DNA of 64,000 nt from Lachnospiraceae bacterium (GTDB lineage: Bacteria > Bacillota > Clostridia > Lachnospirales > Lachnospiraceae): the NCBI GenBank assembly GCA_017619615.1, contig JAFZRY010000023.1:1-64000 (forward strand), given 5' to 3'. Below are positions 1 through 64,000 of the stretch, in pieces (the first letter of the stretch is position 1; each line of letters starts with the position of its first letter). The position numbers and the translations under genes were made by a program. The notes below the pieces were generated by a model. That model was not told the origin of the DNA. It made no database searches and saw nothing but the letters and a program-made list of their open reading frames with translations.

Positions 1-1
1 C

Positions 2-274
2 CACCGTATATTCGGAACTGCGGCAAGATACGTGCAGCTGGTTTGTTTTCAGATATCAGAGGAATACAGGGGTCAGGGCATCGGCAGGAAGCTCTTTTCA
101 ATGGCCTGTGAAGAGGCCCGGCGGCTGGGTGCTGAGAAACTGTACATATCAGCCCATTCCTCAAAAGAGTCGCAGGCGGCATACCGGGCACTTGGCTGTA
201 CGCCTGCGGAGGAGGTCAATGAGGGACTGGCAGCAGCGGAGCCCTTTGATGTCCAAATGGAATACAGATTATAA
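2..274 (+). CDS. GNAT family N-acetyltransferase, 5' end outside the window
   Basis: The reading frame is open from base 2, so the gene begins upstream of the window and only the C-terminal part is visible. The acetyl-CoA binding motif A reads EEYRGQGIGRKL, the R/Q-x-x-G-x-G/A signature of GNAT enzymes, followed by the usual helix and the strand LYISAHSSKES with the Y near the end that often acts as general acid. The substrate cannot be told. A GTG at 32 is in frame but lies inside the conserved fold, so it is not the true start. The gene ends 19 bases before the next start and is the first of a run of co-directional lower-GC genes. Confidence 0.8.
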   Translation, partial: HRIFGTAARYVQLVCFQISEEYRGQGIGRKLFSMACEEARRLGAEKLYISAHSSKESQAAYRALGCTPAEEVNEGLAAAEPFDVQMEYRL

Positions 275-293
275 AAAGTGAGGTCATGAAATA

Positions 294-896
294 ATGCATA
301 TCTATGTTGATTTTGACGATTGTCTGTGCGAGACGGGAAGGGCCTTCTCAAAGCTTGTGCTGGAAATGTTCAATAAGCATGTTGCGTATGACCAGATGCA
401 TTATTTTGAACTGGACAGGTCTTTTGATCTGGATGCGGAACAATATGAGCGGTTAATGATTCGGGGGCACGAGCCGGAGATACTGTTGTCGTTTGATGCG
501 ACTCCGGGAGCTGCGAAGACCATAAACGAATGGATTTCCTGCGGGCACGAGGTATCGGTCATTACCGGCCGCCCGTCAAGCGTTTATGAGCCGTCCCGCA
601 TATGGCTGGATGAGCATGGACTTCAGAACGCCGGACTGTACTGTCTCAACAAATATGGAAGGGATTTTTATATCAAAAACAGTAACAGCACGCTTGAACT
701 TGAAGACTATTACAGGATGAAGTTTGATTACGCAGTTGAGGATTCTCCGAAGGCGTTCAGATTTTTCGAACATCTGCCGGAACTTAAGGTTCTGGTGTTT
801 GACAGACCATGGAACAGAGAATGTTCTTTTCCGAATGGGAACTATCAAAGATGCGCCGATTGGGAGAGCATTCGCAGGATCGTTGCAGGTAAGTGA
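294..896 (+). CDS. HAD-superfamily phosphatase, 5'-nucleotidase-like
   Basis: The 200-residue product starts with the HAD motif I at its very N-terminus (YVDFDDCLCET, nucleophile Asp6 and acid/base Asp8). Motif II is the Thr/Gly of VITGRPSS near residue 97, and a YAVEDSPKAF segment near residue 148 supplies the acidic motif IV. The layout resembles small 5'(3')-deoxyribonucleotidase-type HAD proteins, but the substrate is not determined. The predicted role is cytosolic phosphoester hydrolysis. The start at 294 follows a weak purine-rich RBS. An earlier ATG at 286 runs straight into a stop. Confidence 0.75.
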   Translation: MHIYVDFDDCLCETGRAFSKLVLEMFNKHVAYDQMHYFELDRSFDLDAEQYERLMIRGHEPEILLSFDATPGAAKTINEWISCGHEVSVITGRPSSVYEPSRIWLDEHGLQNAGLYCLNKYGRDFYIKNSNSTLELEDYYRMKFDYAVEDSPKAFRFFEHLPELKVLVFDRPWNRECSFPNGNYQRCADWESIRRIVAGK

Positions 897-947
897 GAAA
901 AAGACGTGCGATAAGAATGCAAGGTTGAGGAGGTTTTAGATTTTCAG

Positions 948-1367
948 ATGGAGAAACTGACAGAGAATATGATTCGTTGGGCTGAAAGCAAACTTGGCAG
1001 CACAGAGTATGCAGGCTGGTGTCTTGCGTTTATTGAGGACGCACTTGAAATCAGCAATCATATCGAAGTATTCGGCGGAGATTCTGCAAAGGAATCCTGC
1101 GAGCTGTACAAGGACGCGCTGCGGGGCGGGGTGCCGGAACGAGGCGCGTTTGTTTTCTATAACTGCCTGTGCCCGGGCGAAAACGGCCCGGTCAACTGGG
1201 GACATTGCGGCATAAGTTTAGGGGACGGCCGTGTGATCCATGCGTGGGACATGGTCCGGATCGATGACTATCTGGCAATCGAAAAGCTGACAGCTCTGAC
1301 CGGAGATCATCCGGAATACCTGGGCTGGGTGGCGCTCGAACGTGTGTTGATTCAAAAACCGTATTAG
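948..1367 (+). CDS. NlpC/P60-like cysteine peptidase-fold protein
   Basis: The 139-residue protein shows the two landmarks of the NlpC/P60 (papain-like) fold. There is a Cys in the first helix (AGWCLAFIEDAL, near residue 26) and a His in the strand pair NWGHCGISLGDGRVIHAW (near residue 86), where the G-H-x-G-I-x-L-G-D-G pattern is typical. There is no signal peptide or SH3 domain, so it would act in the cytosol or be a stand-alone amidase or peptidase rather than a classical wall hydrolase. An AGGAGG-type RBS precedes the ATG. It follows the HAD gene in the same direction. Assignment to the family is moderately sure; the activity is not known. Confidence 0.65.
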   Translation: MEKLTENMIRWAESKLGSTEYAGWCLAFIEDALEISNHIEVFGGDSAKESCELYKDALRGGVPERGAFVFYNCLCPGENGPVNWGHCGISLGDGRVIHAWDMVRIDDYLAIEKLTALTGDHPEYLGWVALERVLIQKPY

Positions 1368-1417
1368 GAGCGTATCAGGGGATAAAGATTTCGTAAAAGA
1401 CAGTCGGGAGAAGCGGG

Positions 1418-1894
1418 ATGTATATTGTCAAAGCAGAGGCAGATCAGGTGGAAAAAATCGCAGATATGTCTGTCAGAGCATTTGAAACAGATGTAAATGT
1501 CGGCGGAGCAAAAGGTGAGGGTCCGCCTGGATTTGATTCCGTAGAATGGCATAAACAAATGGCCCGGGAGGGGCATTTGTATCAGGTAATGATAGGAAAA
1601 GACCTGGTAGGCGCAGCCGTTATATTCCGGGATGAAACAAAAAACAGCGTATACATTGGGAGAATATTTATTGACAGTATCTATCATAGAAAGGGTTACG
1701 GAATTCGTTTGATGGAATGCATAGAAAAGGAGTTCCCCTGTGCTGCTGAGTTTGATCTGGATACCCCATGCTGGAATGAACGGACCAATGCTTTTTACAA
1801 AAGATTAGGCTACCGTATCGTAAAAATCGAGGATGGATCCGTCTTTTACCGGAAAAGAAATAGCGAATCCAATATCATTCAGCATTTTAAATAA
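1418..1894 (+). CDS. GNAT family N-acetyltransferase
   Basis: The 158-residue protein has a single GNAT domain. The motif A strand-loop-helix is IGRIFIDSIYHRKGYGIRLM, with the R/K-x-G-Y-G acetyl-CoA pyrophosphate loop near residue 92. A late motif B segment, WNERTNAFYKRLGYR, carries the N-x-x-A-x-x-x-Y-x-x-x-G-F/Y pattern. The acceptor substrate is unknown. A GGGAGAAGCGGG ribosome site precedes the ATG. Base composition is visibly more AT-rich than the metabolic clusters downstream, as for its neighbours, which fits acquisition of this stretch by transfer. Confidence 0.85.
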   Translation: MYIVKAEADQVEKIADMSVRAFETDVNVGGAKGEGPPGFDSVEWHKQMAREGHLYQVMIGKDLVGAAVIFRDETKNSVYIGRIFIDSIYHRKGYGIRLMECIEKEFPCAAEFDLDTPCWNERTNAFYKRLGYRIVKIEDGSVFYRKRNSESNIIQHFK

Positions 1895-1914
1895 AGCAAT
1901 ATTCCAACTTACGG

Positions 1915-1967
1915 AGATCTCGTCAAATTGCAATTTGTTGAGATCTGACCGTTTTGAAATGTATAAT
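1915..1967 (+). promoter_or_regulatory. Dyad element next to a possible promoter
   Basis: A near-perfect inverted repeat has 15-base arms at 1915-1929 and 1932-1946, each ending in AGATCT, with 13 of 15 positions paired across a 2-base centre. A TATAAT box follows at 1962-1967. A TTGAGA at 1938-1943, inside the right arm, would be an 18-base-spaced -35. It is not followed by a T-run, so it does not look like a terminator. It may be an operator for the membrane protein that starts at 1987. Confidence 0.4.
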
Positions 1968-1986
1968 TATGATGAGGTAAGAGAAT

Positions 1987-2394
1987 ATGGTTGTCACGAT
2001 ATTGCTCCAGGCAGCACTGTGGATATGGTTTCTCGGCTGCACAATAACTTATAAGTTTGGAAAATATACCCTTGTCGAAGGGATGGGAGTCAAAAGTGCT
2101 GAGTTCGTTATGTTGTGTTTATACAGCATAGGATTGATTCTTTACTATATGCTACAGCCTGCAGGGAAATGGATTTTGTTGGCAATTCTGGTTTTTTGGC
2201 TTGTTGTACAGTTCTTCTGCCACTGGTATTATACAATTTTTGGGGTTTCTGAAAACAAGCTTAAAGGATACAACGATTGTTTTCGTAATACGATCCGCAT
2301 TTTCCCGATGAGCGAAACAAAGCTTGTCCCCGATCTTTATCATATCGTTCTGCATACATTGATCTTGTTGAACATCATCATATGCTTGCTATGA
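1987..2394 (+). CDS. Small four-helix membrane protein of unknown function
   Basis: The 135-residue product is almost entirely hydrophobic, with four predicted membrane segments: residues about 3-20, 36-56, 60-80 and 115-133. No family motif is recognised. Charged residues are concentrated in the loop between segments 3 and 4 (residues about 85-110, with RIFPMSETKL). The ATG follows GAGGTAAGAGAAT, a plausible RBS. It sits downstream of the dyad/promoter element at 1915-1967 and upstream of a nitroreductase in the same direction. It is probably a real gene given its coherent topology, but its role is unknown. Confidence 0.6.
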   Translation: MVVTILLQAALWIWFLGCTITYKFGKYTLVEGMGVKSAEFVMLCLYSIGLILYYMLQPAGKWILLAILVFWLVVQFFCHWYYTIFGVSENKLKGYNDCFRNTIRIFPMSETKLVPDLYHIVLHTLILLNIIICLL

Positions 2395-2449
2395 TGGAGA
2401 AATTTTCTTGAAAGATATCGCAAACCGGGATTTGCGGAGGTGATTGTTA

Positions 2450-3202
2450 TTGGACAAAACACTATATGAAATGATCTTTAAAAGAAAGTCATTTCATATT
2501 TTCAGAAATGTCGGGAACGAATCGATCAGCGGAGCTGAACTTGACGATACACAAAGTGCATATTCAGAATTTGCCCCTCTGAATCCCGGAATCAAAACCA
2601 CTATCCGCATTGTACCCGAAAAGCAGACTAACTGTAAAAGAGGAGGAGAATACTGTATCCTGCTTTACAGCGAAAAGAAAGACGGCTATTTACAAAACAT
2701 TGGATATCTCGGTGAACAACTCGACCTTTATCTTGTATCCCGAAACATTGGAACGCTCTGGTTCGGAATAGGAAAAACAGAAGAACCCTTTGAAGAAATG
2801 GAATTCGTCATTATGTTTTCTGTCCGGAAAATCAGTGATGACTCCAAATACCGCAGGGATATGTTTAAGAGCAAAAGGAAGAGCGTAGAAGAAATATGGG
2901 AAGGTGAGAAGATTCCGGGCGTGAGTGATATTGTCAGATTTGCTCCGAGTGCCTGTAATTCACAGCCGTGGTATGTAAAGAACGATGGTGAGATCTCGGT
3001 TTACAGGCATAAGAAACCCGGAAAAAGAGGAATCATGCCTGCCGACAAGGTTTCATTTTACAACCGCATTGATATAGGCATTTTCATCTGTTTCATGGAT
3101 ATCTGCCTTGAAAACCTCGATATCGGCTTTGAGAAAAAACTATATTCTGATGATGGCGAAGATAAAGAATCCGTACTGAATGCAGTGTATAGACTTGACT
3201 GA
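2450..3202 (+). CDS. Nitroreductase-like flavoprotein (TM1586-type)
   Basis: The protein of about 250 residues begins LDKTLYEMIFKRKSFH, the typical N-terminal helix of nitroreductases, where the R-K-S segment binds FMN phosphate. It carries the later FMN-binding signature APSACNSQPWYV near residue 165. The two half-domain arrangement matches the TM1586-type putative nitroreductases. It would reduce nitro- or quinone-type substrates with NAD(P)H in the cytosol; the true substrate is unknown. A frame with a TTG at 2444 also exists, but the GGAGG at 2436-2440 is only 3 bases from it and 9 from the TTG at 2450, so 2450 is preferred. It is the last gene of the lower-GC string. Confidence 0.75.
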   Translation: MDKTLYEMIFKRKSFHIFRNVGNESISGAELDDTQSAYSEFAPLNPGIKTTIRIVPEKQTNCKRGGEYCILLYSEKKDGYLQNIGYLGEQLDLYLVSRNIGTLWFGIGKTEEPFEEMEFVIMFSVRKISDDSKYRRDMFKSKRKSVEEIWEGEKIPGVSDIVRFAPSACNSQPWYVKNDGEISVYRHKKPGKRGIMPADKVSFYNRIDIGIFICFMDICLENLDIGFEKKLYSDDGEDKESVLNAVYRLD

Positions 3203-3254
3203 CATATTCCGGTTTGCGGAGGCCTTTTGCATGGGAAAAGACTTATCTGAAATG

Positions 3255-3295
3255 TCCCGGCCTGTTACATAAACAGCAGACCGGGATTCCTTTTG
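3255..3295 (+). terminator. Probable intrinsic terminator after the nitroreductase gene
   Basis: TCCCGG (3255-3260) pairs with CCGGGA (3281-3286), and CTGTT (3262-3266) pairs with AACAG (3272-3276) across a small internal loop. A T-rich tail follows at 3287-3295. It lies in the 195-base gap between the converging nitroreductase and cobO genes. No other feature is seen in that gap. Confidence 0.5.
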
Positions 3296-3397
3296 CCAAC
3301 AATATCAGACAGATGCCTCAACAACTCTGAGAATCAAAAACTTTTTTGAGCATCCGCCTTTCGCGCCGTCCCTTTTCTCCGCGGGTGCTGATGTTTT

Positions 3398-3922
3398 TCA
3401 GTACTCGATGCCCTTCCGGGCGGGTACGCCTTTGTCAAAGGGATGCTTGATCTTTTTCATCTCGGTCACGTAATCGGCCAGGTCCACGAGGGCGGGAGAG
3501 GGGTCGCGGCCGGTCAGGACGACTTCCAGGCCGGCGGGCTTTTCCTTCAGGAAACGGATGACTGCGTCCTCCGGGACCATTCCGCAGGCGATAGCGCCGA
3601 GGATTTCGTCCAGGACCAGCAGGTCATATTCTTCCTCCGCGGCGATGCGGACCGCTTCTTCGAAGAGGCCGGTGAAATCCGCGCGGGCGCGGGCTTTTTC
3701 TTCGTCGTCCATGGTCCAGATGAAGCCGTAGGGCTTGTCGCAGACCAGGATGCGGATGCCCGGAATCAGCCGCATCGCGCCCAGCTCCGCGGAATCGCCG
3801 CGCTTCAGATACTGGGTGAAGAGCACTTTCTTTCCGGCGCCGGCAGCCCGGACGGACAGGCCGACGGAGGCCGTGGTTTTGCCTTTGTTTTCGCCGCAAT
3901 AAATATGGATCAGACCGTTCAT
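3398..3922 (-). CDS. cobO: ATP:corrinoid adenosyltransferase, CobO/BtuR type
   Basis: This enzyme transfers the adenosyl group of ATP to cob(I)alamin to make adenosylcobalamin. The 174-residue sequence opens with IHIYCGENKGKTTASVGLS, the P-loop of the family near residues 9-18. It has LLVLDEILGAI as Walker B near residue 100, and ends with VTEMKKIKHPFDKGVPARKGIEY-type residues (T-E-M, K-H-P-F, A-R-K-G-I-E), which are hallmarks of CobA/CobO/BtuR. It is transcribed divergently from kamB with overlapping -35 boxes. Its neighbour pathway contains the adenosylcobalamin-dependent lysine 5,6-aminomutase, so supply of the cofactor to KamDE is the likely role. No cobalamin riboswitch is visible in the short leader. 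Confidence 0.93.
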   Translation of the reverse strand: MNGLIHIYCGENKGKTTASVGLSVRAAGAGKKVLFTQYLKRGDSAELGAMRLIPGIRILVCDKPYGFIWTMDDEEKARARADFTGLFEEAVRIAAEEEYDLLVLDEILGAIACGMVPEDAVIRFLKEKPAGLEVVLTGRDPSPALVDLADYVTEMKKIKHPFDKGVPARKGIEY

Positions 3923-3965
3923 GACAGGACTCCTTTGTTGATGTTATGCAGCTTCTCCGTCCCTT

Positions 3966-4016
3966 ATGGTAGCGTGGCAGGAAGCATTTGTCAATTCGGA
4001 AAAAGCGTGGTATGAT
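3966..4016. promoter_or_regulatory. Face-to-face divergent promoters for cobO and kamB
   Basis: On the plus strand TTGTCA (3988-3993), a 17-base spacer and TATGAT (4011-4016) form a good sigma-A promoter for kamB. On the minus strand TTGACA (3994-3989), a 17-base spacer and TACCAT (3971-3966) form a promoter for cobO. The two -35 boxes overlap almost completely, so only one polymerase could bind at a time. Confidence 0.7.
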
Positions 4017-4041
4017 GGAGACGGATTTAAGGGAGACAGCG

Positions 4042-5016
4042 ATGAGATTACTGGATCTGACAGCCGGGGAACCGGCGGTGGCGATGCTGGGCATGTGCAA
4101 GAACGCCGGCAAGACCACGGCGATGAACCGCCTGATCCGTGAACTGGGCGAGGCCGGCGTCGAAAAGGCGGCGCTGACCAGCATCGGCCGGGACGGAGAG
4201 GCCCGGGACCTGGTCACGGGGACGGACAAACCGCCCATCTATATGCGGGAAGGCATGCTGGCCGCGACGGCGGAACAGCTTCTTTCCTTATGCGACGTTT
4301 CCCGGGAGATCCTGTCCGCGACGGGGCTGTATACGAGCCTGGGCGAGGTGATCGTGTTCCGGGCGCGGAGCGACGGCTTCGTGCAGCTGGCCGGGCCGGG
4401 CATCGTGGACCACATGATCCGGCTGCGGCGGGAATTCGACCGCTTCGGTGCGGGGCCCGTGCTGATCGACGGCGCGCTCAGCCGCCTGAGCCTGCTGGCG
4501 GGCGCCTCGGACGGGGCCTGCGTGCTCTCCACCGGCGCGTCCCTGGACCGGGACATGGGCCGGGTCGTGGCGGAAACGGCGTACGTGGCCGCGCTGCTGG
4601 GCCTGCCGGAAATGCCGGCACCGGGGCCTTCGCAGGGAAAACTGACCCTGTTCGGCGGAGGACCGGAAGGCCGCACGGTGACGGACTTAAGCCGCATCGA
4701 CCGTGCGGAACCAGAGGAAACGCTGCTCTCGGAAGGCGCGTTCACGGAGACCCAGGGCCGCACGCTGCTCAAGGGGTATACGAAAAAGCAGGGACTGACC
4801 CTGCTCGTGAGGGATCCGAGCTGCCTGATGCTGAAGCGGGAGACGTATGAAGCGCTCACTGCGCGGGGCATGCGGTTCGCCGTGCTGAAAGGCACGCGGC
4901 TGGCGGCCGTGACGGTCAACAGCGTCTCCGCCGGCGGCTGGCGCTTCGACGGCGAAGAGTTTTTGGAAAAGATGCAGGCAGCGGTGACCGTGCCGGTGCT
5001 GGACGTGAGGAAATAA
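4042..5016 (+). CDS. kamB: Lysine 5,6-aminomutase reactivase subunit KamB
   Basis: The 324-residue protein has a P-loop near residues 17-26 (GMCKNAGKTT) and no other widely shared domain that I can identify. Immediately upstream of a MutS-like KamC and within a lysine fermentation cluster, it matches the small partner of the two-part reactivase. That reactivase is thought to remove inactivated cobalamin from lysine 5,6-aminomutase at the cost of ATP. The start at 4042 follows AAGGGAGACAGCG. Earlier in-frame codons at 3988 and 4015 lie within the promoter itself and are not used. The gene ends 32 bases before kamC and is probably co-transcribed with it. The identification is from context and architecture. 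Confidence 0.8.
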   Translation: MRLLDLTAGEPAVAMLGMCKNAGKTTAMNRLIRELGEAGVEKAALTSIGRDGEARDLVTGTDKPPIYMREGMLAATAEQLLSLCDVSREILSATGLYTSLGEVIVFRARSDGFVQLAGPGIVDHMIRLRREFDRFGAGPVLIDGALSRLSLLAGASDGACVLSTGASLDRDMGRVVAETAYVAALLGLPEMPAPGPSQGKLTLFGGGPEGRTVTDLSRIDRAEPEETLLSEGAFTETQGRTLLKGYTKKQGLTLLVRDPSCLMLKRETYEALTARGMRFAVLKGTRLAAVTVNSVSAGGWRFDGEEFLEKMQAAVTVPVLDVRK

Positions 5017-5048
5017 AAAGGACGCCGCTGCGCGTCCGGGAACCGAAA

Positions 5049-6482
5049 ATGATCAGACTGAGCTACGAACAGAAAGAAGATATCGGCCTCAAATACGTGC
5101 GGGACATGCTGGACCCGGCGAGCCCTTACGGCGTGAAATTCCTGAAAGCCGAGGGATTTTACGGACAGGCCCGGCAGCAGGCGCTGGAAGAGGAACTGAA
5201 CAATATCGCCCTGCTTTGGCAGGACCTGGAAACGCAGGAGGCCGCGGTGGCGGACCTGCAGCACGCGCTGAGCGAACTGAAGGACCTGTCCGGGACGTTC
5301 GCGAACGGGATGACGCAGGCGCTGACGGAAGTGGAATTATTTGAACTGTCCGCATATTGCCGGCGGATGCAGGAATTGAGGCGGCTCGCGGAAGCGCTGC
5401 CGTCGTATCCGCGCCTGGCCGGGACGCAGTTGGAACCGGTGGAGGACGCGCTGCGGGTACTGGATCCTGCAGACAGCGGCCTGGCCGGGTTTTATATCGA
5501 GGACGCGCGCACGCCGGAACTCGCGGAAGCGCGCGCGGCCAAGCGGGCGGCGGAACTGCAGCTGCGGACCGCCCCGGAAGAGGGGCGGGAGGCACTGCTG
5601 AAACAGCGCCAGGAAGCGGCGCGCCGGGAGGAGGATGCCTTACAAGTGGTCTATGCGCAGATGAGCGCGGACCTGCGCCCGCATCTGCCCCTGCTGCAGC
5701 GGAACGCGGCGGCGGCCGGCCGTCTGGACGCGGGCATCGCCAAATCCCTGCTGGCCCGCCGGTTCGGCTGCGTACGCCCGGAAATGGGCGGCGAGGACCT
5801 GGTCCTGGAAGAAGCCGTCCATCCGCAGGTCGCGGCGGCGCTGTCGGAGCGCGGCCGGACTTTTACCCCCATCACGATGACCTTGTCCCGCGGCGTCACG
5901 GTCCTGACCGGCGCTAACATGGGCGGCAAGAGCATCGCCCTGAAGACCGCGCTGCTGAACGCCGCGCTGGCCCTGAGCGGCTGCTTCGTCTTCGCGCGGA
6001 GCGCCCGCGTGCCCTTCTTCGACCGGATCGAAGTGATCAACCGCGACTTTTCCAACGCCTCGCAGGGCCTGTCCAGCTTCGGCGGCGAGATCCTGCGGCT
6101 GAAGGAAGCGCTCGAGGACCTGCGCGAAGGCGGCCTGTCCCTGATCGTGATGGACGAACTGGCCCGCGGCACCAACGCCCGCGAAGGCGCGCAGATCGCC
6201 CGCGGGACCGTGAATTATCTGGCGGACAAGAATGCCGTGACGCTGCTCGCGACGCACTATGACGGCGCGGCGGAAGGCGCCGTCCGCCATTACCAGGTGA
6301 AGGGCCTGGCCCGCCGGGAGGACGCGTCCTGGACCGGCACCGCGGAGGGCCGCGACGGTCTGCGCCTGATCGAAAACGCGATGGACTACGGCCTGATCGA
6401 AGTGAAGCCCGGCACGGAATGCCCGCGTGATGCCATCGCCATCTGCCGCCTCCTGGGCCTGCCGGAGGAGATCCTGTCATGA
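5049..6482 (+). CDS. kamC: Lysine 5,6-aminomutase reactivase ATPase KamC (MutS-like)
   Basis: The 477-residue protein carries a MutS-type ABC ATPase domain in its C-terminal half. The Walker A is TGANMGGKS at residues 287-295, followed by the MutS-like GLSSFGGEI signature region near 340. The Walker B is LIVMDELARGTN near 365-376, then LATHYDG. The N-terminal half is helical and unlike the mismatch-binding domains, so this is not a DNA repair MutS. Homologues sit in lysine fermentation loci beside kamB and kamDE and are annotated as the reactivase ATPase. The stop overlaps the next ATG by four bases (ATGA), which implies translational coupling to the membrane ORF. Confidence 0.85.
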   Translation: MIRLSYEQKEDIGLKYVRDMLDPASPYGVKFLKAEGFYGQARQQALEEELNNIALLWQDLETQEAAVADLQHALSELKDLSGTFANGMTQALTEVELFELSAYCRRMQELRRLAEALPSYPRLAGTQLEPVEDALRVLDPADSGLAGFYIEDARTPELAEARAAKRAAELQLRTAPEEGREALLKQRQEAARREEDALQVVYAQMSADLRPHLPLLQRNAAAAGRLDAGIAKSLLARRFGCVRPEMGGEDLVLEEAVHPQVAAALSERGRTFTPITMTLSRGVTVLTGANMGGKSIALKTALLNAALALSGCFVFARSARVPFFDRIEVINRDFSNASQGLSSFGGEILRLKEALEDLREGGLSLIVMDELARGTNAREGAQIARGTVNYLADKNAVTLLATHYDGAAEGAVRHYQVKGLARREDASWTGTAEGRDGLRLIENAMDYGLIEVKPGTECPRDAIAICRLLGLPEEILS

Positions 6483-7375
6483 GCGGGGAAGCGCCCGTCA
6501 AAAAGAAAAAACAGTGGTGTCTCGGCATGCTGGGGATCATGCCTCTGACCTTTGCGATCGGCTTTTCCGGGCCGCTCGTCTTTTTTGGCGCGATGATGAT
6601 CCTGATCCACGGCGGCGCCTGGTGCGTGCCGCTGTTCCTGTCCTACCTGGCCGTGCTGATGCTGCCAACATCGCTGTGGGTCGGCCGCCGCGATTTGAAC
6701 AACCTGCATTTTATCCTGGGCGATGAAGTGTTTTACTCGGAACACCCGGACGAAATGAAAAAAGCCCTCCGCCGGAAGCGCCGGAAAGGCATCCCGCGCG
6801 AACGGGCCGACCGGGTGGAGCAGTACCGCAGCGAGCCGGTCCCCGAGTTCGGGGGAGAGAACGAGCGCTTCCTGAACGAGCGCCGGAAGGGCCGCCTGCT
6901 GTTCCTGGCCGCCGCCGTCCTGCTGGCCGCGCTGGCCGCCTGGCTGTTCGTCCAGGCCAACCACCTCTGGTGGGTCAACCGCAATACCGGCCGGAAACAG
7001 CCGGATCTTTCCTGGATCTTCCCGCTCGCGGGCGGCGTCCTGGTGGCGGTCACCGCGCTCCTGGCCTTCTTCCGGAAGATGAGCCGGTGGCTCCCGCCCG
7101 TGACCGTGCTCGTGCTGCTGTTCGGCGCCTGGGGCGCGTACGTTTCGGTCTCCGTGAACGCCCGCCTGGTGCTGACGGACGTGCTGAAAGGCTTCGGCTG
7201 CGCCGCCCTGTACGCCCTGGTCTGCTACGGCATCCTGCCTTTCGTGAAAGACCTCAAATCCCGGGAGGAGGCTTACCGGACCTACGCGGAACAGCAGATC
7301 GACCTGTTCGAACTGGGCTGCATTGACGAGGACCTGCTGCGCATCCGCCTGGATAAAAAGAGGCAGACCGGGTGA
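6479..7375 (+). CDS. Unknown multi-pass membrane protein coupled to kamC
   Basis: The 298-residue protein has a basic N-terminus (VKKKKQW) and about six hydrophobic segments. Two lie within residues 15-65, and four lie between residues about 142 and 265. A charged soluble stretch of about 70 residues sits between the two groups, with the Arg/Lys-rich RRKRRKGIPRERADR near residue 100. A short charged cytosolic tail follows. I recognise no transporter or enzyme signature, and it has too few helices for an amino acid permease. Its start overlaps the kamC stop (ATGA), so it is translated with the reactivase. It ends before the promoter and riboswitch that drive the rest of the lysine genes. Confidence 0.75.
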   Translation: MSGEAPVKKKKQWCLGMLGIMPLTFAIGFSGPLVFFGAMMILIHGGAWCVPLFLSYLAVLMLPTSLWVGRRDLNNLHFILGDEVFYSEHPDEMKKALRRKRRKGIPRERADRVEQYRSEPVPEFGGENERFLNERRKGRLLFLAAAVLLAALAAWLFVQANHLWWVNRNTGRKQPDLSWIFPLAGGVLVAVTALLAFFRKMSRWLPPVTVLVLLFGAWGAYVSVSVNARLVLTDVLKGFGCAALYALVCYGILPFVKDLKSREEAYRTYAEQQIDLFELGCIDEDLLRIRLDKKRQTG

Positions 7376-7416
7376 GAAAACGGGACAGATTTTTCCGGTC
7401 CCGGCCGAAAATCCGC

Positions 7417-7444
7417 TTGCATTTTTCCGCCGTTTTACTATAAT
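7417..7444 (+). promoter_or_regulatory. Sigma-A promoter of the kal-kamE operon
   Basis: TTGCAT at 7417-7422, a 16-base spacer and a consensus TATAAT at 7439-7444 give a strong promoter. Transcription would start near 7451 and give an untranslated leader of about 265 bases that holds the lysine riboswitch. The genes downstream can therefore be expressed independently of kamBC. Confidence 0.8.
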
Positions 7445-7494
7445 ATTTCCAGACGGCTCCGCGAAGCCGCATTTGTTTGAGACAACCGCATAAA

Positions 7495-7660
7495 TACGAT
7501 AGAGGCGCAGAGCGCAGGGTAACGTCCTTCCCACGGCATCAGGCAATGCCGGAAGGGCGCGACGGGGCGCTTTGCCGAAGGATGCGGCCGGCCGACGCCG
7601 CTTCCTGGGGACCGGGCCCGGCGCCAGTTCCTGTCATGACGATCATGAAGCGCTATCCGA
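7495..7660 (+). promoter_or_regulatory. Lysine riboswitch (L-box aptamer)
   Basis: The region follows the lysine aptamer order. P1 is formed by GATAG (7498-7502) and CTATC (7653-7657). The conserved AGAGGCGC comes directly after the P1 5' strand. P2a pairs CCTTCC with GGAAGG around a hairpin of GGCAT and ATGCC. The core GCCGAAGG lies at 7574-7581. P3 has arms GCGGC and GCCGC. P4 starts with CCTGGGG and closes with CCAG. CTGTCA leads into P5, whose arms are TCATGA at 7634-7639 and 7643-7648. This order and these bases match the well-known lysC-type aptamers. With the terminator and promoter, it fills the only gap over 300 bases in the window (7376-7716). Confidence 0.92.
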
Positions 7661-7689
7661 GGAAACGACCCGGACGGCGCTTATTCTTT
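7648..7689 (+). terminator. Terminator of the lysine riboswitch expression platform
   Basis: The 5' arm 7648-7659 (AAGCGCTATCCG) pairs with 7671-7682 (CGGACGGCGCTT) over 11 of 12 positions, counting one G-T pair. The T-rich tract 7681-7689 follows. The 5' arm contains the whole P1 3' strand (7653-7657), so the terminator and the ligand-bound aptamer cannot form together. This geometry predicts read-through when lysine is bound. Confidence 0.8.
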
Positions 7690-7716
7690 AAATAACAATA
7701 CTGAGGAGGATCCCCT

Positions 7717-8103
7717 ATGAAATCACTCATTCGCATCCGCATGGGAGCGGAAGACGCCCATTACGGCGGTAACCTGGTGGACGGCGCGCACATGCTCCAC
7801 CTGTTCGGCGACGTGGCCACGGAACTGCTGATCCGCTACGACGGCGACGAAGGCCTGTTCTGCGCCTACGACAACGTGGAATTCCTGGCGCCTGTTTTTG
7901 CCGGCGATTACATCGAGGCGGAAGGGGAGATCGTCCATGTGGGCAACACCTCCCGCAAAATGGTCTTTGAGGCCCGCAAGGTGATCGTGCCCCGCCCGGA
8001 CATCAACGAATCCGCCTGCGACGTGCTGGAAGAGCCCATTGTCGTCTGCCGGGCAAGCGGCACCTGCGTGGTCCCGAAGGATAAGCAGCGGGGGAATCAT
8101 TGA
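7717..8103 (+). CDS. kal: 3-aminobutyryl-CoA ammonia-lyase
   Basis: Kal removes ammonia from L-3-aminobutyryl-CoA to give crotonyl-CoA, the last dedicated step of the acetate/butyrate-forming lysine fermentation. The 128-residue product is a single hotdog-fold domain. It opens [19 protein letters not shown], includes the central helix region [15 protein letters not shown], and has the strand [17 protein letters not shown] seen in thioesterase-like and (R)-hydratase-like hotdogs. Length and the neighbouring kce fit the family well. GAGGAGG at 7703-7709 is the RBS. It is the first gene after the lysine riboswitch, and its stop (TGA 8101-8103) overlaps the kce start by one base. Confidence 0.92.
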
Positions 8104-8918
8104 TGGAAAAACTCATCATCACCGCCGCCATCTGCGGCGCGGAAGTAACCAAGGAGCAGAACCCCGCCGTGCCCTACACGGTGGAGGAGATCGTGCGCGA
8201 AGCGAAGAGCGCCTATGACGCCGGCGCCGCCATCGTCCACCTGCACGTGCGGTGGGACGACGGCACGCCCACGCAGGACCGCGAACGGTTCCGCGAATGC
8301 ATCGACGCCATCAAAAAGGAGATCCCGGACGTGATCCTGATCCCGTCCACCGGCGGCGCGGTCGGTATGAGCGCGGAAGAGCGCCTGCAGCCCACCGAAC
8401 TCTTCCCGGAGATGGCCACGCTGGACTGCGGCACCTGCAATTTCGGCGACGACGTGTTTGAAAACACGATGCCCGTCATGCGCGCGTTCGGCAAGCGGAT
8501 GCTCGAAAACCATATTAAGCCGGAGTACGAATGCTTCGAGATGGGCCACCTGGACACGGTCCTCACAATGGCCCGCAAGGGACAGGTCCCCGGCGCGCCC
8601 ATGCAGTTCAACTTTGTGCTGGGCGTCCCCGGCTGCACGCCCGCCACGGTGGACAACCTGGCGTGGCTGGTGCGGAGCATCCCGGCCGGCAGCACCTGGA
8701 CCGCCACCGGCATCGGCCGCGCGGCCTTCCCGATGGCCGCCGCCGCCATCGTCATGGGCGGCAACGTCCGCGTCGGTTTTGAGGACAACCTCTACCTGGA
8801 GCGCGGCGTGCTTGCGAAGAGCAACGGCGAACTGGTCGCCAAGGTCGTGCGCCTGGCAAAGGAACTGGGACGGGAGATCGCCACGCCGGCGGAAGCCCGG
8901 AAGATTTTAGGATTATAA
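8103..8918 (+). CDS. kce: 3-keto-5-aminohexanoate cleavage enzyme
   Basis: Kce converts 3-keto-5-aminohexanoate and acetyl-CoA to 3-aminobutyryl-CoA and acetoacetate. The 271-residue TIM-barrel (BKACE/DUF849 family) shows the metal-binding HLH pair at residues 46 and 48 in IVHLHVR. The acidic residue of VGFEDNLYL, near residue 227, is the likely third ligand. PSTGG near residue 81 and the GVPGCTPAT segment near 174 are also typical. The start is the ATG at 8103, where TGATG overlaps the kal stop. The TTG three bases earlier is unlikely. It is co-transcribed with kal and kdd. Confidence 0.95.
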   Translation: MEKLIITAAICGAEVTKEQNPAVPYTVEEIVREAKSAYDAGAAIVHLHVRWDDGTPTQDRERFRECIDAIKKEIPDVILIPSTGGAVGMSAEERLQPTELFPEMATLDCGTCNFGDDVFENTMPVMRAFGKRMLENHIKPEYECFEMGHLDTVLTMARKGQVPGAPMQFNFVLGVPGCTPATVDNLAWLVRSIPAGSTWTATGIGRAAFPMAAAAIVMGGNVRVGFEDNLYLERGVLAKSNGELVAKVVRLAKELGREIATPAEARKILGL

Positions 8919-8945
8919 AAGGATCACTGAGAGGAGAGACAATAA

Positions 8946-9989
8946 ATGGAACAGTTAAAAGGCAATAAATACGGCACCCACCGCGTCATCGAGCCCAAGG
9001 GCGTCCTGACCCAGGCGGCCTGGAAGATCGACAACGACATGACCAAGCATTATTCCAACGAGATCATCTGCGACGTGATCTCCCTGAATATCGATTCCGC
9101 GTCCTTCACGCAGATCGAGGAAGCCTGCGGCGGCGACGAGCAGAAGATCGGCGAAATGATCATGGGCATCGTGGCCGAGCGCGGCAAGCAGCAGAACCCG
9201 GTCACCGGTTCCGGCGGCATGTTCATCGGCAAGGTCGCCTACATCGGCGACGACCTGAAGGACCGCGACCTGAAGGTGGGCGACAAGATCGCCTCCCTGG
9301 TGAGCCTGTCCCTGACCCCGCTCCGGATCGATAAGATCCTGGCCATCCACAAGGCGATCGACCGCGTGGACATCGTCGGCCAGGCCGTGCTGTTCGAAAG
9401 CGGCCTGTACGCCAAGCTGCCGGACGACATGTCCGAAGCGCTGGCGCTCGCGGCTCTCGATGTGGCCGGCGCTCCCGCCCAGGCCCGCCGCCTGCCCAAG
9501 GAGGGCGACAGCGTGCTGATCCTCGGCGCCAACGGCAAATCCGGCGTGCTCTGCGCCTGGGAAGCCATGAAGAAGGTCGGCCCGAACGGCAACGTGGTCG
9601 GCGTGGTCCGCAACCCGAAGCAGGTCCCCGCTCTGATGGAACTGGGCGTGTACCACAAAGTCGTAGTCGCCTCCGCCACCGAGCCCGTCGCCGTGCTGGA
9701 AGCGGCGCTGGAAGCGAACGGCGGGAAGGAATACGACCTGTCCATCAGCTGCGTGAACGTCGAGGCCTGTGAAATGAGCGCCATCCTGCCCGTGAAGGAA
9801 GGCGGCACGGTCTACTTCTTCTCCATGGCCACCAGCTTCACCCGCGCGGCCCTGGGCGCCGAAGGCGTGGGCAAGGACATCACGATGATCGTCGGCAACG
9901 GCTACGCGAAGAACCACGCGGAGATCACGCTGAACGTGCTGCGCGAAAACGCGAAGATCCGCGAACTGTTCGATAAGAAGTACGTATAA
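8946..9989 (+). CDS. kdd: L-erythro-3,5-diaminohexanoate dehydrogenase
   Basis: Kdd oxidatively deaminates L-erythro-3,5-diaminohexanoate to 3-keto-5-aminohexanoate with NAD(P)+. The 347-residue protein has an N-terminal GroES-like catalytic half. It continues with a Rossmann domain that begins near residue 190 with VLILGANGKSG, in which the G-A-N-G-K-S-G loop is characteristic of this family. The very regular YGTHRVIEPKGVLTQAAW N-terminus is also typical. The start follows GAGAGGAGAGACAATAA. It sits between kce and kamA in the same operon. Confidence 0.93.
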   Translation: MEQLKGNKYGTHRVIEPKGVLTQAAWKIDNDMTKHYSNEIICDVISLNIDSASFTQIEEACGGDEQKIGEMIMGIVAERGKQQNPVTGSGGMFIGKVAYIGDDLKDRDLKVGDKIASLVSLSLTPLRIDKILAIHKAIDRVDIVGQAVLFESGLYAKLPDDMSEALALAALDVAGAPAQARRLPKEGDSVLILGANGKSGVLCAWEAMKKVGPNGNVVGVVRNPKQVPALMELGVYHKVVVASATEPVAVLEAALEANGGKEYDLSISCVNVEACEMSAILPVKEGGTVYFFSMATSFTRAALGAEGVGKDITMIVGNGYAKNHAEITLNVLRENAKIRELFDKKYV

Positions 9990-10010
9990 AGGCAAAAAGG
10001 AGAAATCGTC

Positions 10011-11264
10011 ATGCAGACCCGCAACGGATTATTTGCCGAAGTGCCGGCAGAACAGTGGAACGACTGGAAATGGCAGGTGCGCAACCGCATCGAAACGGTG
10101 GAGGACCTGAAAAAGTATATCGACATCACCCCGGAAGAGGAAGAGGGCATCCGCCAGTGCCTGGGCGTGCTGCGCATGGCCATCACCCCCTACTACCTGT
10201 CCCTGATCGACCTGGACGATCCCCATGACCCGATCCGCCGCCAGGCCATCCCGACGGCCCTCGAACTGCACAAGGCGGACGCGGACCTGCTGGATCCCCT
10301 GCACGAGGACACCGACTCCCCGGTGAAGGGCCTGACCCACCGCTATCCGGACCGCGTGCTGCTGCTGGTGACGGACCAGTGCTCCATGTACTGCCGCCAC
10401 TGCACCCGCCGCCGCTTTGCCGGCCAGACGGACTGCGCCGTGCCGCTGGAGCAGATCGACGCCTGCATCGAATACGTGCGTAGCCATCCGGAAGTCCGCG
10501 ACGTCCTGATCTCCGGCGGCGACCCGCTGGTGATGAGCGACGACCGCCTGGAATACATCATCGCCAAAGTGCGCGAGATCCCGCATGTGGAGATCGTCCG
10601 CATCGGCAGCCGCACGCCGGTCGTCATGCCGCAGCGCGTCACGCCCGAACTGTGCGCGATGCTGAAGAAGTATCACCCGGTGTGGCTGAACACCCACTTC
10701 AACCACCCGAAGGAAGTTACCGAAGAATCCAGGCGCGCCTGCGCGATGCTGGCCGACGCCGGGATCCCGCTGGGCAACCAGAGCGTGCTGCTCGCGGGCG
10801 TCAACGACTGCGTCTTCACCATGAAGAAACTGGTGCATGAGCTGGTCAGGATGCGAGTGCGGCCGTACTACATTTACCAGTGCGACCTGTCCATGGGCCT
10901 GGAGCATTTCCGCACGCCCGTGGGCAAGGGCATCGAGATCATTGAGGCTCTGCGCGGCCATACCAGCGGCTTCTGTGTGCCGACCTTCGTCGTGGACGCT
11001 CCCGGCGGCGGCGGGAAGATCCCGGTGATGCCGGACTATCTGATCTCCCAGACACCGCACCGCGTGATCCTGCGCAACTTCGAAGGCGTGATCACCACCT
11101 ACACGGAGCCCGAGAACTACAAGGAGACCTGCCAGTGCGAATACTGCCGCGGCGAGCGGGAGGCCAGACTGGTGGGCGTCGCCGGCCTGGAGCACGGCCA
11201 GGCGCTGAGCCTGGAACCCAAGGGACTGGCGCGGGCCGAACGCGGCAACGGCAAGAAGAATTGA
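10011..11264 (+). CDS. kamA: Lysine 2,3-aminomutase (radical SAM, PLP)
   Basis: KamA interconverts L-alpha-lysine and L-beta-lysine, the first step of the pathway, using S-adenosylmethionine, a 4Fe-4S cluster and PLP. In the 417-residue protein the cluster cysteines are C124, C128 and C131 in DQCSMYCRHCTRRR. The PLP-lysine motif PGGGGKIPV lies near residues 330-338. A cysteine-containing tail (CQCEYC) near residue 380 fits the C-terminal zinc-binding region of the clostridial enzyme. AAAGGAG precedes the ATG. It is followed after 14 bases by kamD. Confidence 0.95.
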   Translation: MQTRNGLFAEVPAEQWNDWKWQVRNRIETVEDLKKYIDITPEEEEGIRQCLGVLRMAITPYYLSLIDLDDPHDPIRRQAIPTALELHKADADLLDPLHEDTDSPVKGLTHRYPDRVLLLVTDQCSMYCRHCTRRRFAGQTDCAVPLEQIDACIEYVRSHPEVRDVLISGGDPLVMSDDRLEYIIAKVREIPHVEIVRIGSRTPVVMPQRVTPELCAMLKKYHPVWLNTHFNHPKEVTEESRRACAMLADAGIPLGNQSVLLAGVNDCVFTMKKLVHELVRMRVRPYYIYQCDLSMGLEHFRTPVGKGIEIIEALRGHTSGFCVPTFVVDAPGGGGKIPVMPDYLISQTPHRVILRNFEGVITTYTEPENYKETCQCEYCRGEREARLVGVAGLEHGQALSLEPKGLARAERGNGKKN

Positions 11265-11278
11265 AAGCAGGGGCGCAT

Positions 11279-12838
11279 ATGACTAGTAAGATCGGTTTAG
11301 ACCATGCGCTGGTGGATAAGGCACGGGCTTCTGCCGCAAAAGTGGCGGAGGACACCCAGCGCTTCATCGACCGGCACACCACCGTCGCGGTGGAACGCAC
11401 GGTCTGCCGCCTGCTGGGCATCGACGGGATCAACGACGTGGAGGTCCCCATGCCCAACGTGGTGGTGGAGCATCTCACGGAAAAAGGCCTCCTGGCGGAA
11501 GGCGCGGCCCTGCGCATCGGCAACGCGATGGCGGAACTGGGCATCGGCCCGCAGGAGGTCGCGGAAGGCATCGACCGGGGGGAGATCGACCTCGCCGCCC
11601 TGCCGCTGCATTCCGACGCGGAGATCCGCGCGGCGCTCGCGCCCGTGGTCGATGCCACGATGGCCCGCATCCGCGCCAACGTCGCGAAGCGCAACGAATA
11701 TCTGACGGAATTCGGCGACAAGCAGGGCCCGTACATCTACCTGATCGTCGCCACCGGCAACATTTACGAGGACATCACCCAGGCCAAGGCGGCGGCCAAG
11801 CAAGGCGCGGACGTCATCGCCGTGATCCGCACCACCGGCCAGAGCCTGCTGGACTTCGTGCCCTACGGCGCCACCACGGAAGGCTTCGGCGGCACCTACG
11901 CCACCCAGGAGAACTTCCGCCTGATGCGCGCGGCCCTGGACGAGGTGGGAGAGGAGCAGCACCGTTACATCCGCCTCTGCAACTACTGCTCGGGCCTGTG
12001 CATGCCGGAGATCGCCGCGATGGGCGCCCTGGAGCGTCTGGACGTGATGCTGAACGACGCGCTGTACGGCATCCTGTTCCGCGACATCAACATGCAGCGC
12101 ACCATCGTAGACCAGTATTTCTCCCGCGTGATCAACGGCTTTGCCGGCGTTATCATCAACACCGGCGAGGACAACTACCTGACCACCGCGGATGCTTATG
12201 AAGAGGCCCACACCGTGCTGGCCAGCCAGTTCCTGAACGAGCAGTTCGCCGTCCAGGCCGGCCTGCCCGAGGAGCAGATGGGCCTGGGCCACGCCTTCGA
12301 GATGGATCCGGACCTGCCCAACGCCTTCCTCTACGAGCTGGCGCAGGCGCAGATGGCCCGTGAGATCTTCCCGAAAGCGCCGCTCAAATACATGCCGCCC
12401 ACCAAATTCATGACCGGCAACATCTTCCGCGGCCACGTGCAGGACGCCCTGTTCAACATGGTGACGATCCTGACGAACCAGAAGATCCACCTGCTGGGCA
12501 TGATGACCGAAGCCATCCACACGCCGTTCATGAGCGACCGCGCGCTGGCCATCGAGAACGCCCAGTACATCTTCCGCACCATGGCGGACCTGGGCGAGGA
12601 CATCGAGTACAAGAAGGGCGGCATCATCCAGAGCCGCGCGGCGGAAGTGCTGCAGAAGGCCGCAGACCTGCTGGGCGAGATCGAACGCATCGGCCTGTTC
12701 GCCACGCTGGAAAAAGGCGTGTTCGCGGACATCAAACGCCCGCTGGACGGCGGCAAGGGCCTGGACGGCGTGACGACCAAATCCGACCGCTATTTCAACC
12801 CCTTCGTTGAGGAAATGAGGAAGGAGGCGCGCGCATGA
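11279..12838 (+). CDS. kamD: Lysine 5,6-aminomutase alpha subunit
   Basis: KamD is the large TIM-barrel subunit of adenosylcobalamin- and PLP-dependent lysine (beta-lysine) 5,6-aminomutase, which moves the terminal amino group to give 3,5-diaminohexanoate. The 519-residue product starts MTSKIGLDHALVDKARA and matches the expected length for the alpha subunit. The segment LCNYCSGLCMPEIAAMGALERLD and the PPTKFMTGNIFRGH region are typical of the barrel. The frame extends upstream to 11135 inside kamA, but GAAAGCAGGGGCGC before the ATG at 11279 sets the start. Its TGA overlaps the kamE ATG by four bases, as expected for a stoichiometric complex. Confidence 0.95.
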   Translation: MTSKIGLDHALVDKARASAAKVAEDTQRFIDRHTTVAVERTVCRLLGIDGINDVEVPMPNVVVEHLTEKGLLAEGAALRIGNAMAELGIGPQEVAEGIDRGEIDLAALPLHSDAEIRAALAPVVDATMARIRANVAKRNEYLTEFGDKQGPYIYLIVATGNIYEDITQAKAAAKQGADVIAVIRTTGQSLLDFVPYGATTEGFGGTYATQENFRLMRAALDEVGEEQHRYIRLCNYCSGLCMPEIAAMGALERLDVMLNDALYGILFRDINMQRTIVDQYFSRVINGFAGVIINTGEDNYLTTADAYEEAHTVLASQFLNEQFAVQAGLPEEQMGLGHAFEMDPDLPNAFLYELAQAQMAREIFPKAPLKYMPPTKFMTGNIFRGHVQDALFNMVTILTNQKIHLLGMMTEAIHTPFMSDRALAIENAQYIFRTMADLGEDIEYKKGGIIQSRAAEVLQKAADLLGEIERIGLFATLEKGVFADIKRPLDGGKGLDGVTTKSDRYFNPFVEEMRKEARA

Positions 12839-13623
12839 GCTCGGGACTCTATGACATGTCCGCGAAGGACTTTGACAAGACGCTAGACCTCTCCGCGATC
12901 AAGCCCTACGGCGACACCATGAACGACGGCAAAGTGCAGCTGTCCTTCACCCTGCCCGTGGCCAACAACGACCGCGGCATGGAAGCCGCCCGCATCCTGG
13001 CCAAGAAGATGGGCCTGACCGAGCCCAACGTGGCCTACGCGCGCACGCTGGACGCGGAATTCACGTTCTACGTGGTGTACGGCTCCTGCACGTATACGGT
13101 GGATTACAACAACATCAAGATCCAGGCCATCGAAGACGTTTCCATGGAGATGGACGAGGTGGACGCGTACATCAAGGAGCACATCGGGCGGAAGATCGTG
13201 GTGATCGGCGCCTCGACGGGCACGGACGCGCACACCGTGGGCATCGACGCCATCATGAACCGCAAAGGCTTTGCGGGGCATTACGGCCTGGAACGCTATG
13301 AGATGATCGAGGCCCTCAACATGGGCGCGCAGGTCCCCAACGAGGAATTCCTCGCCAAGGCCCGCGAGATCCACGCGGACGTCCTCCTGGTGAGCCAGAC
13401 CGTCACCCAGAAGAACATCCACATCATGAACCTCACCGAACTCATCGAGCTCGCCGAAGCCGAAGGCATGCGCTCAAATTGCGTCATGTGCTGCGGCGGC
13501 GCCCGCATCACCCACGAACTCGCCAAGGAACTCGGCTTCGACGCCGGCTTCGGTCCCGGCAAATTCGCTAACGACGTCGCGACGTTCTGCGTGAAGGAGA
13601 TGGTCAGGAGAGGGATGAAGTAA
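12835..13623 (+). CDS. kamE: Lysine 5,6-aminomutase beta subunit (B12- and PLP-binding)
   Basis: KamE carries the Rossmann-like cobalamin domain of lysine 5,6-aminomutase. The 262-residue sequence has the base-off DxHxxG motif in TGTDAHTVGID, with the cobalt-ligand histidine at residue 133. The lysine of MNRKGF, at residue 144, has the position and spacing of the PLP-binding lysine known for this subunit. The N-terminal dimerisation domain (residues 1-100) is intact. Translation is coupled to kamD through ATGA. It is the last gene of the operon, followed 12 bases later by a strong terminator. Confidence 0.96.
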   Translation: MSSGLYDMSAKDFDKTLDLSAIKPYGDTMNDGKVQLSFTLPVANNDRGMEAARILAKKMGLTEPNVAYARTLDAEFTFYVVYGSCTYTVDYNNIKIQAIEDVSMEMDEVDAYIKEHIGRKIVVIGASTGTDAHTVGIDAIMNRKGFAGHYGLERYEMIEALNMGAQVPNEEFLAKAREIHADVLLVSQTVTQKNIHIMNLTELIELAEAEGMRSNCVMCCGGARITHELAKELGFDAGFGPGKFANDVATFCVKEMVRRGMK

Positions 13624-13630
13624 ACAACAA

Positions 13631-13657
13631 AAAACGGCCCCGCGGGGCCGCTTTTTT
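13631..13657. terminator. Bidirectional terminator between kamE and ridA
   Basis: CGGCCCC (13635-13641) and GGGGCCG (13644-13650) form a 7-bp GC stem with a tiny loop. It is flanked by an A-run upstream and a T-run (13652-13657) downstream, so it can end transcripts from both kamE and the converging ridA operon. Confidence 0.85.
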
Positions 13658-13671
13658 GTTTGCCGCTGCTG

Positions 13672-14133
13672 TCAGTCTTCCAGTTCCACGATCATCTCCA
13701 CCTCGACCGGAGCGTTCCCGGGGAGAGCGTAGACGCCGACGGCGCTGCGGGCGGCCACGGCTTTGTCGCCGAAGACCTCTTTGAGGAAGAGGGAGGCGCC
13801 GTCCAGGGCTTTGGGCTGGGCGGTGAAGCCTTCGCCGCTGGCGATGAAGCCGGTAACTTTGACGATCTTTTTGACGCGCTCCAGGCTGCCGGCGACGGAG
13901 TGGATGATGCCCAGACAGTTTAAGGCGCAGAGCCGGGCGGCTGCCTGGGTCTCTTCCAGAGTCAGGTCGGTGCCGGCTTTGCCGGTGTACTGCAGGACGC
14001 CGTCCTTGCGGGGCGTTTGGCCGGCGGTGTAGAGGATATTGCCGCAGATCACGCCGGGCGTGTAGGCGCCCTGTGGACGGATGCCGGCGGGGAGTTCATA
14101 GCCGAGTTCTCTGATCTTTTCTTCTGCTGTCAT
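13672..14133 (-). CDS. RidA family (YjgF/YER057c) deaminase-like protein
   Basis: The 153-residue protein belongs to the RidA superfamily, whose archetype hydrolyses reactive 2-aminoacrylate and other enamine/imine products of PLP enzymes. The C-terminal motif AARSAVGVYALPGNAPVEVEM contains the arginine (near residue 130) that binds the substrate carboxylate, and the final acidic residues of EMIVEL. The N-terminal stretch is longer than in the smallest RidA proteins. It lies 36 bases downstream of an aminotransferase gene in the same direction, a sensible partner since such enzymes release imines. AAGGAGAA precedes the ATG. Confidence 0.88.
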   Translation of the reverse strand: MTAEEKIRELGYELPAGIRPQGAYTPGVICGNILYTAGQTPRKDGVLQYTGKAGTDLTLEETQAAARLCALNCLGIIHSVAGSLERVKKIVKVTGFIASGEGFTAQPKALDGASLFLKEVFGDKAVAARSAVGVYALPGNAPVEVEMIVELED

Positions 14134-14169
14134 GTTCGTTCTCCTTCTGCCTGACGGGCGGGGGCCGTT

Positions 14170-15381
14170 TCAGTGTTTGCGGTAGCGTTCCAGCAGCACC
14201 AGGAGGCGCCGGATGGCGGCTACGGCGTTGTCGTGATCCTGCGAGAAATTGATGCGGAACTGGTGCAGGAACTGCGGGCCGAATTCCGTCCCGGGGGTCA
14301 CGGTCACATTCGCCATTTTGCGGGCGATGCGGATGAACTGGTGCAGGGAAACGTCCAGCTCGGGCAGTTCGATGAAGAGGTAGCTGCCGCCTTCGGTCGG
14401 CCGCGCACTGACGCCGGGGACTCCTTTGATCTCGGTCAGGATGGCGTCTCGGATGGCCTGGTGCGCCGCCACACGCTTCTTCATAAAGCCTTCCGGCTCA
14501 TGGAACCAGGTCCGGAAAACGGCCTGATTATAGCCGCTGCAGCGCAGCGCCATGATCGCCTGCAGCTTTTCCATGCGGTCGATGATCTCTTCGGTGCCGA
14601 AGGCCACGCCCAGGCGGTAGCCGCTCAGGGATTCGGTCTTGGACGGGCCGATGATGGTGATCAGGTTGTCCGGGATCTCCGGCTGCGCGCACAGATGCGT
14701 GTAGGTCTTGCCGGGGTAGATCTGGCGGGTATACAGTTCATCCACGATCAGGGTCACGCCGTACCGCTTCGCCAACTTCGCGATCTCCGTGATCTCGCGG
14801 AAGGAATAAATGCAGCCCACGGGGTTGTTCGGATTGGAGAACAGGAACAGCTTCACGCCGCCCCGGAAGGCTTCCTCGAGCGCCGCCAGGTCCAGACCGG
14901 CGTCTTCCCGGCTGTTCCGGTAATCCATCTGTACGGGGACCAGTTCTCCGTGGAAGAATTCCACCATCTTGCGGTTGGCGAAATAGTCGGGCTCCACGAT
15001 GGCGACCTTGTCGCCGGGCAGGATGTTGCTGCCCATGGCCAGGAACAGCGCGCCCTGCGTGCCGGGCGTCAGAATGATGTTCCGGGCGGGGTCGATCGCG
15101 GCGCCGGTAAAGTCGGACAGATCGGCCGCGACCTGTTCCAGGATCGACCGGCGGCCCCGGTAAGGGGTGTAGGCCATCGGAGCGCCTTCCCGCACGCCTT
15201 CGGCAAAGACTTCGAAACTGCCCGGGGTAGGAATGTGCGCGTCCACGTCGCCGTGCGAAAAATCAACGGCGGGCCCGGGAAGGAATTCCCCTCTCAAGTC
15301 GAGATCTTCCTCTTTCTGCAGCGCTTCCTGGCCGGGAGCGTTGTCCACTCCCAATTTATCAAACTTTTCCTGGATCGTCAT
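14170..15381 (-). CDS. PLP-dependent class I/II aminotransferase
   Basis: The 403-residue fold-type I enzyme shows the usual landmarks: LTPGTQGALFLA near residue 107 for the PLP phosphate, FSNPNNPVGCIYS near 186, VDELYTRQIY near 215, and the PLP-lysine in GPSKTESLSGYRLG near residue 248. The substrate-carboxylate arginine is likely in LHQFRINFS near residue 380. The substrate is not clear; aspartate/alanine-type or branched amino acids are possible. It is co-transcribed with ridA and divergent from a LysR gene that probably controls it. A strong AAGGAGGAAAAAGAGG RBS precedes the ATG. Confidence 0.88.
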   Translation of the reverse strand: MTIQEKFDKLGVDNAPGQEALQKEEDLDLRGEFLPGPAVDFSHGDVDAHIPTPGSFEVFAEGVREGAPMAYTPYRGRRSILEQVAADLSDFTGAAIDPARNIILTPGTQGALFLAMGSNILPGDKVAIVEPDYFANRKMVEFFHGELVPVQMDYRNSREDAGLDLAALEEAFRGGVKLFLFSNPNNPVGCIYSFREITEIAKLAKRYGVTLIVDELYTRQIYPGKTYTHLCAQPEIPDNLITIIGPSKTESLSGYRLGVAFGTEEIIDRMEKLQAIMALRCSGYNQAVFRTWFHEPEGFMKKRVAAHQAIRDAILTEIKGVPGVSARPTEGGSYLFIELPELDVSLHQFIRIARKMANVTVTPGTEFGPQFLHQFRINFSQDHDNAVAAIRRLLVLLERYRKH

Positions 15382-15456
15382 CCTCTTTTTCCTCCTTTTC
15401 CGGATCCGCGGAGCCAGATCTCCGGCGTCAATGGCATCATAGCGCGGAAAGCAGGC

Positions 15457-15504
15457 TTGCGTCCACAGGCAATAAGAGATATAATTATTCCGAAAATGAA
15501 TAAT
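15457..15504 (+). promoter_or_regulatory. LysR-gene promoter with an overlapping LysR-type box
   Basis: TTGCGT (15457-15462), a 17-base spacer and TATAAT (15480-15485) form a sigma-A promoter reading toward the LysR gene. Directly on it is a perfect dyad, ATTATTC (15484-15490) and GAATAAT (15498-15504) with 7 bases between, which fits the T-N11-A rule for LysR-type binding sites. Its position suggests autorepression and control of the divergent aminotransferase-ridA operon. Confidence 0.65.
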
Positions 15505-15569
15505 GTTGCGCCGGGCCGCGGCGGGGAAGCCCCCTGTTTCCGCGCCGGGAGCGGACAGGAGACGGTAAA

Positions 15570-16553
15570 ATGGATCTGATCGAGATTCGGGAAATAGAAT
15601 ATATCTTAGTTCTCGCGGAAGAGCGGAGCGTATCGCGCGCCGCGGACCGCTGCTACATCTCGCAGCCCCAGTTCAGCAAAATGATCCGGCGGGCGGAAAG
15701 CCGCCTGGGCATCGAACTGTTCGACCGGCGGACGCATCCCCTTTCGCTCACGCCGGCCGGGGAGCTCCTGATCCCTCTCATGAAGAAACTCGGGGAGAGC
15801 TACCGCGATTTCCTGAGGAACTGCGAGATGTTCCGCCGGAATAAGAGCGCGGACCTGACGGTCGCGGCGCCCAGCTTCTTCTGCACCCACAGCCTGCCGC
15901 CGCTGGTGAGGGCGTTCGCGGCGGAACGTCCCGATTTCCGCATCCGCCTGATCGAGAGCAACGACCAGGACCTGAAAGCGCTGCTGGCCAGCGGGACCGC
16001 GGATCTGGGCATTACGGTCCAGACCGGGCTGACGGAAGACTACGCGGCGGAAGTCCTGGGACGCGAGACGATCATCCTGGCCGTTCCCGCGGATCATCCG
16101 GTCAACCGCGGGCTGGAGGACCGGGCTTTGTCTCCCCGGCAGCTGCAGACGGATTTTTCCGCCGATCCCGCCGTCCCCGCCGTTCCGCTCACGCTGTTTG
16201 CGGACGTGGATTTCCTCTTCCTCAAAAGCGGCAACGATCTGCGCGACAGAGGCCTGGAGCTGTGCCGCCGGGCCGGATTCACGCCGCACATCACCATGGA
16301 GCTGGACCAGCTGATGACCGCCTATTATCTGGCGGAAGCCGGACTGGGCGCGACGTTCACCCGGGCTTCCGCACCGTTCTATACGGGCAGCGAAGGGAAG
16401 CTCTGCTTTTACAAGATCGGCGACGAGCTGACCGGCCGGGACGTGTTCCTGCTGACCGGCGACCCGAAAAAAATCCCGCCGGAGGGGCGGGATTTCATCC
16501 GTTTCCTAAAACGCGGTCCTTTTTATTCGGGAACTCTTCCGGCGCAGAGATAG
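15570..16553 (+). CDS. LysR-type transcriptional regulator
   Basis: The 327-residue protein has the LysR winged helix-turn-helix at residues about 4-63 (EIEYILVLAEERSVSRAADRCYISQPQFSKMIRR in pattern; key A-A, S-Q-P and L-G-x-x-L-F). A periplasmic-binding-like effector domain runs from about residue 93 to 290. The effector is unknown. It is transcribed divergently from the aminotransferase-ridA pair and separated from it by a T-N11-A dyad. Its 3' end overlaps the 3' end of degV by 31 bases, and its last coding part holds the degV terminator. Confidence 0.9.
   Translation: MDLIEIREIEYILVLAEERSVSRAADRCYISQPQFSKMIRRAESRLGIELFDRRTHPLSLTPAGELLIPLMKKLGESYRDFLRNCEMFRRNKSADLTVAAPSFFCTHSLPPLVRAFAAERPDFRIRLIESNDQDLKALLASGTADLGITVQTGLTEDYAAEVLGRETIILAVPADHPVNRGLEDRALSPRQLQTDFSADPAVPAVPLTLFADVDFLFLKSGNDLRDRGLELCRRAGFTPHITMELDQLMTAYYLAEAGLGATFTRASAPFYTGSEGKLCFYKIGDELTGRDVFLLTGDPKKIPPEGRDFIRFLKRGPFYSGTLPAQR
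16467..16495 (-). terminator. degV terminator embedded in the LysR coding sequence
   Basis: AAATCCCGCC (16471-16480) and GGCGGGATTT (16486-16495) form a 10-bp stem with a 5-base loop. Read on the minus strand it is followed by a run of T (16473 down to 16467). It therefore ends degV transcripts about 30 bases past its stop, inside the sense-coding 3' part of the LysR gene. Confidence 0.75.
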
Positions 16554-17407
16554 AAGACGGTCAGCAGGCCGGGACCGCAGTGGGCACCGATGACGACGCC
16601 GAGCTGGGTGATGGTGACGGGGCCGATCTGCGGGTAAGCGGCTTTCACTTCGTCGCGGACCCATTCCGCGTCCTCGCGGCAGTCGGCGTGGAGGATGTGG
16701 ATGTCGGTGCCGGTCGGATCGATGAGGGAGAGGTCGTGCAGGATCCCGTCGCGGATCGCACGCAGCGCGGATTTACGGCCGCGGGCTTTTTTGACGACGT
16801 CGAGCGTGCCGCCGTCCGGAACGTAGAGCACGGGCTTGATGTTGAGCAGCGAGCCGACCAGCGCGGAGGCATTGGAAACGCGCCCGCCGCGCTTTAGGTA
16901 TTTCAGATCGTCGACCGTGAAGCGGTGGGCGATCTTCAGTTTATGCGCTTCGCCCCACGCGATGACTTCCTCAAAGGACCTGCCAGCCTCCATCAGCGCC
17001 GTCATGTGCACGACCAGCGTGCCCAGCCCGCCGGAAATGCAGCGGGTGTCCATCACGTACAGCGTCTGTTCGGGAAATTCCTTCCGCATCTGCGCCGCAG
17101 CTTCCTGCGAATTCGCGTAAGAGGAAGACATTTTCTGCGACATGTCGAGGAAGATCACGTTTTTCCCGCCGGACAGCAGGCTGCGGAAAAACTCTTCATA
17201 TTCAAAACGGTTGATCATGGACGTCTGCAGCAGGTCACCGTTCCGCATGCCGGCGTAGACCGCGGCGCGGCTCTCTTCGCGGCAGTCGTCCTGGAACGGC
17301 GTATCATTGACGGTGTAACCGTAGGAAATAAATGGAATGCGGTGCGCGTCCAGCCAGGTCCGCGGCAGATCTGCGGTAGAGGACGTTGCGATCTGATAGG
17401 GGCGCAT
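16523..17407 (-). CDS. DegV family fatty-acid-binding protein
   Basis: The 294-residue product has the DegV layout. The N-terminal strand and fatty-acid carboxylate site are IATSSTADLP (S-S/T-x-D-L), and YGYTVNDTPFQDD follows. The signature LDMSQKMSSSYANSQEA (S-S-x-x-x-S) lies near residue 90, and a conserved GRVSNASALVGSLLNIKPVL stretch near residue 180. The ending GPGLLTVFY is also typical. DegV-type (FakB-like) proteins bind fatty acids for phosphorylation by FakA. An upstream in-frame ATG at 17497 exists, but AGGAGG before 17407 and the -10 box at 17445-17450 fix the start. Confidence 0.9.
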   Translation of the reverse strand: MRPYQIATSSTADLPRTWLDAHRIPFISYGYTVNDTPFQDDCREESRAAVYAGMRNGDLLQTSMINRFEYEEFFRSLLSGGKNVIFLDMSQKMSSSYANSQEAAAQMRKEFPEQTLYVMDTRCISGGLGTLVVHMTALMEAGRSFEEVIAWGEAHKLKIAHRFTVDDLKYLKRGGRVSNASALVGSLLNIKPVLYVPDGGTLDVVKKARGRKSALRAIRDGILHDLSLIDPTGTDIHILHADCREDAEWVRDEVKAAYPQIGPVTITQLGVVIGAHCGPGLLTVFYLCAGRVPE

Positions 17408-17444
17408 ATCGGATCCTCCTGTTGTTTTTTGACTGCTGTTATTT

Positions 17445-17473
17445 ATTATAGCAGGAAATGACCGGACTTGCAA
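17445..17473 (-). promoter_or_regulatory. degV promoter
   Basis: On the minus strand TTGCAA (17473-17468), a 17-base spacer and TATAAT (17450-17445) form a consensus-like sigma-A promoter about 40 bases upstream of the degV start. The start codon at 17407 agrees with it. Confidence 0.75.
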
Positions 17474-17516
17474 TTGCTCAATCAAGGAGATCCGCACGCG
17501 GTTATCTCTCCGGGGA

Positions 17517-17545
17517 TTGATTATTGTAAGGGTTCGGAATATAAT
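17517..17545 (+). promoter_or_regulatory. Promoter of the Thr/Pro-rich lipoprotein gene
   Basis: TTGATT (17517-17522), a 17-base spacer and a consensus TATAAT (17540-17545) lie about 65 bases upstream of the lipoprotein start. Together with the degV promoter it accounts for most of the divergent gap. Confidence 0.65.
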
Positions 17546-17611
17546 AGCGGAAAACCGCGGGGCGCATCAGACCGGCAGACCGTCCTGCAGGCGATATGAT
17601 CAAGGAGAAGG

Positions 17612-18388
17612 ATGAAGATGATGAAGAAACTGGCAAAAATCGCGGCGATGATCCTGACGGCAGCCCTGCTGGCCGGCATATTATCCGGCTGCTCCGGGGC
17701 CGGCAAGACCACGGAAGCCCCGACGACGCAGGCTCCCGCTACGGAAGCCCCGACCACGGCCGCCCCTACCACGGCCGCTCCGGCCGCGGAAGTCCCGACC
17801 ACGGCCGCTCCGACCACAGCCGCTCCGACCACGGCCGCCCCTACCACTGCCGCCCCTACTACAGAAGCCCCCGCCACGGAAGCCCCTGCTACAGAAGCTC
17901 CCGCCACGGAGCCCTCCTCTGCCGAGGGAAAGCATTTTGACGAAGTGCCGGAAGGATTTAAGGAGTTCTCTTATGAAGGCGTGACCTTCCTGATCCCCGA
18001 AGACTTTACCGCACAGGAAAACGGCGGCATGATGCTCCTGATGAACGAGAAGCAGCCCACGGGTGACAACATCAACATGGCCCCTTCCCAGGATAAACTG
18101 GAAAACTACACGGAAGAAAACCTCAAAAAAACCATGGAGTCGGTTTATCAGGGGACTTTCAATACGGAAGTAAAAGACTTCGCCTACAGCCGCGAACAGA
18201 TCGAAGGCGGAGAGATGGTAACGGTGACGTTCTCGGCGGAACTGTACGGGATAAAAATGTACATAACCTCTTGCAACCTGTTTTACGGCGGGAAAGCCAT
18301 GAACATCACCTTTACGCAGGTCACGGATGAGGCCGCGGACGTTTTCAAGACCTGCATCGGCAGCATCTGCATCACGGATCTGCAGTAA
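17612..18388 (+). CDS. Lipoprotein with a Thr/Ala/Pro repeat linker
   Basis: The 258-residue protein has a lysine-rich signal peptide and a lipobox (ILSGC, Cys near residue 29), so it should be anchored to the outer face of the membrane. Residues about 35-105 are a low-complexity linker of repeated TTAAP, TTEAP and ATEAP units, likely to span the cell wall. The globular C-terminal domain (about 108-258) starts FDEVPEGFKEFSYEGVTFLIP and has no function that I recognise. Three in-frame ATGs (17612, 17618, 17621) follow AAGGAG at 17602-17607. The second has the best spacing. Confidence 0.85.
   Translation: MKMMKKLAKIAAMILTAALLAGILSGCSGAGKTTEAPTTQAPATEAPTTAAPTTAAPAAEVPTTAAPTTAAPTTAAPTTAAPTTEAPATEAPATEAPATEPSSAEGKHFDEVPEGFKEFSYEGVTFLIPEDFTAQENGGMMLLMNEKQPTGDNINMAPSQDKLENYTEENLKKTMESVYQGTFNTEVKDFAYSREQIEGGEMVTVTFSAELYGIKMYITSCNLFYGGKAMNITFTQVTDEAADVFKTCIGSICITDLQ
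17708..17920 (+). repeat. Coding tandem repeat for the TTxAP linker
   Basis: A degenerate 15-base unit encoding T-T-x-A-P is repeated about fourteen times within the lipoprotein gene, with some units nearly identical at DNA level. Such arrays change length easily by slippage or recombination, so strains may differ in linker length. There are no spacers, so it is not a CRISPR array. Confidence 0.8.
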
Positions 18389-18503
18389 GGCGGTCCCCGT
18401 TATGCGGGAAAATAATGAGATTAATTAAACAAATATAAAAAAAGCTTTTTTTTTCGTAAAAAAATGGTATGATAAGGTCAGGATTCATTGCATTCGGAGA
18501 ATA

Positions 18504-19019
18504 ATGATGGAAAACACCCTGGACCGGATCCTTTCGGATCAGAAAAGCAAAGGGCGTCTCAGCCTTCTGATAGGCGTATCGCTTTTCGCCGCCGCAGCAG
18601 TTTTGCTGGCGGTGGGACAGGTTATGGGCTGGGTATTCCTGGGCATGTCGGCCGTTCTCGGCGCAGCTCTGTGGCAGCGCGTGAAACGGAACAGACAGGA
18701 ACTGGCCAAACTGGGTGATCCGGAAACGGCGAAAAAAGAATTGCGTGCTGACGGGACGGCATACTATCAGTCTTTCGGACTGACGGTATGCCGTCGTTTT
18801 TGCATATCGGAACGCCCGTCCCTGCAGGTCCTCCCGTTTGAAGAGATGGAAAAATTCGAGGTGGGCCTGGCCGGCGATGCGCGGAAAGTCCTGTTCCTGA
18901 CGGATAAGAAAGGCGTCCGGCATCCGGTCGCGGAGACCGTAAAGGATGACGGAAACCAGGAGGAGTTCGACCGGGCGTATCAGCAGATCAGGACTGCTTT
19001 TGCGGAACGGAAACAGTAA
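18504..19019 (+). CDS. Membrane-anchored protein of unknown function
   Basis: The 171-residue protein has two adjacent hydrophobic segments (residues about 19-38 and 41-58) followed by a soluble C-terminal domain of about 110 residues. That domain contains LRADGTAYYQSFGLTVCRRF and a strand-rich part resembling PH-like or YcxB-like domains, but I cannot assign it. Two ATGs (18504, 18507) follow CGGAGA. It ends 37 bases before the tetronate dehydrogenase gene and may share its transcript. The AT-rich gap upstream (18389-18503) contains a TATGAT but no convincing -35. Confidence 0.6.
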   Translation: MMENTLDRILSDQKSKGRLSLLIGVSLFAAAAVLLAVGQVMGWVFLGMSAVLGAALWQRVKRNRQELAKLGDPETAKKELRADGTAYYQSFGLTVCRRFCISERPSLQVLPFEEMEKFEVGLAGDARKVLFLTDKKGVRHPVAETVKDDGNQEEFDRAYQQIRTAFAERKQ

Positions 19020-19056
19020 ATGGGATCATAAAGCCAAGACTGAAAGGAGAGAAGAC

Positions 19057-19947
19057 ATGAAAGTAGGATTTATCGGACTAGGAATTATGGGGCGGCCGCT
19101 GGCCAAGCATCTGCTGAACGCGGGTGTCGATCTGATGGTATCGGACGTGAACCCGGTACCCGTGCAGGAACTGGTGTCGATGGGCGCCGGGACGGGATCC
19201 TACGCCGAGATCGGCGAGCAGTGCGACGTCGTGATCACGATCCTGCCCACGGGCGGCATCGTGCAGTCGGTGCTGTTCGGCGAGGGCGGCATCGCTTCCA
19301 CCTTGAAGCCCGGCAGCCTGGTGATCGACCACAGCTCCGTCACGCCGGTGGAATCCCGGGAATGCTATGCGAAACTGAAAGAAAAAGGCGTTGATTTCGT
19401 GGACGCGCCGGTATCCGGCGGCGAACCCGGCGCCATCGCGGGCACGCTGGCCATCATGGCGGGCGGCGATGAAGAGGCCTTCAAGCGGGCCGAAGAAGTC
19501 ATCAAGCCGTATTCCTCCTCCATTCTCCGGATCGGCCCGGTGGGCAGCGGCAGCGTAGCCAAGCTGGCCAACCAGATCATCGTGAACAACAACATCGCCA
19601 TCGTTTCCGAAGCCCTGACCTTCGCCGTGAAGGCCGGTGCGGATCCGGAGAAGGTCTATCTGGCCATCCGCGGCGGCCTGGCCGGCTCCGCGGTGCTGGA
19701 CGCCAAGGCACCCATGATGTACAACCGCAACTTCGTGCCCGGCGGCCCCATCCGCATCAACCACAAGGACATCACCAACGTAGTGAAGACCGCGCACGCG
19801 ATCGACGCGCCGATCCCCTACACCGCCCAGCTGTACGAGATCATGCAGTCCCTCAAGATCCACGGCCTGATGGGCGAGGACCATTCCGCCATCGTGAAGT
19901 ACTTTGAGGCCATGGGCGACGTCAAAGTTGAGAAGAAGGGAGAATGA
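19057..19947 (+). CDS. Beta-hydroxyacid dehydrogenase, L-threonate/tartronate-semialdehyde type
   Basis: The 296-residue enzyme belongs to the 3-hydroxyisobutyrate dehydrogenase family. It begins with the NAD(P) loop GFIGLGIMGRPLAKHL, has the substrate loop DAPVSGGEPGAIAGTLAIM near residue 120, and carries the catalytic lysine in GSGSVAKLANQ near residue 170. GarR (2-hydroxy-3-oxopropionate reductase) and LtnD (L-threonate 2-dehydrogenase) are the closest candidates. The next gene being a DUF1537 kinase favours an LtnD-like role. The ORF continues upstream into the preceding gene, but AAAGGAGAGAAGAC before 19057 marks the start. The stop is one base from the next ATG. Confidence 0.85.
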   Translation: MKVGFIGLGIMGRPLAKHLLNAGVDLMVSDVNPVPVQELVSMGAGTGSYAEIGEQCDVVITILPTGGIVQSVLFGEGGIASTLKPGSLVIDHSSVTPVESRECYAKLKEKGVDFVDAPVSGGEPGAIAGTLAIMAGGDEEAFKRAEEVIKPYSSSILRIGPVGSGSVAKLANQIIVNNNIAIVSEALTFAVKAGADPEKVYLAIRGGLAGSAVLDAKAPMMYNRNFVPGGPIRINHKDITNVVKTAHAIDAPIPYTAQLYEIMQSLKIHGLMGEDHSAIVKYFEAMGDVKVEKKGE

Positions 19948-19948
19948 G

Positions 19949-21373
19949 ATGGCGATCGGAACCGAGATCCTGACCAGCTTCAAACCCATCGACGTGCCGG
20001 CGGTCGACGCCCTGCTGAACGCGGAGATCGCGGCGAACAACAAGAAGATCGTAGTCCTGGACGACGACCCCACCGGCGTGCAGACCGTGCATGACATCAC
20101 CGTCTACACCAACTGGGACAGGGACAGCATCCGCCAGGGCTTTGAAGAAGAAAACAACCTGTTCTACATCATGACCAACTCCCGCGGCTTCACGGCGGAG
20201 CAGACCACGAAGGCGCATCATGAGATCGCCGCCGTGGTGGACGAAGTCGCGCGCGAAACGGGCCGCGAATACATCTTCATCAGCCGCAGCGACTCGACGC
20301 TGCGCGGCCATTATCCGCTGGAGACCAAGCTGCTGCGGGACGACTATGAAAAGTACACCGGCAAGAAGATCGACGGCGAGATCCTGTGCCCCTTCTTCAA
20401 GGAAGGCGGCCGCTTCACCATCGGCAATGTCCACTATGTGAAATACGGCAATGAACTCGTCCCGGCCAATGAGACCGAATTCGCGAAGGACAAGACCTTC
20501 GGCTACACCGCCGCCACCATGCCCGGCTACGTGGAAGAGAAGACCGGCGGCGAATTCAAGGCGGAAGACGTCACCTGCATCACGCTGGAAGAGATCCACG
20601 ACATGGATATCGACGGGATCCAGGCCAAGCTGATGGCCGTGAAGGACTTCAACAAGATCGTCGTCAACGCCGTGGATTACGTCGATGTCAAAGTCTTCTG
20701 CGTGGCCCTGTACCGCGCGATGGCCGCCGGCAAGGTCTTCATGTTCCGCACCGCGGCCGCCATCGTCAAAGTCCTGGGCGGCGTCACGGACCAGCCCCTG
20801 CTGACCCGCGAAAAGATGGTGCAGACCGAAACGGACAACGGCGGCGTCATCGTGGTCGGCTCCCACACGGACAAGACCACCCGTCAGTTGAACTGCTTAA
20901 AGACCCTGGAGGGCATCGAATTCATCGAACTGGATGCCACGCTCGTGCGCGACGAAGCCGCGTTCGAAGCCGAGGTGCAGCGCTGCCTGGATCTGGAAAA
21001 CAAGTGCATCGCGGCGGGCAAGACCGTCTGCTGCTACACCACGCGCGCGCTGATCACGGCGGACACCGGCGATAAGGAAGACGAGCTCCGCCTGTCCGTC
21101 CGCATCTCCGACGCGGTGCAGTCCCTGGTGGGACGCCTGTCCGTGACGCCCAGCTTCGTGATCGCGAAGGGCGGCATCACCTCCAGCGACGTGGGCACCA
21201 AGGCCCTGGCCGTGAAGAAGGCGAACGTCCTGGGACAGATCCGGCCCGGCATCCCGGTCTGGCAGACCGGCGACGACAGCCGCTTCCCGCGCATCCCTTA
21301 CGTGATCTTCCCCGGCAACGTGGGCGAAGACGAGACCTTAAAAGAAGCGGCCGAGATCCTGCTGGCCAAATAA
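19949..21373 (+). CDS. Four-carbon acid sugar kinase family protein (DUF1537), first copy
   Basis: The 474-residue protein shows the DUF1537 kinase N-terminal motif VLDDDPTGVQTVHD (residues about 35-48). It continues with MTNSRGFTAEQT and FISRSDSTLRGHYPLE, whose S-R-S-D-S-T-L-R-G signature is diagnostic. The C-terminal domain contains FVIAKGGITSSDVG, the nucleotide-binding K-G-G-I-T-S motif. Members phosphorylate 3-oxo-tetronates or D-threonate at O4. It is tightly coupled to the dehydrogenase gene before it. It is longer than, and only partly similar to, the second DUF1537 copy that follows, so the two probably act on different tetronates. Confidence 0.85.
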   Translation: MAIGTEILTSFKPIDVPAVDALLNAEIAANNKKIVVLDDDPTGVQTVHDITVYTNWDRDSIRQGFEEENNLFYIMTNSRGFTAEQTTKAHHEIAAVVDEVARETGREYIFISRSDSTLRGHYPLETKLLRDDYEKYTGKKIDGEILCPFFKEGGRFTIGNVHYVKYGNELVPANETEFAKDKTFGYTAATMPGYVEEKTGGEFKAEDVTCITLEEIHDMDIDGIQAKLMAVKDFNKIVVNAVDYVDVKVFCVALYRAMAAGKVFMFRTAAAIVKVLGGVTDQPLLTREKMVQTETDNGGVIVVGSHTDKTTRQLNCLKTLEGIEFIELDATLVRDEAAFEAEVQRCLDLENKCIAAGKTVCCYTTRALITADTGDKEDELRLSVRISDAVQSLVGRLSVTPSFVIAKGGITSSDVGTKALAVKKANVLGQIRPGIPVWQTGDDSRFPRIPYVIFPGNVGEDETLKEAAEILLAK

Positions 21374-21397
21374 GGAAGCTCCAGAGAGGAGAGGCTC

Positions 21398-22702
21398 ATG
21401 GCCCAATGCGTCGTCATCGCGGATGACCTGACCGGCGGCAACGCCACCGGCGTGCTTCTCCGCAAAATGAACTATCAGGCGGACACCGTGCTGAACCTCG
21501 GCGCGGTGGATCCCGCCCTGATCAAATACAGCGACTGCGTCGTCTACCCCACGGACTCCCGCGGCGTCAGCCCGGAAGAAGCGTACCGGCGGGTCTACAA
21601 AGCCTGCGAAGTGCTGGCCGGTCCGGACGTGAAGATCTACACGCACCGCATCGACAGCACGCTGCGCGGCAACCTGGGCAGCGAAACGGACGCGATGCTG
21701 GACTACCTGGGCGAAGATTACGTCGCCGTCGCGGCGCCCTGCTTCCCGGCCACCGCGCGCATCGTCTGCGGCGGCTACATGCTGGTCGAAGGGATCCCCC
21801 TGCACCAGACCAACATCGCCATCGACCCCAAAACGCCCGTCCTGACCTCGGACGTGGCCGCGCTGTTCCGCGGACAGAGCAAATATCCCGTCGCCGCCCT
21901 CATGATGGACGAGCTGATGAAGGGAGCGGACCACCTGGCCGCGCGTCTGAAAGAACTGGCGGCGGAAGGCGTCCGCACGATCACGCTGGACTGCATCACG
22001 CAGGAGGACCTGGACCTGATCGCGGACGCGGTCATCGCGAGCGGCCTGAAATTCATCGCCGTGGACCCCGGCGTCTTCACGGCTACGCTGGTCGGCCGGC
22101 TGATCGCGCAGGAGGCCTCCCTCGGGAAGTACCGCATCCTGTCCGTCGTCGGCAGCGTCAACTCCCGCACGCTGGACCAGATGCGCTACGTGTGGAAAAA
22201 CCTGGACACCGGCCGCGTCATGGTGGAAACGAAAAAACTGCTGGAAAGCGATGAGGCGTGCGAAGAGGAGATCGCCCGCGTGGTGAACACCGTCCTCTAC
22301 GCCAGCGCCGGCAACCAGGTGCTCACCGTGACCGGCGACGGCATCTATCCCGAAAACCGCATCGATTTCGCCCCGTACATGGAGAAGTTCCATTGCTCCA
22401 TGGACGACGTCACCGCCCTGATCAACCGCTCCTTCGCTGAGATCGCGTACCGTATCTTCCGCGCCGAGCCGTCGTTCCGGGGCTTGTACACCAGCGGCGG
22501 CGACGTGACCGTGGCCGTCTGCGAACGTTTCGAGACCGCCGGCCTGCGCCTTAAAGACGAGGTGCTGCCGCTCGCGGCTTACGGAGAATTCCTGGGCGGG
22601 GAGTTCCAGGGCGTGCACATCGTCACCAAGGGCGGCAGCCAGGGCGACGAGACCGCGATCGCCCGCTGCCTCTCGTTCCTGAAAGAAAAAATAGCCAAAT
22701 AA
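21398..22702 (+). CDS. D-threonate kinase-like protein (DUF1537), second copy
   Basis: The 434-residue kinase opens VVIADDLTGGNATGVLL, the A-D-D-L-T-G form of the DUF1537 substrate motif. It has VYPTDSRGVSPEE and the signature THRIDSTLRGNLGSE near residue 80. A C-terminal GLYTSGGDVTVAVCE supplies the nucleotide-binding T-S-G-G-D motif. DtnK proteins with this pattern phosphorylate D-threonate to its 4-phosphate and are encoded next to pdxA2, exactly as here. GAGAGGAGAGGCTC precedes the ATG. Confidence 0.85.
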   Translation: MAQCVVIADDLTGGNATGVLLRKMNYQADTVLNLGAVDPALIKYSDCVVYPTDSRGVSPEEAYRRVYKACEVLAGPDVKIYTHRIDSTLRGNLGSETDAMLDYLGEDYVAVAAPCFPATARIVCGGYMLVEGIPLHQTNIAIDPKTPVLTSDVAALFRGQSKYPVAALMMDELMKGADHLAARLKELAAEGVRTITLDCITQEDLDLIADAVIASGLKFIAVDPGVFTATLVGRLIAQEASLGKYRILSVVGSVNSRTLDQMRYVWKNLDTGRVMVETKKLLESDEACEEEIARVVNTVLYASAGNQVLTVTGDGIYPENRIDFAPYMEKFHCSMDDVTALINRSFAEIAYRIFRAEPSFRGLYTSGGDVTVAVCERFETAGLRLKDEVLPLAAYGEFLGGEFQGVHIVTKGGSQGDETAIARCLSFLKEKIAK

Positions 22703-22714
22703 GAGGAGGGGAAC

Positions 22715-23713
22715 ATGAAGAAACCTTTGATCGCGGTCACCCTCGGGGATCCGGCCGGCATCGGCCCGGAGATCGTGGTGCGGTCCATCGCAGATAAAGA
22801 CCTGTTTCAGATCACGGACTGCATCGTCGTGGGCGACCGGAAAGTCGTGGCGAACGCCATCAGGATCACCGGCGAGGACGTGACGCTGAACGTGGTGACG
22901 GACCCGGCGGAAGGAGATTACCGCGAAGGCGTGCTGAACCTGATCGATCTGGACAACATCGACATGGACCGCTTCGAGTTCGGCAAGATCAGCGCCATGT
23001 GCGGCAAGGCGGCGTTCGAGTACATCAAAAAGAGTATTGAACTGACGCTGGACGGCAAGGCGGACGCCGTCGCCACCACGCCCATCAACAAGGAATCCCT
23101 GCACGCCGCGGAGATCCACTACATCGGCCACACCGAGATCTTCGGCGCCCTGACCGGCACGGAAGACCCGCTGACGATGTTCGAAACGAACGGCATGCGC
23201 GTGTTCTTCCTGACCCGCCACCTGTCGCTCCGCGCGATGCTGGACCAGATCAAGAAGGACCGGATCATCGACTACGTGGTGCGCTGCACGGAGGCCCTGC
23301 GCCGCCTGGGCGTCACCGAAGGCACGATGGCCGTCGCGGGCCTGAACCCGCACTCCGGCGAACACGGCCTGTTCGGCTGGGAGGAAGTCAACGAAATCGC
23401 GCCTGCCGTCGAAGAGCTCAAAAAGATGGGCTACGACGTGGCCGGCCCGGTCCCCGCGGACTCCGTCTTCCATCAGACCGCGCTGGGCAAGTACAATTCG
23501 GTCCTGTCCCTGTATCACGACCAGGGGCACATCGCCACCAAGACGCTGGACTTCGACCGGACCATCTCCATCACCAACGGGATGCCGATCCTGCGGACCT
23601 CCGTGGACCACGGGACCGCGTTCGACATCGCGGGCAAGGGCATCGCAGGCGCCGTCAGCATGAAGGAAGCGATCCGGCTGGCCGCGAAATACGCGCCGTA
23701 TTTTGTACGGTAA
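22715..23713 (+). CDS. pdxA2: PdxA2-type 4-phospho-D-threonate dehydrogenase
   Basis: The 332-residue protein is a PdxA-family metal- and NAD-dependent dehydrogenase/decarboxylase. It begins [15 protein letters not shown], and carries [10 protein letters not shown] near residue 143, [13 protein letters not shown] near residue 208 and [15 protein letters not shown] near residue 267. The His residues of these segments bind the divalent metal. The dtnK-like gene 12 bases upstream points to the catabolic PdxA2 role, oxidising 4-phospho-D-threonate to dihydroxyacetone phosphate and CO2, rather than pyridoxine synthesis. No other B6 gene is nearby. Confidence 0.85.
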
Positions 23714-23759
23714 ACTGATTCACGATCCATAATAAAAACATAATATAAGGAGGCACATT

Positions 23760-25175
23760 ATGGAAATCAATGGCACAAGAATGTTGATCGCTCTGTTGAT
23801 CGGCATCGCCGTGCTGATCGTGCTCGTGCTCAAGACCAAGATCCAGGCATTCCTGGCTCTGATCCTTTGTACGATCCTGGTCGGCGTCATCGGCGGCATG
23901 CCCCTGGCTGCGGCAGACATCGTTGATGCATCAGGCGCGTCCAAATCCGGCGTTAGCATCATCAACTCCGTCACGGGCGGCTTCGGCGGCACCCTCGGAA
24001 GCATCGGCATCATCATCGGCTTCGGCGTGATGATGGGCCAGATCTTCGAAGTATCCGGCGCGGCAAAGCGCATGGCCTACACCTTCCTGAAGCTGTTCGG
24101 CAAAGGCAAAGAGGAAGAAGCGCTGGCCATCACCGGTTTCCTGGTATCCATCCCGATCTTCTGCGACTCCGGTTTCGTGGTGCTGTCCCCCATCGCGAAG
24201 GCGCTGTCCCGCACCACCAAAAAGTCCGTGATCAGCCTCGGCGTGGCTCTGGCCGCCGGTCTGGTCATCACCCACTCCCTGGTGCCTCCGACCCCCGGCC
24301 CTCTGGGCGTCTGCGGCATTTTCGGCATTGACGTAGGTCTGTTCCTGCTGCTGACCATCGTCCTGGCTATCCCCATGGCCATCGCCTGCATCATCTATGC
24401 GAGAAAGGTCCTGGCCAAGAAGTTCTACCGCATTCCCGATGAGGAAGGCAATATCGTGGAAGTGCCTTATCAGGCTCCCGATTACGAGGCTGCTTTCAAC
24501 ATGGATATGAAGGGCGTCCCCGGTGCGCTGATCTCCTTCCTGCCTCTGCTGCTCCCCATCGTGCTGATCCTGATCAACACGGTCGCTTCCGCTCTGAAGC
24601 TTGGCGGCGGCTTCTGGAAGGTCCTGATCTTCCTCGGCCAGCCGATCGTGGCCGTGGGCATCGGTCTGTTAGTCGCCATCTTCACGCTGGGCAAGCCGTT
24701 CAGCCGTGAGACCATCCTTCGCGAGATGGAAAAAGGCATGGCTTCTGCCGGTATCATCATGCTGGTGACCGGCGGCGGCGGTGCTCTGGGCCGCATCATC
24801 ACCGATTCCGGTCTGGGCGCCTACATGGCCAACGGCCTGGCCAAGACGACCATCCCGCTGATCCTGCTGCCTCTGCTGATCTCCACGCTGATGCGTTTCG
24901 TGCAGGGCTCCGGCACGGTCGCCATGACCACCGCGGCCAGCATTACCGCTCCCATCCTGGCGGCTGCCAACAGCAACCTGATCCTCGGCGCCATCGCCTG
25001 CTGCGTGGGCTCCCTGTTCTTCGGCTACTTCAACGATTCCTATTTCTGGGTCGTGAACCGTACGCTGGGCGTCTCCGAAGCGAAAGAACAGCTGCGTGTC
25101 TGGTCCGTCACCTCCACCATCGCCTGGGGCGTCGGTGTCGTGGAAGTGCTGATCTTAAGCATCTTCATGCACTAA
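23760..25175 (+). CDS. GntP family gluconate/tetronate:H+ symporter
   Basis: The 471-residue integral membrane protein has about twelve to fourteen hydrophobic segments and the GntP landmarks: the glycine-rich IINSVTGGFGGTLGSIG near residue 64, the ISIPIFCDSGF-type segment (SIPIFCDSGFVVL) near 130, ITHSLVPPTPGP near 168, and RFVQGSGTVAMTTA near 380. GntP proteins import sugar acids with protons. Here the neighbouring kinases and PdxA2 make a tetronate such as D-threonate or erythronate the likely substrate. It follows pdxA2 by 46 bases with its own GGAGG RBS. Confidence 0.9.
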   Translation: MEINGTRMLIALLIGIAVLIVLVLKTKIQAFLALILCTILVGVIGGMPLAAADIVDASGASKSGVSIINSVTGGFGGTLGSIGIIIGFGVMMGQIFEVSGAAKRMAYTFLKLFGKGKEEEALAITGFLVSIPIFCDSGFVVLSPIAKALSRTTKKSVISLGVALAAGLVITHSLVPPTPGPLGVCGIFGIDVGLFLLLTIVLAIPMAIACIIYARKVLAKKFYRIPDEEGNIVEVPYQAPDYEAAFNMDMKGVPGALISFLPLLLPIVLILINTVASALKLGGGFWKVLIFLGQPIVAVGIGLLVAIFTLGKPFSRETILREMEKGMASAGIIMLVTGGGGALGRIITDSGLGAYMANGLAKTTIPLILLPLLISTLMRFVQGSGTVAMTTAASITAPILAAANSNLILGAIACCVGSLFFGYFNDSYFWVVNRTLGVSEAKEQLRVWSVTSTIAWGVGVVEVLILSIFMH

Positions 25176-25187
25176 GTCCCGTCAACT

Positions 25188-25240
25188 GACAAGGGGACGG
25201 TCCTTCTGTCACATTTCCGGCAGGGGACCGTCCCTTCCCT
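25188..25240. repeat. Palindromic intergenic repeat, family A (GGGGACGGTTC type), copy 1
   Basis: GGGGACGGTCC and its inverted partner GGACCGTCCC flank a loop holding TTCTGTCACATTTCCGGCAG, with CTGACA just outside. The same core recurs near 39.3, 41.9 and 45.7 kb. It sits in the gap between the permease and aldolase genes and could weaken read-through, but lacks a T-run. Confidence 0.75.
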
Positions 25241-25276
25241 TATCCGTACGGCAGAAAAACAAAGGAGAGCGATGAT

Positions 25277-26116
25277 ATGTCACTCGTAACCATGAAACAA
25301 CTGGTCGATGAGGCCTGGCAGCAGAAGAACTGCATCCCCGCCTTCAACGTCGGCTCCCTGGAAATGGTGCGCGGCGCCCTGCAGGCGGCCGAAGAACTGA
25401 ACACCCCGGTGATCATCCAGATCGCCGAGCGCCTGCTCAAATATTCCCCGCTGGAGCTGATCGGCCCCGGCATGGTGCAGGCGGCGCGCGAGGCGGCTGT
25501 CCCCGTGGCGGTGAATTTCGACCACAGCCGCACCCGTGAGACCATCGAACGCGCGCTGGACTACGGCTTCACCGGCGTGATGTACGACGGCTCCACGGAC
25601 CCGTTTGAGGAAAATATCGCCGGCACCGCGGCCATCGTGGAACTGGCGAAGAAATACGGCGCCTCGGTGGAAGGCGAACTGGGCCTGGTGGGCGGCAGTG
25701 AAGACGGCCTCTCGGACCATGGCATCCTCTGCACCAACCCTGACAAGGCGCGCGAATTCTGCGAGCGCACCGGCATCGCCTGCCTGGCCGTCGCCATCGG
25801 CAACGCGCACGGCGATTACCCCACCGCGCCTGTCCTGGCCTTCGACATCCTGGAGCAGATCAACGCGAAGGCCGGCGTCCCCCTGGTCCTGCATGGCGGC
25901 AGCGGCATTTCGGACGAGGACTTCCGCAAAGCCATCTCGCTGGGCATCGCGAAGATCAACATCGGCACCGCCAGCTTCAACAACGTGACCCGCTTCGCGG
26001 AAAAATATCTGGCTACCGAAGGCAAGCACAGTTACTTCGAACTGAATACCGCCATGACGAAAGGCATGGTCGAAAATGCCCGGAAGCACATTCGCGTGTT
26101 CCGCGGGATCGATTGA
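25277..26116 (+). CDS. Class II fructose-bisphosphate aldolase family protein
   Basis: The 279-residue TIM barrel resembles class II ketose-bisphosphate aldolases (FbaA/GatY/KbaY). It has IPAFNVGSLEMVRG near residue 20, VEGELGLVGG near residue 134, AIGNAHGDYP near 176 and VLHGGSGISDEDF near 206, where the His residues bind zinc. The first metal site reads VNFDHSRT instead of the usual HLDHG, a variation that may change the substrate. Both routes of tetronate breakdown end at dihydroxyacetone phosphate, a substrate or product of such aldolases, which may explain its place here. AAAGGAGAGCGATGAT precedes the ATG. Confidence 0.85.
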   Translation: MSLVTMKQLVDEAWQQKNCIPAFNVGSLEMVRGALQAAEELNTPVIIQIAERLLKYSPLELIGPGMVQAAREAAVPVAVNFDHSRTRETIERALDYGFTGVMYDGSTDPFEENIAGTAAIVELAKKYGASVEGELGLVGGSEDGLSDHGILCTNPDKAREFCERTGIACLAVAIGNAHGDYPTAPVLAFDILEQINAKAGVPLVLHGGSGISDEDFRKAISLGIAKINIGTASFNNVTRFAEKYLATEGKHSYFELNTAMTKGMVENARKHIRVFRGID

Positions 26117-26158
26117 ACCGGGCTGGCAATACTTTCTGCATCAATTAGTTGATTTCGT

Positions 26159-26194
26159 ACAGGGCTGTGAGTAATCGCGGCCCTGTTGTTTTTC
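26159..26194 (+). terminator. Terminator of the tetronate cluster
   Basis: ACAGGGC (26159-26165) and GCCCTGT (26180-26186) form a 7-bp stem followed by a T-rich tail (26187-26194). It closes the co-directional run of genes from about 18.5 kb. Confidence 0.75.
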
Positions 26195-26226
26195 AAATTG
26201 ACATATAATATTTAATTTTAAAGTAA

Positions 26227-26255
26227 TTGCTTTTTCTCTATCTGTCGCTTATAAT
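26227..26255 (+). promoter_or_regulatory. Promoter of the PadR gene pair
   Basis: TTGCTT (26227-26232), a 17-base spacer and TATAAT (26250-26255) form a good sigma-A promoter 30 bases upstream of the PadR start. A second TTGACA lies about 25 bases upstream in the AT-rich leader without a properly spaced -10. Confidence 0.7.
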
Positions 26256-26284
26256 AATCATAACTTAAACGAAAGAGGTTCAAT

Positions 26285-26644
26285 ATGGCTGCCTACACTT
26301 CCAGTAATGTCAAAAAAGGTCTGCTCCCCATGCTGGTGCTTCATCTGCTGAATGAGAAGGACATGTACGGCTATGAGATCATCAAGGCGATAGAAGAACG
26401 GTCCGGCGGTATTCTTTCCTTCAAGGTGGGCGCCCTTTACCCGGTCCTCTATCACCTGGAAGAAACCGGTCACGTCACGGAAACGCGAGTCCCTCACAAA
26501 ATGCGTATGACCCACGTTATCTATCATCTGGAACCCATAGGAAAGACTCTTCTTCGGGAAATAGAGGAAGAGTATTATTCGGTTTCGGATGCCGTGGCAT
26601 CTATTTTGGAAGGGAGGAATCATGAACGGGCTGAAACAGTATGA
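26285..26644 (+). CDS. PadR family transcriptional regulator
   Basis: The 119-residue protein is a PadR-type winged helix. It shows LLPMLVLHLLNEKDMYGYEIIKAIEE, the conserved YGYEI core near residue 30, followed by GALYPVLYHLEETGHV, which is the recognition helix and wing. A short C-terminal dimerisation helix follows. Such proteins repress small membrane or transport genes and often their own operon. The next gene overlaps its end by 23 bases and encodes a membrane-anchored partner, a frequent arrangement. It lies in a lower-GC patch. Confidence 0.9.
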   Translation: MAAYTSSNVKKGLLPMLVLHLLNEKDMYGYEIIKAIEERSGGILSFKVGALYPVLYHLEETGHVTETRVPHKMRMTHVIYHLEPIGKTLLREIEEEYYSVSDAVASILEGRNHERAETV

Positions 26645-27008
26645 GAATGAGGTTTCCGGGCTGCTGGATTGTCCACAGGAGGAAAAAGAGTACTATCTGA
26701 AGGGTATTCGGGAGAGTTTTGCGCCGTTTACGGACCAGATGACTTATGAGCAACTTGTAAAGAAACTGGGAACGCCGGAGGAATGGGTCAATTCCCTGCT
26801 GAATATTACGGATGGGCAGCTGTATGTGGAGGAAATAAGAAAAAAGACGAAGAGGAAGAGAATACTGAGACTCTTTGCTGCACTTGCAATAGTATTGGTT
26901 ATCGGAACTATTGCATATTTCATTTGGTGGAATGAACGAACACGGAGTTTCGAAGGAGCATACGGAGAAATTGTGATCGATTCATTGGAAACAGATGAAA
27001 GGAATTAG
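26622..27008 (+). CDS. Single-pass membrane protein paired with PadR
   Basis: The 128-residue protein has a cytosolic N-terminal helical domain (residues 1-80) with YYLKGIRESF and LVKKLGTPEEWVNSLL. This resembles the helical HAAS/DUF1700-type domain that often follows PadR genes. One membrane helix follows at about residues 87-105, with a short outer tail. The ATG at 26622 is preceded by GGGAGGAATC and overlaps the PadR gene, implying coupled translation. It may act as the sensor or sequestering partner of the PadR protein. That role is inferred from pairing only. Confidence 0.7.
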   Translation: MNGLKQYENEVSGLLDCPQEEKEYYLKGIRESFAPFTDQMTYEQLVKKLGTPEEWVNSLLNITDGQLYVEEIRKKTKRKRILRLFAALAIVLVIGTIAYFIWWNERTRSFEGAYGEIVIDSLETDERN

Positions 27009-27101
27009 GAGATGAAACGCATGTCTGATGAATCTTCAAACGTCCTTTTTGTATGAAAGTAGAAGAATTATTCTTTTGATATATTAAAAATAAAATATAT
27101 A

Positions 27102-27130
27102 TTGACAAATCAAACTCAAAATGATAATAA
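27102..27130 (+). promoter_or_regulatory. Promoter in the AT-rich gap before the secreted protein gene
   Basis: A consensus TTGACA (27102-27107), a 17-base spacer and TAATAA (27125-27130) lie in a very AT-rich stretch (27009-27195). The gap shows no other feature. Confidence 0.6.
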
Positions 27131-27195
27131 ATAATTAAATACATTGGAATTAAAGCGTAATCAAATTACGCAAGTAAAAAAAGGAGGCGATCAAT

Positions 27196-27744
27196 ATGAA
27201 GAAACTTATCATTGCGATGCTGGCGCTGTTCTTTATTGTGCCGGCTGGGATCCATGTGATGGCGGAACGGGAATACCTTCCTCCGTATCCTCCTGCAGAT
27301 GAATGTGATGAACAAACCTGGAATGATTTGTATGCCCAACCGGACATACCTCCACACGGAACGCTTCAGCAAGGATGTGTTCTCTATAAGGGAACGATTT
27401 TCTGGGAGTCTGGCCACACTATCAGCGCTGAAATGCTCCCTTCCCGCTATGTTGAGGTTGGGAAGATCGGAAAAATCAATAACCTTGATTTGCCCACGGA
27501 AGAGTTATGCGGGGCAAGATGGCCGAGCGGTCTGCGTGTGTATGCAGATCCTGCGGAAGAGCAGATCGAAGGCGAAACAGTTATCTACGTGGAATCACTT
27601 GGCGGTGTAGGTAAAGGAGATGAGCCGGTCAAGGATTTTGTAATATGCTATATTAGCGAATACCTTGAATCGTGCTATAAGAACGAACCATTTCTGACGT
27701 GGCATAAAGAATACCTGGCTGCCCATCCGGATGAAAATCAGTAA
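27196..27744 (+). CDS. Secreted protein of unknown function
   Basis: The 182-residue product starts with a signal-peptide-like MKKLIIAMLALFFIVPAGIH and a possible cleavage site near MAERE (residue 25). There is no lipobox cysteine. The mature part is acidic and rich in Pro, Tyr and Trp, with short stretches such as LPPYPPADE and DIPPHGTLQQG. I recognise no domain. A strong GGAGG at 27183-27187 lies before the ATG, and it has its own TTGACA promoter. Codon use is more AT-rich than that of the flanking metabolic genes. Confidence 0.65.
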   Translation: MKKLIIAMLALFFIVPAGIHVMAEREYLPPYPPADECDEQTWNDLYAQPDIPPHGTLQQGCVLYKGTIFWESGHTISAEMLPSRYVEVGKIGKINNLDLPTEELCGARWPSGLRVYADPAEEQIEGETVIYVESLGGVGKGDEPVKDFVICYISEYLESCYKNEPFLTWHKEYLAAHPDENQ

Positions 27745-27815
27745 ATTCAGGAATATAAGCCGAAATGATGACAAGGGACGCACCTCTTCCGTCCGAAATC
27801 AAATCGTTTTCATCC

Positions 27816-27853
27816 ATCCGGCCTTGCTAACAGGCCGGATCTTTTGTTATAAT
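27816..27853 (+). promoter_or_regulatory. Composite terminator-promoter, copy 1
   Basis: ATCCGGCCT (27816-27824) and AGGCCGGAT (27832-27840) form a perfect 9-bp stem, followed by CTTTTGTT. The T at the loop begins TTGCTA (27824-27829), which with an 18-base spacer faces TATAAT (27848-27853) directly after the U-tract. The same bases thus can end the upstream transcript and start the next. Confidence 0.65.
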
Positions 27854-27911
27854 ATCTAGTAACATCCGGCGGTATTTTACGAGAAGAAGGATACGAAAGG
27901 AAAGAAAGCAG

Positions 27912-28511
27912 ATGAAGCAAAGATTTTTGTTCGCATTGATGATCCTTGCGGTCCTCTGCCTGTCCGCCTGCAGCAAGACGCCCGCGGAACCCGACATAAG
28001 CGGGATCGTCCCGCTGCCGCCTGTCACGACATATTATTCGCTGGAGGAATTTGAGAACAGCGAAAAGCAGAATGCGGCCGGCAGAGTCGAAGCCTATTAT
28101 GTCCCGATCCTTCCGGAAGATCAGTATACCCTCTCGTCTGTCACGAAGCGGGAAGGCGTCTACGTATCCGTGACGTACCGCACCGAACTGCCGGAGGATC
28201 TGGCTAAACAGCTCCGGACCGAATATGACCGGGAACGCTGTCAGCAGCTGATCTGTGAGACCAGTCTGCTTGAGGACAGCAGCGCCGGCCTGCAGCAGTA
28301 TATCAGCAATGGGTATCAGGAGACCGTGGTGAACGGCCGCACGGTTTACCGCTGGGACGAGTATGCGGAAAACAGCCCGGCGCAGCCCGTGATCGGGTAT
28401 GAGATCGTTTTTCTGGCGGAGGGAAAACGGATCTTCATGCATCTGCCCGGGGTAGGTTCTTTTGAAGAAATGATACAGTACGCCGATCCGGTGAAAAGAG
28501 TGATCGAGTGA
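27912..28511 (+). CDS. Lipoprotein of unknown function
   Basis: The 199-residue protein has a signal peptide with lipobox LSAC (Cys near residue 20), so it should be a membrane-anchored lipoprotein. The mature domain has YYSLEEFENS, then several strands such as YVSVTYRTELPEDLA. It ends with the VFLAEGKRIFMHLPG segment, a pattern seen in small uncharacterised Clostridia lipoproteins. No enzymatic motif is seen. GAAAGGAAAGAAAGCAG precedes the ATG. It has its own promoter in the composite element upstream and is followed by a second composite element. Confidence 0.75.
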   Translation: MKQRFLFALMILAVLCLSACSKTPAEPDISGIVPLPPVTTYYSLEEFENSEKQNAAGRVEAYYVPILPEDQYTLSSVTKREGVYVSVTYRTELPEDLAKQLRTEYDRERCQQLICETSLLEDSSAGLQQYISNGYQETVVNGRTVYRWDEYAENSPAQPVIGYEIVFLAEGKRIFMHLPGVGSFEEMIQYADPVKRVIE

Positions 28512-28556
28512 GAAAGATGAAAGAGGTATGTCCCCTGCCATCCGCATTTATCGGCA

Positions 28557-28593
28557 ATCCGGTCTTGTAAACGGGCCGGTTTTTTGTTATGAT
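28557..28593 (+). promoter_or_regulatory. Composite terminator-promoter, copy 2
   Basis: CCGGTC (28559-28564) pairs with GGCCGG-side bases (28574-28579) around the loop, and a T-run at 28580-28585 follows. TTGTAA (28565-28570) in the loop, a 17-base spacer and TATGAT (28588-28593) form a promoter for the acetoacetyl-CoA synthetase gene. It has the same design as the element at 27.8 kb. Confidence 0.65.
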
Positions 28594-28612
28594 GGCAGTT
28601 GCGAAAATCGTC

Positions 28613-28690
28613 CGGGGAGAACCGTCCCCGCGGGCGAAAAAACCGCCCGTGAGAGTTGTCCCCGGGGGCGGGGGGAGAAAGGCAGAATAT
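28613..28690 (+). promoter_or_regulatory. Structured 5' leader of the acetoacetyl-CoA synthetase gene
   Basis: The leader of about 90 bases holds two small hairpins: CGGGGA (28613-28618) with TCCCCG (28625-28630), and CGGGCG (28631-28636) with CGCCCG (28644-28649). A very G-rich stretch follows and includes the ribosome site. The C-rich arms could also pair with the G-rich ribosome site, so translation may be regulated. No known riboswitch class is recognised. Confidence 0.4.
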
Positions 28691-30643
28691 ATGCAGAAAT
28701 TGTTGTGGAAGCCGTCGGAAGAGGTGAAGAATTCCTGCCGGATGGCGGATTTCATGCGGTATGTGAATGCGCGCTGCGGGAAGGAGTTCAGGGAATATAA
28801 GGAGCTGTACGACTGGTCCATTACGGACATCCCGGCGTTCTGGGACGCGCTGTGGCACTATTTTGACGTGATCTGCTCGCGGCCGTACGAGGCGGTGGTG
28901 GACGACGTGAAGAAGTTCCCGGGCGCCCGCTGGTTCGTCGGGGCGCGGATGAATTACGCGGAAAACATGCTGCGGTTCTGCGATGAGGACGGCACGGCCA
29001 TTACGTTCCGGGGCGAGGGCTTTGAACGGCGCGTCATCAGCCGCCGGGAACTGAAGGAAACGGTGTGGCGGCTGGCGGAAGCGTTCCGGAAGGAAGGCAT
29101 CCGGCCGGGCGATACCATTGCGGGCTATCTGCCGAACCTGCCGGAGACCATCATCGCGATGCTGGCTGCCGCGGCGGTCGGCGCGGTCTGGTGCTCCTGC
29201 GCGACGGATATCGGCGCCGGCGCGGCCGCGGACCGCGTGGGCCAGATCGAACCGAAGATCCTGGTGACCACGGACGGCTACGTCTATAAAGGAAAATCCT
29301 TCTCCTCGCTCGAAAACGCGAAGGAGATCGCGGCCCGCATCCCGTCCTTAAAGCGGGTGGTCGTGGTCCATTACGCCGGCGACGGCACCACCGGGGAGAT
29401 CCCGGCCGCCGTGCGCTGGGAAGACTATCTGGAACCGCTGCCGGAGCATTTTGAATACGAGCAGGTCGAGGCCTCGCACCCGCTGTTCGTCATGTTTTCC
29501 TCCGGCACCACCGGCAAGCCCAAATGCATGGTCCAGTCGCACGCGGGCATCCTGGCGAACCAGCTGAAGGAGCTGACGCTGCACTGCAACATCCAGAAAG
29601 GCAGCAAGCTCTGCTACATCACCACCTGCAGCTGGATGATGTGGAACTGGCAGGCGGCGGCGCTGGGCACCGGCGCGGAACTGGTGCTGTATGAAGGAAA
29701 CCCGTCCTACCCGGACAACGCGGCCATCTGGAAAGTGCTGGAAGAAGAGGAAGTCACGGACTTCGGCCTGTCTGCCAGCTACATCCATATGCTGATCGCG
29801 CAGGGCTTCAGCCCGAAGGAGCATGCGGACCTGTCCAAGCTGCGCGCCATCTCGCAGACCGGCTCCGCCCTGTCCGACGCGGGCTGGGAGTTCGTGTACC
29901 GCGAGATCAAGGAAGACTACCACTTCAACTCCATCGCCGGCGGCACGGACATCAACGGCTGCTTCGGCATCGGCAATATGATGATCCCGGTCTATTCCGG
30001 CGAACTGGCCGCCATCGGCCTGGGCGAGAAGGTGGAGTGCTATGACGACAACGGCAAGCCCCTCCGTGACAAAGAGGGCGAGCTGGTCTGCGAAGCGCCG
30101 ATCCCCTCCATGCCGCTCTATTTCTGGAACGACCCGGACGGCGAGCGGTATTACAACGCGTATTTCGGCGTATACCCGGGCATCTGGCGCCACGGCGACT
30201 ACGTGATCCTGCACGGCAATACGGGCGGCCTGACGTTCTGCGGCCGCAGCGACTCCATCCTGAAGCCGTCGGGCGTGCGCATCGGCACCGCGGAGATCTA
30301 CAACATTGTCAACGTGATCCCGCAGGTGGAGGATTCCCTGGCGGTGGGCCAGAATTACCACGGCGACCAGCGGATCGTCCTGTTCGTCAAATGCCGCCCC
30401 GGCTGCACGCTGGACGACGCCCTGGTGAAGGCCATCAGGACAGCCCTGCGCACCAAAGGCTCGCCGCGCCACGTCCCGGCGGTGATCCTGGAAACGCCGG
30501 AGATCCCGACCACCTTAAACGGCAAGAAGGTCGAAGGCGCCGTCACGAACATCCTGAACGGCCGGCCCGTGGGCAACCGCGACGCGCTGTCCAATCCGGA
30601 AAGCCTGACGTACTACGAAGAGCAGGCGGCGAAGCTTCAGTAA
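28691..30643 (+). CDS. aacS: Acetoacetyl-CoA synthetase
   Basis: AacS activates acetoacetate with ATP and CoA. The 650-residue ANL-family enzyme has the expected length, an acetyl-CoA synthetase-like N-terminus (FREYKELYDWSITDIPAFWD) and the A3 phosphate loop FSSGTTGKPKCMVQSH near residue 270. The A5 region SIAGGTDINGCF is present. The A8 hinge region GRSDSILKPSGVRIGTAEIY is near residue 520, and TLNGKKVEGAV has the catalytic lysine near 620. The ATG at 28691 follows GGGGAGAAAGGC. Because Kce in the lysine operon releases acetoacetate, this gene may complete that pathway. Confidence 0.92.
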   Translation: MQKLLWKPSEEVKNSCRMADFMRYVNARCGKEFREYKELYDWSITDIPAFWDALWHYFDVICSRPYEAVVDDVKKFPGARWFVGARMNYAENMLRFCDEDGTAITFRGEGFERRVISRRELKETVWRLAEAFRKEGIRPGDTIAGYLPNLPETIIAMLAAAAVGAVWCSCATDIGAGAAADRVGQIEPKILVTTDGYVYKGKSFSSLENAKEIAARIPSLKRVVVVHYAGDGTTGEIPAAVRWEDYLEPLPEHFEYEQVEASHPLFVMFSSGTTGKPKCMVQSHAGILANQLKELTLHCNIQKGSKLCYITTCSWMMWNWQAAALGTGAELVLYEGNPSYPDNAAIWKVLEEEEVTDFGLSASYIHMLIAQGFSPKEHADLSKLRAISQTGSALSDAGWEFVYREIKEDYHFNSIAGGTDINGCFGIGNMMIPVYSGELAAIGLGEKVECYDDNGKPLRDKEGELVCEAPIPSMPLYFWNDPDGERYYNAYFGVYPGIWRHGDYVILHGNTGGLTFCGRSDSILKPSGVRIGTAEIYNIVNVIPQVEDSLAVGQNYHGDQRIVLFVKCRPGCTLDDALVKAIRTALRTKGSPRHVPAVILETPEIPTTLNGKKVEGAVTNILNGRPVGNRDALSNPESLTYYEEQAAKLQ

Positions 30644-30663
30644 CGCAATATTCATCAAAACTT

Positions 30664-30726
30664 AAACGGCTCTCCCGCAGAATAACGGGAGGGCCGTTTG
30701 ACTTTTTCCGGCAAATGGGGTATAAT
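30664..30726 (+). promoter_or_regulatory. Composite terminator-promoter, copy 3
   Basis: A 14-bp stem is formed by 30664-30677 and 30686-30699 (one G-T pair), followed by a T-rich tail that ends aacS transcripts. TTGACT (30698-30703) uses the last bases of the stem. With a 17-base spacer and TATAAT (30721-30726) it is the promoter of the next gene. Confidence 0.8.
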
Positions 30727-30798
30727 TACGGCAGCCGTCTGAAAAACGGTTTGTTTTGCTACGTTTACCCTTTACTATCCAAAGGAGAGTATTTGCCG

Positions 30799-33309
30799 AT
30801 GAGCCGATATCAATGCCCGATCTGCGGAAACCAGCAGGAATTCGGTCCGGAAAAAGCTTTCGGGTTCTGCTCGCGCTGCGGGACTAAACTGATGCTGCGC
30901 AAACCTGCGGCGCCGGAAGAACTGCCGGAGGAAAAAGCTCCGGAAATGCCTGCGGGACCCGCTCCGGAAGAACGTGAAAATACCGTCCCGGAAACGCCCG
31001 CCGTTCCGGAGACGCCGGAGGTTCCCGTGACCTCGCCGGCCCCGGAAGGCCCTGCCGCGCCGGAACCTGCCGCGCCGGAATCCCCCGCCCCGGAAGAACC
31101 CGCGGAGGAAGACTTCGTCCTCCCGAAGATCGCCATGACGGAGACCGGGAAGCTGGAGCACCTGGGCCACCTGGAAGAGGAGGCCCCGGAACCGGAACTC
31201 CCCCGGATCCCGCTGACGGAGACCGAGGAGATCGTGACCGAGGAAGAAGAGGAAGAAGAACGCGAAGAGGAGAACCGCGCCGGCCGCCGGAGAGGCGTGA
31301 TCACTGTCCTGTCGGTGCTGGCTGCCCTGGGCCTGCTCGCCGCAGCTTATTTCCTGTGGATCCGCCCCGCCGCGGATTACCGCATGTGTGAAACGCGCCG
31401 CCAGAACGGCCAGTACCAGGAGGCCATCGACGGCTTCCGGAAACTGGGAACCTACCGCGACAGCGCGCTCCAGGCCGAGCTCTGCTGGCTGGACAAGGCC
31501 GTGGCGGAGCTGCAGGCCGGCAAACTGGCGGATTCTGCCGCCTCCCTGGCGGAGGTGAGGAATTCCGCCATCGACACGTCCCTGTACGATGCCGTGGCCG
31601 GCTCGCACCTGCAGAAACTGCTGATTCAGGACCACGATTACGAAAAGGCGCTGGACGCCCTCGCGCAGCTGCCCGAAGGCCGCGTCAAGAGCCTGGACGC
31701 TTCCTTTGAAGCGGCTTTCCGCCGTTCCCTGGACCGCCGCGAATATGAAGAAGCGGCGGACGCGCTCGCCGGCTTTGAACCTTACCTGGTCGATCCGGAC
31801 CGCATCCTGGCCATGCTCGGCGACGAAGAGAAAACGCTCATGGACGCCGGCGACTACGCCCACGCCCTGGAACTTTCCCAGCAGTTCGCCGCCCTCCTGA
31901 CCGACCCGAAGGAGGACGTGACTGCCCGTTTCGACAGCTTCATGGAAGAGAGCGAATATTTCCGCGCGGCTGCCATGCTGGAAGTCTTCGAGCCGCAGAT
32001 CGGGAACCGGACCTATTACGAAAAAGCGATCGAGACCAAACTGCTCGAGATGATGGAAGCGCAGGAGGACGACGCCGTCATCGAAATGGCCTACGCCTTC
32101 CACGATTTCCGCAACCTGGACGTGACGGTCGCCGTCAAGTCGCTGGAATACCTGACCGAAAGCGGGAAAGCCAAAGACTGGCGCCGCGTGACGCAGATCC
32201 TGAGCCATTACACCGCCTACAACGACCGCCTGATCCCGGAGGTCGAAAGCATTTTCACCGACCTGCTGGATCAGGAAGCCTACGACGACGCGGAAGCTCT
32301 GATCGCGCAGCTGGACGACGACATGATCAACAAGAAAGACTGGCAGTACACGATGACCGAGCGCTGCCTTGAATCCCAAGACTGGGAACGCGCCAAGCGC
32401 CTGCTGGCGGAACTGGACGGCTACCGGGACAGCGATCAGATGGCCCGCGAAGTGATTTACCGGCAGATCCTGCAGCTCTGGGATGAAGGCCGCAACGAAG
32501 AAGCGGACCGCCTGATCGAGGAACTGGGCGACTCCGAGGAGAGCCGCGCGATCGTGCAGGAGGCCCGGCTGCGGGCCGCCCGCGCGCTGATCGACAAGGA
32601 ACTGCCCACGCCGGAGGAATTCCGGGAAGCCTACAGCACGCTGTACAGCATCCGCAGCCATGAAGGCGCGCCGGAGGAACTGACGCGCACGCTGGAGCGC
32701 TGGGCGGACGTCGTCCTGGTCAACGCAGACCGCCGCCCGTATCTGGAGGCCATGTCCGGCATGGGCTTCGTGTCCTCCGCCAACCGCATCCACATCTGCG
32801 AATACGTGGTCGCTAATACGCCGGCGCTGGCAGGCTGCCGCGACAACGGCGTCACCTGGATGATGACCGACGAATGGCTCCCCTACAACGTGTACCGCTT
32901 CCTGGAACTGGTGAGCGACGGTGCGGGCGTGACCCGCAGCTTCACGCAGTATGCGATGTCCATGGCCAAGGCCAACATCTCGTTCTCCCTCACCGACCTG
33001 TGGAACCTGTGGGATCTGCGGGCCGACATCCGGGATCTGAGCCGCAGCAACGATTACCTGATCTTCTTCCTGGCGGGCGCGTGGACGTCGGCGGACGGTT
33101 CCGCGACGCTGACCGTCAACCGGAACAACAAGGTGTTCGTGGTGGATTACCGCATTCCGCCGACCGTGGCGGGCGACGGCATCCGCGCGGAGAACTTCGG
33201 TCTGGCGTCCTACGCCGGCCGCCTCTGCAACATCACGATCGCGGGATTCAACACGATCCAACTGACCAACCTGGCCGACGGACGGACCTGGACCCTGACC
33301 CGTCCGTAA
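30799..33309 (+). CDS. Large zinc-ribbon, single-pass membrane protein with helical repeats
   Basis: The 836-residue protein begins with a zinc ribbon (C6-x2-C9 and C24-x2-C27). A Pro/Glu/Ala-rich linker follows (residues about 35-160), in which LPKIAMTET and LPRIPLTET form a repeated motif and a glutamate run ends the linker. A single membrane helix lies at about 166-188. The long outer part (190-720) is made of degenerate tetratricopeptide-like helical repeats (Y-x-x-A-x-x-x-L patterns), and a C-terminal strand-rich domain follows. The function is unknown. The topology suggests a cytosolic zinc ribbon linked to an extracellular scaffold. The long ORF upstream of 30799 is spurious; AAAGGAGAG and the promoter fix the start. 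Confidence 0.8.
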   Translation: MSRYQCPICGNQQEFGPEKAFGFCSRCGTKLMLRKPAAPEELPEEKAPEMPAGPAPEERENTVPETPAVPETPEVPVTSPAPEGPAAPEPAAPESPAPEEPAEEDFVLPKIAMTETGKLEHLGHLEEEAPEPELPRIPLTETEEIVTEEEEEEEREEENRAGRRRGVITVLSVLAALGLLAAAYFLWIRPAADYRMCETRRQNGQYQEAIDGFRKLGTYRDSALQAELCWLDKAVAELQAGKLADSAASLAEVRNSAIDTSLYDAVAGSHLQKLLIQDHDYEKALDALAQLPEGRVKSLDASFEAAFRRSLDRREYEEAADALAGFEPYLVDPDRILAMLGDEEKTLMDAGDYAHALELSQQFAALLTDPKEDVTARFDSFMEESEYFRAAAMLEVFEPQIGNRTYYEKAIETKLLEMMEAQEDDAVIEMAYAFHDFRNLDVTVAVKSLEYLTESGKAKDWRRVTQILSHYTAYNDRLIPEVESIFTDLLDQEAYDDAEALIAQLDDDMINKKDWQYTMTERCLESQDWERAKRLLAELDGYRDSDQMAREVIYRQILQLWDEGRNEEADRLIEELGDSEESRAIVQEARLRAARALIDKELPTPEEFREAYSTLYSIRSHEGAPEELTRTLERWADVVLVNADRRPYLEAMSGMGFVSSANRIHICEYVVANTPALAGCRDNGVTWMMTDEWLPYNVYRFLELVSDGAGVTRSFTQYAMSMAKANISFSLTDLWNLWDLRADIRDLSRSNDYLIFFLAGAWTSADGSATLTVNRNNKVFVVDYRIPPTVAGDGIRAENFGLASYAGRLCNITIAGFNTIQLTNLADGRTWTLTRP

Positions 33310-33336
33310 ACCAATCAACCCCGGTGAGGCGCTGAG

Positions 33337-34971
33337 ATGACCATTTTCAATGTAATGTCCTTCCTGGGCGGCGTGGGGCTTTTCCTGTACGGGATGACCA
33401 TCATGTCCTCGGGCCTCCGCAACGCGGCGGGCGACAAACTGCGCACCATTCTCGAAAAAGTGGCGGGCAACCGCGTGCTGGCCATCGTGATCGGCATCGT
33501 GGTGACCGTGCTGATCCAGAGTTCCTCGGCCACGGACATGATGGTGATCGGCTTCGTGGATTCGGGCCTGATGAACCTGCTTCAGGCCGTCGGCGTGATC
33601 ATGGGCGCCAATATCGGTACCACGGTGACCGCGCAGATCACGGCGTTCGACCTTGTGTCGTTCGCGCCGTTCATCCTGTTCCTGGGATGCATCCTGGCAG
33701 TGTTCGTGAAGAAGAACCTGGTGCAGAATGTCGGCCGCATCATCCTGGGCTTCGGCATGCTGTTCGTGGGCATCGGGATCTTAAAGGCGGCCATCGCGCC
33801 GCTGTCCCAGAGCCGGGAATTCGTGGACGCGCTGAGCCTGCTGTCCAATCCGGCGGCCGGCATCGTGTTCGGTTTCCTGTTCACGTCGCTGCTGCAGAGC
33901 TCGTCCTCGTCCATCGTCATTTTCCAGGCGTTCGCGTTCGAGGGGCTGCTGACGTACGAGCAGTGCGTGTTCCTGATCATCGGCGCCGCCGTCGGCTCGG
34001 TCACGCCGAACCTGCTGGCGTCCCTGACCACGGGCCGCAACGGGAAGCGCACCGCGCTGCTGAACCTGTATTTCAACCTGCTGCGGGCGATCCTGCTGAC
34101 GGTCATCGTGCTGGCGTGCCCGGTGGTGCTGGAATGGATCAAGGGCCTGTCGCCGAACGATATCGCGCGCCAGGTCGCGAATACGCATACGATCTTCGCG
34201 ATCTTCGCGGTGCTGGTCATCGCGCCGGTCTCCTCGCTGCTGGTAAAACTCGCGCAGAAAACGCTGCCGATGCTGCCCGCGGAGATGCAGGCGCTGGAAG
34301 ACCGGCGGCTCAAATATCTGGCGCACGTCGGGCCGCGCAGCATCCCGGCTGTCGCGATGCGCCAGGCCTCGCTGGAAGTCACCCGCATGGGCCGCTTTGC
34401 CCGGGAGAACCTGGACACGGCGCTGACCTATTTCTTCGACACGTCGCAGCAGACGCTGTTTGACAAGGTGGAGGAACGGGAAGAGACCATCGACTACCTG
34501 AACAAGGTGATAGAAGACAAACTGGTGGAACTGCGCGCACTGCCGCTTTCGGACCGCGACGTGTTCCGGCTTTCGCGCATGGTGCTGGTGGTCGCCAATA
34601 TTGAGCGTATCGGCGACTATGCGGAGAACATCATTGAATTCGGGGAGCGGATGAAAAACGCCAAAGTCTCTTTGTCGGAAGAGGCGGGAAAGGAACTGCA
34701 CCGCATGAAGGACGCGGTGCTCCTTACGATCGACATGGCGCTGGATATTTTCGAGGGGGAACGCTTCGACCGGCTGCCTGAGATCGAGGCGGTGGAGGAC
34801 CAGGTGGACGACATGGCGGAACGCTACGTCCAGAATCACGTGGAGCGCCTGATGCAGGGCATCTGCGACCCGCTCAGCGGCGTGATCTTCGCGGACATGT
34901 GCACGAACCTGGAACGCTGCAGCGACCAGGCCATCAACATCGCGACGTCGCTGCTGCACAAGGAAGAGTAA
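33337..34971 (+). CDS. Na/Pi cotransporter family protein with PhoU-like domain
   Basis: The 544-residue protein has an N-terminal membrane domain with the inverted repeat typical of Na/Pi cotransporters. The first half carries VLIQSSSATDMMVIGF near residue 58, and the second carries SLLQSSSSSIVIFQAF near residue 187. Each QSSS motif contributes to sodium and phosphate binding. From about residue 340 the C-terminus is a cytosolic PhoU-like helical domain (FARENLDTALTYF, IERIGDYAENI, CSDQAINIA). It probably imports phosphate under Na+ gradient or modulates phosphate signalling. It follows the zinc-ribbon gene by 27 bases. Confidence 0.9.
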   Translation: MTIFNVMSFLGGVGLFLYGMTIMSSGLRNAAGDKLRTILEKVAGNRVLAIVIGIVVTVLIQSSSATDMMVIGFVDSGLMNLLQAVGVIMGANIGTTVTAQITAFDLVSFAPFILFLGCILAVFVKKNLVQNVGRIILGFGMLFVGIGILKAAIAPLSQSREFVDALSLLSNPAAGIVFGFLFTSLLQSSSSSIVIFQAFAFEGLLTYEQCVFLIIGAAVGSVTPNLLASLTTGRNGKRTALLNLYFNLLRAILLTVIVLACPVVLEWIKGLSPNDIARQVANTHTIFAIFAVLVIAPVSSLLVKLAQKTLPMLPAEMQALEDRRLKYLAHVGPRSIPAVAMRQASLEVTRMGRFARENLDTALTYFFDTSQQTLFDKVEEREETIDYLNKVIEDKLVELRALPLSDRDVFRLSRMVLVVANIERIGDYAENIIEFGERMKNAKVSLSEEAGKELHRMKDAVLLTIDMALDIFEGERFDRLPEIEAVEDQVDDMAERYVQNHVERLMQGICDPLSGVIFADMCTNLERCSDQAINIATSLLHKEE

Positions 34972-34985
34972 AGAAAAGGGTCAAA

Positions 34986-35026
34986 AAAAAAAGAATGCGG
35001 GATCCGCCTTACGGCAGGATCCCGTA
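34986..35026. terminator. Terminator shared by the Na/Pi and GH3-like genes
   Basis: CGGGATCC (34998-35005) pairs with GGATCCCG (35017-35024), and the stem extends inward with GCC/GGC. On the minus strand a long T-run follows (the A-run 34983-34992). It overlaps the last codons of the GH3-like gene, so it serves chiefly that gene, and weakly the plus strand. Confidence 0.7.
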
Positions 35027-36451
35027 TTTGATTTTCAGCATCAGGATGCGGAGCAGGCTTTCGTCCACGCGGGCGGCGGAGAGGCGGCCGGCCTGCAGGG
35101 CTTCGGCCAGGTAGTCCGCGCAGGCGCCGAGCGTTTCCGGATCGCCGGCCGGGCAGAAGAGGAGGTCGCAGCCCGCGTTCAGGGCTTTCAGGCAGGCCTC
35201 GCCGGCGGACAGGGAGGAAGCCGCCGCGGCGTCTGCCAGGTTGTCCGTGATGATGACGCCGTCAAAGGCCAGCCCGTTCCGCAGCAGGTCGGTCACGATG
35301 CGGCGGGAGAAGACGGCCGGTTCCAGCGGATCCGCCTCCGGGACCGACAGATAAGCGGTCATGACGAGGTCCGCGCCGGCTTCGATGCCGGCCAGGAACG
35401 GCAGGAATTCTTCTTCCCGGAGTTGGTCTGGCGTTTTGTTGACGGCGGGGATGCCCCCTTCCGTCTCCGGCGCGGCGGCCCCGTATCCCGGGAAATGCTT
35501 CAGCGTGCAGATGACGCCGCCTTCGTGAAAGCCTTTGACGGCGGCGGCGATCAGGGCGGCGGTCTTGGCGAAATCGTCGCCGTAGGCGCGCTCGCCGATC
35601 ACTTTGTTCTCGGGTTCGGTCCAGACGTCCGCGACCGGCGCGAGATCCAGATTGAAGCCGTACTGACGGATGTCCGTTGCCAGCGTCAGCGCGTTGGTGC
35701 GGGCTTTTTCAATACCGTCGCCGCGGTAGGTGAACATGTTTTTAACGGGCGTCGTCCCGATGGTCCGGATCAGGCAGCTGGCCCGGCCGCCTTCCTCCTC
35801 CACGCAGATGAACAGCGGGAGAACGGAGGCCTTCTGATGGCCTTCCACCAGCGCGGTCAGCTGCTCGGCGTTCTCCATGTTCTGCGCCTGATACACGAGG
35901 CCGGACACCGGATAGGCCGAGAGCTTCAGGCCGTCCGGCGTGGTGGCCGGATTCTCCAGGCAGATGGCTTCCGGCGCCACGATCATGAGCTGGAAGAGGC
36001 GGGTGCGGGTGTCCATCTGCGCCAGATAGGCGGCGGCGCGCTCGCGGAGGGAGAGGAGCGAGGGGTCTTCCGTGGAGGCCGGTTCAGTGGGCTGCGCCGT
36101 GACGTCCGGGTCGGAGGCGGAGGGGTCTCCCGAGGTGGGGTAGTCGGTGACGATGTAGCGGGTCGTTGTCGTAGGCGCGGTCTCCGAAGTCGGGGCCGCG
36201 GTGGACGGGACGGAGGCGGTGGCGGGGACGGAGTCCGTCGGCGAGGAGGCTGTTGTCGTGACAGGGACGGCGGTCGTCGGCGCGTCCGGGGAGATCGTCG
36301 GCGCCGCGGTGGTCTGACCGGCGGCGGTGCTTGCCTCCGGGAGGCCTCCGGGCACGGTGGGCAGCGTGGGGTCCTGCTTTTTCCCGCAGCCTGCGAGCAG
36401 CAGGAGCGCGGCGAGCAGGAGCGTCAGGACTGTATGGGGAATGCGGCGCAT
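35009..36451 (-). CDS. Glycoside hydrolase family 3-like lipoprotein
   Basis: The 480-residue protein has a signal peptide with lipobox LLAGC (Cys near residue 22), then a Thr/Pro/Ala-rich linker (residues about 30-120). The remaining part is a GH3 N-terminal-type TIM barrel with FICVEEEGGRASCL, LDLAPVADVW, TLKHFPGYGA and GVIITDNLAD. The last contains the expected nucleophile Asp. The histidine/aspartate loop that usually follows KHFPG in NagZ-type enzymes (D-S/T-H) is replaced by AAAPETEGG, so the general acid/base is missing or changed. A wall-associated role is likely; hydrolase activity is uncertain. AAGGAGAACCCC precedes the ATG. Confidence 0.8.
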   Translation of the reverse strand: MRRIPHTVLTLLLAALLLLAGCGKKQDPTLPTVPGGLPEASTAAGQTTAAPTISPDAPTTAVPVTTTASSPTDSVPATASVPSTAAPTSETAPTTTTRYIVTDYPTSGDPSASDPDVTAQPTEPASTEDPSLLSLRERAAAYLAQMDTRTRLFQLMIVAPEAICLENPATTPDGLKLSAYPVSGLVYQAQNMENAEQLTALVEGHQKASVLPLFICVEEEGGRASCLIRTIGTTPVKNMFTYRGDGIEKARTNALTLATDIRQYGFNLDLAPVADVWTEPENKVIGERAYGDDFAKTAALIAAAVKGFHEGGVICTLKHFPGYGAAAPETEGGIPAVNKTPDQLREEEFLPFLAGIEAGADLVMTAYLSVPEADPLEPAVFSRRIVTDLLRNGLAFDGVIITDNLADAAAASSLSAGEACLKALNAGCDLLFCPAGDPETLGACADYLAEALQAGRLSAARVDESLLRILMLKIKYGILP

Positions 36452-36544
36452 GGGGTTCTCCTTATTGATGATCGCGAAAAGAGGCTTACTTTGCGTTCAT
36501 TATAAAAAAACAATGCATAAAAAGCAAGGACCGCCGCGAAAAAC

Positions 36545-36573
36545 TTGACGGCGGATGATCCATCGGCTATACT
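36545..36573 (+). promoter_or_regulatory. Promoter of prfC
   Basis: TTGACG (36545-36550), a 17-base spacer and TATACT (36568-36573) lie about 65 bases upstream of the prfC start and fit a sigma-A promoter well. Confidence 0.65.
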
Positions 36574-36639
36574 CTATCTGGTAGTTGCGGTATAACTGCC
36601 TGCCATATATTGCCCTTACGGGCTATCAGGAGAGTCAAA

Positions 36640-38223
36640 ATGCCTCTGGCTGACGAAATCAGAAGAAGACGGACCTTTGCCATCATTTCCCACCCGGATG
36701 CGGGCAAGACCACGCTCACGGAGAAGTTCCTGCTGTACGGCGGCGCCATCAACCTGGCCGGCTCCGTGAAGGGCCGCAAGACCGCGCGTCACGCCGTGTC
36801 GGACTGGATGGAGATCGAAAAGGAGAGAGGAATCTCCGTGACCAGCTCCGTCCTGCAGTTCCAGTATGGCGGCCTCTGCGTCAACATCCTGGACACGCCC
36901 GGCCACCAGGACTTTTCGGAGGACACCTACCGCACGCTGATGGCGGCGGACTCCGCGGTCATGGTGATCGACGCGTCCAAGGGCGTGGAAGCCCAGACCA
37001 TCAAACTGTTCAAAGTCTGCGTGATGCGGCACATCCCGATCTTCACGTTCATCAATAAACTGGACCGCGAGGCGAAGGACCCCTTCGAACTCCTGGACGA
37101 CATCGAGCGCGTCCTGGGCATCGCCACCTGCCCCGTGAACTGGCCGATGGGCTCCGGCAAATCCTTCAAGGGCATCTACGAGCGCGACAAAAAGCAGATC
37201 ACCACGTTCAAGGCGGAAGGCTCCGGCCAGCGCGAGATCGCGACGGAGATCCTGGATCCCGCCTCGCCCGAAGCCCGCGAAAAACTGGGCAACCCGGCCA
37301 TGGACCAGCTGGAGGAAGACCTCGAAATGCTGGACGCGGTCGCGGAAATGGATGAGGAAGCCGTGGCGGCGGGCCTGCTGAGCCCGGTGTTCTTCGGCTC
37401 CGCGCTGACTAACTTCGGCGTGCAGATCTTCCTGGAGCATTTCCTGGAAATGTCGCCGGCGCCGGGGCTGCGCGAATCCTCCAAGGGGATCATCGACCCG
37501 GCCGAAGAGCCGTTTTCGGCCTTCGTGTTCAAGATCCAGGCCAACATGAACAAGGCGCACCGCGACCGCATCGCGTTCATGCGCATCGCGTCCGGCCGCT
37601 ACGAGGCGGGCATGGAAGTGAACCACGTGCAGGGCGGGCGGAAGATCCGCCTGTCGCAGTCCACGCAGATGATGGCGCAGGAGCGGACGCTGGTGGAGGA
37701 GGCCTACGCGGGCGATATCATCGGCGTGTTCGACCCGGGCGTCTTCTCCATCGGCGACACGCTGTGCCTGTCGGAGGAGAAGTTCACGTATGAAGGGATC
37801 CCGACGTTCGCGCCGGAGCATTTCGCGCGCCTGCGGCAGATCGACACGATGAAGCGCAAGCAGTTCATCAAGGGCGTGGAGCAGATCGCGCAGGAAGGCG
37901 CCATCCAGATCTTCCAGGAGATGCGCGGCGGCATGGAGGAGATCATCGTCGGCGTCGTCGGCGTCCTGCAGTTCGACGTCCTGATGTTCCGCCTGAAGAA
38001 CGAATACAACGTGGAGGCGGGCCTCGACGTCCTGCCTTACGAATACATCCGCTGGATCGAAAGCGACACCGACCCCGAGACCATCCAGGGCACCTCGGAC
38101 ATGAAGCGCGTCTGCGACCTCAAGGGCCGCCCGCTGCTGCTCTTCATCAACAGCTGGAGCCCTAAAATGGTCCTGGACCGCAACCCGGGGCTGGTGCTGT
38201 CGGAATTCGGAAACAATACGTAA
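36640..38223 (+). CDS. prfC: Peptide chain release factor 3
   Basis: RF3 is the GTPase that recycles class I release factors from the ribosome. The 527-residue sequence has the G1 loop SHPDAGKTT near residues 17-25, the RF3-type RHAVSDWMEIEKERGISVTSS switch region, G3 LDTPGHQDFSEDT and G4 INKLDREA. The usual domains II and III follow. The split into RF3 rather than EF-G or TetM is supported by WMEIEKERGISVTS and the length. The start at 36640 follows TCAGGAGAGTCAAA. In-frame codons upstream lack an RBS. Confidence 0.95.
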   Translation: MPLADEIRRRRTFAIISHPDAGKTTLTEKFLLYGGAINLAGSVKGRKTARHAVSDWMEIEKERGISVTSSVLQFQYGGLCVNILDTPGHQDFSEDTYRTLMAADSAVMVIDASKGVEAQTIKLFKVCVMRHIPIFTFINKLDREAKDPFELLDDIERVLGIATCPVNWPMGSGKSFKGIYERDKKQITTFKAEGSGQREIATEILDPASPEAREKLGNPAMDQLEEDLEMLDAVAEMDEEAVAAGLLSPVFFGSALTNFGVQIFLEHFLEMSPAPGLRESSKGIIDPAEEPFSAFVFKIQANMNKAHRDRIAFMRIASGRYEAGMEVNHVQGGRKIRLSQSTQMMAQERTLVEEAYAGDIIGVFDPGVFSIGDTLCLSEEKFTYEGIPTFAPEHFARLRQIDTMKRKQFIKGVEQIAQEGAIQIFQEMRGGMEEIIVGVVGVLQFDVLMFRLKNEYNVEAGLDVLPYEYIRWIESDTDPETIQGTSDMKRVCDLKGRPLLLFINSWSPKMVLDRNPGLVLSEFGNNT

Positions 38224-38270
38224 CAGGGCGTTTGCCCGGAATAAACGGGGCCGCTGCCCCCTCAAAAACG

Positions 38271-38296
38271 TAGGGGCCGTTGTTTGGGCGGCCCGG
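38271..38296. repeat. Palindromic intergenic repeat, family B (GGGGCCGTTG type), copy 1
   Basis: TAGGGGCCGTTGTTTGGGCGGCCC has GGGCCG (38274-38279) paired with CGGCCC (38289-38294). The leading TAGGGGCCGTTGT matches copies at 41.8 and 48.7 kb. It lies between prfC and nrdR. Confidence 0.65.
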
Positions 38297-38312
38297 AAAA
38301 AGGAGAAAACCC

Positions 38313-38762
38313 ATGAAATGTCCTTACTGCGGCGCGGAAGACACCAAGGTGACGGATTCCCGTCCCTCCGATAAAAGCATCCGCCGGCGGCGCGTCTGCA
38401 CCGTCTGCGACATGCGCTTCACCACCTACGAACGCGTGGAGGAAGTCCCGCTGATGGTGGTCAAAAAAGACGGCGTCCGCGAGGAATTCGACCGTGCCAA
38501 GATCGAGCGCGGCATCATGCGCGCCTGCCACAAGCGCCCGGTCTCCGCGGACCAGATCTCCCGAATCGTGGACGAGATCGAAAACGAGCTGACCTCCCGC
38601 GCGGAACGCGAAGTCCCCAGCAACGTGATCGGCGAGATGGTCATGAATAAACTGGCCGTCACGGACGATGTCGCCTACGTGCGCTTCGCCTCCGTCTACC
38701 GCGAATTCAAGGACGTCAAGACCTTCGTGCAGGAGATCGCCAAACTGGACAGCTTAAAATGA
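38313..38762 (+). CDS. nrdR: Transcriptional repressor NrdR
   Basis: NrdR senses ATP/dATP and represses ribonucleotide reductase genes. The 149-residue protein has the N-terminal zinc ribbon CPYCGAEDTKVTDSRP and RRRVCTVCDMRFTTYE, with four cysteines. The ATP-cone domain follows from about residue 48 (MVVKKDGVREEFDRAKIERGI). Length and order are standard. AAAGGAGAAAACCC precedes the ATG at 38313. The longer upstream frame is spurious. Its stop overlaps the next start by four bases. Confidence 0.96.
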   Translation: MKCPYCGAEDTKVTDSRPSDKSIRRRRVCTVCDMRFTTYERVEEVPLMVVKKDGVREEFDRAKIERGIMRACHKRPVSADQISRIVDEIENELTSRAEREVPSNVIGEMVMNKLAVTDDVAYVRFASVYREFKDVKTFVQEIAKLDSLK

Positions 38763-39274
38763 GCCTGCTGCAGCGCTTTTTCCCGGACTACCATCTGTCG
38801 TCCGTCTATGACCTGACGCCGGAGTGGGTGGCGGATCACGGCTTCCGCGCCCTGATCCTGGACATCGACAACACGCTGGTGTCCCCGAACGCCCCCGCGG
38901 ACGCCGCCGCGCGCGCTTTTGCCGCGCGCATGCGGGCCGCCGGCATCGCCTGCCTGGTCCTCTCCAACAACGGCGAGGAACGCGCCCGCAGTTTTGCCGC
39001 CGACCTGGACTGGCTCTACCTGGCGAAGGCGAAAAAGCCCCGCCCGGAAGGCTTCCGCAAGGCAATGGAACTGCTGCGCGCAGACCCTTCCTCGACTCTC
39101 GTCGTCGGCGACCAGTTCTTCACCGACATTTACGGCGCCCACCGCGCCTCCCTCCCCGCCCTCCTCGTCGACGCCCTTGACCCCGCTCACGAACAGCCCT
39201 TCGTCCGCGTTAAGCGCGTCCTCGAACGCCCCCTCCGCTGCGCCTGGCGCCGCACCCTGAAACCGGGCCGCTGA
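38759..39274 (+). CDS. YqeG family HAD IIIA-type phosphatase
   Basis: The 171-residue protein matches the YqeG/GEP4-like HAD subfamily. It opens SLLQRFFPDYHLSSVYDLTP, has motif I ALILDIDNTLVSPN near residue 38, motif II LSNNGEER near residue 72, the lysine of AKKPRPEGF near 96 and the acidic GDQFFTDIYGA near 120. Relatives of this family dephosphorylate phosphatidylglycerophosphate in some organisms; the activity here is not established. It is translationally coupled to nrdR (ATGA). A long palindromic terminator follows directly. Confidence 0.9.
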   Translation: MSLLQRFFPDYHLSSVYDLTPEWVADHGFRALILDIDNTLVSPNAPADAAARAFAARMRAAGIACLVLSNNGEERARSFAADLDWLYLAKAKKPRPEGFRKAMELLRADPSSTLVVGDQFFTDIYGAHRASLPALLVDALDPAHEQPFVRVKRVLERPLRCAWRRTLKPGR

Positions 39275-39280
39275 GAAACC

Positions 39281-39378
39281 GGGCCACTGAGGGACGGTTC
39301 TTTCCGGCAGTGCCATTTGGGGACGGTTCCTTCCGGCAGTGCCACCTGGAACCGTCCCTCAGTGGCCCTGTTTTTTTT
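39281..39378 (+). terminator. Long palindromic terminator built on repeat family A, copy 2
   Basis: A perfect 20-bp inverted repeat (39281-39300 with 39349-39368) is followed by a run of eight T. The loop holds a second GGGGACGGTTC and two tandem copies of TTCCGGCAGTGCCA. It is the longest hairpin of the window and ends the prfC-nrdR-yqeG run. Confidence 0.85.
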
Positions 39379-39453
39379 CTGTCTGATGTCCCATTTTGCC
39401 GTTTTTCCGTGTTATATAGATAGAGGCACAAAAAACTACCTGCGAGGCAAAAG

Positions 39454-39963
39454 ATGCTTTTCGTACCGACGGATCTGAATGACGACGATATCCCGCTGTT
39501 CACGGACATCTACCGGCTGAACGTCAGCTGGATGCTCCGGCATGCGGATGCGATCCTGAAGAACCGGCAGGATGCGGAGGATGCGGTGCAGGAGTGCTTT
39601 CTGTATCTGGCGAACCATTTCCACTATGTGCGGGGGAAGGACGAAAAGTCCGTGCGGAGCGCGCTGACGGTGCTGGTCAAAAGCCGGAGCCTGAATCTGA
39701 TCCGCAGCCGGAAGGACACGGTGGATCTGGAGGAGGCGGAGATCAGCTGTCCGGGCGACGAGGTGCGGATCCTGCAGGGGATGGCACTGGAAGAGGCGGT
39801 CGCGGCGCTGCCGCCGGCGCAGCGGGAGGTGTTCGTCCTGCATGCGGCGGACGGGTACAGCCTGTGGGAGATCGCAGGGCTGCAGCAGGTGAAATACGAC
39901 GCGGTGCGCAAGAACTGGCAGCGGGCCAGACAGGCCCTGAAGCAATATCTGGACGGGGTGTGA
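39454..39963 (+). CDS. ECF-type RNA polymerase sigma factor
   Basis: The 169-residue protein has the two ECF domains. Sigma region 2 runs from about residue 18 to 80 and includes the conserved NRQDAEDAVQECFLYL. Region 4 begins with EEAVAALPPAQREVFVLHAADGYSLWEIAGL near residue 112 and is followed by the recognition helix YDAVRKNWQRARQALK. The next gene, starting two bases after its stop, encodes a DUF4367 anti-sigma-type membrane protein. The gene therefore forms a sigma/anti-sigma pair. The signal is unknown. Confidence 0.9.
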   Translation: MLFVPTDLNDDDIPLFTDIYRLNVSWMLRHADAILKNRQDAEDAVQECFLYLANHFHYVRGKDEKSVRSALTVLVKSRSLNLIRSRKDTVDLEEAEISCPGDEVRILQGMALEEAVAALPPAQREVFVLHAADGYSLWEIAGLQQVKYDAVRKNWQRARQALKQYLDGV

Positions 39964-39965
39964 AC

Positions 39966-40670
39966 ATGAACAGGCGCTGGAAAACAAAAGAAGTACGGCA
40001 AGCCGCCGAAACGGTCCGGGACGCCTGGCTGGAGCAGGCGCAGGCAGACGGCGGGGAAGAACCGATGATCCCTTCCGCCGCCCTGGACAGCAGCATCCGG
40101 ACTATGAAGAGCCGCGTCCGGAAAAGCCGCACCCGCCGGGGATTCCGCCGCGCGGCTACGGCCGCTCTGGCCGTCCTGGTGATTTTCGTCGGCTGGCTGA
40201 GCGTGGACGTCAAAGCCCGTGCCGCGGTCCTGAACTGGTTCCGCGAGATCACCGGGAACAAGGTCGTCTACTACTCCAACATCGAGACCCGCGACGGCAT
40301 GCAGGTCTACAAGATCTGCCCCGAATGGATGCCGGACGGGATCGTGCTGCAGAAGGAATACTGGTTCCCGCACTCGTACACCGCGGTGTTCAGCGACCCG
40401 TCGGACCGCAGCCGCTACTGCATCCTGGGCGTGGATATCATGCAGGAGGGCATTTCCTTCGAACTGACGGCCGGCGACGAGAGGACGCATCAGGAGGCGG
40501 AGGTCCGGGGCTACCGCATCGACTGCTTCCTGAACGAGGCGAAGGCGGACCACGATTACGTGTGGGTGGACGAGGCGCGGCAGTGCTTCGTCGTGATGAA
40601 TTCGTCGCTGCCGCACGAACTGAACATGCAGATATGGGAAAGCATTTTTGTCCCTGACGAGAAGGATTGA
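39966..40670 (+). CDS. Anti-sigma factor-like membrane protein with DUF4367 domain
   Basis: The 234-residue protein has a cytosolic N-terminal helical part (residues 1-60), one membrane helix at about 65-82 (AATAALAVLVIFVGWLSVD) and an outer domain. The outer domain matches DUF4367 in layout: YKICPEWMPDGIVLQKEYW, FELTAGDERTHQEAE, and a C-terminal W-x-x-x-x-x-F. Such proteins hold an ECF sigma factor at the membrane and release it on an envelope signal. The ATG at 39966 is two bases after the sigma gene stop. It is followed 22 bases later by a lipoprotein gene that may be the sensor or target. Confidence 0.8.
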   Translation: MNRRWKTKEVRQAAETVRDAWLEQAQADGGEEPMIPSAALDSSIRTMKSRVRKSRTRRGFRRAATAALAVLVIFVGWLSVDVKARAAVLNWFREITGNKVVYYSNIETRDGMQVYKICPEWMPDGIVLQKEYWFPHSYTAVFSDPSDRSRYCILGVDIMQEGISFELTAGDERTHQEAEVRGYRIDCFLNEAKADHDYVWVDEARQCFVVMNSSLPHELNMQIWESIFVPDEKD

Positions 40671-40692
40671 ATCCGGGAAGGGAGGTCTTGTG

Positions 40693-41784
40693 ATGAAGAG
40701 TATTCGGATACGATCGATCGCTGCGGCGGTACTGATATGCCTGCTTCTGGGGGCCTGCGGGACGTCAGGGAATGTGACGACTTCCGCTGCGCCGGAGCCG
40801 GAGACGACGCAGGCAGCGGAAACGACACCGGCCCCGGAGACGACCCGGGCCCCGGAAACTACCCCTGCCCCGGAAACCACCCCGGTCCCGGAAACGACTC
40901 AGACGCCGGAAACCACGCAGGCGCCGGAAACGACTCAGGCGCCGGGAACCGCAGCGGTCCCGACGACGGCCGCCCCCGCCGGCGAGGGCAACCACATCTT
41001 TGACGACGTGAGCATCTGGGGCGGCTTCGGTCTTTATGTGTGCGACGGCAAAACCTGTGTGTACTGCAGTTCTTACCCGGATTACCGCAAAGCGATCTAC
41101 GCTCTGCAGGAAGTGACTGCGGTCCCGGCCCCGGATTTCACGGCGGAGGAGATGACTTTCCCGGTTTATGAGATCGGATATTCCCTAAAGGACGGAAAGA
41201 GCACCTATATGCTGTGGACCAACGGATATCTGATCGACAGCGACGGTAATGCCTGGCGGTTTGATTACGATTTCGACGCGCTGGCCCGGCAGAACTGGGA
41301 ATTCAAAACGGAAAGACCCGGCGGCTTTGCCGCCCTGCTCGGCGCCCGCTTTCTGACGGTAATGAACGGCGAATGGCTGTTTGACCGCCTTCCGGAGGCG
41401 GACACGCCTGAGATCTCCTCCGCCGAGGTAATGGAGATCCTGGAGATCACGAACGAAAAGATCGTCGCAAATCTGCGCAATCTGACCGACGAAGAGATGT
41501 TGTACGGTGAGGAATACCATCTGGACGTGTTTGACGGGGAAAAATGGCGTTCCGTCCCTTGTTCCCGCTATGGGATGTCTTTTGACTACGCAGCATACTC
41601 TATTCCCGCTTCTGCGGATGCAGCGCATACGTATCCCCTGTTTAATTACGTCGGTTTTGGCGAGGATCCTCTCCCCGCCGGCCATTACCGCATCGTGATC
41701 TGGGAAGGCCAGCCGCAGTCGCAAAACTATTCTGACTGGCAGGCGACCCGGAAATCCGTCGTCGCGGAATTCGACATCCCGTGA
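40693..41784 (+). CDS. Lipoprotein with ETTxAP repeat linker
   Basis: The 363-residue protein has a signal peptide and a lipobox (LLGAC, Cys near residue 19). A linker follows (residues about 27-100), made of ETTPAP, ETTRAP and ETTQAP repeats, likely to cross the wall. The outer domain (about 105-363) opens HIFDDVSIWGGFGLYVCDGKTCVYC and is followed by strand-rich segments. I recognise no enzyme. GGGAGGTCTTGTG precedes the ATG. It follows an ECF sigma and anti-sigma pair in the same direction, so it is a likely member of that stress unit. Confidence 0.82.
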   Translation: MKSIRIRSIAAAVLICLLLGACGTSGNVTTSAAPEPETTQAAETTPAPETTRAPETTPAPETTPVPETTQTPETTQAPETTQAPGTAAVPTTAAPAGEGNHIFDDVSIWGGFGLYVCDGKTCVYCSSYPDYRKAIYALQEVTAVPAPDFTAEEMTFPVYEIGYSLKDGKSTYMLWTNGYLIDSDGNAWRFDYDFDALARQNWEFKTERPGGFAALLGARFLTVMNGEWLFDRLPEADTPEISSAEVMEILEITNEKIVANLRNLTDEEMLYGEEYHLDVFDGEKWRSVPCSRYGMSFDYAAYSIPASADAAHTYPLFNYVGFGEDPLPAGHYRIVIWEGQPQSQNYSDWQATRKSVVAEFDIP

Positions 41785-41815
41785 CAGTGTCACAGAGGAT
41801 CAGCCGGTGGGGACC

Positions 41816-41836
41816 GGGCCGTTGAAACAACGGCCC
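41816..41836. repeat. Palindromic intergenic repeat, family B, copy 2
   Basis: GGGCCGTTG (41816-41824), AAA and CAACGGCCC (41828-41836), followed by CTACA, form a perfect 9-bp stem with a 3-base loop. This is the inverted form of the copy near 48.7 kb. Confidence 0.75.
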
Positions 41837-41855
41837 CTACACGGCGGCCGGGAGG

Positions 41856-41918
41856 GCCACCGGGGACGGTTCTTCCCGGCAGTGCCACTTGGAACCGTCC
41901 CCAAATGGCCTCATTTTT
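41856..41918. repeat. Palindromic intergenic repeat, family A, copy 3, with terminator-like tail
   Basis: GGGGACGGTTC (41862-41872) and GAACCGTCCCC (41892-41902) enclose TTCCCGGCAGTGCCACTTG. Outer bases GGCCA and TGGCC extend the stem. A T-run at 41914-41918 follows, so it could end the lipoprotein transcript before the ABC exporter. Confidence 0.75.
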
Positions 41919-41998
41919 CCCCGGAGGGCTTGCCGCCCTCCTTTTTTTGTGGTATTATTTCTTGTTGTTTTGAGTTTGTTTTCGCGAGGGTTTTGCGG

Positions 41999-43774
41999 AT
42001 GAAAAGATGGTTCAAATATGTGAAGCCGTACTGGCCGTGGTTCGTGCTGGGGCCGGTGTGCATGATCATCGAGGTGATCGGGGAGGTGCGGATGCCGACC
42101 TTCCTGCAGGCGGTGATCAATGCGGCGAATGACGGGACGCTGACGGCGGCGATGGGCTGGCGCGCGATGGGCGGGATGGTCCTGAACGCGCTGATCATGA
42201 TGGCCGGCGGCGTAGGCGGCGCGTATTTCGGCGCGAAGGCGCAGGTGAATTTCGCGGCTGACCTGCGCGCGGACATTTACGCGCGCATCCAGACGTTCTC
42301 GTTCAGCAATATCGATAAATTCTCCACGGGCTCGCTGGTCACGCGCATGACCAACGACGTGACGCAGGTCACCAACTTCGTCGGCATGATGCTGCGGATG
42401 ATGCTGCGTGCGCCGGGCATGATGATCGCGGCCCTGATCATGGCCATCAGTATCCGGCCGAAGCTGTCGCTGGTGTTCGCCGTGAGCATCCCGCTGCTGC
42501 TGATCGGCGTGGCCATCGTGCTGAGCATCGGCTTCCCGCGCTTCAAGCGCATGCAGGAGAAGATCGACGGCATCAACGCCGCCGTGCGGGAAAACGTCAC
42601 CAACGTGCGCGTGGTGAAGAGCTTCGTGCGCGAAGATTTTGAAGAAGAGAAGTTCGGCAAGGCGAACCGCGAGCTGCGCGACGCGAACATCAGTGCCGTG
42701 AAAGTCATGATCACGACCCAGCCGCTCATGACCCTGCTGATGCAGGGCACAATCCTGGCCCTGGTTCTGATCGGCGGCCCGATCATCCTGCGCGGCGAGA
42801 TGCCGGTGGGCGACCTGTCCGCCTTCATCACCTACGCGATGCAGATTCTGACCTCGCTGCTGATGATGAGCTTCATGCTGATGTTCTCCTCCCGCGCCAT
42901 GGCTTCCGGCAAGCGTATCCTGGAAGTGCTGGAGGAGGAGAGCGACATCACGGACGGCACGGCCGCGGCCGGGGAACCCGCTGACGGGCTCACGGACGGC
43001 GCTCCCGCCTCCGCCCCCCGCGTCACCCGCGGCGCCATCGAATTCCGCGGCGTGACTTTCCGCTACTATAAGACCAGCGAAGACGCGGTCCTGAACCATA
43101 TCGACCTGACCATCCCGGCCGGCGCCACCGTCGGCATCACCGGCGCCACCGGCTGCGGCAAATCCACGCTGGTCTCGCTGATCCCGCGCCTGTACGACCC
43201 GGACGAGGGCTGCGTGCTGGTGGACGGCGTGGACGTGAAGGACTACCACCTGCACGATTTGCGCGACGACGTGAGCATGGTCCTGCAGAACAACACCCTG
43301 TTTTCCGGCACCATTGCGGACAACCTGCGCTGGGGCGACCAGAACGCCACGGATGAGGACATCCGCCGCGCCGCCGCTTTCGCGCAGGCCGACAAATTCA
43401 TCGACAGCTTTCCGGACGGCTACGACACCATCATTGAGCAGGGCGGCACCAACGTCTCCGGCGGCCAGAAGCAGCGCCTCTGCATCGCCCGCGCCCTGCT
43501 GAAAAAGCCGAAGATCCTGATCCTGGACGACTCCACCAGCGCGGTGGACACCGCCACCGAGGCGATGATCCGCAAGGCGTTCCGCGAGGAACTGCAGGAT
43601 TCCACCAAACTGATCATTTCCCAGCGCATCACCTCCGTGATGGACGCGGACCTGATCCTGGTCATGGAAGAAGGCCGCATCACGGCCAGCGGCACGCATG
43701 CGGAACTGCTGCGCACGAGCCAGACCTACCGCGAGATCTGCGAATCCCAGCTGGAAGGAAAGGAGGTGTCGTGA
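41999..43774 (+). CDS. ABC exporter, fused membrane and ATPase subunit A
   Basis: The 591-residue half-transporter has six membrane helices (residues about 15-320) and a nucleotide-binding domain. The NBD has Walker A GATGCGKST near residue 381, the Q-loop VLQNNTLFSG, the signature NVSGGQKQRL near residue 482 and Walker B KILILDDSTSAVD near 503. The usual catalytic Glu after Walker B is Asp (DDST), which suggests a degenerate site. The Thr/Asp/Gly-rich linker before the NBD is unusual. It pairs with the next gene as a heterodimeric multidrug- or lipid-type exporter. The ATG at 41999 follows CGAGGG. The longer ORF upstream runs through repeats and is spurious. Confidence 0.9.
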   Translation: MKRWFKYVKPYWPWFVLGPVCMIIEVIGEVRMPTFLQAVINAANDGTLTAAMGWRAMGGMVLNALIMMAGGVGGAYFGAKAQVNFAADLRADIYARIQTFSFSNIDKFSTGSLVTRMTNDVTQVTNFVGMMLRMMLRAPGMMIAALIMAISIRPKLSLVFAVSIPLLLIGVAIVLSIGFPRFKRMQEKIDGINAAVRENVTNVRVVKSFVREDFEEEKFGKANRELRDANISAVKVMITTQPLMTLLMQGTILALVLIGGPIILRGEMPVGDLSAFITYAMQILTSLLMMSFMLMFSSRAMASGKRILEVLEEESDITDGTAAAGEPADGLTDGAPASAPRVTRGAIEFRGVTFRYYKTSEDAVLNHIDLTIPAGATVGITGATGCGKSTLVSLIPRLYDPDEGCVLVDGVDVKDYHLHDLRDDVSMVLQNNTLFSGTIADNLRWGDQNATDEDIRRAAAFAQADKFIDSFPDGYDTIIEQGGTNVSGGQKQRLCIARALLKKPKILILDDSTSAVDTATEAMIRKAFREELQDSTKLIISQRITSVMDADLILVMEEGRITASGTHAELLRTSQTYREICESQLEGKEVS

Positions 43775-45708
43775 TGGCCAGAAGTCTGAAAGAACTTCAG
43801 GAACGCTATAACAGCGCCGCCAAGAAGCAGCTGCTCGAAACCTCCTCCAACCGCCAGGCCCGCGGCGGCAAGGGCACCGGCCCGAAGAACGCCGGCGTTG
43901 CCGTCCGCCGCCTGATGGGGTACGTGAAGGGCTACCGCCTGCACCTCGTCGCCGTGCTGCTCTGCATGCTGGTCAGCGCCGTCACGTCGCTGTTCGGTTC
44001 CTACCTGATGGCGCCGATCATCGACAAACTCTCCGCGGCCGTGGCGCCGGATTTCACGCCGCAGGTCTCCCCGGTCGGTCAGTTCATGGACCGCATCATC
44101 AGCGGCCTGGCCGCGGCCTGGAACCGCACGGGCGTGATGGGGTACATCCTCACCGCGCTGCTGATCCTGGCCTTCGTGTACGGGATCGGGATCATCACCA
44201 CGTACCTGCAGGGCCGCATCATGGTGCACGTCGCGGAGCATGTGATGGAGCGCATCCGCAACGACCTGTTCACCAAACTGCAGCGTCTGCCGCTCAAATA
44301 CTTCGACGGCCACCCGACCGGCGAAGTGATGTCGCGCTTCACCAACGACATCGACAATATCGACGCGATGTTCAGCAACTCGCTGACCTCGATCGTGTCC
44401 GGTGTGGTCACCCTGATCGGCACGCTGGTCTTCATGCTGACCACGAACTGGCTGCTGACCCTGATCGTCGTCGTGTTCATCCCGCTGTTCCTGATGGGCG
44501 GCCTGGCCATCGCCAACCTGTCGCGGAAGTATTACCGCAGCCAGCAGGCGGCGCTCGGCGCGGTCAACGGGTATATCGAAGAAAACGTCAGCGGGCAGAA
44601 GGTCGTCAAGGTCTTCAACCACGAAGCGGACTGCCTGGAGGAATTCTGCAGCCTGAACGACGACATGCGCGACAAGCAGTTCCGCGCCCAGTTCTGGGGC
44701 GGCATCATGGGCCCGGTCATGGGCAACACGTCGCAGATCTCCTACGGCGTGACCGTGGGCGTTGGCGCGCTGCTGATGTTCGCCGGCCGGCTCTCGCCCG
44801 GCGGCCTGACCGTATTCGCGCAGTACTCCCGCCAGTTCTCCATGCCCATCAACAACCTGTCGCAGCAGATGACCACCATCTTCGCGGCCCTGGCCGGCGC
44901 GGAACGCGTCTTTGAAGTCATGGACACCGACCCCGAAGCGCCGGACAAGCCCGACGCTTCGGACATGAGCGCCATGAAGGGCTACGTCGTCATGACGGAC
45001 GTCTCCTTCGGCTATGTGCCCGAAAAGACGGTCCTGAAGCACATCAACGTGTACGCGAAACCGGGGCAGAAGATCGCCTTCGTCGGTTCCACCGGCGCCG
45101 GCAAGACCACCATGACGAACCTGCTGAACCGGTTCTATGACATCGAAGAGGGCACGATCACGATCGACGGCGTCAACGTCAAGGACATGAAGCGCGATGA
45201 GCTCCGCAGCAAGATCGCCATGGTCCTGCAGGATACGCATCTGTTCACCGGCACCGTGCGCGAAAACATCCGCTACGGCCGCCTGGACGCCACGGACGAG
45301 GAAGTGGAGCGCGCCGCGAAGACCGCCTCCGCCCACGGCTTCATCATGCGCCTCTCCGACGGCTACGACACGAAGCTGGAAGGCGACGGCACCAACCTCT
45401 CCCAGGGCCAGCGCCAGCTCCTGAACATCGCGCGCGCCGCCCTCTCCAAGGCGCCCATCCTGGTCCTCGACGAAGCCACCTCCTCCGTCGACACCCGCAC
45501 CGAGCGCCAGATCCAGCGCGGCATGGACCGCCTTATGGAAGACCGCACCACCTTCGTCATCGCCCACCGCCTCTCCACCGTCCGCGACGCCAACGCCATC
45601 ATGGTCCTCGAACACGGCGAGATCATCGAGCGCGGCACGCACGAAGAACTCCTGGCCATGAAAGGGCGGTACTACGAACTGTACACCGGGAAACGCGAGC
45701 TGGATTGA
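43774..45708 (+). CDS. ABC exporter, fused membrane and ATPase subunit B
   Basis: The 644-residue partner has an N-terminal extension of about 45 residues, then six membrane helices (about 45-360). Its NBD has Walker A GSTGAGKTT near residue 440, Q-loop VLQDTHLFTG, signature NLSQGQRQLL near residue 540 (Q in place of the second G) and Walker B PILVLDEATSSVD, with the catalytic Glu. The heterodimer thus has one consensus Walker B. Substrate is unknown. A GTG precedes at 43771, but AGGAGG at 43761-43766 suits the ATG at 43774. Its start overlaps the previous stop by one base. Confidence 0.92.
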   Translation: MARSLKELQERYNSAAKKQLLETSSNRQARGGKGTGPKNAGVAVRRLMGYVKGYRLHLVAVLLCMLVSAVTSLFGSYLMAPIIDKLSAAVAPDFTPQVSPVGQFMDRIISGLAAAWNRTGVMGYILTALLILAFVYGIGIITTYLQGRIMVHVAEHVMERIRNDLFTKLQRLPLKYFDGHPTGEVMSRFTNDIDNIDAMFSNSLTSIVSGVVTLIGTLVFMLTTNWLLTLIVVVFIPLFLMGGLAIANLSRKYYRSQQAALGAVNGYIEENVSGQKVVKVFNHEADCLEEFCSLNDDMRDKQFRAQFWGGIMGPVMGNTSQISYGVTVGVGALLMFAGRLSPGGLTVFAQYSRQFSMPINNLSQQMTTIFAALAGAERVFEVMDTDPEAPDKPDASDMSAMKGYVVMTDVSFGYVPEKTVLKHINVYAKPGQKIAFVGSTGAGKTTMTNLLNRFYDIEEGTITIDGVNVKDMKRDELRSKIAMVLQDTHLFTGTVRENIRYGRLDATDEEVERAAKTASAHGFIMRLSDGYDTKLEGDGTNLSQGQRQLLNIARAALSKAPILVLDEATSSVDTRTERQIQRGMDRLMEDRTTFVIAHRLSTVRDANAIMVLEHGEIIERGTHEELLAMKGRYYELYTGKRELD

Positions 45709-45713
45709 CCTGA

Positions 45714-45737
45714 CAGGGGGACGGTTCCTTTGTCAGG
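45714..45737. repeat. Repeat family A, copy 4, short form
   Basis: CTGACA and TGTCAG flank GGGGGACGGTTCCTT, giving a small hairpin. The GGGGACGGTTC core is present but the inverted GAACCGTCCCC arm is missing, unlike the other copies. Confidence 0.65.
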
Positions 45738-45757
45738 TTTTGGCGGCTTGCCCGCAT

Positions 45758-45799
45758 AAAAAAGGACCACTTGGGGATTGTCCCCAAATGGTCCTTTTT
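45758..45799. terminator. Bidirectional terminator between the ABC exporter and the XRE gene
   Basis: A 19-base arm starting at 45759 (AAAAAGGACCACTTGGGGA) pairs with 45781-45799 across a 3-base loop with one mismatch. The arms begin in A and end in T runs, so both strands are terminated. Confidence 0.85.
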
Positions 45800-45821
45800 G
45801 GATAAAGATTACATTCCTCTG

Positions 45822-46853
45822 TCAGTTTTTCTTCTTCCGACCGCTTACAACATCGCTCAGGAAATACCTTGTCATCATGACCCCCAGCAGGATCACGATT
45901 CCTTCCCAGACGTAAAGCAGCCATAATTCGGCCGTGAAGGCGCTGCGATTTGACGCTCCTTTGACCTGGCGTTCGCCCAGAATTGCCGGAAGGGCATCGC
46001 GATCTATTTCCGTATCGTTCCGGTAATACCTGACGACAGGGGACAGAACGGCATCATCAGGGATCTCCGTAAAGGTCAGGAAAGGCGCACCGTCATAAGC
46101 AGCCCGGAAAAGCAGCATTGTGTTCTCCTCGGTAAAATCAGTGGCGCCGTCCTTTACCCGGCAGATCCCGTAGGAATCCAGTTCCGGAAAATCATTGACG
46201 CAGAACGTAATGCAGTACCTTTTCTTCCCCTCGGTCACGATATACCGGTTGATCCACCGGTCATCCGACTCCGTATACCAGAGAAACCGATAGGTTCCGA
46301 ACAGTCCTTTTTCCAGGCAGGCCAGGCCGCTTGAGCCCGGAAAGTCCCTGTCCGTGTAAAGAACATATAAATGACGGCCCACAGCGCGCCGTTCAAGCTC
46401 ATCAGCAGAAACGGTCCCATACAGACGGTCGGTATGATAATCCTCGATCGCCCGCTCCAGGTCGGCCGTAGAATCCACACGGATATGGAATTCATGGCAA
46501 TACAAGGCGGCTGCGCACGCGATCGTTACGATCACGGACACGACGGCGCCGATCAGTTTCCGGCGTCTTTTCCTGTCATTCACCAGTGCGAGCAGACTCC
46601 GCGCCGCATCGTTCACCCGGCTTTTCGGAACACTGTCCCCTTCGATCCGCTCCGCCCCAAGCAGTTCTGCCACATTGATCTCCAGCGCCTCGCAGATCCC
46701 CGGCAGCAGCGAATAATCCGGCATCGTCTTTCCCGTTTCCCACCGGGACACCGACCGCTGGCTGACCCCGAGCTTCTCGGCAAACTGCTCTTGCGTCAAC
46801 CCCTTTTCTTTCCGGATCTCCCTGATAAAAGCACCGATCTTTTCCTGATCCAT
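45822..46853 (-). CDS. Membrane-anchored XRE family regulator
   Basis: The 343-residue protein starts with a Cro/CI-type helix-turn-helix (residues about 6-60, KGLTQEQFAEKLGVSQRSVSRWE in pattern; key T-Q, A-x-x-L, S-x-x-S-x-W). A membrane helix follows at about 99-118. An outer domain (about 120-310) carries YVLYTDRDFPGSS and YCITFCVNDFPEL. A second membrane helix lies near 314-333 with a basic cytosolic tail. The two-helix topology suggests an extracytoplasmic sensor that controls transcription directly. The target is unknown. It is flanked by no obvious partner. Confidence 0.82.
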   Translation of the reverse strand: MDQEKIGAFIREIRKEKGLTQEQFAEKLGVSQRSVSRWETGKTMPDYSLLPGICEALEINVAELLGAERIEGDSVPKSRVNDAARSLLALVNDRKRRRKLIGAVVSVIVTIACAAALYCHEFHIRVDSTADLERAIEDYHTDRLYGTVSADELERRAVGRHLYVLYTDRDFPGSSGLACLEKGLFGTYRFLWYTESDDRWINRYIVTEGKKRYCITFCVNDFPELDSYGICRVKDGATDFTEENTMLLFRAAYDGAPFLTFTEIPDDAVLSPVVRYYRNDTEIDRDALPAILGERQVKGASNRSAFTAELWLLYVWEGIVILLGVMMTRYFLSDVVSGRKKKN

Positions 46854-46961
46854 GGCTTCCGCCTCCTTTCCTGTCTGCCTGTATTATTTCCTGTAAAGTC
46901 GGAAATGTACAGGACATAGGATGAGTATTGCACGTACAATTCATGATTCAGCGGATCAAAA

Positions 46962-46982
46962 GGGCCGATGAAACATCGGCCC
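46962..46982. repeat. Palindromic intergenic repeat, family B, copy 3, with a compensatory change
   Basis: GGGCCGATG (46962-46970), AAA and CATCGGCCC (46974-46982) form a perfect 9-bp stem. Compared with the GGGCCGTTG/CAACGGCCC copies, one base pair is changed on both sides, which supports a conserved hairpin structure. Confidence 0.75.
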
Positions 46983-47008
46983 CTGCGAAACCATCCTCTG
47001 TGTGCCGC

Positions 47009-47860
47009 TTACAGTTCCGGATCCGGGATCGGCGCCGGCAGTCCGACTTCCATCAAACTCGGGTCGGCGTAGAGCTGTTTCAGGCGGTGGAAGGCGGTGG
47101 CGAAGTAGTGGCCGGAGACGGTGCGGTCGTCCATGACCATGCCGAGCGGGATGCAGTGCTCGAAGACGATCTCGCCGTTTTTCTGCTTCGGGACCTGGCG
47201 GGGGTTGCCCATCGCGAAGGACATGCTGGTGGTGCCGAAGTCATAAATGTGGTGGTAGATGTGGTTCGTGCGGATGCTGGCCAGGTTGGTGAACAGCATG
47301 GAGCAGTGGAACGGGCTGGCGTCGATGATCGCCTTGGGCAGGAGGTTGTGCTTGTCCGTCCAGCGGATCAGGTTGGCCGCGCCGCGCAGCACGCCGGGGA
47401 TCGAGGTGATGGTGTGGATGATCTTCTCCGCGGAATTGTCGCCCACGCGGTTCTCCGCAATGTACTTTTCGATCTTTTCGTTGATCTGGAAGATGTTGTC
47501 CGTCGGTTCGAAGACGATCTTGGACATGGTCCCTTCGTTGGCGGTGCCTTCCCCCTTCTTGGAACCCATCACCACCATGCCGACGGTGATCTGCTCGCGG
47601 GTGTAGACCCGCTTGTTCATGACGAAGCGGTTGATGGGCGGGTATTCGGCCGTGAGCCGGACCAGGCCGGCCAGGATCACGGTCATGTTGCTCATCGGGA
47701 TGCCCTGTTTCTTCTTTTCGCGCACGTACTGGCGGATGGGCTCGTACGGGATGTCCAGCGTGATTGCGTTCATCGCGTCGCTGCGCTTGGGCATCAGATG
47801 GACCCCCACGCGGTACATGGGGTCGGTGTGTCTCAGCAGTTTGCCGTCGGGACGCTTCAT
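47009..47860 (-). CDS. E2/CAT-fold acyltransferase-like protein without the catalytic His/Asp
   Basis: The 283-residue protein resembles the catalytic domain of dihydrolipoamide acyltransferases and chloramphenicol acetyltransferase in length and segments. There is MNKRVYTREQITVGMVV, SPFHCSMLFTNLASI near residue 182, and a C-terminal GMVMDDRTVSGHYFATAF near residue 240. There is no lipoyl or peripheral-subunit-binding domain. The E2 motif D-H-R-x-x-D-G reads D-D-R-T-V-S-G, so both the histidine and the aspartate are replaced. It may be a structural or ligand-binding relative rather than an acyltransferase. An upstream ATG at 47926 lies past the promoter and is not used; the start is 47860. 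Confidence 0.7.
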   Translation of the reverse strand: MKRPDGKLLRHTDPMYRVGVHLMPKRSDAMNAITLDIPYEPIRQYVREKKKQGIPMSNMTVILAGLVRLTAEYPPINRFVMNKRVYTREQITVGMVVMGSKKGEGTANEGTMSKIVFEPTDNIFQINEKIEKYIAENRVGDNSAEKIIHTITSIPGVLRGAANLIRWTDKHNLLPKAIIDASPFHCSMLFTNLASIRTNHIYHHIYDFGTTSMSFAMGNPRQVPKQKNGEIVFEHCIPLGMVMDDRTVSGHYFATAFHRLKQLYADPSLMEVGLPAPIPDPEL

Positions 47861-47895
47861 GGTTCTTACCTTCCGGACGTTAATATAATAAAAAA

Positions 47896-47924
47896 ATATA
47901 GCACAGCGGCGGGGCGTTGTAAAC
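47896..47924 (-). promoter_or_regulatory. Promoter of the E2-like gene
   Basis: On the minus strand TTTACA (47924-47919), a 17-base spacer and TATATT (47901-47896) lie about 36 bases upstream of the start at 47860. This supports the shorter protein. Confidence 0.65.
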
Positions 47925-47958
47925 AAAATAGCGCTTGTTATTTTTCTGACAGCGAAGG

Positions 47959-47987
47959 TTTACAAACCCGGATTTGTATGATAAAAT
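47959..47987 (+). promoter_or_regulatory. Promoter of the pyrH-polC gene run
   Basis: TTTACA (47959-47964), a 17-base spacer and TAAAAT (47982-47987) lie about 40 bases upstream of pyrH, so pyrH does not depend on an rpsB-tsf operon here. Confidence 0.65.
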
Positions 47988-48025
47988 CATCGCTGGAATT
48001 GGAACTTCCGGAAGGGAGGAACAGG

Positions 48026-48730
48026 ATGGGAGAGCATCGGAGAGTGATTTTGAAGCTGAGCGGCGAGGCCCTGGCGGGCGAAACGCGCTTCGGTTTTGAT
48101 GAGGAACAGGTCCGGAAGGTGGCGATGGAAGTGCTGCCCGCAGTAAGCGAAGGCGTGGAACTGGCCGTCGTGATTGGCGGCGGGAACTTCTGGCGCGGCC
48201 GCAGCAGCAAGAACATCGACCGCAGCAAGGCGGACCAGATCGGCATGCTGGCCACGGTGATGAACGCCCTGTACGTTTCGGAGATCTTCCGCTCCTGCGG
48301 CATGCAGACCGAGATCTTCACCCCCTTTGCCTGCGGCGGCATGACCCGCCTCTTCTCAGAGGACGCGGCGAAGGAAGCCCTCTCTTCGGGCAAAGTCGTC
48401 TTTTTTGCGGGCGGCACCGGCCACCCCTACTTCTCCACGGACACCGGCATCGTGCTGCGCGCCCTGGAGCTCGAAATGGATGAGATCCTGCTCGCCAAGG
48501 CCGTCGACGGCGTCTACGACAGCGACCCGGCTAAGAATCCCAACGCGAAGAAGTACGACACCATCCCCATCGACGAAGTCGTCGAAAAGAAACTGGGGGT
48601 CATCGACCTGACGGCCTCCGCCCTCTGCCTGGACAACCGCATGCCCCTCGCCATCTTCGCTCTGGACGGCAAAGGCAGCATCACCCGCGCCCTGAAAGGC
48701 GACATCAGCGGGACAAGAATTACCGTGTAA
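48026..48730 (+). CDS. pyrH: UMP kinase
   Basis: PyrH phosphorylates UMP to UDP. The 234-residue amino acid kinase-family enzyme begins RVILKLSGEALAGE, with the lysine and GEAL loop. It continues with VIGGGNFWRGR near residue 50, ADQIGMLATVMNAL near 70 and FFAGGTGHPYFSTDT near 130, all diagnostic for bacterial UMPK. GGGAGGAACAGG precedes the ATG at 48026. The much longer frame upstream runs against the E2-like gene and is spurious. It is first in the order pyrH-frr-uppS-cdsA. Confidence 0.96.
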   Translation: MGEHRRVILKLSGEALAGETRFGFDEEQVRKVAMEVLPAVSEGVELAVVIGGGNFWRGRSSKNIDRSKADQIGMLATVMNALYVSEIFRSCGMQTEIFTPFACGGMTRLFSEDAAKEALSSGKVVFFAGGTGHPYFSTDTGIVLRALELEMDEILLAKAVDGVYDSDPAKNPNAKKYDTIPIDEVVEKKLGVIDLTASALCLDNRMPLAIFALDGKGSITRALKGDISGTRITV

Positions 48731-48733
48731 ATG

Positions 48734-48788
48734 CAGGGGCCGTTGTCCCATAACCAAAAAACTGTAGGGGCCGTTGTGCCAACGGCCC
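48734..48788. repeat. Palindromic intergenic repeat, family B, copies 4 and 5 in tandem
   Basis: AGGGGCCGTTGT occurs at 48735-48746 and again at 48766-48777. In the second, GGGCCGTTG (48768-48776) pairs with CAACGGCCC (48780-48788). The first copy lacks the inverted arm. They lie between pyrH and frr. Confidence 0.75.
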
Positions 48789-48813
48789 GTGAATATAACG
48801 AAGGAGGTAACCA

Positions 48814-49365
48814 ATGGACTATCTGGAATCCGCAGAAGAAAGAATGCAGAAAACTTTAGATAACCTGAACGACGAATTCGTCACCATCCGCGCCGGCCGC
48901 GCCAATCCCGGCGTCCTGAACCGGGTGACCGTGGACTATTACGGCGTCCCGACCCCGATCCAGCAGATGGCGAACGTCTCCGTCCCGGAAGCCCGGATCC
49001 TGCTGATCCAGCCCTGGGACCGCAGCACCATCAAGAACATCGAGCGCGCCATCCAGGCCTCCGATATCGGCATCAACCCGAATAACGACGGTTCCGTGAT
49101 CCGCCTGGTCTTCCCGGAACTGACCGAGGAGCGCCGCCGCGACCTGACCAAGGACGTAAAGAAGAAAGGCGAAGCCGCCAAAGTCGCCATCCGCAACATC
49201 CGCCGCGACACCGTGGACAGCATCAAGAAGGCCCAGAAGGCCGGCGAGATCACCGAAGACGACCAGAAGGCCGACGAGGAGCAGATCCAGAAGCTGACGG
49301 ACAAGTTCGTGGAAAAGGTCGACAAGACCGTGGAAGCGAAGACCAAGGAGATCATGACGGTATAA
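48814..49365 (+). CDS. frr: Ribosome recycling factor
   Basis: RRF splits post-termination ribosomes with EF-G. The 183-residue protein has the standard length and the helical core. It shows MDYLESAEERMQKTLDNLNDEF in pattern, then VTIRAGRANPGVLNRVTVDYYG-type residues near 26-45 (R-A-G-R-A-N), PIQQMANVSVPEARILLIQPWD near residue 50, and the long C-terminal helices of domain I. GAAGGAGGTAACC precedes the ATG. A G/C-rich hairpin lies between it and uppS, though they read in the same direction. Confidence 0.97.
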   Translation: MDYLESAEERMQKTLDNLNDEFVTIRAGRANPGVLNRVTVDYYGVPTPIQQMANVSVPEARILLIQPWDRSTIKNIERAIQASDIGINPNNDGSVIRLVFPELTEERRRDLTKDVKKKGEAAKVAIRNIRRDTVDSIKKAQKAGEITEDDQKADEEQIQKLTDKFVEKVDKTVEAKTKEIMTV

Positions 49366-49413
49366 AACCAGACCGGACGGCCGGGCGTGCCGCAGCCGGA
49401 AACAATGTGTCGT

Positions 49414-49440
49414 GGGGGCGGCCGGAGGTCGCCCCCTGTT
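49414..49440 (+). terminator. Possible weak terminator or attenuator between frr and uppS
   Basis: GGGGGCG (49414-49420) pairs with CGCCCCC (49430-49436), followed by TGTTT. The tail is short, so it probably only reduces read-through in this gene run. Confidence 0.4.
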
Positions 49441-49468
49441 TATCCGCCCCCGCAGAACAGGAGAGCAC

Positions 49469-50194
49469 ATGACGACAGAACAGAAAGTCCCCAACCACAT
49501 CGCCGTCATTCTGGACGGCAACGGCCGCTGGGCGAAAAAGCGGCGCCTGCCCCGGGCCCTGGGCCACAAGCAGGGCTGCGAGACCCTGAAAAGCATCCTG
49601 GACAGCTGCAATGACATCGGCCTCAAATACCTCACCGTTTACGCGTTTTCCACCGAAAACTGGAAGCGCAGCGACGACGAGGTGGCGGCCCTGATGCAGC
49701 TGATCCGTTACTATATCCCGCGCCTTGAAAAGAAGGCCATGAAGAAGAACACGCGCGTCCTCATCATGGGCGACCGCGCGCGCTTTGCCCCGGACGTGAT
49801 CGGGATCCTCAATTCCGTGGAGGAGACCACGAAAAACAACACCGGCCTGACCTTCATCCTGGGCCTCAACTACGGCGGCCGCGACGAGATCCGCCGCGCG
49901 ATGGTCAAACTGGGACAGGAGATCGCTGCCGGCACCCTGAAGCCGGAAGACATCACCGAGGACATGATCAGCGCGCGCCTGGACAACCCGGACGTCCCGG
50001 ACCCTGACCTGATCATCCGCACCAGCGGCGAAATGCGCCTGTCCAACTTCCTGACCTGGCAGAGCGCCTACTCGGAGTTCGAATTCCCCGCGGTCCTCTG
50101 GCCGGATTTCAGCGACGACGACCTGGAGGCCGCAATCGCCGAATACAACGGCCGCGACCGCCGCTTCGGAGGGAGGAAGAGCGATGGATCGTAA
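49469..50194 (+). CDS. uppS: Isoprenyl (undecaprenyl) diphosphate synthase
   Basis: UppS extends farnesyl diphosphate with isopentenyl units to make the lipid carrier of wall synthesis. The 241-residue cis-prenyltransferase has the catalytic Asp in VILDGNGRWAKKR near residue 15, the LTVYAFSTENWKR segment near residue 60 and the C-terminal DLIIRTSGEMRLSNFL plus SEFEF. All are signature regions. The start at 49469 follows CAGGAGAGCAC. Its 3' end overlaps cdsA by 11 bases. Confidence 0.95.
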   Translation: MTTEQKVPNHIAVILDGNGRWAKKRRLPRALGHKQGCETLKSILDSCNDIGLKYLTVYAFSTENWKRSDDEVAALMQLIRYYIPRLEKKAMKKNTRVLIMGDRARFAPDVIGILNSVEETTKNNTGLTFILGLNYGGRDEIRRAMVKLGQEIAAGTLKPEDITEDMISARLDNPDVPDPDLIIRTSGEMRLSNFLTWQSAYSEFEFPAVLWPDFSDDDLEAAIAEYNGRDRRFGGRKSDGS

Positions 50195-50993
50195 CTTCTG
50201 GATCCGCCTGCGCAGCGGCATTATCGTGCTGGGCTCCGCTATCCTGTTTTTCTGGTTCGGCGGCATCCCGCTGTTTGCCCTGCTGGCGGTCGTCAGCCTG
50301 ATCGGGATGTTTGAACTGTACCAGGCGGTGTCCGTCTGGAAAACGCCCCTGGCCGCGGCCGGGATGATGGCCGGCGCCCTGTTCCTGGAGGCCGTGTACC
50401 TGCAGTGGGACAGCTGGCTGCTGTTCGTCCTGTTCCTGGGCTTCATCCTGATCCTGGGGACCTACGTGTTCACGTTCCCGCGGTATCAGTTCAGCCAGAC
50501 CGCGGCCACTGTTTTCGGGGTTCTGTACGTGCCGGTGATGCTGTCCTACCTCTACCGCATCCGCCGCATGCCGGACGGCTTCGCGCTGATCTGGCTCGTT
50601 TTCATCGCCTCCTGGGGCTGCGACACGCTCGCCTACTGTGCGGGACGCCTGTTCGGACGCCACAAAATGACGCCGGAACTGTCGCCCAAGAAGACCTGGG
50701 AAGGCGCGGTGGGCGGTGTCCTGGGGGCTGCGCTGCTGGGCTTCCTGTACGCGCTGGCGTTCGGCTCGCACCTGCAGTTCCTGGGCAGCCCGCTGCTGGC
50801 GACCCCGCTGCTCTGCGCGGCGGGCAGTATCGTGTCCCAGATCGGCGACCTGGCGGCGTCCGCAGTCAAGCGCAGCGTCGGCGTCAAGGATTACGGCAAC
50901 CTGATCCCCGGCCACGGCGGCATCCTGGACCGTTTTGATTCGGTCATCGTCACCGCCCCGCTGGTCTACTATCTGCTGTTATTGGTGAAATAA
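50184..50993 (+). CDS. cdsA: Phosphatidate cytidylyltransferase
   Basis: CdsA makes CDP-diacylglycerol from phosphatidate and CTP in the membrane. The 269-residue protein has about eight membrane helices. It carries the conserved C-terminal signature running from SIVSQIGDLAASAVKR to VKDYGNLIPGHGGILDRFDS, with the metal-binding acidic residues. KKTWEGAVGG near residue 172 is also typical. The start lies within the uppS 3' end after GGAGGAAGAGCG. It is followed after two bases by rseP, whereas dxr usually stands between them in this cluster. Confidence 0.94.
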   Translation: MDRNFWIRLRSGIIVLGSAILFFWFGGIPLFALLAVVSLIGMFELYQAVSVWKTPLAAAGMMAGALFLEAVYLQWDSWLLFVLFLGFILILGTYVFTFPRYQFSQTAATVFGVLYVPVMLSYLYRIRRMPDGFALIWLVFIASWGCDTLAYCAGRLFGRHKMTPELSPKKTWEGAVGGVLGAALLGFLYALAFGSHLQFLGSPLLATPLLCAAGSIVSQIGDLAASAVKRSVGVKDYGNLIPGHGGILDRFDSVIVTAPLVYYLLLLVK

Positions 50994-50995
50994 TC

Positions 50996-52306
50996 ATGAT
51001 TCCCGGTATTATCGTAGCGATCATCGTTTTCAGTATCCTGGTCCTGTTCCACGAATTCGGCCACTTTATCATGGCAAAGGCCGTGGGCATCGGTGTGACC
51101 GAATTCTCGCTGGGCATGGGCCCGCGCATCTTTTCGTTCGGCAAAGGCGAGACGAAATACTCGCTGAAAGCCCTCCCCTTCGGCGGTTCCTGCGCGATGG
51201 TGGGAGAGGACGACCCGGATGAGGAGGCGCCGAATTCGTTCGGCGCGAAGCCCGCGTGGGCGCGCTTCCTGGTGGTGTTCGCCGGCCCGGCGTTCAACAT
51301 CATCCTGGCGTTCATCGCGTCCCTGTTCCTGCTCGGTTTCGGCGGCGTGAATACGAATGACGTCCATTCCGTGACGGCGGGCAGCTCGGCGCAGAAGGCC
51401 GGCATCGAGGCCTGGAAGGACAAGGTGACGGCCATCGACGGCCATAAGATCACGATGGGCCGCGAACTGATGCTGTACCTGCTGGCGAACCCGCTCGACG
51501 GCTCGCCGGTCACCGTGACCCTGGAACGGGACGGCGTGACCCGCGACGTCACGGTCGACACCCGGATGAGCGGCTACCGCGTGGGCATCAGCTACATGGC
51601 CGGCGAAGAGGCCGCCAAACTCTCGGAAGTGAGCGCGGACAGTCCCGCGGAACAGGCGGGGCTCAAGGCCGGCGACACAGTGACTTCGCTGAACGGCACG
51701 CCTATCGCCACCGGCACGGCGATGCAGCAGTTCTTCGCGGAGCACCCGCTGGACGGCACGCCGATCGTATTCACCGTTCTCCGGGACGGACAGGAGCTGA
51801 CGTTCACCATGACGCCGGCGCATTACGAGACCTACGACCTGGGCTTTTCGGCCTACTACGTCTATGACAAGTGGGACGGCAACATTTTCCACCTGTTCCG
51901 GGAAGGCTTCCGGGAAGTCCGCTACTGGCTGTCCTACACCTTCTTCTCGCTGAAGATGCTGATAACCGGCAAGGTCGGCGTACGCGACCTGTCCGGCCCC
52001 GTGGGCATCGTCAGCACGATGGGCCAGGCCGTGGAGGCCGGCGTGGAGAGCGGCGGCGTGGGCGACGCGGCCCTGAACGTCCTGACCATGATGGTCCTGC
52101 TCAGCGTGAACCTGGGCATCATGAACCTGCTGCCCATCCCCGCGCTGGACGGCGGCCGCATCCTGTTCATCCTGTTCGAACTGATCTTCCGCAAGCCGGT
52201 GCCCCGCAAGGCGGAGTCCATCGTGCATTTCATCGGCTTCATCCTGCTGATGGCGCTGATGGCGGTGATCTTGTTCAGCGACGTATTGAAATTCTTCGGA
52301 AAATAA
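50996..52306 (+). CDS. rseP: RIP metalloprotease, RseP/RasP type (site-2 protease)
   Basis: This intramembrane zinc protease cleaves anti-sigma factors and leftover signal peptides. The 436-residue protein has the zinc motif HEFGH at residues about 18-22 in its first membrane helix. Two PDZ-like regions lie near residues 120-260. The third zinc ligand region, NLLPIPALDGGR, lies in a late helix near residue 380, and further helices end the protein. It could process the anti-sigma protein encoded at 39.97 kb, although that link is only inferred. It follows cdsA almost directly. Confidence 0.93.
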   Translation: MIPGIIVAIIVFSILVLFHEFGHFIMAKAVGIGVTEFSLGMGPRIFSFGKGETKYSLKALPFGGSCAMVGEDDPDEEAPNSFGAKPAWARFLVVFAGPAFNIILAFIASLFLLGFGGVNTNDVHSVTAGSSAQKAGIEAWKDKVTAIDGHKITMGRELMLYLLANPLDGSPVTVTLERDGVTRDVTVDTRMSGYRVGISYMAGEEAAKLSEVSADSPAEQAGLKAGDTVTSLNGTPIATGTAMQQFFAEHPLDGTPIVFTVLRDGQELTFTMTPAHYETYDLGFSAYYVYDKWDGNIFHLFREGFREVRYWLSYTFFSLKMLITGKVGVRDLSGPVGIVSTMGQAVEAGVESGGVGDAALNVLTMMVLLSVNLGIMNLLPIPALDGGRILFILFELIFRKPVPRKAESIVHFIGFILLMALMAVILFSDVLKFFGK

Positions 52307-52359
52307 CTGAGTTTTAAGTAAGCAAGAGAACGTTTTTCAGAAAGCAAAACCGGCATTTT

Positions 52360-53427
52360 ATGGAACGTAAACATACCAGAATCATCCGGATAGGGAGCCG
52401 CTGCATCGGCGGTCCTTATCCCGTTGCCATCCAGTCGATGTGCAATACGAAAACAGAAAACGTCGAAGCCACCGTCGCCCAGATCCTCGCGCTGGAAAAA
52501 GCCGGCTGCGAGATCATCCGGGTCACCGTGCCGACCGCGGAAGCCGCGCGGGCGCTGCCCGCCATCAAAGAGCGGATCCATATTCCGCTGGTGGCGGACA
52601 TCCATTTTGATTATAAACTGGCCATCGCGGCGATGGACGCCGGCGTGGACAAAGTCCGCATCAACCCGGGCAACATCGGCTCAGCCGGGGGCGTGAAGGC
52701 CCTGGTGGAGCGCGCAGCCCGCGATGACATCCCGCTGCGCGTGGGCGTCAACAGCGGTTCGCTGGAGAAGAAATATATCGAAAAGTACGGCGGCGTCACC
52801 GCGGAAGGGCTGGCGGAAAGCGCGCTGGGCCAGGCCGCGATGATCGAAGCCTTCGGGTACGACAAACTGGTCATCAGCATCAAATCCAGCCGCGTGCCGG
52901 CGAGCATCCGGGCGCACGAGATCATCGCGGAGCGCTGCGATTACCCGCTGCACGTGGGCATCACGGAAGCGGGGACCGTGTACAACGGCACCGTCAAATC
53001 CGCCGTGGGGATCGGCGCCATTTTGTCCCGCGGCATCGGCGACACCATCCGCGTGTCCCTGACCGGCGACCCGGTCGAGGAAGTGCGGGCGGCGAAGCAG
53101 ATCTTAACGAGCCTGGGCCTGCGGAAAGAGGGCATTGAAGTCATTTCCTGCCCGACCTGCGGCCGCACGCAGATCGACCTGATCGCGCTGGCGGAGGCCG
53201 TAGAGGTCATGGCGGCCCGCTACCCGGACAAAAACCTGACCGTCGCGGTGATGGGCTGCGCGGTGAACGGCCCCGGGGAAGCCCGGGAAGCCGACCTGGG
53301 CATCGCCGGCGGCCGCGGCGAAGGACTGTTATTCAGGAAAGGTGAAATACTCCGGAAACTGCCGGAGAACGAGCTTCTGGGGGGGTTGGAAGCGGAAATA
53401 CAGAATTGGGAGGATCCGCATGTTTGA
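52360..53427 (+). CDS. ispG: 4-hydroxy-3-methylbut-2-enyl diphosphate synthase
   Basis: IspG performs the penultimate MEP-pathway step. The 355-residue protein opens RIIRIGSRCIGGPYPVAIQSM and has the TIM-barrel pattern VADIHFDYKLAI and KVRINPGNIG. Its 4Fe-4S domain has CPTCGRTQIDL near residue 265 and MGCAVNGPGEA near residue 300. The family's Glu ligand follows GPGEA. No good ribosome site is seen before the ATG, so expression may rely on read-through from upstream. The 3' end overlaps polC by eight bases. Confidence 0.94.
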   Translation: MERKHTRIIRIGSRCIGGPYPVAIQSMCNTKTENVEATVAQILALEKAGCEIIRVTVPTAEAARALPAIKERIHIPLVADIHFDYKLAIAAMDAGVDKVRINPGNIGSAGGVKALVERAARDDIPLRVGVNSGSLEKKYIEKYGGVTAEGLAESALGQAAMIEAFGYDKLVISIKSSRVPASIRAHEIIAERCDYPLHVGITEAGTVYNGTVKSAVGIGAILSRGIGDTIRVSLTGDPVEEVRAAKQILTSLGLRKEGIEVISCPTCGRTQIDLIALAEAVEVMAARYPDKNLTVAVMGCAVNGPGEAREADLGIAGGRGEGLLFRKGEILRKLPENELLGGLEAEIQNWEDPHV

Positions 53428-56400
53428 CACGTCACAAATGAAACCCCTCTTGGAAGCGATCCCGGACCTCATGACGACGGAAGCCGTCCTGGACCGCGCG
53501 GATCAGATCTACATTGAAAAAATGCTGATGCCCCGCACGCGGGACCGGCTGAAGATCTATCTGCACGCGCCGTTCATCATTCCCAAGCGGGACATCCTGG
53601 CGCTGGAAGCCGCCATCAAAAAGCAGTACTTCAAAAACAAAAACGTCCGCGTCCAGATCATCGAGCGCTTCCACCTGGAAGGCATGACCGTGCAGGAAGC
53701 GTACGAAGCCTACAAAGACAGTATCCTGCTGGAACTCAAATCCGTCCAGCTGTACGAATACAACCTGCTCCGCCGCGCCTCGCTGGACTTTTCCAGTGAG
53801 GACCTTATCATGCTCGAAGTGCCGGATCTGTCCGTGCTGGCCGCCCGCAGCGGCGACCTGTCGGACTACCTGAAGCGGATCTTCCGCGACCGTCTGGGCT
53901 TCCCCGTGAACGTGCGCATGAAATTCAGCGGCGCGCGCGGAAAGAAGACCGCGGCGGACAGCCCGGACGATTCCCTGGTCCTCTCGATCCTGGACCAGGC
54001 CATCCGCGCGGAACAGAGCGCCGAGCCGCAGCCCGAAAAGAAGGCGCCGGCCCGCCCTTACACGCCCAAGCGCGCCCTGCTCTCGCAGGAAGGCAGCTGG
54101 GGCCGCGACTTTGACGGCGACCCGATCCCCCTCTCCGAGATCCAAAGCGAGATGGGCGAAGTCACCGTTCGCGGCGAAGTCCTCTCCGTGGAAAAGCGGC
54201 CGCTGCGTAACGGCAACACGCTGTTTTCCTTTGTGGTCACCGACTTTACGGACTCCATCCGCGCCAAAGTCTTCGGGAAACCGCACGAAGAAGGACAGCT
54301 GGACAGTATCCTGAAGGAAGGCAACTTCCTGCGCCTGCGCGCGGTCGCCCTGTTCGACCAGTACGACGGCGAAGTGGTCCTGTCCTCCGTCAGCGGCATC
54401 AAGCCGGACCAGAACATGAAAATGACCCGGACCGACAAAGCCCCGGTCAAGCGCGTGGAGCTCCACGCCCACACGCAGATGAGCGAGATGGACGGCCTGA
54501 CCCACACGGACGAGTTCGTCAAGCGCGCCGCCGCCTGGGGCCACAAGGCCGTCGCCATCACGGACCACGGCGTCGTGCAGTCCTTCCCGGACGCCATGCA
54601 CGCCGCGCAGGACCTGAAGAAAAAGGGCAAGGATATCAAGATCATCTACGGCTGCGAAGGCTACCTGGTGGACGATACGCCGGGCATGACGGCGGAGGAG
54701 ATCAAGAAAGCGCCGTCGTACCACATCATCATTCTGGCGAAGAACGACGTGGGCCGCGTCAACCTGTACCGCCTGGTCTCCGAATCGCACCTGCACTATT
54801 TCCAGCGGCGCCCGCGCATCCCGCGCAGCCTGCTGACCGAATGCCGCGAAGGCCTTATCCTGGGCTCCGCCTGCGAAGCGGGCGAACTGTACCGCGCCCT
54901 GCTCCGGGACGCGCCGGAGGAGGAACTGCAGCGCATCGTCAATTTTTACGACTACCTGGAAGTCCAGCCGCTGGGCAACAACGCCTACCTGACCCGCACG
55001 GGCCGGGACGGAAAAATCTACACGCAGGAGGACCTGCAGAACTTCGTGCGCCGCATCCTTGAACTCGGCGAACAATACGCGAAGCCAGTCGTCGCCACCT
55101 GCGACGTCCACTTCCTGGACCCGGAGGACGAGATCTACCGCCGCATCCTGCAGGCGGGCCAGGATTACGCGGACGCGGACTTCCAGCCGCCGCTGTACTT
55201 CCGCACCACGGAGGAGATGTTGGCGGAATTCGATTTCCTGGACTACAACACCGCGAAGCAGATCGTCATCGACAATCCCAACATGATCGCGGACCTGTGC
55301 GAAGCCATCTCCCCGGTGCGGCCGGACAAGTGCCCGCCGCAGATCCCCGGCTCCGAGGAGGAACTGGAGAAGATGTGCTACGATCGCGCGCACGAAATGT
55401 ACGGCGACCGCCTGCCCGTCATCGTGGAGGAACGGCTCTCCAAAGAACTGACATCCATCATCGGCAACGGCTACGCGGTCATGTACATCATCGCGCAGCG
55501 GCTCGTGAAAAAGTCGAACGACGAAGGCTACCTGGTGGGGTCCCGGGGCTCCGTGGGCTCCTCGCTGGTCGCCACGTTCAGCGGCATTTCCGAAGTGAAC
55601 CCGCTGCCGCCGCACTACCGCTGCCCGCAGTGCCGCCACAGCATTTTCGATAACGAAGAGACCCGCAGAAACGCGGGCGGCGCCGGCGTGGACATGGCGC
55701 CGATGAACTGCCCGGTCTGCGGCGCGCCGATGATCCGCGACGGCTACGATATCCCGTTCGAGACTTTCCTGGGCTTCAAGGGCGACAAGGAGCCGGACAT
55801 CGACCTGAACTTCTCCGGCGAATACCAGGCCAAGGCCCACGAATACACGGAAGTGCTGTTCGGCAAGGGCTGCACGTTCAAGGCGGGCACCATCACGGGC
55901 CTGGCGGAGAAGACCGCGTTCGGCTTCGTGAAGCATTATTTCGAAGATAAAGGCGACCACAAGCGCCGCTGCGAGATCGAGCGCATCGCGAAGGGCCTGG
56001 AGGGCACGCGCCGCTCCACGGGCCAGCATCCCGGCGGGATCGTCGTGATGCCGCGCGGGGAGAACATCTACTCCTTCACGCCGATCCAGTACCCGGCCAA
56101 CAAGGAGAAGAGCGGCATCATCACCACCCACTTCGACTACCACTCGATCGACCACAACCTGCTCAAACTCGACATCCTGGGCCACGACGACCCGACCATG
56201 ATCCGCCGTCTGGGCGACCTGACCGGCCTGACCATGACGGAGATTCCGATCAACGACGCGCAGGTCCTGGCCCTGTTCAACAGCTGCGACCCGCTGGGCG
56301 TGACGCCCGAGGACCTGGGCGGCTGCGCGTTCGGCACGCTGGGCGTCCCGGAATTCGGCACGGACTTCGCCATGGGTATCCTGAAGGACGCGAAGCCGCA

Positions 56401-57250
56401 GTCGGTGGCCGACCTGGTACGCATCGCCGGCATCGCGCACGGCACGGACGTCTGGAAAGGCAACGTGCAGGACCTGATCGTGAACCAAACGGCCACGCTG
56501 AAGGAATCCATCTGCACCCGCGACGACATTATGCTCTACCTGATCGGCCAGGGCATGGACCCCGCGCAGTCCTTCAAGATCATGGAAAGCGTCCGCAAAG
56601 GCAAAGTCGCCAAAGGCGCGGAAAGCAACTGGCCTCAGTGGCGCAAAGACATGGAAGAGCACGGCGTGCCGGACTGGTACCTCGGCTCCGCGGAGAAGAT
56701 CCAGTACATGTTCCCGAAGGCGCACGCGGCCGCGTACGTGATGATGGCGCTGCGCGTGGCGTACTGCAAGCTGTACTATCCGCTTGAGTATTACACCGCG
56801 TATTTCAGTATCCGCGCGGACGGCTTCGATTACGAGATGATGGCCCGCGGCCGCGATATCATGGCCCGCAACCTCGCCATGCTCCGCAAGAACCGCGACC
56901 GCCTGTCCGACACCGAACTGCGCACGCTGCGCGACATGCGGCTGGTGGAAGAGATGTACGCGCGCGGCATAGAATTCATGCCCATCGACGTGTACAAAGC
57001 CAAGGCGGACCGCTTCCAGATCATCGACGGGAAGATCATGCCGTCCTTCAACAGCATCGCCGGCCTGGGTCTGTCCGCCGCGCAGAGCCTCGAAGAGGCC
57101 GCCGCGCAGGGCCGCTTCCTGTCCCGCGAAGACCTGATCCAGCGCTCGAAGATCAACTCCACGCTGGCGGAAAACATGGCGCGCATGGGCATCCTGGGCG
57201 ACATGGCCGAGAGCAACCAGCTGTCCCTGACGGACATCGTGTTAGAGTAA
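53420..57250 (+). CDS. polC: DNA polymerase III alpha subunit PolC, lacking the exonuclease domain
   Basis: This is the Gram-positive replicative polymerase. The 1276-residue protein has an N-terminal domain, an OB domain (about 245-330) and a PHP domain that begins VELHAHTQMSEMD at residue 347. The zinc finger has CPQC and CPVC near residues 735-770, and the palm has the catalytic Asps at 793 and 795 (PDIDLNFSGEYQ). In ordinary PolC a DnaQ-type 3'-5' exonuclease of about 160-170 residues is inserted in the PHP domain after the G-x-E-x-x-L-V-D-D stretch. Here YLVDD at 415-419 passes straight through a short linker to SYHIIILAKNDVG. The protein is shorter by that amount. The start follows GGGAGGATCCGC. 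Confidence 0.95.
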   Translation: MFDTSQMKPLLEAIPDLMTTEAVLDRADQIYIEKMLMPRTRDRLKIYLHAPFIIPKRDILALEAAIKKQYFKNKNVRVQIIERFHLEGMTVQEAYEAYKDSILLELKSVQLYEYNLLRRASLDFSSEDLIMLEVPDLSVLAARSGDLSDYLKRIFRDRLGFPVNVRMKFSGARGKKTAADSPDDSLVLSILDQAIRAEQSAEPQPEKKAPARPYTPKRALLSQEGSWGRDFDGDPIPLSEIQSEMGEVTVRGEVLSVEKRPLRNGNTLFSFVVTDFTDSIRAKVFGKPHEEGQLDSILKEGNFLRLRAVALFDQYDGEVVLSSVSGIKPDQNMKMTRTDKAPVKRVELHAHTQMSEMDGLTHTDEFVKRAAAWGHKAVAITDHGVVQSFPDAMHAAQDLKKKGKDIKIIYGCEGYLVDDTPGMTAEEIKKAPSYHIIILAKNDVGRVNLYRLVSESHLHYFQRRPRIPRSLLTECREGLILGSACEAGELYRALLRDAPEEELQRIVNFYDYLEVQPLGNNAYLTRTGRDGKIYTQEDLQNFVRRILELGEQYAKPVVATCDVHFLDPEDEIYRRILQAGQDYADADFQPPLYFRTTEEMLAEFDFLDYNTAKQIVIDNPNMIADLCEAISPVRPDKCPPQIPGSEEELEKMCYDRAHEMYGDRLPVIVEERLSKELTSIIGNGYAVMYIIAQRLVKKSNDEGYLVGSRGSVGSSLVATFSGISEVNPLPPHYRCPQCRHSIFDNEETRRNAGGAGVDMAPMNCPVCGAPMIRDGYDIPFETFLGFKGDKEPDIDLNFSGEYQAKAHEYTEVLFGKGCTFKAGTITGLAEKTAFGFVKHYFEDKGDHKRRCEIERIAKGLEGTRRSTGQHPGGIVVMPRGENIYSFTPIQYPANKEKSGIITTHFDYHSIDHNLLKLDILGHDDPTMIRRLGDLTGLTMTEIPINDAQVLALFNSCDPLGVTPEDLGGCAFGTLGVPEFGTDFAMGILKDAKPQSVADLVRIAGIAHGTDVWKGNVQDLIVNQTATLKESICTRDDIMLYLIGQGMDPAQSFKIMESVRKGKVAKGAESNWPQWRKDMEEHGVPDWYLGSAEKIQYMFPKAHAAAYVMMALRVAYCKLYYPLEYYTAYFSIRADGFDYEMMARGRDIMARNLAMLRKNRDRLSDTELRTLRDMRLVEEMYARGIEFMPIDVYKAKADRFQIIDGKIMPSFNSIAGLGLSAAQSLEEAAAQGRFLSREDLIQRSKINSTLAENMARMGILGDMAESNQLSLTDIVLE

Positions 57251-57277
57251 TCCAGTAAAGAAAAAGGAGGCATAACC

Positions 57278-57625
57278 ATGATCAGAAAACGGATCGGACG
57301 AATTATCGGAATCGTATTGGGCCTTTTGATCCTGTACCTTGTGCTGTGCACGTTCAACGTTTTCCCGATCACGCGGGCCCAGGTGCAGCCGTTCGTCGTG
57401 ACGCCTTCCGGCCGGACTTATCTGGTCGTGAACGACGCGCAGCCGGTGGAGGACGTCCTGATCCGGACCCTCCTGATGACGGAGGAGATCGATGCCGGAC
57501 AGCAGGAGAGCATGGACGCTTTCCGGGGATACCGCTTCTACCGCGCCCGCTTCACGTCGGACGACCGGTTCATTTACGCGGTGACGCCGGAAGGAAAGAT
57601 CAGAAAATGCGAGGCCCGCGATTAG
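57278..57625 (+). CDS. Small membrane-anchored protein of unknown function
   Basis: The 115-residue protein has a basic N-terminus and one membrane helix (residues about 8-27), followed by an extracytoplasmic domain. That domain includes VTPSGRTYLVVNDAQPVEDVLIRTLLMTE and GYRFYRARFTSDDRFIYAVTPEGK. I recognise no family. A good AAAGGAGGCATAACC RBS precedes the ATG. It sits between polC and a glucosidase in the same direction. It is a likely real gene by its codon use and topology. Confidence 0.7.
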   Translation: MIRKRIGRIIGIVLGLLILYLVLCTFNVFPITRAQVQPFVVTPSGRTYLVVNDAQPVEDVLIRTLLMTEEIDAGQQESMDAFRGYRFYRARFTSDDRFIYAVTPEGKIRKCEARD

Positions 57626-57652
57626 CGCGGCCGCGGGATGACAGGAGGACAC

Positions 57653-59485
57653 ATGCTGACCCTTGACAGTACGATAGGCGAATTATACCGCAGCCCCATC
57701 GGGCACGACCTGGCGGACCGGATCCTGCTGCAGCTCGGCCTGCCGCAGAGCACGCTGACCAACCCGCTGGTCTCGCACATGAAGATCCGTTCCGCGTCCA
57801 AACTGGTGCCCGGAAAGCTCGACCCCGCGCTGTTCGACGCGATCCTGAACCTGGTGAACCGCGAGCCGGAGAACGTGCCCGCGTCCGCCGCGCCGGTCAA
57901 GCCCGCGTGGTGGAAGGAAGCGGTGTTTTACCAGATCTACCCGCGCAGTTTCTGCGATTCCAACGGCGACGGGATCGGGGACATCCCCGGCATCCTTTCG
58001 CGCCTGGATTATCTGAAGGACCTCGGCGTCGACGCGCTGTGGCTCTCTCCGGTCTACGATTCACCGAACGACGACAACGGCTACGACATCCGCGATTACC
58101 GGGCGATCATGAAGGAATTCGGCACCATGGAGGACTTCGACCGCCTGCTCGCCGAAGTGCACGCCCGCGGCATGCGCCTGATCATGGACCTCGTTATCAA
58201 CCACACCTCGGACGAGCACCCCTGGTTTCAGGAAGCGCTCGCGGACCCGGCCTCGCCCCGCCGCGGCTATTATTTCCTGCGGCCCGGCACGCCGGATGCC
58301 TTGCCCAACAACTGGGGCAGCTTTTTCTCCGGCCCCGCCTGGCGCTATTTCCCGGAGCAGCAGCTCTGGGGCCTGCACCTGTTCTCGAAGAAGCAGATGG
58401 ACCTGAACTGGGAGAACGATGCGCTGCGGCAGGAAGTGCTGGAGATGATCCGCTGGTGGCTGGAAAAAGGCGTCGACGGTTTCCGCATGGACGTCATCAA
58501 CTACATCTCCAAGGATCCGGGCCTGCCGGACGGCGATCCCACCGTCACGGAGCTGATCGGCATCAGCGGGATGGAGCACTATGTCTACGGCCCGCGCCTG
58601 CACGAGTTCCTGCAGCAGATCCGCCGCGAGGCGTTCGAGCCGTACGGGGCTTTCTCCGTGGGCGAGGGCCCCGGCCTGGGCATGAACATGAGCCGCATGG
58701 TCACGGCGGAAGAGCGCCGCGAACTGGACATGGTCTTTTCCTTCGATCATCTGGAAACGCCCGGACACGGCCGCCTGGAAGATTATGAATACGACCTGAA
58801 CTATTACCGCGACCACATCCTGCAATGGATCCGCGGCTACGGCAATAACTGCCGCATCGCGCTGTTCTTCAACAACCACGACAATCCGCGCATGGTCAGC
58901 AAAGTCAGCCGCGACAGGTCGCTGCACCCGCACATCGCCAAACTCCTGGCCGTCCTGCAGCTCACGCTGCCGGGCACGCCGTTTATTTACCAGGGCGATG
59001 AAATGGGCCTCTCCAACTATCATTTCACGAACCTGGACCAAATCACGGATGTGGAGGCGAAAGGCTTCGTCGCCGAAAACCGCGGCAAACGCAGCGACGC
59101 CGACCTCCTGCACGTCCTCAACGCCGGCAGCCGCGAACACGCCCGCATCCTCCTCCCCGGCGGCGGGCAGCTCCCGCCCTGGCACGCCGGCGTGACCCAG
59201 CAGACCCCGGACAAAGACGTGGAAGAGTCTTACCGCTTCCTCCTGAAGCTCCGCCGCGAAAGCAAAGTCTTCCCCTACGGGACGTTTGAGCTGATCAGCG
59301 ACAAAAAGAACGCCTTCGTCTACCGCCGCACACTGAATGGCAAGAGCTATGTCATCGAATGCAACCTCGCCGCCGAGCCGCGCAAACCTCTGTACAAGTC
59401 GAAAAAGGCTCGCCTGATCTTCGACTCCCAGCCTCTCCACACCGGAGAACTCGGGCCGTACCACGCGCAGATCTGGGAAGAATAG
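57653..59485 (+). CDS. GH13 alpha-glucosidase with N-terminal extension
   Basis: The 610-residue protein has a GH13 catalytic domain from about residue 85. It includes VFYQIYPRSFCDSNGDGIGD and LDYLKDLGVDALWLSP, then VINHTSDEHPWF, and GFRMDVINYISK with the nucleophile Asp. The acid/base is the Glu of FSVGEGPG, and FFNNHDNPRMVS has the third Asp. This fits the oligo-1,6-glucosidase/alpha-glucosidase subfamily. The first 85 residues (TIGELYRSPIGHDLADRIL) form an extra domain not found in the classical enzymes, of unknown role. ACAGGAGGACAC precedes the ATG at 57653. A terminator follows. Confidence 0.9.
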   Translation: MLTLDSTIGELYRSPIGHDLADRILLQLGLPQSTLTNPLVSHMKIRSASKLVPGKLDPALFDAILNLVNREPENVPASAAPVKPAWWKEAVFYQIYPRSFCDSNGDGIGDIPGILSRLDYLKDLGVDALWLSPVYDSPNDDNGYDIRDYRAIMKEFGTMEDFDRLLAEVHARGMRLIMDLVINHTSDEHPWFQEALADPASPRRGYYFLRPGTPDALPNNWGSFFSGPAWRYFPEQQLWGLHLFSKKQMDLNWENDALRQEVLEMIRWWLEKGVDGFRMDVINYISKDPGLPDGDPTVTELIGISGMEHYVYGPRLHEFLQQIRREAFEPYGAFSVGEGPGLGMNMSRMVTAEERRELDMVFSFDHLETPGHGRLEDYEYDLNYYRDHILQWIRGYGNNCRIALFFNNHDNPRMVSKVSRDRSLHPHIAKLLAVLQLTLPGTPFIYQGDEMGLSNYHFTNLDQITDVEAKGFVAENRGKRSDADLLHVLNAGSREHARILLPGGGQLPPWHAGVTQQTPDKDVEESYRFLLKLRRESKVFPYGTFELISDKKNAFVYRRTLNGKSYVIECNLAAEPRKPLYKSKKARLIFDSQPLHTGELGPYHAQIWEE

Positions 59486-59500
59486 AGCGAAAAAACCACC

Positions 59501-59530
59501 AAAAAACCGCCGGTCACCCGGCGGTTTTTT
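59501..59530. terminator. Bidirectional terminator between the glucosidase and hup
   Basis: CCGCCGG (59507-59513) and CCGGCGG (59518-59524) form a stem with a 4-base loop, framed by an A-run (59501-59506) and a T-run (59525-59530). It serves both converging genes. Confidence 0.9.
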
Positions 59531-59553
59531 GTACAGCATTGTATGGGCAGCGA

Positions 59554-59829
59554 TTATTTGTTCACCGCTTCCTTCAGGACGTGGCTGGGCTTGAAGGCGG
59601 GGGCCTTGCAGGCTTCGATCTTCACGGTCTCGTTGGTGCGGGGGTTCTTGCCGGTGCGGGCCTTGCGCTCGCGGACTTCGAACGTACCGAAACCGGTGAT
59701 GCTGACCTTGTCGCCATTGACCAGGACTTTTTCCAGTTCTTCAAAAGCGGCCTTGACGACCAGTTCGGCTTCCTTCTTGGAAACGCCCGCGTTTTCGGCT
59801 ACTGCTGCGATAAAATCTTTCTTATTCAT
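59554..59829 (-). CDS. hup: HU family DNA-binding protein
   Basis: HU bends and packages DNA. The 91-residue protein has the standard length and sequence: MNKKDFIAAVAENAGVSKKEAE, the VSITGFGTFEVRERKARTGKNP core and the beta-arm with NPRT. AAGGAGAACTATCAGC precedes the ATG. It has its own promoter and a terminator shared with the convergent glucosidase gene, so it is likely monocistronic and abundant. Confidence 0.96.
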   Translation of the reverse strand: MNKKDFIAAVAENAGVSKKEAELVVKAAFEELEKVLVNGDKVSITGFGTFEVRERKARTGKNPRTNETVKIEACKAPAFKPSHVLKEAVNK

Positions 59830-59866
59830 GCTGATAGTTCTCCTTTTTTTGCAGAATTACTTGACC

Positions 59867-59894
59867 ATAATAGCACAAACTTCCGGAATTGCAA
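59867..59894 (-). promoter_or_regulatory. hup promoter
   Basis: On the minus strand TTGCAA (59894-59889), a 16-base spacer and TATTAT (59872-59867) lie about 38 bases upstream of the hup start. Confidence 0.65.
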
Positions 59895-59935
59895 GCGTTT
59901 TATGGGATTATTTCAAGGAAAAATGAATATTCTCA

Positions 59936-60922
59936 TTATTCGCGGGCAGGGCCGTTTTTAACCGTCACACCGGTCCCGTCAAAGGCCGGAATCATCTCTT
60001 CCGTGGCGCTGGAGAGGTCCTGGACGTAGCCGTCCTCCCAGTCCGAATAGCGCAGGTAATCCCAGACCCGCTGCCATTCCTCCGGCGTCAGGCGGCGCTT
60101 GAGCGACGGGTATTCGTCCAACTGCCCGCTGTCCGCAAGCACGGCGATGGGCGTGTACTGGCTCAGGAGGCTGAGCAGGAGAGTGCCCGGGGCGAAATGC
60201 TCCAGCAGGAGGTCCAGCACGTCCAGCGTGTTGTCGATAAAGCCGGGCAGGACGAGGTGGCGGACCATGACGCCGCTCTGCAGCAGACCGTCCGCATCCA
60301 TCTGATACGGCCCGCGCTGCCGCAGCATTTCCTGCAGCGCCGCCAGCGCGACGGCCGGATAATCAGCCACACCGGACAGCCGCCGGCCAAGCGCTTCATC
60401 GCCGTACTTGAAGTCCGGCAGGTACACCTGCACGAGACCTTCCAATTGCCGCAGCTGGCCTACCGTTTCATACCCCGAACTGTTCCAGACCACCGGGACG
60501 AGCGGCCGGACCGCCTTCAGCACGCGGGCGACCGCGGGGATGAAATGGGAGGCGGATACGAAATTCAGATTGTGGACACCCTGTTCCAGCAGGCGGTCGA
60601 TGATGCGCCGCAGTTCGTCATCGCTCACTGCCTGCCCCGGGACTTCGCACCGCGAGATTTCATGGTTCTGGCAGAAGACGCAGGCCAGATGGCAGCCCGT
60701 GAAGAAGAGCGTGCCGCTGCCGCGCGTCCCGCTGATGCAGGGCTCCTCGCCGAAGTGCGCCGCGGCGCGGGCCAGGCGGGGCTTTAGGGGCGAACGGCAA
60801 AAGCCCGCCGCTTTCTCCTCCGTGCGCGTGGCGCCGCAGGCACGGGGGCAAAGCCGGCAGGCTTCGGGGACCGCCTCCCGGACGGAAGACGGAGAGTTTA
60901 TTTCCGGGGCGTCAGCCCACAT
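59936..60922 (-). CDS. PflA-like radical SAM protein
   Basis: The 328-residue protein has the N-terminal cysteine-rich motif CRLCPRACGATR with a further Cys (FC) near residue 42. The radical SAM motif CHLACVFC lies near residues 73-80, with the expected C-x3-C-x2-C spacing. This matches the uncharacterised radical SAM family related to pyruvate formate-lyase activase (COG1313-like), whose substrate is unknown. Its ATG lies inside the 3' end of the XRE-TPR gene (11-base overlap), so the two are translated together. Confidence 0.85.
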   Translation of the reverse strand: MWADAPEINSPSSVREAVPEACRLCPRACGATRTEEKAAGFCRSPLKPRLARAAAHFGEEPCISGTRGSGTLFFTGCHLACVFCQNHEISRCEVPGQAVSDDELRRIIDRLLEQGVHNLNFVSASHFIPAVARVLKAVRPLVPVVWNSSGYETVGQLRQLEGLVQVYLPDFKYGDEALGRRLSGVADYPAVALAALQEMLRQRGPYQMDADGLLQSGVMVRHLVLPGFIDNTLDVLDLLLEHFAPGTLLLSLLSQYTPIAVLADSGQLDEYPSLKRRLTPEEWQRVWDYLRYSDWEDGYVQDLSSATEEMIPAFDGTGVTVKNGPARE

Positions 60923-62123
60923 AACCGTGTTCCGCGCCCAGGGCGAGCGCGTCTTTGTATTTGCGCTGCGAGACGTACAGGCGGATCAGGTTTTCCGCGA
61001 ACAGGCGCTTGCAGCCCGTGCCCAGCGTGGCCTCGCCGCTTTCATACAGCTCCCGCAGGATCTCTTCATATTCGTCTGAGCCGCGGTCGCCCTGAATGTA
61101 GCGCAGGTCGGTCAGGCGGAGCAGCTGGTCGTAGATCGCGGGCATGCGGGCGGTCTTGAGCTGGGCCGCGTTCCGCAGATATTCCATGCCCAACTGTTCA
61201 TAGCCCGCTTCAAAATAGCAGACGGACAGTTTCAGCGCGGTGAGGAAGCGCTGGTCCGGGCCGGCTTTCTGCGGGGAATAGGCGTCGACCAGGTAGGGGA
61301 TCGCGTCCGTAAAGCGAAGGTGCTCCAGGAATGCGGAGCCGATCTGGTAGTCGATCAGGGTCGTGACAGCCGCGTCGTAGCTGCGGGAAAGTTCCCGCGC
61401 GCGCTTGTAGTAGCGCAGCATGAAGCCCAGGTCGTTGTAATTGGAATAGCAGGCGCCCAGCAGGTAGCTGCTCCAGAGCAGGATGGGGAGGGATCCTTCC
61501 TCCGCGGCGGCCGAAAAGGCGCGTTCCGCGCAGGCGATGGCGTTCATGTAGTCTTTGCGGACGTAATACGTTTCCGCCATGCTCTGCTTGACGAAGCTGG
61601 TGGGGTTCAGGTTTTCCGCCATGCGCAGCAGGTCCAGCTGGTCCTCGGCTTCGACCTGGCCGGCGCCGGCGTAGTAGAGGAAGAGCTGGTCGTCCTCCAT
61701 GTAGTCCAGGAAGCGGGCCAGGTAGGCGGCTTCCTGATGGCAGACGGGAGCGGATTTGCCGTGCTTCTGCAGCAGGGCGTACAGGTTGAACAGGTGCCAG
61801 CTGAGGTGCAGCTCGCTGTTCTCCATTTCCTGCTGGTGCAGCTTGAGCCAGGCCGCTTCGCGGTCCGCGGTCTCCGAGTGGAAGTATTTGTCAAAATAGG
61901 CGTCCAGCGTGGCCTGCGCCTGGCCGAGCAGTTCCGCGTCCTGGTTGTAGGAGATGCCCAGCGCCATCATGAGCTGCTGCAGGATCGCGGGGCTCGGGTG
62001 GCCCAGGCCCTGCTCGATCTTGCTTAAGTATGAAACGGCGCAGATCCCCCGGCAGAGGGCCTCCTGGCTCAGGCCCTGGTGCAGGCGCTGCTGTTTAATT
62101 AAAAATCCTGTAAAATTTTTCAT
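60912..62123 (-). CDS. XRE helix-turn-helix regulator with TPR-like C-terminus (RNPP-like)
   Basis: The 403-residue protein begins with a Cro/CI-type DNA-binding domain (residues about 5-60, LHQGLSQEALCRGICAVSYLSKIEQG in pattern). The rest is helical repeats of tetratricopeptide character. The domain order is that of RNPP/Rgg-type regulators, many of which bind small secreted peptides. No candidate peptide gene is seen beside it. It is followed, with overlap, by a PflA-like radical SAM gene and is divergent from the methionine gamma-lyase-like gene. A modest AAGGCAGTATC precedes the ATG. Confidence 0.85.
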   Translation of the reverse strand: MKNFTGFLIKQQRLHQGLSQEALCRGICAVSYLSKIEQGLGHPSPAILQQLMMALGISYNQDAELLGQAQATLDAYFDKYFHSETADREAAWLKLHQQEMENSELHLSWHLFNLYALLQKHGKSAPVCHQEAAYLARFLDYMEDDQLFLYYAGAGQVEAEDQLDLLRMAENLNPTSFVKQSMAETYYVRKDYMNAIACAERAFSAAAEEGSLPILLWSSYLLGACYSNYNDLGFMLRYYKRARELSRSYDAAVTTLIDYQIGSAFLEHLRFTDAIPYLVDAYSPQKAGPDQRFLTALKLSVCYFEAGYEQLGMEYLRNAAQLKTARMPAIYDQLLRLTDLRYIQGDRGSDEYEEILRELYESGEATLGTGCKRLFAENLIRLYVSQRKYKDALALGAEHGYVG

Positions 62124-62199
62124 GATACTGCCTTCTTTACGGGACTGAAAAAGGGTATTTTTAACTATACAAGGAAAATCAAAAAAGGCAAGCGGTTTT

Positions 62200-62228
62200 T
62201 TGAAGTTTTTTGAAATCTGTGCTATAAT
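62200..62228 (+). promoter_or_regulatory. Promoter of the methionine gamma-lyase-like gene
   Basis: TTGAAG (62200-62205), a 17-base spacer and consensus TATAAT (62223-62228) lie about 30 bases upstream of the start. The T-rich gap has a long T-run but no clear hairpin. Confidence 0.65.
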
Positions 62229-62257
62229 TCCTCCAAATAACTCTCGGGAGGGACCCT

Positions 62258-63529
62258 ATGCGCGAAGAATACCGGACGCTCGGCGTTTCGGAAGCCGTAT
62301 ATGAACGAGGGGAGGCCGTGCTGCAGACGGTAGCCGAACCGTTCCGCCGCATTGATGAAACCGCGGAGATCAACCAGCTGAAAGTACTGAATGCCATGAT
62401 CCGGAACGGCGTGGCCGACTATCACATGCACGGCTCCACCGGCTACGGCCACGACGACCAGGGCCGCGACACGCTGGAGCGCGTCTACGCGGACGTTTTC
62501 CATACGGAGGACGCCCTGGTGCGCCCGCAGATCACCTGCGGCACGCACGCCCTGTATCTGGCGATGGCCGCCAACCTGAAGGCCGGCGACGAGCTCCTGT
62601 CCCCGGTCGGCGCACCTTACGACACGCTGGAGGAAGTCATCGGCATCCGCCCGTCCGTCGGCTCGCTGGCGGAAAACGGGATCACGTACCGCCAGGTGGA
62701 CCTGCTCCCCGGCGACCGCTTCGACTGGGACGGCATCCGCGCAGCAATCACGGAGAAAACGAAGCTGGCCACGATCCAGCGCTCCCGCGGTTACAGCGCG
62801 CGGAAGACGTTCTCCCCGGCGGAGATCGGGGAACTGATCGCCTTCCTCAAGGCGTGCAGGCCGGACCTGACCGTGATGGTGGACAACTGCTACGGGGAGT
62901 TCACGGACGTCCTGGAGCCGTCGGATTACGGCGCGGACATGGTCGTGGGTTCGCTGATCAAGAACCCGGGCGGCGGGCTCGCCCCGAGCGGCGGGTATAT
63001 CGCAGGCCGGAAGGACCTGATCGAGCGATGCGCGAAGCGCCTGACCGCGCCCGGCCTGGGCAAGGACATGGGCGCCAGCCTGGGCGTCAATCCCGCGTTC
63101 TACCAGGGCTTTTTCCTCGCGCCGACCGTGGTGGCCGGGGCGAAGAAGAGCGCGGTGTTCGCGGCGGCGCTGTATGAGAGCCTGGGCTTCCACGTGAGCC
63201 CGGGGCCGCTGGAGCCGCGCTATGACATCATCCAGGCCATCGACCTGCTGTCGCCGGAGCGGCTGGCCGCGTTCTGCGCGGGCATCCAGGCGGCGGCGCC
63301 GGTGGATTCGTTCGTGAAGCCGGTGGCCTCCGACATGGACGGCTACGCGGACAAGGTCATCATGGCGGCGGGGACGTTCGTGCAGGGCTCCTCCATCGAA
63401 CTGTCCGCCGACGGCCCGCTGCGCGAGCCCTACCGCGTCTTCTTTCAGGGGGGCCTGAGCTGGTTCCACGGCAAGGCCGGCATCCTGCTCTCACTCCAAA
63501 AACTGGTGGACGCAGGCTTCACCCTGTGA
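62258..63529 (+). CDS. Methionine gamma-lyase family protein (aluminium-resistance type)
   Basis: The 423-residue PLP enzyme belongs to the Met_gamma_lyase/aluminium-resistance family of fold-type I enzymes found next to glnA or miaA in many Firmicutes. It shows HMHGSTGYGHDDQGRDTLERVYA in pattern, PQITCGTHALYLA near residue 90, IQRSRGYSARKTF near 170 and MVDNCYGEFTD near 205. The likely PLP-lysine is in GSLIKNPGGGLAPSGG near residue 235. The reaction is assumed to be C-S lyase-like but is not proven for the family. GGGAGGGACCCT precedes the ATG. Confidence 0.88.
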   Translation: MREEYRTLGVSEAVYERGEAVLQTVAEPFRRIDETAEINQLKVLNAMIRNGVADYHMHGSTGYGHDDQGRDTLERVYADVFHTEDALVRPQITCGTHALYLAMAANLKAGDELLSPVGAPYDTLEEVIGIRPSVGSLAENGITYRQVDLLPGDRFDWDGIRAAITEKTKLATIQRSRGYSARKTFSPAEIGELIAFLKACRPDLTVMVDNCYGEFTDVLEPSDYGADMVVGSLIKNPGGGLAPSGGYIAGRKDLIERCAKRLTAPGLGKDMGASLGVNPAFYQGFFLAPTVVAGAKKSAVFAAALYESLGFHVSPGPLEPRYDIIQAIDLLSPERLAAFCAGIQAAAPVDSFVKPVASDMDGYADKVIMAAGTFVQGSSIELSADGPLREPYRVFFQGGLSWFHGKAGILLSLQKLVDAGFTL

Positions 63530-63579
63530 TATAATATTAATTCCTCTTGGGGCTCTTTGGGGAGACTTGGGAGGGAGAA

Positions 63580-64000
63580 TTGAAAGAAAAAACCAACAAA
63601 CAGACGATGAGATCGCTCCCGCTCTCCGAGCGGCCCTATGAGCGATGCTTAAAGCACGGCCCCGGCGCCTTATCGGACGCGGAACTGCTCGCGACGCTGA
63701 TCCGCACCGGGACCCGAAGCCTTTCCGCCGTGGAAGTCGCCCGCACCCTGCTCGCGACGTACGGCGAACGGGACGGCCTGGCCTGCCTGATGCGCCTGTC
63801 CTGCACGGAACTGATGGCGCTGCCGGGCTTCGGCCCCGTCAAGACCGTGGAAGTCCTGGCCGCCGCGGAGCTCTGCCGCCGCATGGCGAAGACCATGCGC
63901 CGCCCGGAGCTGTCCCTGAAGGACCCGTCCTCCATCGCGGCCTATTTCATGGAAGACCTGTGCTACCTCCCGCGGGAGGAGATGCGGGCCGCCATGTTCG
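63580..64000 (+). CDS. radC: RadC family (JAB-domain) protein, 3' end outside the window
   Basis: The frame is open to the window edge, so only the first 140 residues are seen. They read RSLPLSERPYERCLKHGPGALSDAELLATLIRTGTR in pattern, followed by a helix-hairpin-helix segment (LMALPGFGPVKTVEVLAAAEL) and the linker before the JAB/MPN metal domain (PSSIAAYFMEDL, EEMRAAMF). All fit RadC. The start is either TTG at 63580 after GGGAGGGAGAA, or the ATG at 63607. The TTG has the better RBS. A TATAAT at 63531-63536 lies just past the preceding stop. Confidence 0.88.
   Translation, partial: MKEKTNKQTMRSLPLSERPYERCLKHGPGALSDAELLATLIRTGTRSLSAVEVARTLLATYGERDGLACLMRLSCTELMALPGFGPVKTVEVLAAAELCRRMAKTMRRPELSLKDPSSIAAYFMEDLCYLPREEMRAAMF

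Follow-up and report, generated by a model that had tools for sequence, protein, structure and literature searches.

A predicted transcriptional ON lysine riboswitch ahead of the lysine fermentation genes of a Lachnospiraceae bacterium

The DNA analysed here, called the window at its whole length of 64,000 nucleotides, comes from a Lachnospiraceae bacterium (contig JAFZRY010000023.1) and carries six genes of lysine fermentation behind a single leader (Table 1). All six exceeded the curated cut-offs of the NCBIfam equivalog models, in agreement with the gene run kal-kce-kdd-kamADE that a preliminary description had read from the sequence. The lysine 5,6-aminomutase reactivase genes kamB (4003-5016) and kamC (5049-6482) lie upstream of the leader, beyond the reach of the switch. 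A cobalamin adenosyltransferase-like gene (3398-3922, reverse strand), which scored below its curated cut-off, is also upstream of the riboswitch and outside its control. The same-strand gene upstream of the leader ends at 7375; the ORF of 298 aa located between kamC and the leader (6479-7375) matched no NCBIfam or Pfam family and looks membrane-bound. Elsewhere in the window, the region 18946-22702 includes genes for a 2-hydroxy-3-oxopropionate reductase and a D-threonate-kinase-like protein (below cut-off), and the ORF between them matched no NCBIfam family.

Table 1. Features of the leader and of the genes behind it (positions in the window).
Feature	Position	Strand	Basis
Promoter-like element, TTGCAT - 16 nt - TATAAT (putative)	7417..7444	+	loose pattern
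Small 5' leader hairpin before the aptamer, CGGCT..AGCCG	7454..7469	+	sequence
Lysine riboswitch aptamer (RF00168)	7492..7663	+	63.3 bits, gathering score 30, E 3.4e-14
P1 5' strand, GATAG	7498..7502	+	RF00168 alignment
P5 hairpin, TCATGA-CGA-TCATGA	7634..7648	+	RF00168 alignment, sequence
Intrinsic terminator hairpin, exclusive with P1	7648..7682	+	-19.6 kcal/mol, z -4.1; covariation in 27 leaders
J5/1 core AGCG, common to the terminator	7649..7652	+	RF00168 alignment, fold
P1 3' strand CTATC, within the terminator 5' arm (4 of 5 nt paired there)	7653..7657	+	alignment, fold
U-rich tail of the terminator, ATTCTTT	7683..7689	+	sequence, fold
Ribosome binding site of kal, GAGGAGG, outside the hairpin	7703..7709	+	read from sequence
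kal, 3-aminobutyryl-CoA ammonia lyase	7717..8103	+	NF052388, 198.9 bits, cut-off 160
kce, 3-keto-5-aminohexanoate cleavage enzyme	8103..8918	+	NF052387, 436 bits, cut-off 382
kdd, 3,5-diaminohexanoate dehydrogenase	8946..9989	+	NF052381, 261 bits, cut-off 200
kamA, lysine 2,3-aminomutase	10011..11264	+	TIGR03820, 629 bits, cut-off 525
kamD, lysine 5,6-aminomutase alpha subunit	11279..12838	+	NF052384, 917 bits, cut-off 600
kamE, lysine 5,6-aminomutase beta subunit	12835..13623	+	NF052385, 395 bits, cut-off 280

The loose pattern of the promoter-like element matches 10 of the 11 genus leaders, and a generic promoter scan of the window leader gave no promoter above threshold. Position 7417, where the preliminary description began the leader, is the first base of this element. 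The other genus leaders also fold at the position of the 5' hairpin, from different sequence.

The preliminary description had claimed a full lysine aptamer, which the covariance search accepted: the alignment covers positions 1-182 of the 182 of the RF00168 model, and nothing else in the window reached an Rfam gathering score. This aptamer is also the sole lysine riboswitch found in the window's genome (a 2.0 Mb assembly, estimated as 91% complete). P1 has five pairs only, and the next pair outward is a C-C mismatch. The core motifs AGAGG, GCCGAAR, CTGTCAT and GCTA are all present, as are the aptamer motifs that the preliminary description listed. The score is low for the family: among 232 genomes with an RF00168 match, compared by best E-value regardless of the gene behind, only G006 has a weaker one.

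The terminator hairpin overlaps the end of the aptamer. Dinucleotide shuffles of its sequence had a mean of -9.2 kcal/mol, and none of 200 was as stable. The paired stretches of its 5' arm are 7648-7654, 7656-7659 and 7661-7662, with A7655 as a mismatch, and its 3' arm ends at 7682, directly before a broken U-rich tail. The 5' arm includes one nucleotide of P5 (A7648), the whole J5/1 and, as paired bases, four of the five nucleotides of the P1 3' strand. Thus the overlap with P1 and the end of P5 that had been described for a 5' arm at 7648-7659 stands, while its extent is corrected, since pairing runs to 7662. When the DNA behind P1 was shuffled, a P1-overlapping terminator of -15 kcal/mol or lower arose in 2 of 500 sequences, and one of -10 kcal/mol or lower in 4 of 500.

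Folding of the growing transcript from 7490 kept P1 in the minimum-energy structure until 7676, and the terminator replaced it from 7680. At that point the terminator fold had -88.9 kcal/mol against -82.3 with P1 forced (a gap of 6.6), and at 7689 the values were -92.6 and -83.3 (a gap of 9.3); since the calculation is at equilibrium and leaves out ligand, tertiary contacts and kinetics, the values show the exclusivity and the order of the folds, not the efficiency of the switch. The aptamer P1 and the terminator are mutually exclusive, as had been proposed from the letters, and this is an ON geometry. The energy gap could plausibly be bridged kinetically by ligand binding.

Conservation was assessed in 31 lysine riboswitch leaders standing immediately before kal (kal leaders), comprising the window, 10 of 12 other kal loci of the genus, 7 of 28 of the order and 13 of 39 scanned loci from named records, and in 70 control leaders with high-scoring RF00168 matches from the bacterial family of the window. 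The controls (30 plus 40 further picks from the match list, some entries being skipped) are not a random sample, and 65 of them precede a dapA-like N-terminus. One terminator finder was used for all leaders, and a terminator was called overlapping when its 5' arm paired at least 4 of the 6 modelled P1 3' positions. Such a terminator was present in 30/31 kal leaders and in 4/70 controls (Fisher p 3e-20, with kinship ignored). The lone exception among the kal leaders is L147. The four overlapping controls are L022, L026, L159 and L186; for L022 and L186, the helix in question resembles an antiterminator. Only terminators failing the overlap criterion were found in 63 controls, and none at all in three, one of which (L006) is cut off at a contig end. 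The kal leaders are not fully independent of one another: at 85% identity they form 26 clusters, and the controls form 70.

The five inner P1 pairs form in all 31 kal leaders. Alignment A2 includes 27 of them, leaving out L147, without overlapping terminator, and the near-duplicates L035, L039 and L065. In A2 the terminator helix of 14 pairs has 90.5% of its cells paired, with 10 of the 14 pairs changed on both sides; the structure was derived from these same sequences, with L147 set aside, which favours the paired percentage and, to a lesser degree, the double changes. Its covariation was 0.558 against 0.249 for shuffled alignments (0/500 as high), and slid registers reached at most 0.168. 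A kept P1 together with a covarying terminator helix means that one strand is constrained to pair in two alternative ways, the hallmark of a switch. The overlap is thus retained in relatives, the comparison that the preliminary description had proposed.

The RF00168 model was detected at 30 of the 79 scanned kal loci, a lower bound because the fast filters of Rfam miss some aptamers, and many kal genes have no detected lysine riboswitch. From 80 named-record loci, 39 were scanned and 41 left out; among the kal loci, L033 was run twice and L073 is not part of the scanned set. One leader (L227) was negative in the filtered Rfam scan, yet it reached 55.0 bits in another scan. Likewise, L052 and L070 have no RF00168 match at the gathering threshold, yet ON-like platforms are visible in them, with 22.3 and 43.0 bits, respectively, for the terminator-only model R1 described below. 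The six scanned loci of Bacteroidota-named records (L082, L105, L124, L137, L145 and L146) gave no RF00168 match.

Within the genus, which would be one of rumen Lachnospiraceae, kal is present in 13 of 16 genomes, and all 13 have a lysine riboswitch of ON geometry: 11 at kal and two at kamA. The latter are G307 and G309, whose ON-geometry riboswitch precedes kamA (L236 and L237). None was detected at kal in either genome, the G307 contig covering just 124 bases of the kal upstream region. The kamA gene is above the cut-off in L237 and is a contig-end fragment in L236. In G302, G306 and G308, a second lysine riboswitch (L233-L235) occurs beside the ON leader and has OFF geometry: its terminator stands apart from P1, and a 9-nt stretch complementary to the P1 3' strand overlaps the 5' arm of this terminator. 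The riboswitch of G306 (L235) precedes a PF03553 Na+/H+-antiporter-family gene, the one case in which the family was tested, and by eye L233 and L234 closely resemble it in both leader and gene start. G305, without kal, presents non-overlapping terminators at dapA (L239) and at a PF03553 gene (L238). The DapA cut-off was passed in one of the 16 genomes (G305), and a match at E 0.001 was found in 7/16; none was found at that level in the window's genome (G000, estimated as 91% complete), where lysine auxotrophy is possible. Members of the genus may live on external lysine, and assembly gaps could contribute to the absence of dapA. In another leader, L232, a lysine riboswitch of 93.6 bits (119-285) has UUGAGG/GCAA in place of UAGAGG/GCUA and precedes a gene with an isochorismatase domain; it is a possible variant of the lysine riboswitch.

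We propose that the window leader is very probably a transcriptional ON lysine riboswitch for the lysine fermentation genes. The direction is deduced from structure and comparison: the base pairing, the 30/31 against 4/70 leaders, the helix covariation and the OFF-geometry second riboswitch in three genus genomes. This agrees with the direction first proposed for kal-kce-kdd-kamADE. In the predicted mechanism, RNA polymerase would make the aptamer first, and lysine bound before about 7680 is transcribed would hold P1 and J5/1 in the bound fold and block the terminator, so that kal-kce-kdd-kamA-kamD-kamE would be transcribed. Without lysine, the later-made 3' arm of the terminator would displace the P1 3' strand, ending transcription in the U-rich tail (around 7683-7689). 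The outcome would be that lysine fermentation enzymes are made when lysine is plentiful. Control at the level of translation was discounted, as the hairpin does not include the ribosome binding site of kal. The regulator CarR also binds the kal promoter in Fusobacterium nucleatum (PMC12186487); with this and the many kal loci without a detected riboswitch, the switch need not be the sole control.

The classical OFF arrangement, in which lysine-bound P1 permits a separate downstream terminator and an antiterminator captures the P1 3' strand when it is free, is the common one for the class: the terminators of 63 controls fail the overlap criterion, and OFF action is what the relevant part of a 2024 review describes for lysine riboswitches. 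In the window leader, however, the finder gave a single terminator, which draws on the P1 3' strand, a scan of the forward strand between the aptamer and kal gave no terminator-like site, and one would not expect a catabolic operon to be repressed by its own substrate. We consider this reading very improbable.

A slightly less probable reading keeps the ON design and replaces L-lysine with a pathway intermediate, such as beta-lysine, as the ligand. The enzyme encoded by kamA, which is part of the operon, makes beta-lysine. Moreover, the kal aptamers have some features of their own: the base after AGAGGn is G in 100% of them and in 33% of controls; the last P5 base, G in 70/70 controls, is A in 58% of them; and a loose J3/4 pattern occurs in 22/31 of them against 68/70 controls. 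On the other hand, AGAGG, GCCGAA and GCT are invariant in both sets at the positions examined, and the first two differences sit in P2 and P5, where the A suits the 5' arm of the terminator, so no change of ligand is needed to explain them. L-lysine is the predicted ligand of the ON switch.

The idea of a chance overlap, with an ordinary terminator of upstream transcription next to an inert or drifted aptamer, would suit the upstream same-strand gene and the low aptamer score, but is hardly credible given that just 2/500 shuffles reproduce such an overlap, that 30/31 kal leaders keep it with covariation, that the aptamer core motifs are kept and that the aptamer-terminator unit also stands before kamA in two genus members. 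The OFF geometry and the chance overlap were both rejected, on the lone overlapping terminator and on conservation and shuffles.

The ON platform also occurs beyond kal. A terminator-only model of it, R1, was trained on the kal leaders of A2, the window included, and matched 45 of 391 genomes of the class, with the window's own among them; R1 alone is not specific. All controls scored at most 20.2 bits against 43.7 for the window, although the scores of the window and the other A2 leaders, which trained the model, are not evidence. Of the 29 other R1 loci returned, 3 had a lysine aptamer according to Rfam at the gathering threshold; in one of the three (L215, before a DapA-like ORF), the R1-matching helix looks like an antiterminator. 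The loci L196 and L197 were found via R1, and their likeness to it is not independent. At L225 (9860-11116, reverse strand) and L226 (9549-10817, reverse strand), an ON-geometry lysine riboswitch precedes a glutamate-1-semialdehyde-aminomutase-like enzyme, which is below every curated cut-off shown. In L226 this gene heads kce, a CoA-transferase gene, kdd and kamABCDE; in L225 no lysine pathway gene is named behind it. The riboswitch of L227 (4011-4189, reverse strand) precedes a gene pair, one gene for a short protein whose TPR-like match is weak and one for a PF03553 transporter; it has ON geometry, opposite to that of the antiporter-gene leaders of the window's genus.

In L081, L102, L108 and L141, a second partial copy, with the P5 end, J5/1, the P1 3' strand and its own terminator, stands behind the first (1389-1441, 34.6 bits for R1; 1415-1458, 42.8 bits; 1322-1367, 36.9 bits; and 1357-1412, 22.6 bits, respectively). 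In these leaders one aptamer is followed by two serial terminators, both possibly switchable. Another arrangement is seen in L059, L063 and L065, and more weakly in L046, where a second terminator hairpin just behind the first contains TGAAATCTTATTTTCA. In L059, L063 and L065 this is the exact reverse complement of TGAAAATAAGATTTCA, the inner part of the first terminator, and by this complementarity the first terminator, when freed, could disarm the second.

Tentatively, the ON platform might be an old conserved module of lysine fermenters, with a sign opposite to that of other lysine riboswitches in the same cell, present at kal, at kamA, at an aminotransferase-kce-kam operon and at a Na+/H+-antiporter-family gene, and serially duplicated in some relatives, where one aptamer must defeat two successive terminators in a two-checkpoint lysine switch.

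The same idea of positive regulation was reportedly raised by Rodionov in 2003. PMC5584792, citing the review of Serganov and Patel (2009), states in the part compared that the lysine riboswitches preceding kal/kce are positively regulated in Clostridium sticklandii, Fusobacterium nucleatum and Thermoanaerobacter. The ON principle is therefore already published, as a statement without visible data in that part of the source, and the novelty that the preliminary description implied does not hold. In the literature searched, with most subscription papers outside the search, we found no natural lysine ON switch that had been demonstrated by experiment. The window switch is a well supported new case of a type already predicted. 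What is new here is the geometry tested against the OFF type, the covariation, the occurrence at other lysine fermentation genes and the co-occurrence of ON and OFF geometries within single genomes. Most descriptions of lysine riboswitches present them as OFF switches, and the kal leaders look like a natural ON type with a simple, readable design. The two geometries in three single genomes offer a natural test of one aptamer wired to opposite outputs, and the ON leaders mark lysine fermentation genes in rumen-type bacteria.

Compared with the riboswitches of PMC5584792, the window has the same aptamer class, the position upstream of kal (in Thermoanaerobacter, behind a regulator gene) and, as predicted here, the positive regulation asserted there; it differs in its genus and in having kdd and kamADE in the same gene run, and the parts of that paper compared describe no expression platform for their leaders. 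The OFF riboswitches of dapA and of transporters belong to the same RF00168 class with the same invariant motifs, and differ in a terminator that is mostly separate, as in most of the controls, with the 9-nt P1 complement in L233-L235. For B. subtilis and E. coli, the 2024 review, which deals with C. difficile riboswitches, describes lysine riboswitches that act as OFF switches. In the gcv glycine ON riboswitch the ligand likewise turns genes on, with a different aptamer and ligand. The adenine ON riboswitch (pbuE) activates its gene by terminator disruption, again with a different aptamer and ligand. Lysine-activated riboswitches were reportedly also engineered in Corynebacterium glutamicum by Zhou and Zeng in 2015. 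In the engineered lysine-activated switches of C. glutamicum in PMC10974012, lysine turns genes on as predicted for the window; according to the parts of that source compared, those switches were selected from a library made from a natural lysine riboswitch, the natural one being used to repress, whereas the switch of the window is natural.
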